The notes under the pieces are model-generated. The model was given only the letters and a program-made list of their open reading frames with translations, did no database searches and had not been told where the DNA came from. This document shows, in pieces, positions 1 through 22,284 of a DNA stretch of 22,284 nt. Location: IMG/VR virus record IMGVR_UViG_3300027714_000138, positions 1-22,284 of that record; one strand, 5' to 3'. This DNA is from a virus. Position 1 is the stretch's first letter; each line of letters begins with the position of its first letter. The position numbers and the translations under genes were made by a program.

Positions 1-103
1 TGTTATACCCCTATAGCCCCCAACCCCCTACCCTATACCCTATGAACGTAGAATAGACCCCAGGTCTCCCCGAAGTCTATGTCTTGCTATAATATATAAT
101 ATG
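1..103. other. Non-coding left edge with G-rich tract and short hairpin
   Basis: There is no convincing gene here. On the minus strand, 8-40 holds five G-runs of 3-5 bases separated by 2-5 bases, which fits a G-quadruplex pattern and is striking in so AT-rich a region. A short inverted repeat at 55-67 (AGACC, 3-nt loop, GGTCT) follows the 3' end of the gene at 104-433, but no T-tract follows, so it is not a classical terminator. The left neighbour is outside the window. Confidence 0.5.
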
Positions 104-433
104 TTAAGCGGCTTTCTCTATATGAGTATAGTCATTACCTTCTGCGTCTTGTTTAATATAGAAGAACGACTCTAGTTGTATATAGTGTATCCTACCTCTA
201 GTCTTCTTACCAAACATGTCGTGCTTATAATAGTCTAAGCTATTATCTCCTATGCGTCTCACTGTTACTAAGTCTGTGAATGTATACGCTTTAGTCTTGC
301 TATCACAATGATATCTATTCAATGTTGTGAATCCATTCTCATTTGTCTCGATCTTATACACATCCGTATTAGTGTCTGCTTCTACTTTTATACTGAAATA
401 CATTCCAGCTTCTATATTTTCTTTTATATTCAT
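104..433 (-). CDS. Hypothetical protein, 109 aa
   Basis: I do not recognise this protein. It has no membrane segment, signal peptide or cysteine cluster, and has only two Cys/His-type positions in the middle (residues about 42-43). It is mixed in charge with many aromatic Tyr and Thr residues in alternating patterns, suggesting a small beta-rich soluble fold. The ATG at 433 lies 10 nt after the stop of the 40-aa ORF at 444-566, so both are probably read from the promoter at 591-619. It is the last gene of that unit; a G-rich tract lies just beyond. Coding status is supported by length and operon position. Confidence 0.75.
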   Translation of the reverse strand: MNIKENIEAGMYFSIKVEADTNTDVYKIETNENGFTTLNRYHCDSKTKAYTFTDLVTVRRIGDNSLDYYKHDMFGKKTRGRIHYIQLESFFYIKQDAEGNDYTHIEKAA

Positions 434-443
434 ATCCGTTTAT

Positions 444-566
444 TTATTGTTTAACATTACCAATATTCTCTGCTAAGTTTTGAAGAGCTTCGTCTTCAGT
501 CATATTAAAACGACTCATTAAAAAGTCTAATAACTCTTGCCCTACTAATTGTTTTTCATTGCTCAT
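444..566 (-). CDS. Small hypothetical protein, 40 aa
   Basis: The product starts MSNEKQLVGQELLDFLMSRF and ends in NIGNVKQ: a short, soluble, probably helical peptide. Its start is well supported: the ATG at 566 carries the AAGAGAT leader shared by many starts in this window and sits exactly 24 nt from the -10 of the promoter at 591-619, the same distance as in four other units. It is followed 10 nt later by the gene at 104-433. Function is unknown. Confidence 0.7.
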   Translation of the reverse strand: MSNEKQLVGQELLDFLMSRFNMTEDEALQNLAENIGNVKQ

Positions 567-590
567 ATCTCTTATTTTTTATTATATATA

Positions 591-619
591 AATATAAGGC
601 ATATAATCCGTAAGTCCTA
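591..619 (-). promoter_or_regulatory. Type A promoter (TAGGAC-N17-TATATT)
   Basis: On the minus strand, TAGGAC at 614-619 and TATATT at 591-596 are separated by 17 bp. The -10 context (GCCTTATATTTA) is shared with the other left-end promoters. Only half of the TAGGATCCTA palindrome is kept here. It drives the 40-aa and 109-aa ORFs downstream. Confidence 0.65.
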
Positions 620-648
620 ATCATTTGCCTATTATTTTTAATAAAGTT

Positions 649-1578
649 TTAAGCCTTCACAATTTGCTCCGCTACCATACTTTCGCAATCCTCAAATCCC
701 ATTGCACATATTCTGGAAGCTTTTATGAAGGATCTCAAATTAATCTCTACGCCTTGATATTTAGTCTCTAAGTCTTTCATAATTTTTAAAGCTTTTTCTT
801 TTGCCTCCACAGGAATCTTAGTTTCCATAACATCTTTCAATTCATCTATTCTTTGGAACATTTGCTTTGTGTTCATACTAATGTCTGCTACAAAACTTCT
901 GGATTTAATTGCGTCGTCTAATTTGCTTTGAGCTATATTAGAGATAAAGATAATTTTACCAGTAAACTCAAAGTGTCTAGGAACTGGATCACCATATGTG
1001 TCCTTCAGTGGCTTAGTACTTATATAGCTAAGCTTTCTAGTGTCATAACTATCTAGTGCTGCCTTCAATAAATTAACTGCATCCACATCTTTGAAAACAC
1101 TATCACAATCATCTAATACAATTATTTTGTCTGCATTCTCATATATGGTTACAAACAATCCCGCTGCCGTAGCTCTACCTTTAAAGTGCACAAATTGCTT
1201 TGCCTCCTGTAATCCCATATCCGTTAATGTCTTCTTAACTAAATAAGTCTTACCTAATCCTGCGCCTCCTGTAATTACTAGGGAAGGCTGTATTCCTCTA
1301 CCTACCATTTTAGTAAGTCTTTCTAAGTTCTTAAACATTACCTTAGGATCACGCTTTTCAACAACCGACATAAAGCTTAGCTTTTGAGGAGTATTAGGTT
1401 TGCCACTTTTCATTCTAGCAACTCTACCACTATCGCTTACTATGAGTACTTCATTATTTTTTTCAGCGTTTCTAATTTGAATGTATCTAATTAAGCTTTC
1501 AGGCGCTATACTCCCAGTAGCCGTATTCTTTGCTACTAATTTGCCATCTATCCTGGCCGGCTTATAAATGTTTGTCAT
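649..1578 (-). CDS. AAA+ ATPase, 309 aa
   Basis: This is a P-loop ATPase with an N-terminal extension of about 90 residues of unknown role. Visible motifs are Walker A GGAGLGKT (104-111), Walker B IIVLDD (152-157), a sensor-1-like Asn in FISN (about 214), and a following DDAIKSRS segment (about 221-228) whose Arg is a candidate arginine finger. The C-terminal 80 residues look helical, as in an AAA+ lid. It resembles single-domain AAA+ proteins annotated only as ATPase in large T4-like phages; I cannot place it with clamp loaders or helicases. It is monocistronic, with a near-canonical promoter (1603-1631), and lies two units downstream of the sigma factor gene, so a role in early DNA or transcription control is possible but not shown. 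Confidence 0.9.
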   Translation of the reverse strand: MTNIYKPARIDGKLVAKNTATGSIAPESLIRYIQIRNAEKNNEVLIVSDSGRVARMKSGKPNTPQKLSFMSVVEKRDPKVMFKNLERLTKMVGRGIQPSLVITGGAGLGKTYLVKKTLTDMGLQEAKQFVHFKGRATAAGLFVTIYENADKIIVLDDCDSVFKDVDAVNLLKAALDSYDTRKLSYISTKPLKDTYGDPVPRHFEFTGKIIFISNIAQSKLDDAIKSRSFVADISMNTKQMFQRIDELKDVMETKIPVEAKEKALKIMKDLETKYQGVEINLRSFIKASRICAMGFEDCESMVAEQIVKA

Positions 1579-1602
1579 ATCTCTAATTTTAAATTATACT
1601 TA

Positions 1603-1631
1603 AATATAAGGAAAATATCCGTGCGTGTCAA
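1603..1631 (-). promoter_or_regulatory. Type A promoter (TTGACA-N17-TATATT)
   Basis: TTGACA at 1626-1631 and TATATT at 1603-1608 on the minus strand have an exact 17-bp spacer. The ATG at 1578 is 24 nt from the -10. The A/T-rich segment upstream of the -35 (1632-1657, including AAACTTTTCTTG) is shared with other promoters. It can also be read as the Bacteroidota pattern TTG-N20-TAnnTTT. Confidence 0.75.
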
Positions 1632-1666
1632 CCTTTTTTCAAGAAAAGTTTAAACTTTGTTTCCTA

Positions 1667-1822
1667 TTAGAATTCTAACAAATCAATAACCATTTCACCC
1701 GTACCCAATCCATTATAAGTAATCTCATAATTTGGATCCATCCCGGAGGAAGAAACATCATTAACTAAATCATTTACCGAATCAAACTTTCTTTTAAAGT
1801 AACTACAATCTAAACTATACAT
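1667..1822 (-). CDS. Small hypothetical protein, 51 aa
   Basis: The product starts MYSLDCSYFKRKFDSVNDLV and ends MVIDLLEF. It is acidic and soluble, with no recognised domain. It forms a one-gene unit between its own promoter (1853-1881) and the promoter of the AAA+ gene, with a 30-nt gap from -10 to ATG. The dedicated promoter and A-rich leader are the main reasons to believe it. Confidence 0.65.
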   Translation of the reverse strand: MYSLDCSYFKRKFDSVNDLVNDVSSSGMDPNYEITYNGLGTGEMVIDLLEF

Positions 1823-1852
1823 ATATCTATTTTTTTAATTATTAATTACTTA

Positions 1853-1881
1853 AATATAAGGCATATTCTGATAGGATCCTA
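1853..1881 (-). promoter_or_regulatory. Type A promoter with palindromic -35
   Basis: TAGGAT (1876-1881), N17, TATATT (1853-1858) on the minus strand. The perfect palindrome TAGGATCCTA at 1872-1881 overlaps the -35, as an operator would. It precedes the 51-aa ORF. Confidence 0.7.
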
Positions 1882-1899
1882 GTCTTTTACCAGAAAAGT

Positions 1900-2643
1900 T
1901 TAAATATATTTTAATAATTTTCCTATGCCAGGAACTGCTTTAAGAGAATTTTCTGCTTGTCTAACTAGCTGTCTAGCTCTCTCGCCTGTAACATTTAACT
2001 CTTCAGCTATATGCTCCATATGCATTGCATAGTCTCTACCAATACCGTAAAACATTGTAATAGCCGCTTTTTGTTTAGGCTTAAGGCTACTCAATGCAAT
2101 TGCCAATTGTGTCTTTAAGTCTGAGCTATCATGTGCCGGCTTTGCTTGCTCGCTTGGAAGATATCTATCTGCAAATGTCTCACTATCCTCATCATCGCCT
2201 ACTTTGCTTGAAGTGGATATAGTTTTAAACTCTTTGCCTTCTGTCATTGTCTTATGCGAAGGAATCCTTACCACTCTGCTTAAGTCATTTAAACACTTTT
2301 GTAATTCAGCTCTCACATACCATACTGCAAAGCTAATAAATTTAACACCTCTCGTTGGGTCAAATCTCTTTGCTGCCTCAAACAATCCTATATTTGCAAA
2401 TCCAATTAAATCTTCTAACTCAATACCCATTCCCTGATATTGCTTAGCTACTTGCACTGCAAACCTTAAATTTGACTCTACTAGTTTATTAATTGCTGCT
2501 CTATCTCCAGTTAATGCTCTTGTCGCCAAAGCCACTTCTGTATCTCTATCTAGTAATGGAGCTTTCTTAATTTCACCCATATACTTTTTGACACTTGGTG
2601 TATCCGTCACCACCGCGCCAGTCGTTACATATATCTTACCCAT
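1900..2643 (-). CDS. RNA polymerase sigma-70 family factor, 247 aa
   Basis: A phage-encoded sigma factor that would redirect host RNA polymerase. A region 1.2-like helix (about 16-50, YMGEIKKAPLL) leads into region 2 (about 55-125): NLRFAVQVAKQYQ, DLIGFANIGLFEAAKRFD, then the -10-reading KFISFAVWYVRAEL, followed by VVRIPSHK. Region 3 is nearly absent: about 45 acidic and Ser-rich residues link to region 4 (about 175-236), whose helix-turn-helix (209-233, HIAEELNVTGERARQLV) would read the -35. At 247 aa it is shorter than housekeeping RpoD. Region 2 is closest in feel to Bacteroidota RpoD, the main clue to the host. The start overlaps the upstream 63-aa gene by 8 bp, suggesting translational coupling. 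It could recognise one of the two promoter families in this window. Confidence 0.95.
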   Translation of the reverse strand: MGKIYVTTGAVVTDTPSVKKYMGEIKKAPLLDRDTEVALATRALTGDRAAINKLVESNLRFAVQVAKQYQGMGIELEDLIGFANIGLFEAAKRFDPTRGVKFISFAVWYVRAELQKCLNDLSRVVRIPSHKTMTEGKEFKTISTSSKVGDDEDSETFADRYLPSEQAKPAHDSSDLKTQLAIALSSLKPKQKAAITMFYGIGRDYAMHMEHIAEELNVTGERARQLVRQAENSLKAVPGIGKLLKYI

Positions 2644-2827
2644 TTGTTAATTGTATTAATGCATTAGGACTAAATACTATATCTTTGTCTTGCTGCGGTT
2701 TAACTTTTTTCTTATTTCTCATAGCTCTTGCTACTGCACTATTAATATTAGAAGACTTTGCGGCTCTTCTAAATCCAGCGAGGACTCTATCCTGCGCTTC
2801 ATAACCTTTACTCATTTTTTTACTCAT
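2636..2827 (-). CDS. Small basic protein, 63 aa, coupled to sigma factor
   Basis: The product starts MSKKMSKGYEAQDRVLAGFR and is rich in Lys and Arg, with a helical AKSSNINSAVARAMRNKKK segment, then a hydrophobic tail. No family is recognised; the basic charge would suit nucleic acid or polymerase contact, but that is a guess. The ATG at 2827 is 24 nt from the -10 of the promoter at 2852-2880 and carries the AAGAGAT leader. Its 3' end overlaps the sigma start by 8 bp, so the two are probably made together. Confidence 0.75.
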   Translation of the reverse strand: MSKKMSKGYEAQDRVLAGFRRAAKSSNINSAVARAMRNKKKVKPQQDKDIVFSPNALIQLTNG

Positions 2828-2851
2828 ATCTCTTATTTTAAATTATACTTA

Positions 2852-2880
2852 AATATAAGGCAAAAAAGGATAGGATCCTA
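2852..2880 (-). promoter_or_regulatory. Type A promoter with palindromic -35 (sigma operon)
   Basis: TAGGAT (2875-2880), N17, TATATT (2852-2857) on the minus strand, followed by TAAGTATAAT. The palindrome TAGGATCCTA lies at 2871-2880. It drives the 63-aa gene and the sigma factor, so the sigma gene may control, or be controlled through, the same element found at its neighbours. Confidence 0.75.
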
Positions 2881-2903
2881 ATCTTTTGCCAACTTTTTTT
2901 AAC

Positions 2904-3029
2904 TTATTTTGATTTATTTAACTCATCATAAAAATGAAATATTGAAACATATTCATTTTCTTTTACTACTTTACCGGCATTATTTGCATGCTCTGGCTTA
3001 TCCTTAACTATTTTATCTATCTTCTTCAT
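2904..3029 (-). CDS. Small hypothetical protein, 41 aa
   Basis: The product starts MKKIDKIVKDKPEHANNAGK and ends in a segment reading EYVSIFHFYDEL. It is a single-gene unit with its own promoter at 3054-3082 and a 24-nt distance to the -10. The C-terminal motif resembles EFVSVFHLDK at the end of the 40-aa ORF at 7074-7196, so the two may be distant paralogues or share a short binding motif. Function unknown. Confidence 0.65.
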   Translation of the reverse strand: MKKIDKIVKDKPEHANNAGKVVKENEYVSIFHFYDELNKSK

Positions 3030-3053
3030 ATTTCTATTTTTTAATTATACTTA

Positions 3054-3082
3054 AATATAAGGCAAATTATTGTAGGATCCTA
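3054..3082 (-). promoter_or_regulatory. Type A promoter with palindromic -35
   Basis: TAGGAT (3077-3082), N17, TATATT (3054-3059) on the minus strand; TAGGATCCTA palindrome at 3073-3082; AAACTTTTCTGA segment upstream. It serves the 41-aa ORF at 2904-3029. Confidence 0.7.
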
Positions 3083-3103
3083 ATCTTTTATCAGAAAAGT
3101 TTA

Positions 3104-3238
3104 CTAACTGCACCATAATGAATTACTCTCCCAGTTATCCTCAAATTCATGCATTAACTCTAGGTATTCATCTTTATTAATAAAACCTCTAGTTAAACCG
3201 TCCCACAAATGTAAATCATAATTATCTCTTTCTTTCAT
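3104..3238 (-). CDS. Small hypothetical protein, 44 aa
   Basis: The product starts MKERDNYDLHLWDGLTRGFI and ends WESNSLWCS. It is acidic and aromatic-rich with three Trp in 44 residues, and has no recognised family. It is the third gene of a unit with 3252-3485 (13 nt upstream) and 3489-3605. Tight spacing and consistent strand support it; the small size leaves some doubt. Confidence 0.6.
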   Translation of the reverse strand: MKERDNYDLHLWDGLTRGFINKDEYLELMHEFEDNWESNSLWCS

Positions 3239-3251
3239 AATCTTTATTTTT

Positions 3252-3485
3252 TTAATCGTTGTCTATTACTGTTTCAAATTCTTTATTCGTATTAATATCT
3301 TCTAGCTGACTTAATGCTTCTTCGAGTACATCCTTCATTTCCGTCACCATACTATCTAATTCTGTAAGTCTAACACAATTGTTAATTTCATACTTATAAG
3401 TATCTAAGGATTCAATTGTTTCAACTACTTCCTTAAGTTCCGGGCAACAATCCCATCCATCTTCAAACGTTTTTATTATTCTCAT
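3252..3485 (-). CDS. Acidic coiled-coil hypothetical protein, 77 aa
   Basis: Strongly acidic and mostly helical, with heptad-like hydrophobic spacing from about residue 15 to 66 (LKEVVETIESL, LDSMVTEMKDVLEEALSQLEDI), so it is probably a coiled coil. It has three Cys (two adjacent near residue 13), but no zinc motif. It starts 3 nt after the stop of the membrane peptide gene at 3489-3605 and is followed by the 44-aa gene. Function unknown. Confidence 0.75.
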   Translation of the reverse strand: MRIIKTFEDGWDCCPELKEVVETIESLDTYKYEINNCVRLTELDSMVTEMKDVLEEALSQLEDINTNKEFETVIDND

Positions 3486-3488
3486 ATC

Positions 3489-3605
3489 TTATTTTTTTAT
3501 TTCTTCAATTACCATTGCTACTATTATGCCTAATGTTACACATAATAAACATACTGAGACTATCTCCGTATATGTTACTTCTACTACTTTTTCTAATATA
3601 TCCAT
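3489..3605 (-). CDS. Single-pass membrane peptide, 38 aa
   Basis: The product starts MDILEKVVEVTYTEIVSVCL, followed by a hydrophobic stretch (about 15-33) and a charged EEIKK tail, so it is a one-helix membrane peptide. Its ATG at 3605 is 24 nt from the -10 of the promoter at 3630-3658 and has the AAGAGAT leader. It leads a three-gene unit. Such peptides in early phage regions often modulate host membrane proteins, but nothing here shows a target. Confidence 0.65.
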   Translation of the reverse strand: MDILEKVVEVTYTEIVSVCLLCVTLGIIVAMVIEEIKK

Positions 3606-3629
3606 ATCTCTTATTTTAAATTATACTTA

Positions 3630-3658
3630 AATATAAGGTAAATTATTGTAGGATCCTA
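3630..3658 (-). promoter_or_regulatory. Type A promoter with palindromic -35
   Basis: TAGGAT (3653-3658), N17, TATATT (3630-3635) on the minus strand; TAGGATCCTA palindrome at 3649-3658. It drives the three genes 3489-3605, 3252-3485 and 3104-3238. Confidence 0.7.
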
Positions 3659-3686
3659 ATTATTTACCATCTTTGTTTAAACTTTT

Positions 3687-3992
3687 TTACTCAAACTCTT
3701 TTCCAATAAAGGCATAGCCATTATTATGTACATATGTTAATATTTCATCATATATCTCAATACCTACCTCTTCATCGAAGGGGAAATGCTTTCCAAATAT
3801 ATTTAAATCCTTAGCGTATTCCAAATTAATTTTATCCTCTCCGTCCATTAAATGTATATTTGTATTACCGGCATATGTATCTAACTCAAATTTATATACA
3901 TTATTATCGATATTATAATAGCCTTCCACGTATCTCTCATATCCATCATGACTTACACTACTATCAATTGTTATTTTATTTACTTTTGTCAT
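3687..3992 (-). CDS. Hypothetical protein, 101 aa
   Basis: An acidic, Tyr- and Asn-rich soluble protein with alternating hydrophobic residues (YVEGYYNIDNNVYKFEL), suggesting beta strands, then a helix near residues 70-90. It has no Cys, no membrane segment and no recognised domain. It is a single-gene unit with a strong TTGACT-type promoter at 4021-4049 and a 28-nt distance to the -10. The promoter of the next unit (3630-3658) lies right after its stop. Confidence 0.8.
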   Translation of the reverse strand: MTKVNKITIDSSVSHDGYERYVEGYYNIDNNVYKFELDTYAGNTNIHLMDGEDKINLEYAKDLNIFGKHFPFDEEVGIEIYDEILTYVHNNGYAFIGKEFE

Positions 3993-4020
3993 ATCCTATT
4001 TTTTAATTATTAATTACTTA

Positions 4021-4049
4021 AATATAAGGAAAAAAAGAACACGAGTCAA
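4021..4049 (-). promoter_or_regulatory. Type A promoter (TTGACT-N17-TATATT)
   Basis: TTGACT (4044-4049), exactly 17 bp, TATATT (4021-4026) on the minus strand, followed by TAAGTAATTAATAA. The segment 4050-4071 (GTTTAAACTTTTCTGG on the minus strand) is nearly the same as upstream of the promoters at 1603 and 1853. It serves the 101-aa gene. Confidence 0.75.
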
Positions 4050-4078
4050 CCTTTTTACCAGAAAAGTTTAAACAAAGT

Positions 4079-4095
4079 GCTTTGACTTACAAAGT
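4079..4095. promoter_or_regulatory. 17-bp dyad, possible operator
   Basis: CTTTG-ACTTA-CAAAG inverted repeat (core 4080-4094) about 30 bp upstream of the -35 of the promoter at 4021-4049. It resembles a second dyad at 4808-4824 (ACTTTGAA-A-TTCAAAGT). The two share the CTTTGA/CAAAGT arms and could bind the same regulator. Confidence 0.35.
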
Positions 4096-4099
4096 AACC

Positions 4100-4139
4100 A
4101 GAAAGTAAGAAAGGGAGCAGGGATATGAAGTCTGCTCCC
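4100..4139 (-). terminator. Probable rho-independent terminator
   Basis: On the minus strand a perfect 8-bp stem (GGGAGCAG, 11-nt loop, CTGCTCCC; 4113-4139) is followed by a T-rich TTTCTTACTTTC run. It lies just beyond the stop of the 85-aa gene at 4192 and upstream of the next promoter, where a terminator is expected. The T-run is interrupted, so strength is uncertain. It also marks the border between type A and type B promoter regions. Confidence 0.65.
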
Positions 4140-4191
4140 ACTTTAGAGATATGAGTATATAATAATGCCATATACCAGGGCGATACTTTTA

Positions 4192-4449
4192 TTACTTTCG
4201 TGATAGTGTATAATCAGATTTAATCAAAGACATGGATAATCCTATTCTTTCTGCTAGGATGTCATGTTCTTTTTGATTAACATAATCAATTTGCTTGTCG
4301 GTAAAGTAATTTAATTTACTTTTAGCCGTTTCGAGTTTCTCAACGTTATCATATTTTGCTGCGATACTTATTTGTAACGACCAATATTCTACTTTTTGCT
4401 GATAACCGTTTGTATAATTTCTTTTATAAAATGTACTAGCCTTTGTCAT
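4192..4449 (-). CDS. Hypothetical helical protein, 85 aa
   Basis: A basic to neutral, mostly helical protein (WSLQISIAAKYDNVEKLETA, LETAKSKLNYF) that ends in SRK. It has no Cys, no membrane helix and no recognised family. It is a one-gene unit with a type B promoter (4468-4496), an 18-nt distance to the -10, the AGAGAT leader and a hairpin terminator after its stop. This is the leftmost type B unit. Confidence 0.8.
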   Translation of the reverse strand: MTKASTFYKRNYTNGYQQKVEYWSLQISIAAKYDNVEKLETAKSKLNYFTDKQIDYVNQKEHDILAERIGLSMSLIKSDYTLSRK

Positions 4450-4467
4450 ATCTCTTTATTTTTCTAT

Positions 4468-4496
4468 ATAATAAGAAGAAACAACCAGGAATCCAA
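4468..4496 (-). promoter_or_regulatory. Type B promoter (TTGGAT-N17-TATTAT)
   Basis: TTGGAT (4491-4496), 17 bp, TATTAT (4468-4473) on the minus strand. Directly upstream lies a perfect 14-bp palindrome TTTTTCCGGAAAAA (4499-4512), in the same place as the AAACTTTTCTGG segment of the type A promoters. It drives the 85-aa gene. Confidence 0.8.
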
Positions 4497-4931
4497 CCTT
4501 TTTCCGGAAAAACTTTACTCCGTATAACTAGGAAACCGAACTAAAAGTATATGTGTATCCAAAACTAAATCTATATCTAAAAGTATATTATCTAAAAATA
4601 CACACATTGTTCTAAAAATAGCTAGCTATCTAAAAGCACATATATTGTTCTAAAAATAAACCCGGGCCTTCTCCCTATAGGAACTGTAAATAAAGAGCAT
4701 ACACGCACTAAAAATAAACTGGACAGCGAGGTATAGGCATTTACCATTCTCTCCATCCTTAATACACACATAATGGTCTAAAAGTAAAAGTAGTGTTTAA
4801 GTAAAATACTTTGAAATTCAAAGTGGTTTGTAATATATCCAAAACTAATAGAGACGGCCGAACAATCACACTCGGTAGTATCAAATCCACATAACAGCAT
4901 GGCAGCGAGTCTCGAAGCAAATAGCCATCGA
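4497..4931. repeat. Gene-free segment with CTAAAA direct repeats
   Basis: There is no ORF of useful length on either strand. Eight copies of CTAAAA followed by A or G, T or C (7 of 8: CTAAAARTA; one CTAAAAGCA) start at 4541, 4577, 4592, 4612, 4630, 4650, 4708 and 4778, all in the same orientation. The middle five are 15-20 bp apart, and two carry the longer ATTGTTCTAAAAATA or a close match. Degenerate forms (CCAAAACTAA) flank the array at 4559 and 4839. The spacing is too irregular and the unit too short for CRISPR. Candidates are a protein-binding array (origin or control region) or a structured RNA; the sequence alone does not decide. Confidence 0.55.
4808..4824. promoter_or_regulatory. Perfect 17-bp inverted repeat
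   Basis: ACTTTGAA, one central A, TTCAAAGT: a perfect 8-bp dyad in the gene-free segment, 30 bp to the right of the last CTAAAA repeat. It is similar to the dyad at 4079-4095. A dimeric repressor or activator site is the simplest reading. Confidence 0.4.
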
Positions 4932-5126
4932 TCACTGTACCAGACGTCTTAAATACAAGTTATACTTTAAAAATCGTTGTCTCACATCTTGATCCACATT
5001 ACCATACAATATAGCTTGCTTACATATTTCACCACGTAACTCCAATACCCTCTTCTCCACATACAAGATATGCTTCTTTGTACGCATATACTTTTTCAGC
5101 CAATCTCTCGTTCTCTTTTTGGTCAT
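4932..5126 (-). CDS. Small basic helical protein, 64 aa (paralogue of 10983-11156)
   Basis: Very basic at the N-terminus (MTKKRTRDWLKKYMRTKKH), then a helix reading VLELRGEICKQAILYGNV and a tail RQRFLKYNLYLRRL. The pattern Y-R-x-K-H/Y...ELx-E-I/L-C-x-x-AI-x-x-G-x-V...RQ-x-x-LKY recurs in the 57-aa protein at 10983-11156, so the two are paralogues. The ATG overlaps the stop of the upstream two-helix membrane protein by 1 nt. It is the last gene before the gene-free segment. Nucleic acid binding is possible from charge alone; the function is unknown. Confidence 0.75.
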   Translation of the reverse strand: MTKKRTRDWLKKYMRTKKHILYVEKRVLELRGEICKQAILYGNVDQDVRQRFLKYNLYLRRLVQ

Positions 5127-5287
5127 TACAGCCTTCTGGTGTCATGGTGGTTATCCCATACTACCCATAACGCATAACCCAATATAACTGCCACAATGGT
5201 TACTGGATATATAACTATTAAAGGTATTAGCACTAGCATTATAACTATCCATGCCAATACCAATTCTTCTTTGCTTCTATTTTTCAT
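5126..5287 (-). CDS. Two-helix membrane protein, 53 aa
   Basis: The product starts MKNRSKEELVLAWIVIMLVL and is almost wholly hydrophobic from residue 9 to 44, with a Pro near 22 and another near 28 dividing it into two membrane segments; the tail WDNHHDTRRL is polar. It overlaps both neighbours (11 bp with 5277-5438, 1 nt with 4932-5126). A holin-like topology is possible, but nothing else points to lysis here. Confidence 0.7.
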   Translation of the reverse strand: MKNRSKEELVLAWIVIMLVLIPLIVIYPVTIVAVILGYALWVVWDNHHDTRRL

Positions 5288-5438
5288 ATTGTATAGCTTT
5301 GCTTAACACTAATGGAGATCCGTCTAGATGGTCTCTCACTGAATAATGATTATCATGTTCTGTGACTATCAACTCTTTGTTCTTGTACACTTTATAGTTC
5401 TTGTACACATATTCTTTTATTGCATCTATATTTGTCAT
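5277..5438 (-). CDS. Small hypothetical protein, 53 aa
   Basis: The product starts MTNIDAIKEYVYKNYKVYKN, contains a repeated VYKN, and ends AIQYEK. It is soluble with mixed charge and no recognised family. The ATG overlaps the stop of the upstream gene by 4 bp (ATGA) and its own end overlaps the next start, typical of real genes in this unit. Confidence 0.7.
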   Translation of the reverse strand: MTNIDAIKEYVYKNYKVYKNKELIVTEHDNHYSVRDHLDGSPLVLSKAIQYEK

Positions 5439-5617
5439 TGCCTTGCCTTTATTATTTGGTTACACTTTTCATATTCTTCTTCTGCTTCATAATGCTTTAT
5501 GAGCATATCCGGATCCTCATGATCTATAGGCAAATAAAATTCTTTGCCTAATTCTTTATAATCTATTTTGCCTATCATCAACATGTAAGCGTTCTCATAT
5601 GATCGATCCACATTCAT
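5435..5617 (-). CDS. Small UVR-like hypothetical protein, 60 aa
   Basis: I use the ATG at 5617 (MNVDRSYENAYML), which follows the upstream stop by 1 nt, rather than the GTG at 5629. The last third, LIKHYEAEEEYEKCNQIIKA, has the pattern of UVR-type helical hairpins (acidic helix, E-x-Y-E-x-C/A-x-x-I). Short phage proteins with such tails are common. Two others occur here (6705-6908 and 21417-21620). UVR motifs mediate contacts in UvrB/UvrC and Clp/McsA proteins; the partner here is unknown. Confidence 0.7.
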   Translation of the reverse strand: MNVDRSYENAYMLMIGKIDYKELGKEFYLPIDHEDPDMLIKHYEAEEEYEKCNQIIKARQ

Positions 5618-5618
5618 T

Positions 5619-5780
5619 TTAATCTTCACTTTTTATGGCCATATGTTCTCCATCATCTTCTTCTTCTTCTAGGATGTATTCTATATTGAACTTGTCCAAT
5701 ATACTACAATATATATCCTTGCCCGATTGAGTGTATTGAATACAACCATTATGTGGAGTTGTTATTTTATACGTTATCAT
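5619..5780 (-). CDS. Small acidic hypothetical protein, 53 aa
   Basis: The product starts MITYKITTPHNGCIQYTQSG and includes an acidic ILEEEEDDGEH run. It has two Cys and no recognised motif. It overlaps the upstream 63-aa gene by 14 bp and its TAA lies 1 nt before the ATG of the next gene. A compact beta-alpha fold is plausible; the function is unknown. Confidence 0.7.
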   Translation of the reverse strand: MITYKITTPHNGCIQYTQSGKDIYCSILDKFNIEYILEEEEDDGEHMAIKSED

Positions 5781-5958
5781 CTTTCAATCCGTTTTCCCAT
5801 TCTTTGTATCCTGGTTGTTTGGACTGCCACTCTTTCATATCAACGGCATCAAACAAATGAAAGTCTTTTGGCACTTGTCCCGAATCTTCCAATTCTTTCA
5901 AAGTAACTGAACCATACCTGTTTCTAATCTTTTTGTTAGCTTTTTTCTTTTTGCTCAT
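5767..5958 (-). CDS. Small hypothetical protein, 63 aa
   Basis: A Lys-rich N-terminus (MSKKKKANKKIRNRYGSV) is followed by an acidic, Trp-containing half (DAVDMKEWQSKQPGYKEW). No family is recognised. The upstream 57 bp hold an imperfect hairpin (5973-6004) that separates this gene from the spanin-like gene, so it may start a sub-unit by RNA processing; no type A or B promoter is present there. Confidence 0.75.
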   Translation of the reverse strand: MSKKKKANKKIRNRYGSVTLKELEDSGQVPKDFHLFDAVDMKEWQSKQPGYKEWENGLKDDNV

Positions 5959-5972
5959 ATTCTATGTTATAT

Positions 5973-6004
5973 GTCTCGAGCCTCCTGAAAGGAGCCGAAG
6001 AGAC
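5973..6004 (-). other. Intergenic imperfect hairpin
   Basis: Outer stem GTCTC/GAGAC (5973-5977 with 6000-6004) and inner stem CTCC/GGAG (5982-5985 with 5991-5994), separated by unpaired bases, loop of 5 nt. It is GC-rich against the background. There is no T-tract on either side, so an mRNA processing or stability element is more likely than a terminator. Confidence 0.45.
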
Positions 6005-6015
6005 GTACTAACGTA

Positions 6016-6285
6016 CTATTCCTTGCCGTTCGTCGTTGAATCAACATCATATTCTTCGTCTGAAATAAAACTAGATAATATGTCTACTTGTTCTTCTAAT
6101 CTAATAGAATATTCTTCTAATCTTTGTACGTCATCAAATATTTTTGAATACTCTTCTTGTAAATTAAAATATTGATCTATTATTTCAGCGTTTCTAGATT
6201 TTTGATAATTTGAATTAATTAACACTCCTACACAACATATCATTAAAATGATAGATATTATTCTATATGTTCTAAGTCTTTTCAT
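6016..6285 (-). CDS. Membrane-anchored coiled-coil protein, spanin-like, 89 aa
   Basis: A basic N-terminus (MKRLRTYR), one membrane helix (about 9-25, IISIILMICCVGVLI), then a 55-residue acidic coiled coil (IIDQYFNLQEEYSKIFDD, VQRLEEYSIRLEEQVDIL) and a polar tail. This is the layout of an inner-membrane spanin (Rz-like) or of other phage single-pass coiled-coil proteins. There is no overlapping o-spanin lipoprotein gene, and the lysozyme lies 15 kb away, so the spanin reading is tentative. It overlaps the upstream gene by 4 bp (ATGA). Confidence 0.7.
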   Translation of the reverse strand: MKRLRTYRIISIILMICCVGVLINSNYQKSRNAEIIDQYFNLQEEYSKIFDDVQRLEEYSIRLEEQVDILSSFISDEEYDVDSTTNGKE

Positions 6286-6485
6286 TTATTATTCTTTACT
6301 TTTTTTGTACTAGCTTTTCTTGCCCTTAAATATAATTCGTTAATATCTAATTGATCTAATATAATTGCATCATGATAAATTGTTAAATAATCATTTCGTT
6401 TGCTCTGTGCTTCAAAATCATTTTCAAACTCATCAATCTGAAGTTTTCTTTCTGACTGATCTCTATGTATTACCCAATAACTCAT
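6282..6485 (-). CDS. Hypothetical protein, 67 aa
   Basis: Starts MSYWVIHRDQSERKLQIDEF; a charged, mostly helical middle and a basic tail (RARKASTKKVKNNK). No domain is recognised. ATGA-type overlaps with both neighbours (6282-6285 and 6482-6485) tie it into the unit started at 7207-7235. Confidence 0.75.
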   Translation of the reverse strand: MSYWVIHRDQSERKLQIDEFENDFEAQSKRNDYLTIYHDAIILDQLDINELYLRARKASTKKVKNNK

Positions 6486-6712
6486 AATAATCTCCTCGCT
6501 ACTTCAGCTCCAAATTTTTGATTATTTGGATATTGTTTTCTTAGTTTTTTTAATTCATTATACAGATTATTATCATTAACTGGGAGTGAATCATTATCTG
6601 GTGTAATTTCGCCTTCTGAACCTATGTGTGGAGATCCATATGATTGCCATGAATTGTCTTGATACTCTTTTGATTGTCTATATTGATCCATTGTTCTTTC
6701 CTTTTTACTCAT
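6482..6712 (-). CDS. Hypothetical protein, 76 aa
   Basis: The first two thirds are polar and probably disordered (MDQYRQSKEYQDNSWQSYG, then a Gly/Asp/Asn-rich stretch). The last 25 residues form a helix (NELKKLRKQYPNNQKFGAEV) ending ARRLL. No family is recognised. It overlaps the upstream UVR-like gene by 8 bp and the downstream gene by 4 bp. Confidence 0.75.
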   Translation of the reverse strand: MSKKERTMDQYRQSKEYQDNSWQSYGSPHIGSEGEITPDNDSLPVNDNNLYNELKKLRKQYPNNQKFGAEVARRLL

Positions 6713-6908
6713 TAATTGACTCTTTAATTTTAGTATTCAAATCTCTCATTTGTGCGGCAGTCTCATAATCTTCTTTCTCTGCTGCTCTTTGTTCAATATT
6801 AGATAACATTGCTTCTGCATCGCCATTAAATACTTCCATTAGTACTCTTCTAAATTTGTCTAATGTTTCTGCTTGATTTGCATAATGGTATTCATCTTCT
6901 TTACTCAT
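6705..6908 (-). CDS. UVR-motif small protein, 67 aa
   Basis: The C-terminal half (MLSNIEQRAAEKEDYETAAQ, then MRDLNTKIKE) closely follows the UVR pattern seen in UvrB, UvrC, ClpC and McsA: acidic helix, D-Y/F-E-x-A-A-x-x-R-D. The N-terminal half is a soluble helix with no Cys. I use the ATG at 6908 (MSKEDEYHY), which overlaps the upstream stop as ATGAGTAA; an ATG at 6914 and a TTG at 6926 are alternatives. A partner-binding role for UVR is known in the family; the partner here is unknown. Confidence 0.75.
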   Translation of the reverse strand: MSKEDEYHYANQAETLDKFRRVLMEVFNGDAEAMLSNIEQRAAEKEDYETAAQMRDLNTKIKESINE

Positions 6909-6984
6909 TGTCATTTGGTTTTTCAATAGTCCATATGCCTACCAGGCCTAGTCCTATTATAAATATTAATACTACGATTTCCAC
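6901..6984 (-). CDS. Very short membrane peptide, 27 aa
   Basis: With GTG at 6984 as start the product reads (M)EIVVLIFIIGLGLVGIW followed by TIEKPNDNE: one membrane helix and a short polar tail. It overlaps the upstream 32-aa ORF by 13 bp and the downstream gene by 8 bp. The only support is the hydrophobic pattern and the fact that it exactly fills the gap between two genes. Confidence 0.45.
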   Translation of the reverse strand: MEIVVLIFIIGLGLVGIWTIEKPNDNE

Positions 6985-7070
6985 TTTAAGTTTTTATTCT
7001 TTTTAACTTGCTTTATCAATGCATATAATTCTACATTAAAGTTATCCCAATATGTTTTATATTTCTTCAT
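6972..7070 (-). CDS. Very short basic peptide, 32 aa
   Basis: The product starts MKKYKTYWDNFNVELYALIK and ends KKNKNLKWKS. It is highly basic and aromatic, with no recognised motif. It follows the 40-aa ORF by 3 nt and overlaps the next one. Its place in a tightly packed unit supports it; its size limits confidence. Confidence 0.5.
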   Translation of the reverse strand: MKKYKTYWDNFNVELYALIKQVKKNKNLKWKS

Positions 7071-7073
7071 ATC

Positions 7074-7196
7074 TTATTTATCTAAATGGAAAACTGATAC
7101 AAACTCGGCACTATATTTCTTATATATAGCTTCATTGTTTGCAAATAACTCTTTGAATTCTTTCCAATCTTCTACTTCTATTTTTTTATCTATCAT
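7074..7196 (-). CDS. Small hypothetical protein, 40 aa
   Basis: The product starts MIDKKIEVEDWKEFKELFAN and ends EFVSVFHLDK, a motif that echoes EYVSIFHFYDEL at the end of the 41-aa protein at 2904-3029. It is the first gene after the type B promoter at 7207-7235, only 10 nt from the -10, so its mRNA leader would be about 4 nt. Confidence 0.65.
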   Translation of the reverse strand: MIDKKIEVEDWKEFKELFANNEAIYKKYSAEFVSVFHLDK

Positions 7197-7206
7197 ATCT
7201 TTATAT

Positions 7207-7235
7207 ATAATAAGTAATTAATTTGAATAATCCAA
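7207..7235 (-). promoter_or_regulatory. Type B promoter (TTGGAT-N17-TATTAT)
   Basis: TTGGAT (7230-7235), 17 bp, TATTAT (7207-7212) on the minus strand, just past the stop of the DNA ligase. It should drive the packed unit of small genes from 7196 down to about 4932. Confidence 0.75.
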
Positions 7236-7241
7236 TGATTT

Positions 7242-8558
7242 TTAAACATTTCTGCCATTTTCATAAACATGTTTTACCGTAGGGAATCTTAAACTTATTC
7301 CACCTTCTTGATTCTTTGTTTCCTCAAAGTATTGAACGGTAATTGTTTTGCCTAATAAGTGTTCTGGATTTGCTTGGTATCGTATTCTTTGTTCTTGATT
7401 CCATCCTGAGCCAACTGCTACTCTGTAACCTTTATGTTCAATCCATACATTAGCTAACATTGGTATTACTATTTCTTTGCCTTCTCTGATGACTCTATGG
7501 CTATCAAATTCAATGTCTAACACTTCATATTCTGCGTCAAAGAACTTTTTACACTTCAATAAGTTTTTAGTTCTTTTGCCTTCGTATGGACTATTTTTTC
7601 TTAACATAACTCCTTCATGCCCTAATAGATCAGCATCTGTTATCATACTTAGTAATTGTCGTTCGTCTTCTATTAAATGATGATCTAATACACTCAATGT
7701 TTTTGTGTCTCCAAGTACTCCATCTTCTTCTGGTAATCTTTGTAGCCTTTCTGATAAATTGATATGTCCTTCTTTTGAATCAAATTCTTCAATTGACATA
7801 CAATCAAATATAATATACTTTGGATTCTCTATAGTATGATCTTTTCTTTTAATTTGTTTCATGATGCCTTGAAAGTCTTCATTACCATTGTCATCCATCA
7901 TACAAACTTCGCCATCTAATACAAAATCACTAGACATATTTGTTATATCAAAACTTATTTCATTTCCAATATATTTAACATCATCTAATATTTTTTGTAA
8001 GGTTGTAAACTCATTTCCTTGTCTGGAATAGGCAGTTACTGTTTTGCCTTCTTTTCGGATAATACATCTCACTCCATCTAATTTTCTAGATGCATACCAT
8101 TTTTCTGTTTCAAAATCACAAAACTTAGGTTCATACTTAGTTGCTAATGCAACATCAAATGTTGGAATTAAATTTGGTATAACTTTATTGATAACTGAAT
8201 CAGATGCTCTAATCTCTAAGTTTCTATCAATAATAGAAAAGATTAAATCTTCATATTGTTTATTTTCTAGAACAAATCTATTTACGTTTGCGATTGCATC
8301 ATGACCGGTACAAACTCGGTTTGCTAAGTCATCTAATAAAGTGAAAATGCTACCATATGTATTTGAGTGTCCTAGTAAATCTTTATTCTTTTTACAAGTC
8401 TTACTGGTTACATAATACTTTTTATAAGGATCATATGTATAATTTAATGACGATGTAATGAACTCATTGTTCTTTATTGAATCTATAATAACTTTTTTTT
8501 CATTGAGTGATGAAGTGGATTTCATTTCATCTACAAACTTTTGTAATTTTTCTAACAT
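7242..8558 (-). CDS. ATP-dependent DNA ligase, 438 aa
   Basis: Seals nicks in DNA with ATP through a lysine-AMP intermediate. Motif I is RKLDGVR with the nucleophile at Lys159; motif III is FVLDGEV (D215, E217); motif IV HEGVMLR (E315); motif V LLKCKKF (K335, K337). An N-terminal domain of about 140 residues precedes the catalytic core, and a C-terminal OB-like domain follows from about 340. Length and layout resemble T4 gp30 (487 aa), slightly shorter. The ligase is the last gene of the unit started at 9733-9761, 2 nt after the SWIM zinc-finger gene. It would act in phage replication, joining Okazaki fragments and repair nicks. Confidence 0.95.
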   Translation of the reverse strand: MLEKLQKFVDEMKSTSSLNEKKVIIDSIKNNEFITSSLNYTYDPYKKYYVTSKTCKKNKDLLGHSNTYGSIFTLLDDLANRVCTGHDAIANVNRFVLENKQYEDLIFSIIDRNLEIRASDSVINKVIPNLIPTFDVALATKYEPKFCDFETEKWYASRKLDGVRCIIRKEGKTVTAYSRQGNEFTTLQKILDDVKYIGNEISFDITNMSSDFVLDGEVCMMDDNGNEDFQGIMKQIKRKDHTIENPKYIIFDCMSIEEFDSKEGHINLSERLQRLPEEDGVLGDTKTLSVLDHHLIEDERQLLSMITDADLLGHEGVMLRKNSPYEGKRTKNLLKCKKFFDAEYEVLDIEFDSHRVIREGKEIVIPMLANVWIEHKGYRVAVGSGWNQEQRIRYQANPEHLLGKTITVQYFEETKNQEGGISLRFPTVKHVYENGRNV

Positions 8559-8560
8559 GT

Positions 8561-8752
8561 TTAAATAGTATAATGTGATAATTTTTCTTTTAACCGGGTC
8601 ATATGTTTACATGGAGCATATGGTCTGAATTCTTTTGCTTTACAGTTACAATTGGATATTCGATGATCAGTTACTGTTACATCATAATAAGATAACTTTC
8701 CGGTCTTTTTATTCCTACTACCCATTTCTCTAAACTTCCAACTACGTGCCAT
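8561..8752 (-). CDS. SWIM zinc-finger small protein, 63 aa
   Basis: The motif NCNCKAKEFRPYAPCKHM gives C35-x-C37, ten residues, C48-x-H50, the SWIM zinc-finger pattern (CxC...CxH). SWIM domains bind DNA or proteins; they usually occur in larger proteins such as SWI2/SNF2 ATPases and transposases, so a 63-aa stand-alone version is notable. The N-terminal half is a basic strand-rich segment. Its ATG overlaps the upstream stop (TAATG) and it lies 2 nt before the DNA ligase, which suggests a DNA-related role such as a ligase or repair accessory. That link is inference. Confidence 0.85.
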   Translation of the reverse strand: MARSWKFREMGSRNKKTGKLSYYDVTVTDHRISNCNCKAKEFRPYAPCKHMTRLKEKLSHYTI

Positions 8753-9138
8753 TATCCTAATCCAATAAATTCTTTACTCAATAACAATGACAAATCTTCT
8801 GCTACTTCTTTAGCTCTCCAATAAGCCATTACTTCTAATTCTTGAAGAACATCATTATGTACAGCATGCATTGTAAACCCACTACCATATGAAGTTACCA
8901 ATACTGCTTCTTGAATATCTTTCATTATTGCATTAGCTTCATAACTCCATTCGGCATCTTGAAACTCTAATTCATCATCTGAAGATCCTATATAATATTC
9001 GTTTTCTGAATCGTGATACGCAACTAACCATTTTTTTTCTATTGAATCTACAACCTCGCTTAACACTTCGTCGTTATGATCATATATCTCTTTGCTCCAA
9101 GGCTTAGTTATTGCTATGTCGTACTTCTTAAGCTTCAT
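8752..9138 (-). CDS. Hypothetical protein, 128 aa
   Basis: I use the ATG at 9138 (MKLKKYDIAI) rather than the TTG at 9147. The protein is acidic with a strand-rich first half (KKWLVAYHDSENEYYIGS) and a helical C-terminus (MAYWRAKEVAEDLSLLLSKE). It has no Cys, no membrane helix and no recognised family. It overlaps the upstream 135-aa gene by 11 bp and the SWIM gene by 1 nt, so it belongs to the ligase unit. Confidence 0.8.
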   Translation of the reverse strand: MKLKKYDIAITKPWSKEIYDHNDEVLSEVVDSIEKKWLVAYHDSENEYYIGSSDDELEFQDAEWSYEANAIMKDIQEAVLVTSYGSGFTMHAVHNDVLQELEVMAYWRAKEVAEDLSLLLSKEFIGLG

Positions 9139-9535
9139 CCTCTTCAATTAAACCATGTTCAACTTTAAATTCTTTTATTTCTTCTTCCGATAATTCATCT
9201 TCAAAATCTTTAATAATTTCTTCTGCGTGCTCAACAAAATATTCTAGGAACTGATCATCTAGATATATATCATCTGCTAAATAGCTATCAATATGTACCG
9301 TTATAAAGCCTCCATATGATTCAATTTCTTCCATTAATGAGCTAGCTAGCTCTGAATCATAATAAAATACGTCTTCACAAATATTAGGAGCGGTATGATC
9401 ATTTGTTAGAACATATACATCATATCCATCTCTGGTTGATTCTGTATAACAATATATGTCTGCGTTATCAAAATTTTCTGTGAATGTAACATTTAAATAT
9501 CTTTTTGCTAATTCTATTTGTTTTTCATCTGTCAT
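9128..9535 (-). CDS. Acidic hypothetical protein, 135 aa
   Basis: Extremely acidic, with the last 60 residues dominated by Glu and Asp (HAEEIIKDFEDELSEEEIKE). Strand-like segments rich in Tyr, Asp and Val occupy the first half. Such acidic phage proteins are sometimes DNA mimics, but the sequence does not show this. It lies second in the unit, 5 nt after the 57-aa gene, and has the AAGAGAT leader. Confidence 0.8.
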   Translation of the reverse strand: MTDEKQIELAKRYLNVTFTENFDNADIYCYTESTRDGYDVYVLTNDHTAPNICEDVFYYDSELASSLMEEIESYGGFITVHIDSYLADDIYLDDQFLEYFVEHAEEIIKDFEDELSEEEIKEFKVEHGLIEEDEA

Positions 9536-9540
9536 ATCTC

Positions 9541-9714
9541 TTATTTTTTAATTATTAATTCTAAATTATTACCATCAAACTTAATACCTACTACTTCGGT
9601 ACCATCTTTTTCTACTTTTTTAATGAATTGATTTAAATCAAATGATCTAAAATGTAAACCACCTTTTGCTTCTCCATCAAATCCATCTTTCCAAAATACT
9701 TTTTCTTCAAACAT
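9541..9714 (-). CDS. Small hypothetical protein, 57 aa
   Basis: The product starts MFEEKVFWKDGFDGEAKGGL and ends NLELIIKK. It is a beta-rich, Gly/Asp-rich soluble protein with no recognised family. It is first in the DNA ligase unit: 18 nt from the -10 of the promoter at 9733-9761 and with the AAGAGAT leader. Confidence 0.75.
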   Translation of the reverse strand: MFEEKVFWKDGFDGEAKGGLHFRSFDLNQFIKKVEKDGTEVVGIKFDGNNLELIIKK

Positions 9715-9732
9715 ATCTCTTATTTTTTCTAT

Positions 9733-9761
9733 ATAATAAGAAAACTAAATTAAATATCCAA
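9733..9761 (-). promoter_or_regulatory. Type B promoter (TTGGAT-N17-TATTAT), ligase unit
   Basis: TTGGAT (9756-9761), 17 bp, TATTAT (9733-9738) on the minus strand. The -35 and spacer lie within the last codons of the upstream 50-aa ORF (9750-9902). It drives 9714 down to the DNA ligase at 7242. Confidence 0.8.
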
Positions 9762-9902
9762 CCGTTTTAAAACTTTTTTCCATTGCCAAGCTCCAGCTCC
9801 GATGTAATAATCCTTAACATATCCTCTTTTCTTCATTTGGGATTCTACGCTAGTATTGTTTCTTTTTGCTGCCGTCATGGCATAATAACTATCTAGGCTC
9901 AT
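9750..9902 (-). CDS. Small basic hypothetical protein, 50 aa
   Basis: The product starts MSLDSYYAMTAAKRNNTSVE and has a basic, Trp-containing end (WQWKKVLKRLDI). No family is recognised. It overlaps the upstream gene by 14 bp and its end encodes the -35 of the next promoter. Moderate confidence because of size. Confidence 0.6.
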   Translation of the reverse strand: MSLDSYYAMTAAKRNNTSVESQMKKRGYVKDYYIGAGAWQWKKVLKRLDI

Positions 9903-10044
9903 CTTTTATATTTAATGTGTCGTTAATATTAATTTCTTGTGGTATTTGATGTTGTCTTTTAGGTTTTTCGTGTTTATGAAAATCAATTAACGAACCTATT
10001 ATGGGTACTGCCGTAAGTAAAATCCATACTATAACAGTTTTCAT
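9889..10044 (-). CDS. Signal-anchor small protein, 51 aa
   Basis: An N-terminal membrane helix (MKTVIVWILLTAVPIIGSLI) is followed by a basic, His-rich polar tail of about 30 residues, so it is a single-pass membrane protein. The ATG overlaps the upstream stop by 4 bp (ATGA). Function unknown. Confidence 0.65.
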   Translation of the reverse strand: MKTVIVWILLTAVPIIGSLIDFHKHEKPKRQHQIPQEININDTLNIKDEPR

Positions 10045-10376
10045 ATAGGTGCAATTACATCCCAGTCATCTGTATCATTATCCCAATCAGTATCAAATTT
10101 TGTTTCTGGTGAGGTGATACCGGATATTGTCTTTTCGCATTCTGAATTAAAACTTTCCATATCATATTTAGCTGTTTCAGTAATAGATCCTTTTTCTAAT
10201 TCTTGTATACAACTCCAAAGATATCCAGATTCTGAATGATAATTCACATCTTCAAATGAACTGTATAACAATTTTAAATCTTTAATTGGCCAGGTAACTT
10301 CTGCCTCTATTCCTTTTTGTAACATACCATCATAGTCAAATATTCTTGACCATTTATTTCCTAATTCATAACTCAT
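10041..10376 (-). CDS. Acidic hypothetical protein, 111 aa
   Basis: Acidic and Trp/Tyr-rich; the last 20 residues carry many Asp (TDWDNDTDDWDV). It has two Cys far apart and no membrane helix. No family is recognised. It is second in the unit from the promoter at 10606-10634, 24 nt after the 62-aa gene, with ATGA overlap into the next. Confidence 0.8.
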   Translation of the reverse strand: MSYELGNKWSRIFDYDGMLQKGIEAEVTWPIKDLKLLYSSFEDVNYHSESGYLWSCIQELEKGSITETAKYDMESFNSECEKTISGITSPETKFDTDWDNDTDDWDVIAPI

Positions 10377-10400
10377 ATATTTCCTTTTAATAATTTTTAT

Positions 10401-10589
10401 TTATGATTGAAACGGTAATTTGAATCCTAATTTTTCACAACCATCTTCAAACTCAACATGCATCTTATTTATTTCATAATATTCATCCCAAGTAATAAGT
10501 TTATCTACATTAATCATTAGGTCATAATCATATTGAGATTTATTATTCCAATTTTTAGTAACTTGATTTTGTATTTTTTCTTGATTCAT
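10401..10589 (-). CDS. Hypothetical protein, 62 aa
   Basis: Starts MNQEKIQNQVTKNWNNKSQY; an acidic, aromatic middle (DKLITWDEYYEINKMHVEFE) and a tail KLGFKLPFQS. No domain is recognised. It is the first gene after the type B promoter (16 nt from the -10). Confidence 0.75.
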   Translation of the reverse strand: MNQEKIQNQVTKNWNNKSQYDYDLMINVDKLITWDEYYEINKMHVEFEDGCEKLGFKLPFQS

Positions 10590-10605
10590 ACCCTTTATTT
10601 TCTAT

Positions 10606-10634
10606 ATAATAAGAAAACCAAATCAAATATCCAA
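10606..10634 (-). promoter_or_regulatory. Type B promoter (TTGGAT-N17-TATTAT)
   Basis: TTGGAT (10629-10634), 17 bp, TATTAT (10606-10611) on the minus strand, 10 bp beyond the stop of the 113-aa membrane protein. It starts the unit 10589 to 9750. Confidence 0.8.
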
Positions 10635-10644
10635 CCTTTTTATA

Positions 10645-10986
10645 TTAAAATCTTATAATTATTCCGTAAGAAAACATTGATAATCCTATTCCTAATGCCA
10701 TTCTATCTGGAGTAACATGTTTTGCTAATCCAGGTTCAGACCAATTATTCCCACTATTATTGGTAGTCATTGATATTATACTAGCTGCAATCATTGCTCC
10801 GCCTCCTATCATACATTGAGAACTTATACTAATATTTTTACTTTCAAACCCTGATTTCTCAGGTTTGTCTTCTGCAGCATTTATTTTAAGGTCTACTGGA
10901 ACTTCGTCGATAGACATTTGACCATTTATTTTATTATAACTCCCTAATAATAATGCTATTAGTATTGCTGATGTATAGATTTTCAT
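10645..10986 (-). CDS. Exported or membrane protein with signal peptide, 113 aa
   Basis: The N-terminus MKIYTSAILIALLLGSYNKI followed by NGQ looks like a signal peptide of the Bacteroidota style, cleaved after GQ at about residue 23. The mature part has a polar stretch (about 25-55), then a Gly/Ala/Ile-rich hydrophobic segment (about 59-74, MIGGGAMIAASIISM) and another near the C-terminus (LGIGLSMFSYGIIIRF). The layout resembles small host-like envelope proteins. It is the last gene of the long unit started at 16896-16924. It may alter the envelope; this is an inference. Confidence 0.75.
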   Translation of the reverse strand: MKIYTSAILIALLLGSYNKINGQMSIDEVPVDLKINAAEDKPEKSGFESKNISISSQCMIGGGAMIAASIISMTTNNSGNNWSEPGLAKHVTPDRMALGIGLSMFSYGIIIRF

Positions 10987-11156
10987 AGATATTGTATATG
11001 TGTTTTATATTTTAATAATTGTTGTCTTTTTTCTAAATTAACTTTGCCGGTTGCTATTGCTTCATTACATAATTCCATTTGTAATTCAGCCATTCGGATT
11101 GAAACATATTTTCTATGTCTAATATATCGTCTGTGTATAAAGAATTGCTGCAGCAT
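10983..11156 (-). CDS. Small basic helical protein, 57 aa (paralogue of 4932-5126)
   Basis: The product starts MLQQFFIHRRYIRHRKYVSI, continues MAELQMELCNEAIATGKV, and ends RQQLLKYKTHIQYL. It aligns over its whole length with the 64-aa protein at 4932-5126 (shared EL, E-L/I-C, AI, G-x-V, RQ..LKY). It overlaps both neighbours (TAATG with the upstream gene, ATGA with the downstream one). The ORF is real on this evidence; the function is unknown. Confidence 0.7.
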   Translation of the reverse strand: MLQQFFIHRRYIRHRKYVSIRMAELQMELCNEAIATGKVNLEKRQQLLKYKTHIQYL

Positions 11157-11518
11157 TATTTAGCCCACTTACTTCTTTGTACTAGTTGTGCAATTACTCC
11201 ATATACACTTAAATCTTCATATGTGTCTTGTATATTTTCTCCAACTTCGTCTGGCTGACCTAATACAACTAATTGTTTTAATCTTTGAATTTTATCATTA
11301 ATACGAAACCATAATCCAGTAAGTGATAATTTTATATCAGCCGCTGTTTCTAGTTGAGTACCTACAGAAATATTACCTGGTCCATAATTTCGTTGTTTTT
11401 TACAAAATGTAATATACATCTCATCTAAAATAATTTTAAATTCTTTTGTAGTTTCTGGATACAATCTTTCACAATATTCTGTTGCAGATTCTTCTGGTAT
11501 GGGGTTTATTGATTTCAT
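11156..11518 (-). CDS. DUF1599/Nmad1-like, MazG-type protein, 120 aa
   Basis: I use the ATG at 11518 (MKSINPIPEESATEY), which overlaps the upstream stop as ATGA; the longer reading from 11593 would overlap the zinc-ribbon gene by 79 bp. Visible blocks are ILDEMYITFCKKQRNYG (30-46), SLTGLWFRINDKIQRLKQL (65-83) and ENIQDTYEDLSVYGVIAQL (94-112), the conserved pattern of the DUF1599 family (nucleotide modification associated domain 1), related to all-alpha MazG-type NTP pyrophosphatases. Acidic residues in E94, D98 and D102 could bind metal. Family knowledge suggests a role in nucleotide pool or modified-base metabolism; HPRT lies in the same unit. Confidence 0.8.
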   Translation of the reverse strand: MKSINPIPEESATEYCERLYPETTKEFKIILDEMYITFCKKQRNYGPGNISVGTQLETAADIKLSLTGLWFRINDKIQRLKQLVVLGQPDEVGENIQDTYEDLSVYGVIAQLVQRSKWAK

Positions 11519-11697
11519 TTTAGTGATGGTTCTGTTCTTATTAAGTTTGGATATCCTCCAAATTTGGTTGTGTCTTGCATATATTTGCCACAATCACATA
11601 ATGCTTCAACTACTTCTGCAGCACCGTTAATTATTTTAATTGTTTTCTTTGCTATTTCTCTAGTAGCATTACAATTATTACATTTATATAATGACAT
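11515..11697 (-). CDS. Zinc-ribbon small protein, 60 aa
   Basis: Two metal-binding pairs, C6-x-x-C9 (YKCNNCNATRE) and C34-x-C36 (ALCDCGKYM), about 24 residues apart, form a zinc ribbon. The tail FGGYPNLIRTEPSLK resembles the end of small zinc-ribbon proteins seen in many T4-like phages. Partner or nucleic acid binding is likely but not visible. It overlaps the upstream gene by 14 bp and the MazG-like gene by 4 bp. Confidence 0.8.
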   Translation of the reverse strand: MSLYKCNNCNATREIAKKTIKIINGAAEVVEALCDCGKYMQDTTKFGGYPNLIRTEPSLK

Positions 11698-11809
11698 TTT
11701 TTCTTTTACCTTTTTTAGTAGATATATTTTGTTTTTTTAACATTAATTTTTCAACTATTATTTGTCTATAGATAGGACTTTCCATTTCGCAATAATATCT
11801 TCGTTTCAT
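11684..11809 (-). CDS. Small basic hypothetical protein, 41 aa
   Basis: The product starts MKRRYYCEMESPIYRQIIVE and ends in a Lys-rich STKKGKRKNVII. No family is recognised. It overlaps the upstream SH3-like gene by 4 bp (ATGA) and the zinc-ribbon gene by 14 bp, both typical of this unit. Confidence 0.6.
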   Translation of the reverse strand: MKRRYYCEMESPIYRQIIVEKLMLKKQNISTKKGKRKNVII

Positions 11810-11988
11810 GATAATTCTAATTGAGTTTCATTAAATATATGTAACATTTTTAAATGATCTAATTCTGCTACTAATCGCACGTCTCCTGCAGTTGTTTCAA
11901 ATACTGATACTATTGTTCCTGGAAATTTGTAGCCTTTTGGTTTATAAACTTTATCTCCTACTTTAAATTTGCTATTTATTTTTTTCAT
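11806..11988 (-). CDS. SH3/KOW-like small protein, 60 aa
   Basis: The start FKVGDKVYKPKGYKFPGTIV followed by SVFETTAGDVRLVAEL is typical of small SH3-like beta barrels (KOW/CarD/Tudor-like): a V-G-D-x-V turn, then P-G-T-I-V, then a closing strand LHIFNETQLEL. Such stand-alone proteins are frequent in T4-like phages; ligands are usually unknown. It lies 3 nt after the DUF3820-like gene and overlaps the next by 4 bp. Confidence 0.75.
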   Translation of the reverse strand: MKKINSKFKVGDKVYKPKGYKFPGTIVSVFETTAGDVRLVAELDHLKMLHIFNETQLELS

Positions 11989-11991
11989 TTT

Positions 11992-12213
11992 TTATTTTTT
12001 ATATTCTGTTATATCTAAATCATAGTTAGGTTTTATACCTTCATATGGATCATATCGGGTTGATTGCGTTGTAGTCTTAACTGCAATTGATTTAAATGTA
12101 CGCTCTTTTAACATTTCTGGTCGATTCTCACTAACCCATTTAACGTACCATGGAGCAATTGTTTTAACATGTTCTACGGTTAAACCTATATATTTTCCTG
12201 ATCTAAATTTCAT
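11992..12213 (-). CDS. DUF3820-like protein, 73 aa
   Basis: The N-terminus RSGKYIGLTVEHVKTIAPWY followed by VKWVSEN matches the short pattern G-K-Y-x-G-x-T-x-x-x-V...P-x-Y-x-x-W shared by DUF3820 proteins and by tails of some DnaQ-type exonucleases. The rest is polar with Thr/Tyr-rich stretches. The motif probably contacts nucleic acid or protein; it has no catalytic residues of its own. It overlaps the end of HPRT by 11 bp. Confidence 0.7.
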   Translation of the reverse strand: MKFRSGKYIGLTVEHVKTIAPWYVKWVSENRPEMLKERTFKSIAVKTTTQSTRYDPYEGIKPNYDLDITEYKK

Positions 12214-12727
12214 ATATCATATTATAGTTTCTACAATGACCGTTATCATTGTCTAATCCGTAACCAATAACCCATTCATTATTTATTTCAAAAACATTAT
12301 AATGTTCATCTACAAATACATTTGGTACTAGTAAAGGAGGAGAACTTTTTCTTTTCAATAAGGTTACTATTGATATCATTGAAGGATCTTTAACCTTTAA
12401 ATAGTCAATAACTGCATTGATGGTATTGCCAGTATCATATATATCATCAACTATATATACATGTTTACCTTTAATTGAAGTTTCTAAGTCTTTTGTTATT
12501 TGAACATCGCCTTGTTTCTTTTTTGAAATATATGATTTAACTCTCATAAAATCACACTCAATATCAAATGTAATATTTTTTAAGAAGTCTGAGTAAAACA
12601 TAAAACATCCATTTAATAATCCAACAAATATTACTGGAGTCTTATCATCTCGATGCTTATCATTAATCTGTTTTGCTACAATTTTACTTTGTATATTAAT
12701 TTCTTGTTGTGTAAATAACTGTTTCAT
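12203..12727 (-). CDS. hpt: Hypoxanthine phosphoribosyltransferase-like enzyme, 174 aa
   Basis: Transfers a ribose-5-phosphate group from PRPP to a purine base (hypoxanthine or guanine) in purine salvage. The PRPP-binding loop is IVDDIYDTGNTI (92-103). Other family landmarks are VGLLNGCFMFYSDFLK (35-50), the K-S-Y segment (64-66) where the flexible loop begins, VTLLKRK (121-127) and VIGYGLDNDNGHCRN (153-167), the HPRT C-terminal signature. The length is normal (about 175-180). It overlaps neighbours by 1 and 11 bp and shares a unit with a MazG-like protein, so it may shape the purine pool during infection. Family assignment is firm; the preferred base cannot be told. Confidence 0.92.
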   Translation of the reverse strand: MKQLFTQQEINIQSKIVAKQINDKHRDDKTPVIFVGLLNGCFMFYSDFLKNITFDIECDFMRVKSYISKKKQGDVQITKDLETSIKGKHVYIVDDIYDTGNTINAVIDYLKVKDPSMISIVTLLKRKSSPPLLVPNVFVDEHYNVFEINNEWVIGYGLDNDNGHCRNYNMIYEI

Positions 12728-12984
12728 TACTCTCCGTATAAATTAAATTTCTTTGGTTTAGTTTGTTCTATTTGTTTTTGTTCATATCTAATAGCATATA
12801 ATTTACTGTCTAATGGAGCTAGTCTAAATTCTGCTTTATCTCCATGTATACTAAACCAAGCTTCTAATGCATCTGTTAAACTATTATGTACTGTATCAGC
12901 TGAGTCGTCTACTAATATCCAATTATCGCCTGGTGGTACTCTCCTGGCTATCAACTCATTAACCTCTATTTGTTCTGTCTTCAT
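12727..12984 (-). CDS. Hypothetical protein, 85 aa
   Basis: A soluble alpha/beta-looking protein: WILVDDSADTVHNSLTDALE, then AWFSIHGDKAEFRLAPL and a Lys/Gln-rich tail. It shows no recognised domain and no Cys. The stop overlaps the HPRT start by 1 nt. It lies 12 nt after the 53-aa membrane gene. Confidence 0.8.
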   Translation of the reverse strand: MKTEQIEVNELIARRVPPGDNWILVDDSADTVHNSLTDALEAWFSIHGDKAEFRLAPLDSKLYAIRYEQKQIEQTKPKKFNLYGE

Positions 12985-12996
12985 ACTATATTATAA

Positions 12997-13158
12997 TTAT
13001 TCTTTTGGGAATTTCCAAACCGTTTTGCGTTTTTTTCTTTGTTTAATAAGTTTAATAACATATTCTGATAGTAAAAACATTGTTAATAATACTCCAGAAC
13101 TTACCAATGTTACTAATATTAATACTACCATGTAGTTTAAAAGTGATACTTCTTCCAT
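12997..13158 (-). CDS. Single-pass membrane protein, 53 aa
   Basis: Starts MEEVSLLNYMVVLILVTLVS; a membrane segment of about 25 residues (8-32) and then a strongly basic tail (KLIKQRKKRKTVWKFPKE), so an N-out/C-in orientation is likely. It sits 2 nt after the nuclease-like gene. Function unknown. Confidence 0.7.
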   Translation of the reverse strand: MEEVSLLNYMVVLILVTLVSSGVLLTMFLLSEYVIKLIKQRKKRKTVWKFPKE

Positions 13159-13160
13159 AC

Positions 13161-13703
13161 TTATAATTCTATCTTTGTTGCATACTTTAATAACATTTCT
13201 GTATTATCTCTTGTATAACTTTCTTTGCGTTTACTTTTACCTTCTAGTTGCATATCACGATAAAACATTACATCATATGTTTTGCAATACTTAGCATGAT
13301 TTAATGATACATGCTTATAAAATGTGCTAGATTTTATAACATAAATAGCATTTTGTGCTGGATGGTGAAATGATATTGTATCACACTTTCCTCTTTTGTT
13401 TTCACCTAATCGTTTTGCAATTGCTGTTGTCTTAGTTCCTGTAATAACTAATTTTTTATGTTCATTTTTAATACCATTTGTAAATAAATGATCATATCCA
13501 TCGGCATCAACTACTTCGCCTTTACATTCAAAATGTGTTTCTAAATAGGGAAGTACTACCTGTTCTGATATTCTTCCTGCATTAACAGACATTGCTTTGC
13601 CTGACTCTAAAAACAGTCTAATCATTTCGTCTGTAATATGATTACTAACATATACTGGGAGAGTAATGACTCTTCCATCTTTTTGTTCTCTCTTTGTTAC
13701 CAT
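13161..13703 (-). CDS. Possible PD-(D/E)XK nuclease-like protein, 180 aa
   Basis: In the middle, GRISEQVVLPYLE (43-55) is followed by VDADGYDHLF (65-74) and NEHKKLVIT (80-88). E47, D71 and E81-x-K83 have the order and spacing of a PD-(D/E)XK active site with a helix carrying the Glu, as in restriction and repair endonucleases. Later, GKCDTISFHH and NAIYVI look like core strands. I see no HTH or zinc finger. The ATG at 13703 is preceded by 38 non-coding bp and no clear promoter. The alternative is an unrelated phage protein with chance spacing, so the fold call is tentative; that it is a gene is clear. Confidence 0.6.
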   Translation of the reverse strand: MVTKREQKDGRVITLPVYVSNHITDEMIRLFLESGKAMSVNAGRISEQVVLPYLETHFECKGEVVDADGYDHLFTNGIKNEHKKLVITGTKTTAIAKRLGENKRGKCDTISFHHPAQNAIYVIKSSTFYKHVSLNHAKYCKTYDVMFYRDMQLEGKSKRKESYTRDNTEMLLKYATKIEL

Positions 13704-13741
13704 GGTTTATTTATTTTTTATCATTTATATTCTCAACTTTT

Positions 13742-14164
13742 TCATATTGAAGAATTTATTCCCAATATATTTTCATTTTCTTTTTTAAGCTTATCTCTTA
13801 CTCTATCAGCTATAGGTATTGAATCTCCCATTTCATCTATCCTAACAAAGGTTATATTTGTAGCAAGTATAACATTTTGTTTGCCATTATAAACATTATG
13901 AGAACGAGCTTCTAGTTTTAAATTAATTGATGTAGCGCCAATTGACGCAACCTTACCGTATATCTTTAATAATTGTCCTTCTCTAGCTGGTTTATTGAAT
14001 AGACATTTATCAATACTTTTAGTTACCATTCTTGGAGTATCACAATATTCAGATGCAAATCCAGCAGCTGCTGCATCTAACCATGCTAATAATTTACCAC
14101 CAAATAGATTTCCATGGAATCCTAAATCTGATTTCTTAATTGGATGTTGAGTTATATATTTCAT
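13742..14164 (-). CDS. Hotdog-fold acyl-CoA thioesterase-like protein, 140 aa
   Basis: Probably hydrolyses an acyl-CoA or related thioester. The block LGFHGNLFGGKLLAWLDAAA (14-33) is the YciA/acyl-CoA thioesterase signature (HGN-x-FGG...D, candidate catalytic Asp30). It is followed by FNKPAREGQLLKIYGKV (56-72), IGATSINLKLEA (75-86) and a final strand NITFVRID. The length fits a single hotdog domain, which would act as a dimer or hexamer. Its ATGA start overlaps the stop of a three-helix membrane protein. Phages rarely carry such a gene; a role in host lipid or CoA metabolism is the obvious guess, but the substrate is unknown. Confidence 0.88.
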   Translation of the reverse strand: MKYITQHPIKKSDLGFHGNLFGGKLLAWLDAAAAGFASEYCDTPRMVTKSIDKCLFNKPAREGQLLKIYGKVASIGATSINLKLEARSHNVYNGKQNVILATNITFVRIDEMGDSIPIADRVRDKLKKENENILGINSSI

Positions 14165-14478
14165 TGAATATATTGTGTCAAATACTGTGATACAAAGTAT
14201 GCTATCTTATATCCAACAAATCCGCCAAATGCAGTAGGTATAGGGAATAAAATAAACTTAGCTAATGATGTTGTATATTTAGGCCGGTTAATAACTTTAC
14301 TAATATAGAAGTAGTGTATTAAATAACCACATAGTACTGCTAGATCCATTCGTAGTGCAATGAAAGGAACTATTATTGCTCCACTAAATCCAAAAAAGAA
14401 ATTTTCCCAAATAGCATAACTAATCTCTTTGGGTTTTGCTTCTTTAAATTCATTAATGATTTTTTTTGTTCTTTTCAT
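14161..14478 (-). CDS. Multi-helix membrane protein, 105 aa
   Basis: A charged N-terminus (MKRTKKIINEFKEAKPKE) is followed by about three membrane segments (roughly 21-40 with FFFGFSGAIIVPFIAL, 43-58, 72-95 with FPIPTAFGGFVGYKIAYFV). No family is recognised. ATGA overlaps join it to the thioesterase and to the 54-aa membrane gene, giving a run of membrane proteins next to a lipid-related enzyme. Confidence 0.8.
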   Translation of the reverse strand: MKRTKKIINEFKEAKPKEISYAIWENFFFGFSGAIIVPFIALRMDLAVLCGYLIHYFYISKVINRPKYTTSLAKFILFPIPTAFGGFVGYKIAYFVSQYLTQYIQ

Positions 14479-14639
14479 ATGGTATTATTTCTGTTATAGT
14501 ATTCTTTATCTTTATTGTCATCTAATGTTGGATAATTTTCTTTTTGTTGTTTATTTCCATTATATATAATATTCCAAATAAGAAATATCAGATAAATAGA
14601 AAATAGAATAAATCCAACTCCAAAAAATAGTATATTCAT
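14475..14639 (-). CDS. Single-pass membrane protein, 54 aa
   Basis: Starts MNILFFGVGFILFSIYLIFL; a hydrophobic segment (2-26) and then an Asn/Lys/Asp-rich polar tail. It overlaps the upstream two-helix protein by 4 bp and the downstream membrane protein by 4 bp. Function unknown. Confidence 0.7.
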   Translation of the reverse strand: MNILFFGVGFILFSIYLIFLIWNIIYNGNKQQKENYPTLDDNKDKEYYNRNNTI

Positions 14640-14926
14640 TGCTTCTTAATTTGACTTATTGCTATACTAAATAATAGTATAGTTCCTGGCCAATGTGCTG
14701 AATATTGCGCTTCTGCAGTCATTCCAATTAATCCTAATCCTATTGAATATACCATACATGTAAAAGCAACACCAATTGGATACCACTTTAATATTTGATT
14801 TTTTATTTTCATTTTTTTATTTATTTTATTTTCATATGCCATTGGGGACGGTAATCCGGAGTAATGGCAATGTTTTTCTTTTTGTCTTTTAAAGGTTGAC
14901 ATCCAAACCCATTCTTTTTTCATCAT
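14636..14926 (-). CDS. Two-helix membrane protein, 96 aa
   Basis: Membrane segments lie at about 50-69 (IGVAFTCMVYSIGLGLIGM) and 79-92 (WPGTILLFSIAIS). The first 38 residues are basic and polar. The ATG at 14926 comes 1 nt after the stop of the VWA gene, which favours it. However, an internal ATG at 14812 (MKIKNQILKWYPIG) has a very A-rich upstream stretch and would give a compact 58-aa membrane protein; either could be used. No family is recognised. Confidence 0.65.
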   Translation of the reverse strand: MMKKEWVWMSTFKRQKEKHCHYSGLPSPMAYENKINKKMKIKNQILKWYPIGVAFTCMVYSIGLGLIGMTAEAQYSAHWPGTILLFSIAISQIKKQ

Positions 14927-14927
14927 T

Positions 14928-16880
14928 TTATATTGATTCTGATAGTTCTAAAAACTTATTATTCATTGATCTTGATATTTGAGTAAGGTTACTAGTGTCT
15001 ATAAATTCTGCATTCTTTCCATACATATCTTTAAAATATTTTCCAGCCCAGCCATTCTCTGCTTTGCCATCAATAAAATATGATAAAACATTAATACCTA
15101 ACTCTTTCATTTCATTAACAACTTTCTTTGTAAATTTAACTCCATTATAGCTATAAGCGGTACCGGTTACTGAACTTGGTGCTCCGTCTGAGTAGTTAAT
15201 GAATATACATTCATCTCCTTTAGCATCTGATTTAATATATGGTAATATACTTTTAAAAGATAAGCCTTCTGGAGTACATCCATAACATCTAAGATATGGA
15301 AAATATTTTTTAATCTTAGATATTTTATCCGTTGCACTGTCATATGCGTATACTGTAACTGTCTTTTCAACATTTCCAGACATATTACTTGTTCCTCGTA
15401 ATGATATTTGAACTCGGATGCCGGTTGTCATCGATGCTGCTTGTGCAATTGCTATAGCAGATTTAATAGCATTTCGAAATCTTTTGCCAGACATAGACCC
15501 AGATGCATCAATTGAAATATGTATAAAGAAATTCTTATATCGATCTGTTACAATTCTATGAAATACATTTGCATTCTGGAATCCTAATTGGGATATCAAT
15601 CTTCTATCAATTTTACCAGTATTTAGTCTAGTTGATTTTAATGATCTTTCTTCATTTCGTAGTTGTAACTTTTTACCTAATTGCTTACCTAATATAATGC
15701 CTTCGATTACTCCTTTTCCAGGACCATACCATGTGGAAGTATTTTCTCGTCCTTTTTTCAAGTTATAAGAATCAAATATTGAATCCATATGACACATAAC
15801 TGCATATGTCATTTTCTTTATAACAATACAATCAACATTAAATATATTTGCTCCTAAACTACCAGTCGTAACTGGATTATTTTCTGTGCCTGATTCCTTT
15901 AAACTTCTAATAATTGCATTATCTTTTTTTGATAATTTGCCAACTTTCTTAGAATTTCCATTTACAAAATCTCGTTGTTTTTGAGTTTCTTTATCTAATC
16001 GTTTCTTTTCATTGTCAGATAATTCATAAGAATAGTCTGGTTGTTTTTTATCAGATTTGTTTTCTTTTGTTTTAGTATTCTTTGCATCCGACTGAATAGA
16101 TTTAGTAACTAATTTATATACTTCAATTGCAATATTTAATGCATCTTCCGATGTAGTAAGTCTTTTAATATTTTTTAGATCAATTAGTTTCCATATAGTT
16201 GGTAACTCTTTTAATACATTTAATTGCCTATTTGGATTTGTTAAATTAATAATCCTAAACATATAGGAGTCCCAATCCTCATCTGTCTTTTCTTTTGACT
16301 TCAACGCTTTATCAACAATATTGGAATTGAAATATTTAGCATACATTGATTCGTAGTATCTTCTATATCCAGGCGCATTAGTATATACATGATAATCAAT
16401 TCTTCTATCTTCTACCCAATTGAATAAATCTTTTACATGAAACATATCAGATGTAGACATATTCATATCTGGATCTCCACCTCGTAGAGCTATATGCTGA
16501 TGAAATTTACTTCCTATACAAATTCTATCTAATAAATTAAAATTAGTAAATGCAATATGGGATCCTTCGTGTAATGCTAATCCTACAGTTGCATCAAAAT
16601 TCTTATCTTCAATTTTAGAGCCAATAGTAACTGACTCTCCATCTGTATAGCTTTCATCATTGTTTTGAAAATTTACTGGTATTTGTTTACCCGTTACAAT
16701 ATTAACAAAATTTCCTATAGCTCTCTGAGCAGATGCTAACTTTGTATAGTCAATTTGTTTTTTATTATTAACTGTATATGTAAAATCGGTGTCAATATCA
16801 TCAAACCAGAAGCTAGAAGCTGACTCTTCGTATTGCTTAACTGGATTTGCTATTTCCTTTCGTATTCTTATCTTTTTCAT
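14928..16880 (-). CDS. HExxH + von Willebrand A protein (CobT-like), 650 aa
   Basis: A zincin-like motif LALHEGSHIAF (H104-E-x-x-H108) is followed by NWVEDRRIDYHVY (about 155-165), where Glu157 is the likely third metal ligand, as in CobT-like proteins. A charged Lys-rich linker spans about 264-325. The C-terminal VWA domain has a complete MIDAS: D458-A-S460-G-S462, T536 in CTPEG and D565 in YSDG. The protein lies 82 bp downstream of a MoxR/CobS-like ATPase with its own type B promoter, so it fits the MoxR-VWA partner theme (CobS-CobT, RavA-ViaA), where the ATPase loads or remodels a VWA-held client. The client is unknown. Whether the zincin site cleaves peptides is also unknown. Confidence 0.92.
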   Translation of the reverse strand: MKKIRIRKEIANPVKQYEESASSFWFDDIDTDFTYTVNNKKQIDYTKLASAQRAIGNFVNIVTGKQIPVNFQNNDESYTDGESVTIGSKIEDKNFDATVGLALHEGSHIAFTNFNLLDRICIGSKFHQHIALRGGDPDMNMSTSDMFHVKDLFNWVEDRRIDYHVYTNAPGYRRYYESMYAKYFNSNIVDKALKSKEKTDEDWDSYMFRIINLTNPNRQLNVLKELPTIWKLIDLKNIKRLTTSEDALNIAIEVYKLVTKSIQSDAKNTKTKENKSDKKQPDYSYELSDNEKKRLDKETQKQRDFVNGNSKKVGKLSKKDNAIIRSLKESGTENNPVTTGSLGANIFNVDCIVIKKMTYAVMCHMDSIFDSYNLKKGRENTSTWYGPGKGVIEGIILGKQLGKKLQLRNEERSLKSTRLNTGKIDRRLISQLGFQNANVFHRIVTDRYKNFFIHISIDASGSMSGKRFRNAIKSAIAIAQAASMTTGIRVQISLRGTSNMSGNVEKTVTVYAYDSATDKISKIKKYFPYLRCYGCTPEGLSFKSILPYIKSDAKGDECIFINYSDGAPSSVTGTAYSYNGVKFTKKVVNEMKELGINVLSYFIDGKAENGWAGKYFKDMYGKNAEFIDTSNLTQISRSMNNKFLELSESI

Positions 16881-16895
16881 ATATCTCTTTTTTAT

Positions 16896-16924
16896 ATAAT
16901 AAGAAAATCATTTCATATATCCAA
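16896..16924 (-). promoter_or_regulatory. Type B promoter (TTGGAT-N17-TATTAT), VWA unit
   Basis: TTGGAT (16919-16924), 17 bp, TATTAT (16896-16901) on the minus strand. The distance to the VWA ATG is 15 nt. With no other type A or B promoter until 10.6 kb, it may drive all fifteen genes from 16880 down to 10645. Confidence 0.8.
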
Positions 16925-16962
16925 GAAAAAAGTTGGGTTCTTTGAAGATTATTTATTTATTT

Positions 16963-18108
16963 TTAATTTTCTACTACTTCTTGGTCTTGTAAATTGAAGA
17001 TGTCTTCATTTGCAGTTCCTAAATGTTTCTGAATAACTTGTTTTACAAATAACCTTTCGGAATCGCCGCCGCCAGCTGCATCAAAGAACGGAAGTATACC
17101 CACTTCGGATGCTTCTTCTAATGTAAAGCCATCTGCCAATAATTCACATATTCTAACTGTCATACGTGTTGATATCATAGTGCTAAGTTTGCCTTCTTCT
17201 GATTTCCATTCTGTTCTAGTTACGTCTGCAATATCAGCGACTGATTCTAATAGAGTATCTTCAACTCTATCTCCAAATCGTTTACTTAATAATGAATGTT
17301 CTCTTTCTTTAGATAATATATCTACTTCAATTACTTCAAATCTATCCATTAATGCTCTATCCAATACTCTCGTAGAGGTATATTCCGTACCAATATTTGC
17401 TGTTGCGATAAACGATACACCTTTAGCTACTTCTACTAATGGGGCATCTATATTCTCATCTAACCTCAAATATCGCTGGCCTTCATCTAATACAGTCATT
17501 AATATATTCCATGCTTCAGGATGCGCTCTAGACAGCTCATCTAAAAGGATTACAGCACTTTCTGTCTTAATAGCCTTAATGAATGCCGATTCATCAAACA
17601 GCGTCTCGTTGTTCTTAAAATGCGTATTACCAATTAATGTTGATCTAGGATCTTGAGTAGCTCCTAAGTTAAAATAAAAAAATGGTCTATTAGTTGCTAT
17701 AGGTAATGCTTTTGCTGCTTCTGTCTTACCAGAGCCGGCTGGTCCAACCATCATAATATTTTTACCTCTAACTGCAGATCTGATTAGATATTTCCATTTA
17801 ATATCTGTTATTTCCAAATGATCAGGCTTAATTGAAGGAGCATTGTTAATAAATGCTAATACAGGATCTGTATTTTCAATTAATTCTTTTTCTACTTTTT
17901 TAGGAGTTGGGGTAGGCAGCTGATCAGCGTTAATTCTTTTGCCTCTTTTACTAGTTGGATTAAATTTTAAGGCTTCGCCATTCTGATATGCAATTTTAAT
18001 CATATCCTCTCTAAAAAGATGAGTAATATCATCGCCTTCATTACTAATGACTTTTATGTATTCACCATCTTCTGTGGTAATGGATCCAAATATCTCTTTT
18101 TCTTTCAT
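16963..18108 (-). CDS. MoxR/CobS-like AAA+ ATPase, 381 aa
   Basis: Walker A GPAGSGKT (122-129), Walker B ILLDEL (187-192) followed by SRAHPEAWNILMTVLDEG, sensor 1 ATANIG (Asn238) and a candidate arginine finger in RALMDRFE (R252/R256) mark the MoxR/CobS branch of AAA+ proteins. About 80 N-terminal residues form a small separate domain. Cyanophages carry a similar gene annotated cobS, but no cobalamin genes are seen here, so I avoid that name. It sits between two type B promoters and just upstream of the VWA/zincin gene, its likely partner. It would form a ring that uses ATP to remodel a target held by the VWA protein. Confidence 0.92.
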   Translation of the reverse strand: MKEKEIFGSITTEDGEYIKVISNEGDDITHLFREDMIKIAYQNGEALKFNPTSKRGKRINADQLPTPTPKKVEKELIENTDPVLAFINNAPSIKPDHLEITDIKWKYLIRSAVRGKNIMMVGPAGSGKTEAAKALPIATNRPFFYFNLGATQDPRSTLIGNTHFKNNETLFDESAFIKAIKTESAVILLDELSRAHPEAWNILMTVLDEGQRYLRLDENIDAPLVEVAKGVSFIATANIGTEYTSTRVLDRALMDRFEVIEVDILSKEREHSLLSKRFGDRVEDTLLESVADIADVTRTEWKSEEGKLSTMISTRMTVRICELLADGFTLEEASEVGILPFFDAAGGGDSERLFVKQVIQKHLGTANEDIFNLQDQEVVEN

Positions 18109-18124
18109 ATCTTATTTTTTCTAT

Positions 18125-18153
18125 ATAATAAGAAATAAAGATATAAAATCCAA
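18125..18153 (-). promoter_or_regulatory. Type B promoter (TTGGAT-N17-TATTAT), MoxR gene
   Basis: TTGGAT (18148-18153), 17 bp, TATTAT (18125-18130) on the minus strand, 16 nt from the MoxR ATG and 3 bp after the stop of the SOD gene. Confidence 0.8.
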
Positions 18154-18156
18154 CCT

Positions 18157-18834
18157 TTAATTTGGTAAATTTGGTAATCGTTTTCCTACGGATTTCCAGC
18201 ATATTACTTCAAAGAAAGCATCAACATATTTTGCTCTGTCGTTTTTATACTTAAGATAATATGAATGTTCCCATAAATCTATTCCCATAAGTATCTGACC
18301 TGGCTCATTTATTACATCCATATATGGATTATCTTGATTAGCTGTATTAACTATACGTAATTGTCCTTTGTCATATAACAGCCAGGTCCAACCAGATCCA
18401 AAATTACTTGTTGCTTTATCTTTAAATTCAGATTTGAAGTTGTCTAATGATTTATATTGATCTTTTATTAAATTGTCAATCTCACTACCTTCTTCTATTT
18501 TACCTTTATCATCTGGATTAAGTTGATTAAACCAAATACTATGATTATAAAATCCACCGCCATTATTTCTAATGGTATCACTATATTGAGTTACTCCAGA
18601 TAAGATAACCTTTGCTGCTAACATCTGTCCTTCTTTATATTCTACAGGTATATTCTCTTCTTTGATAGCTTTATTCAATTTATCAATATATCCTTTGTAA
18701 TGCTTATCATAATGCAGTTCCATTGTCTCTGCATCAAATGCTGGCTCATAATCTTTAAATTTCCAATCCAACTTTACTGGAACAAATTCTTTTTGAGTTG
18801 TTTCTTCTGTTAATATATTTTTAAGTTTAATCAT
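18157..18834 (-). CDS. Fe/Mn superoxide dismutase with capsid-targeting N-terminus, 225 aa
   Basis: Converts superoxide to oxygen and hydrogen peroxide. The metal ligands are visible: H41 (TMELHYDKHY), H98 (YNHSIWF), D186 and H190 (GIDLWEHSYY). GGGFYNHSIW and SGWTWLLYDKG are core family blocks, and the rest has normal SOD length. Residues 1-10, MIKLKNILTE, are extra: they match the lysozyme N-terminus at 22161-22193 and have the form of T4 capsid-targeting peptides (MKTYQEFIAE), ending in a (L/I)-x-E site where the prohead protease cuts. I infer that SOD is packed into the head, trimmed after Glu10 and delivered with the DNA. Fe versus Mn cannot be decided. It is the last gene of its unit. 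Confidence 0.95.
   Translation of the reverse strand: MIKLKNILTEETTQKEFVPVKLDWKFKDYEPAFDAETMELHYDKHYKGYIDKLNKAIKEENIPVEYKEGQMLAAKVILSGVTQYSDTIRNNGGGFYNHSIWFNQLNPDDKGKIEEGSEIDNLIKDQYKSLDNFKSEFKDKATSNFGSGWTWLLYDKGQLRIVNTANQDNPYMDVINEPGQILMGIDLWEHSYYLKYKNDRAKYVDAFFEVICWKSVGKRLPNLPN
18802..18834 (-). repeat. 33-bp repeat encoding capsid-targeting peptide (copy 1)
   Basis: The first 33 bp of the SOD gene match the first 33 bp of the lysozyme gene (22161-22193) at 31 of 33 positions; both differences are synonymous third-base changes, so both encode the same 11 residues. Beyond that the genes are unrelated. This points to a movable leader module put in front of different cargo genes. Confidence 0.9.
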
Positions 18835-18836
18835 AA

Positions 18837-18998
18837 TTAATCTTTTGATATTTCATGAAAAGCTTTTTGATATGCGTCTACCTTAGCCATCTTAGGATGT
18901 TCATTCATGATTGTTTCTGCGTATCCCATTACTTCTTTTTGTATATGCAATGAGTGGGATTTAAATAATATTTCTTCTAATATATCTGAATTTGTCAT
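18837..18998 (-). CDS. Small hypothetical protein, 53 aa
   Basis: The product starts MTNSDILEEILFKSHSLHIQ, continues with a helix KEVMGYAETIMNEHPKMAKV and ends YQKAFHEISKD. It is an all-helical, soluble protein of a type I believe is common in T4-like phages, without known function. It ends 2 nt before the SOD start. Confidence 0.75.
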   Translation of the reverse strand: MTNSDILEEILFKSHSLHIQKEVMGYAETIMNEHPKMAKVDAYQKAFHEISKD

Positions 18999-19010
18999 AA
19001 TATTATATTT

Positions 19011-19475
19011 TTACCACTTTTTACAAGACCAATATCCTGCAGTGGTTCTATCTTTTTTTTGATCGCATTTATGTCTAGCTCTGAAACTTTTTCTAGCTTT
19101 AGGATTTGATTTTCTTATTCTCATAGTTTTTTGTCCTGCTTTCTTTGCAGAGGTTCCACCATGACCAAAATTAACCTTAATTACATTACCTTTTTTGTTT
19201 TTAACATATACTTTAAATTTTTTAACATCGCCTCTAGTAGGTTTGCCTAACTTAACTTTTCTGCCTTTATATTCTGCTTCATTTATTCCAGATTCACTTA
19301 ATGTAATATATTCATTCAACGAATCATGTTTCTTAATGTATTCAGCTAAACATTGAGGACAATAATCTTCAGTTACTTCTACGTGTATACATTTGTCTTT
19401 ACCATCTTCAGTGCCACCATATCGGTATCCTTTCCAACATTCCTTGCCGTCAATACCTTTTATTTTTTCGTCCAT
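19011..19475 (-). CDS. Cys-containing basic protein with prohead-protease-like sites, 154 aa
   Basis: I use the ATG at 19475 (MDEKIKGIDGKECWKGYRYG), which limits overlap with the metalloprotease-like gene to 16 bp. The N-terminal part has C13, C29 and C39-x-x-C42 (possible metal site). Next comes a linker with three candidate T4 gp21-type cuts: LNE (53-55), LSE-S (59-62) and INE-A (64-67). The last 88 residues are strongly basic (KGRKVKLGKPTRGDVKKFKV) and end in KSFRARHKCDQ and GYWSCKKW, a tail I associate with prohead and scaffold-region proteins of T4-like phages. I infer an internal head protein whose basic part could bind packaged DNA after cleavage. No family name is certain. Confidence 0.75.
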   Translation of the reverse strand: MDEKIKGIDGKECWKGYRYGGTEDGKDKCIHVEVTEDYCPQCLAEYIKKHDSLNEYITLSESGINEAEYKGRKVKLGKPTRGDVKKFKVYVKNKKGNVIKVNFGHGGTSAKKAGQKTMRIRKSNPKARKSFRARHKCDQKKDRTTAGYWSCKKW

Positions 19476-20083
19476 AAATTTAGTTCTTTTGCTTTGAGTA
19501 TCCACTTGGATTTAATCAATTCTATATCACTTTCTAATAAATATGTTTCATCTAGATATTCATACATTTTTCTAGAAAATGATTTGCGTTCTTTTTTTGC
19601 TTGAGTATGTAATCCATGGAGCATTGCTGGAATCTCTTTATCTAACAAATGATATTCGCTTGTAGTGGCAGTTTCTCGTAATAATTGATCATCTGGTAAA
19701 TATTTACCTGGTAGGGTGTTTAATCCGCTTTGAGTAATATGTTCGATTTCATGTCTTAATGTATTAGCTAAACGTAACGAAATATAATTTAAATGTTGGA
19801 TGTTTCCATTAGTTCCTATAGAAATTTCTATATAAGGTATTTGATTACTAAGTGGTTCTGTAGGATTATAAGCGTCCCCGGTGACATAAAGATTATTTGT
19901 ATATTTTGTTTGTAATCCTAAATAAAAATGTAATGGAATGTCTTTATTAATAATCTCTTTAAATGATATTACTTCGTAGCTTAAACGTTTATGTTTAGAT
20001 ACTTTAATATCAGCTAGAAGTAATCGAGATAATTGTGTTACTAAATTTCTATATTTGCCTGATATTTCTATAGTTTCATGCAT
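19460..20083 (-). CDS. HExxH metalloprotease-like protein, 207 aa
   Basis: The motif TLRHEIEHITQ gives H111-E112-x-x-H115, a zincin zinc site. Downstream, TSEYHLLDKEIPAMLHGLHT (142-161) supplies Glu143 or Glu150 as a candidate third ligand and resembles the helix after the zinc site in small phage metallopeptidases. The first 100 residues are strand-rich. It has no signal peptide, so it probably acts in the cell or in the head. It is followed by the basic protein at 19011-19475, which carries several protease-like sites. However, that type of site belongs to the T4 gp21 serine protease, not to zincins. The peptide substrate is unknown. Confidence 0.8.
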   Translation of the reverse strand: MHETIEISGKYRNLVTQLSRLLLADIKVSKHKRLSYEVISFKEIINKDIPLHFYLGLQTKYTNNLYVTGDAYNPTEPLSNQIPYIEISIGTNGNIQHLNYISLRLANTLRHEIEHITQSGLNTLPGKYLPDDQLLRETATTSEYHLLDKEIPAMLHGLHTQAKKERKSFSRKMYEYLDETYLLESDIELIKSKWILKAKELNLWTKK

Positions 20084-20095
20084 TTAATATAAATA

Positions 20096-20647
20096 TTATT
20101 CTAATAAATTATAATTCCAATATTTATCTTTGTCTTTATTATATGGATTTCCAGCTTGCATATAGTAACAGTTTAAGCATAATAGTTGTATATTTTCAAT
20201 TCGATGATTTGTTGAATCCCCATCTTTAAAATCTAATAATAATGGAGTAGTGTCATCTGTTATTCTTCTTTCTTCATATCCACAACTATTACATTTTTCT
20301 GGAAGTATTCCAAGTGCTAATATTCTATTTCGCAATTTCCAAACAGGATAATTAGGATATTCGCCTTGCAATAATTTATCAATTGAATATGGTCCTGCAG
20401 TAGCTTGAACAATATCTTTACGTATACCTTTTCCGGGTTGATTTCGATGAAGCTCCCATAATGTTTTATTTGATTCTGAATCTATAAATTGTTTTGAATA
20501 TTTCTTATATGTAGTAAAAGACACTTTTAAAAATCTAGCTGCTTCTGAATTAGATTTTGTGTTCTCCATTGCATACCGAATTTCTGACTCAGATAAGTTT
20601 AAAGCAGATCTGCCACGTCCATAAACATATTTATAATCTATACCCAC
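20096..20647 (-). CDS. HNH-like zinc protein with lost catalytic residues, 183 aa
   Basis: The start is a GTG at 20647, overlapping the upstream gene by 10 bp. A helix-turn-helix-like N-terminus (LSESEIRYAMENTKSNSEAA, RFLKVSFTTYKKY) precedes a C4 zinc module: C118-x-x-C121 (CNSCGYEERR) and C156-x-x-C159 (LLCLNCYYM). Between them LLLDFKDGDSTNHRIEN replaces the usual HHIDGD...NN of HNH nucleases, and the final CH is CY. Both catalytic His positions therefore appear changed, though the zinc fold is kept. I know similar DF/NF-x-DG, NCY proteins from T4-like phages. A DNA-binding, possibly non-cutting, regulator is as likely as a nuclease. Confidence 0.8.
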   Translation of the reverse strand: MGIDYKYVYGRGRSALNLSESEIRYAMENTKSNSEAARFLKVSFTTYKKYSKQFIDSESNKTLWELHRNQPGKGIRKDIVQATAGPYSIDKLLQGEYPNYPVWKLRNRILALGILPEKCNSCGYEERRITDDTTPLLLDFKDGDSTNHRIENIQLLCLNCYYMQAGNPYNKDKDKYWNYNLLE

Positions 20648-21033
20648 AAAATCTTTTCTTTTAATAACATTTGATATGCTTCCTTAGGTAATATCTTTAA
20701 AGAATATACTTCTTTTAGTCTGTCTTTATGAGTAATAGGAGCAATCATATCCATAAAAGATCTATCTGGATATCCAGTTATATTTTTAATTGTGTCTAAC
20801 CAATCTATATAATTTCCATATTTTCTATCAAATTTCTGCTGATCAGTTTGGTTTTCCCAATATTCTATTTGATCTTTTAGTGGCCAAAGATCTAATGGAA
20901 CGTCTTTATCTTTTCGTCGACCTGGTAGCTGTTCTTTATGTTTATTTCTTCGTTCATTCTTCTTAATAAATCTATCCATGATATCCATAGATCTATCTTT
21001 TGGAGAAGTTCCAATTGTTGATTTTTTACTCAT
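20638..21033 (-). CDS. Hypothetical charged protein, 131 aa
   Basis: I choose the ATG at 21033 (MSKKSTIGTSPKDRSMDIMD) because it overlaps the stop of the upstream 58-aa gene as ATGA; an upstream ATG at 21072 would overlap far more. The first 50 residues are very basic and Arg/Lys-rich. The middle has aromatic clusters (QIEYWENQTDQQKFDRKYGN, YIDWLDTIK) and the end is helical (LPKEAYQMLLKEKILWV). No family is recognised. Confidence 0.8.
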   Translation of the reverse strand: MSKKSTIGTSPKDRSMDIMDRFIKKNERRNKHKEQLPGRRKDKDVPLDLWPLKDQIEYWENQTDQQKFDRKYGNYIDWLDTIKNITGYPDRSFMDMIAPITHKDRLKEVYSLKILPKEAYQMLLKEKILWV

Positions 21034-21206
21034 TTTTTGTATTTTTCTTGTATTAAAACTAATCGTCTCCAAGCATTTTCTGCTCGATAAACATATTTTT
21101 TAAATTTATTAATATCTTTTTTTTGTTTTTGTTCTTCTGCATATCGTAAATTCCTATGATATGCAGCATGATGTAATCCCATGCGTATGTTATCTAAAAG
21201 TTTCAT
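21030..21206 (-). CDS. Small basic hypothetical protein, 58 aa
   Basis: The product starts MKLLDNIRMGLHHAAYHRNL, is Lys- and Arg-rich and helical (EEQKQKKDINKFKKYVYRAE) and ends LIQEKYKK. No family is recognised. Overlaps of 4 bp (ATGA) on both sides, with the ClpS-like gene upstream and the 131-aa gene downstream, support it. Confidence 0.75.
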   Translation of the reverse strand: MKLLDNIRMGLHHAAYHRNLRYAEEQKQKKDINKFKKYVYRAENAWRRLVLIQEKYKK

Positions 21207-21445
21207 TTTTCTATTTTTGCTAATATTCCGTTATTTTCTAATTCTTTTAATATAGTAGTACAGTGATCCTTTGTGTTTGTATATACTTGACATTTTTTAT
21301 TATGATGTATTATATTAGTACATTGAGTGGCCTGATATAGATTATGTCCACAAATTTCTTGCAAACAGGTTTGTACATGTTGAAATGAATTAGTAGAATC
21401 ATTCATAACTATTATTTTATATTTTTTCGATTTTCTTTTTGGCAT
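21203..21445 (-). CDS. clpS: ClpS-like N-degron adaptor, 80 aa
   Basis: Cellular ClpS hands proteins with N-terminal Leu, Phe, Tyr or Trp to the ClpAP protease. Here YKIIVMNDSTNSFQHVQTCL aligns with the ClpS core [20 protein letters not shown], then ATQCTNIIHHNKKCQVYT with ATQLMLAVHYQGK...CGVFT, and the last strand ILAKIEK with LLCTLEK. The pocket residues Asn (N15), Asp (D16) and His (H47) are kept. The third pocket position is Ser instead of Asp, and the gate Met is Phe (F21). The N-terminal extension that drives ClpA binding is very short (about 8 residues). It might redirect host proteolysis or inhibit it. It overlaps the upstream gene by 29 bp and the next by 4 bp. Confidence 0.85.
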   Translation of the reverse strand: MPKRKSKKYKIIVMNDSTNSFQHVQTCLQEICGHNLYQATQCTNIIHHNKKCQVYTNTKDHCTTILKELENNGILAKIEK

Positions 21446-21620
21446 CTATTATAACTTGACACTGTTCATATAACTGTTCTTTTTCTAACCATACTAATAT
21501 ACCATCAAAAAATTTAATTTTATCTTGCAATTTCCAATGATCTGGCCAATCAATTTTGTTGGCTGAAATTTCGTCAACTGCAGATATCATTAATTTAGTA
21601 ATGTAATTATTACCACTCAT
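21417..21620 (-). CDS. Small UVR-like hypothetical protein, 67 aa
   Basis: The first half reads MSGNNYITKLMISAVDEISA; the last third, LVWLEKEQLYEQCQVIIDAK, has the helical UVR-like pattern also seen at 5435-5617 and 6705-6908. It is the first gene after the promoter at 21627-21655, with only 6 nt between the -10 and the ATG, so the mRNA may be leaderless. Its end overlaps the ClpS-like gene by 29 bp. Confidence 0.75.
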   Translation of the reverse strand: MSGNNYITKLMISAVDEISANKIDWPDHWKLQDKIKFFDGILVWLEKEQLYEQCQVIIDAKKKIEKI

Positions 21621-21626
21621 ATAAAT

Positions 21627-21655
21627 ATTATAATAATTTTTTGGGAAAGATACAA
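21627..21655 (-). promoter_or_regulatory. Type B variant promoter (TTGTAT-N17-TATAAT)
   Basis: TTGTAT (21650-21655), 17 bp, TATAAT (21627-21632) on the minus strand; the -35 lies at the end of the lysozyme gene region. It should drive the unit from 21620 down to SOD. The ATG 6 nt from the -10 predicts a leaderless transcript. Confidence 0.65.
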
Positions 21656-21659
21656 CCTA

Positions 21660-22193
21660 TTATAGGTTTCTTAAAAAGCGAGTGCTTTCTTGTTTTCTTC
21701 TTGTAATTAATCCAGAATATCCAGATTTAAGATTATATGTTAAAATATCTTTTGCAGCCTGTTTATATTTTTTTTGTTTAACTGATTGTATAAATTCTGA
21801 TTCAAGCATTGCACCGCAACCTGTATTAAATACTAATGATACTAAAACATCAAACATATTTTGAGTTATTGGAATATCCAATCCTTGCTCTTTATCCCAC
21901 CTCACAAATAATCTACGAACACAATCTGCAGCCTCAGTTAAATCTTTATACATGAATTGTAATGCTTTTTGTTTTGTGATAGTCATATTAGGTGTTACTC
22001 CTGCGGTATGACCATATCCTATTGTCCATGGATCTTTTTTGTTTTTATATGATGTCAATACAGGCTCTCCTTTTCTTTTTGGATCGCCTTCTTCGTATTT
22101 AATAAAGTCAAATAACCATTGACTTCCACGTAAATTGTTGCCAACTTTAAAATTATTCAATTCTTCGGTTAATATATTTTTAAGTTTTATCAT
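21660..22193 (-). CDS. GH24 (T4-type) lysozyme with capsid-targeting N-terminus, 177 aa
   Basis: Cleaves the glycan chains of peptidoglycan. The catalytic Glu is in KYEEGD (E34/E35). PWTIGYGHT (55-63) supplies the Thr (T57) and the family's GYGH, and the C-terminal block GLITRRKQESTRFL (about 160-173) is typical of phage lysozymes. The usual Asp in YKD is Asn51 here (YKN); D54 is three residues later. Residues 1-10, MIKLKNILTE, equal those of SOD and look like a T4 capsid-targeting peptide with an (L)-T-E cut site. A head-packed or ejected lysozyme is therefore more likely than a holin-released endolysin. No signal peptide is present. Confidence 0.92.
   Translation of the reverse strand: MIKLKNILTEELNNFKVGNNLRGSQWLFDFIKYEEGDPKRKGEPVLTSYKNKKDPWTIGYGHTAGVTPNMTITKQKALQFMYKDLTEAADCVRRLFVRWDKEQGLDIPITQNMFDVLVSLVFNTGCGAMLESEFIQSVKQKKYKQAAKDILTYNLKSGYSGLITRRKQESTRFLRNL
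22161..22193 (-). repeat. 33-bp repeat encoding capsid-targeting peptide (copy 2)
   Basis: Second copy of the leader found at 18802-18834 (31 of 33 identical, both changes synonymous). It encodes residues 1-11 of the lysozyme. Confidence 0.9.
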
Positions 22194-22202
22194 TAAAATA
22201 GT

Positions 22203-22284
22203 CTAACTGTATCTACGTTTACTAGGTTTTTTTAATATTGGCTTGAAATTCTTGTCTTGAAAATCTCCTTCAAGTCTTTTGAGA
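22203..22284 (-). CDS. 5'-truncated CDS at window edge
   Basis: The last 26 codons of a minus-strand gene run into the right edge: LKRLEGDFQDKNFKPILKKP then SKRRYS and a stop at 22203-22205. The tail is basic and polar. It stops 9 bp before the lysozyme ATG, consistent with the same operon. Nothing more can be said about the product. Confidence 0.5.
   Translation of the reverse strand, partial: LKRLEGDFQDKNFKPILKKPSKRRYS

Follow-up and report, generated by a model that had tools for sequence, protein, structure and literature searches.

The stretch of DNA analysed here, called the window throughout, is an entire viral contig of 22,284 bases with a G+C content of 30%. The phage it comes from is T4-like and aquatic. 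The following features of the window, all on the minus strand, enter the analysis:

18157..18834, minus strand: Fe/Mn superoxide dismutase (SOD) with a leader, identified by Pfam and an AF2 model
18805..18834, minus strand: SOD leader MIKLKNILTE; the prohead protease is predicted to cut behind Glu10, whose codon is 18805-18807
19011..19475, minus strand: basic protein (phrog_7595), with the site INE↓AEYKGRKVKLGKP
19460..20083, minus strand: HExxH metallopeptidase-like protein, upstream of the SOD, with no leader in the window copy
21660..22193, minus strand: lysozyme (PF00959, PHROG endolysin), with the same leader as the SOD
22164..22193, minus strand: lysozyme leader MIKLKNILTE, the same ten residues as the SOD leader

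The SOD ORF is complete and encodes 225 amino acids. Both Pfam domains were matched, Sod_Fe_N (PF00081) at 1.5e-18 and Sod_Fe_C (PF02777) at 2.6e-34, and an alignment of 23 SODs, from phages and bacteria, shows the metal ligands H41, H98, D186, and H190 in every sequence, which bears out the complete Fe/Mn SOD described in an earlier note on this DNA. The enzyme is predicted to be Mn-type, having Gly94 and Gln167 (NQD) as expected for such an enzyme. Among solved structures, its best matches come from bacterial SODs of the Mn or Mn/Fe kind (5n56, E 3.4e-49), and these align to it only from ~residue 20 onward. The AF2 model has a pLDDT of 90, with residues 1-12 below 50. In the model, the leader is disordered and lies clear of the SOD fold, so the loss of ten residues would be expected to leave the fold intact.

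As the earlier note had stated, the SOD and the lysozyme start with the same ten residues. Of the 30 bases encoding the leader, 2 differ between the two genes, each change being synonymous, and their upstream regions are unrelated, which rules out a promoter or gene start having been copied from one to the other. The exact back-translated leader matched 27 viral stretches in IMG/VR, while a scrambled leader used as a control matched 0. Including the window's two, 29 proteins from 12 unrelated families have the exact leader, a recurrence far above chance. Counts of leader-like N-termini, observed versus expected, were 2 versus 0.13 in the window, 8 versus 0.53 in contig G005, 11 versus 1.37 in G006, and 5 versus 0 in G004. 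In the relatives, the leader form is also strongly commoner at N-termini than inside the same proteins.

The leader consensus is K-L-K-x-[IL]-[LIV]-x-E; position 4 is Leu in 39 of 43 leaders, a set that includes a few SOD leaders and in which the Glu and the two hydrophobics before x-E are imposed by the search pattern. SOD orthologs that are 93, 65, 56, and 44% identical begin MIKLKNILTE, MIKLANLLKE, MIRLRDIITE, and MKLMSILTE, respectively; down to 44% identity, L4 and E10 (as alignment columns) are unchanged, while the other letters drift. Between the window and L011 there are 0/30 differences in the leader versus 53/660 overall, which is not significant by itself. The tree is compatible with joint as well as separate acquisition of leader SODs and polyprotein SODs: the clade of leader-bearing SODs is firm (100/95), but the CELL group requires 1-2 changes. 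A signal peptide was ruled out as a reading of the leader, the hydrophobic core being missing. Some bacterial SODs do appear to have a signal peptide.

The capsid-targeting sequence (CTS) of T4 is ten residues long, with targeting at positions 4 and 7 and processing at positions 8 and 10, and gp21 cleaves with the specificity L/I-x-E (PMC9026906). The T4 CTS delivers fused foreign proteins, and T4 internal proteins leave the head with the DNA at ejection (PMC9026906); the composition of the T4 core and the removal of the gp23 N-terminus have also been described (PMC9958956). In MIKLKNILTE, L4, I7, L8, and E10 fall on the T4 targeting and processing positions, and this spacing agrees with the T4-like tag and (L/I)-x-E cut invoked in the earlier note. 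Like a CTS, the leader is an N-terminal stretch of ~10 residues ending in L/I-x-E, and it is shared by unrelated proteins of one genome, the SOD and the lysozyme.

Neither an S77 protease nor a capsid gene was found within the 22-kb window, which covers only part of a genome and carries no head genes, so the protease has to be inferred from relatives. The closest view is given by G005, a 173-kb contig collinear with the window, in which 38 of 53 predicted ORFs match at up to 97% identity in a single inverted run that is largely unbroken. One further gene of the window, at 1900-2643, encodes a sigma-70-type factor (regions 1.2, 2, and 4) that is 83% identical in G005. In this contig, the S77 (gp21) protease maps to 49.3 kb, with the coordinates 49239-49865, and gp23 maps to 52.2 kb, in a T4-like head gene order of terminase, portal, protease, core, scaffold, and capsid protein, where gene names besides the protease and gp23 were read from position and sequence. 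Across the leader or SOD contigs, an S77 protease scored above the cut-off in 12 of 38. The SOD-bearing G003, G013, G015, and G016 have both the protease and gp23; the gp21-like protease that the earlier note wanted searched for is therefore missing from the window but present in its collinear relative and in contigs that carry an SOD. In G008, G017, and G028, gp23 was present and the protease was not found; gp23 lies at the contig end there, and these contigs stop short of the upstream genes.

The same motif recurs among the head proteins themselves. Capsid proteins of the relatives have a QLV(T/K)E↓A site within ~12 residues of the mature T4 gp23 start, scaffold-like proteins end in KEILSE↓GNE-type sites, and a small protein between the protease and capsid gene of G013 starts MANLKSLINE. 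The form K-x-[IL]-[ILV]-x-E is common to leaders, major capsid protein (MCP) sites, and scaffold sites. In a cultured relative, Flavobacterium phage immuto, the capsid DNA is 75.6% identical over a third of the query, and the capsid and scaffold sites are the same as in the window's relatives; no SOD and no clear leader cargo were seen in immuto. This likeness of the capsid suggests Flavobacteria as the host of the window's phage.

To look beyond close relatives, a wider SOD scan with patterns in the enzyme body, not the N-terminus, kept 80 phage loci from 553 candidates. Among 50 distinct N-termini of phage SODs, 45 carry [hydrophobic][hydrophobic]xE within the 32 residues before the fold; among 43 from bacteria, none does. 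The P4, P3, and P1 motif positions are imposed by the search pattern, and the bacterial control was run with that same pattern. The five phage exceptions are Pseudomonas phage PA5oct (SIAE↓A), Vibrio phage 2.275.O, L075 (KINE), L131, and L095; the start of the last is misassigned, and its close homolog L082 has LINE. Phage SOD extensions vary greatly in length and sequence, yet finish in the same site. They include a short leader, ~30 residues of likely coiled coil ending in LLITE, and an N-terminal HExxH domain (L082). In L082, the SOD (8001-8552) is fused behind this HExxH (HEWSH) peptidase-like domain, with SLINE directly before the SOD. SODs in 'phage' records of Staphylococcus, Listeria, Enterococcus, Escherichia, and Salmonella are probably host DNA; the records largely lack annotation or give a bacterium as the organism, and they were set aside. 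Among them, OR844989, OR845917, OR846594, and similar entries (Staphylococcus, Enterococcus, and Escherichia phage names) have bacterial-looking SODs that are probably host contamination. The SOD of MW462191 was excluded, as it is surrounded by bacterial-type genes.

In one lineage, SODs of ~510 amino acids run on into a second leader-like stretch, such as SIKFKQILSE↓GKSEKC or SKVVKSLITE↓GTSRGC, and then into a domain of ~260 residues. These polyproteins were seen at L080:7876-9405, L068:7902-9440, and ~50 further loci. Residues E152, D179, D185, Q198, and K200 of the C-terminal domain are invariant in an alignment of 13 sequences and satisfy the E...D...(E/Q)xK catalytic pattern of a PD-(D/E)XK nuclease. 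The model of this domain is confident (pLDDT 91), and its nuclease-fold matches are middling: Hjc at Z 8.5 over 99 residues, I-Ssp6803I at Z 7.2, and a best Foldseek E of 5.5e-3, with NhoI among the PD-(D/E)XK neighbours. The domain may accordingly be described as PD-(D/E)XK-like, with a middling structural match that is consistent with the motif. A protease site between two enzymes would be hard to explain except by prohead processing.

Judging from their sequences, other genes near the SOD are also candidates for the head. The lysozyme is a probable second head cargo; the related-locus search confirmed no close relatives of it, but L011 has a 70% ortholog in which the leader is kept as (V)IKLKDILTE. 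The basic protein is probably a processed cargo as well, and its relatives in L023 and L027 have the exact leader. Across the phrog_7595 family, [hydrophobic]xE stands just before the body in 68 of 70 distinct members, and 18 of 70 have a leader-like N-terminus. Processing of this protein in the prohead appears likely, and it is possibly DNA-associated. The phrog_7595 protein is very widespread (L263-L342), with the site ...NE↓AEYQGRxVxLGKP. An ortholog of the HExxH protein in L032 (4217-4972) begins MISLKNLIVE. In G005, the lysozyme slot is taken by another protein with a leader (MILLKNILNE, 148420-148956); the SOD is missing, its slot filled by small other genes. The slots of the window cluster look like a cargo region, and the pair of G005:148420-148956 and window 21660-22193 would represent cargo exchange behind a conserved leader. 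Clusters of 5-6 leader-bearing genes, with function unassigned, were observed at G005:103-6148 and G006:3088-13199 and are probable cargo islands. A gene for a ClpS adaptor or ClpS-like protein also lies near the SOD in the window (21203-21445), in G013 (142912-143175), and in PA5oct and Vibrio phage 2.275.O (L065 2094-2396; L063 982-1338).

The overall best explanation, to which we assign a probability of roughly 0.75, is that the SOD belongs to the accessory proteins inside the head of this T4-like phage and that its leader acts as the CTS does in T4. The earlier note's proposal of head targeting with a cut after Glu10 is supported by the reuse of the leader, its CTS-like spacing, the S77 and gp23 genes of the relatives, the sites before nearly all phage SODs, and the second site in the polyproteins. 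On these sequences, packaging in the head and trimming after Glu10 are likely. Variants of this arrangement recur in many related phages, and the SOD therefore probably enters the host along with the viral DNA; injection, which draws on the T4 analogy, is held with less confidence than packaging. That the enzyme then acts against superoxide in the new host is plausible, at about even odds. Unprocessed SOD would be drawn into the prohead core during assembly, and the gp21-type S77 protease would cut it after Glu10, as the conservation of the site suggests. The released, fully folded Mn-type SOD would remain in the capsid with the DNA and, as in T4, enter the host at infection. Once there, it could clear superoxide during the first minutes, ahead of phage gene expression, and so might shield DNA or host machinery as the earlier note proposed; alternatively, it may protect the packaged genome.

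Several points count against this explanation: the window has no protease or capsid gene of its own, some motif positions were set by the search pattern, the lysozyme that carries the leader resembles an endolysin, an enzyme with a cytoplasmic task, G005 has no SOD, and immuto showed neither an SOD nor clear leader cargo. It is also conceivable, though unlikely, that the SOD is packaged and trimmed but acts in the prohead or virion, protecting packaged DNA against sunlight- or metal-derived oxidants, or aids core assembly. All of the packaging evidence would fit equally, and aquatic virions meet photo-oxidants. The ejection of T4 internal proteins with the DNA (PMC9026906) argues against this, as does the nuclease-like domain joined to the SOD in the polyproteins, which suits delivery better than genome storage.

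A further account, which we regard as improbable, treats the SOD as an ordinary auxiliary metabolic gene whose product is made and does its work inside the infected cell; the leader would then be a neutral 5' sequence spread by recombination. Host-like enzymes are many in phages, the leader is indeed a short exchangeable module, and G005 lacks the SOD. This account is hard to reconcile with the retention of L4 and E10 in SOD orthologs as distant as 44% identity, with the synonymous differences and unrelated upstream DNA of the window's two leader copies, or with phage SODs of quite different extensions converging on one site that is missing from bacterial SODs. Least probable of all is that the leader is a tag of some other kind, for instance one that anchors the protein to membranes as an amphipathic segment or one that enhances translation at the start. 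A short amphipathic helix is conceivable for MIKLKNIL, and the leader is A+T-rich at the start codon, but the near-fixed terminal Glu, the internal copy between SOD and nuclease, and the recurrence of the motif at the MCP and scaffold sites would all be left unexplained.

If the SOD is indeed an injected head protein, superoxide must genuinely hinder phages as infection begins, to a degree that makes an enzyme against it worth its space in the head. As a sequence rule, K-x-[IL]-[ILV]-x-E in a leader or at a junction, in phages with an S77 protease, would also point to candidate injected proteins in metagenomes, and what T4-like phages inject beyond DNA would become directly testable across uncultured phages. 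More tentatively, T4-like phages might commonly load an early-acting kit (SOD, nuclease-like domain, HExxH peptidase-like protein, and lysozyme) that is released by the prohead protease from leaders or polyproteins and injected with the genome, so that superoxide which the host makes at infection, possibly for defence, would be destroyed before phage gene expression.

Compared with bacterial Mn-type Fe/Mn SODs, the window SOD has the whole fold, the four metal ligands, G94, and Q167 in common; it differs in its N-terminal leader with a protease-type site, which was absent in the 43 bacterial N-termini examined. The earlier note knew of no phage SOD delivered in this way. The literature searched agrees in that it describes no phage SOD inside a capsid, and no virion proteomics were found for the window's phage group; two virus SODs nevertheless qualify the claim. 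The Cu/Zn SOD of chlorovirus PBCV-1 is packaged in the virion, as proposed here, and superoxide is lower in PBCV-1-infected cells; it has an unrelated fold and belongs to a eukaryotic virus, with no targeting leader or prohead cleavage mentioned (PMC7019647). The SOD of PA5oct (EST35_0261, QCG76142.1) carries an ESI-MS/MS note in its GenBank record, the same note as that phage's 'structural proteins'. FtsH and an RNase H of PA5oct are likewise marked, so carry-over is possible for its SOD. As in the window's relatives, this is a phage SOD in a genome with S77 and gp23, both also present in Vibrio phage 2.275.O. The N-terminus of the PA5oct SOD reads ...YISIAE↓AAS, and the scaffold-like and core-like proteins of the phage begin MTVKFEHILNE and MKINDIITE. 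The PA5oct SOD is only ~23% identical to that of the window, its leader is not the same, and no trimming or injection is reported for it in the material consulted.

The closest parallel is T4, in which the gp21-processed IPI-IPIII and Alt, like the proteins of the leader phages, are unrelated proteins with an N-terminal leader of ~10 residues. The T4 CTS and the window leader both have hydrophobics at positions 4, 7, and 8, Glu at position 10, and an L/I-x-E site, and both T4 and the relatives of the window's phage combine an S77 protease and gp23 head operon with variable accessory cargo. Unlike the T4 internal proteins, the window's predicted cargo is an antioxidant enzyme, and its leader letters differ; other phages add long extensions and SOD-nuclease polyproteins. 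The SOD would thus be a new cargo for an already known delivery system.
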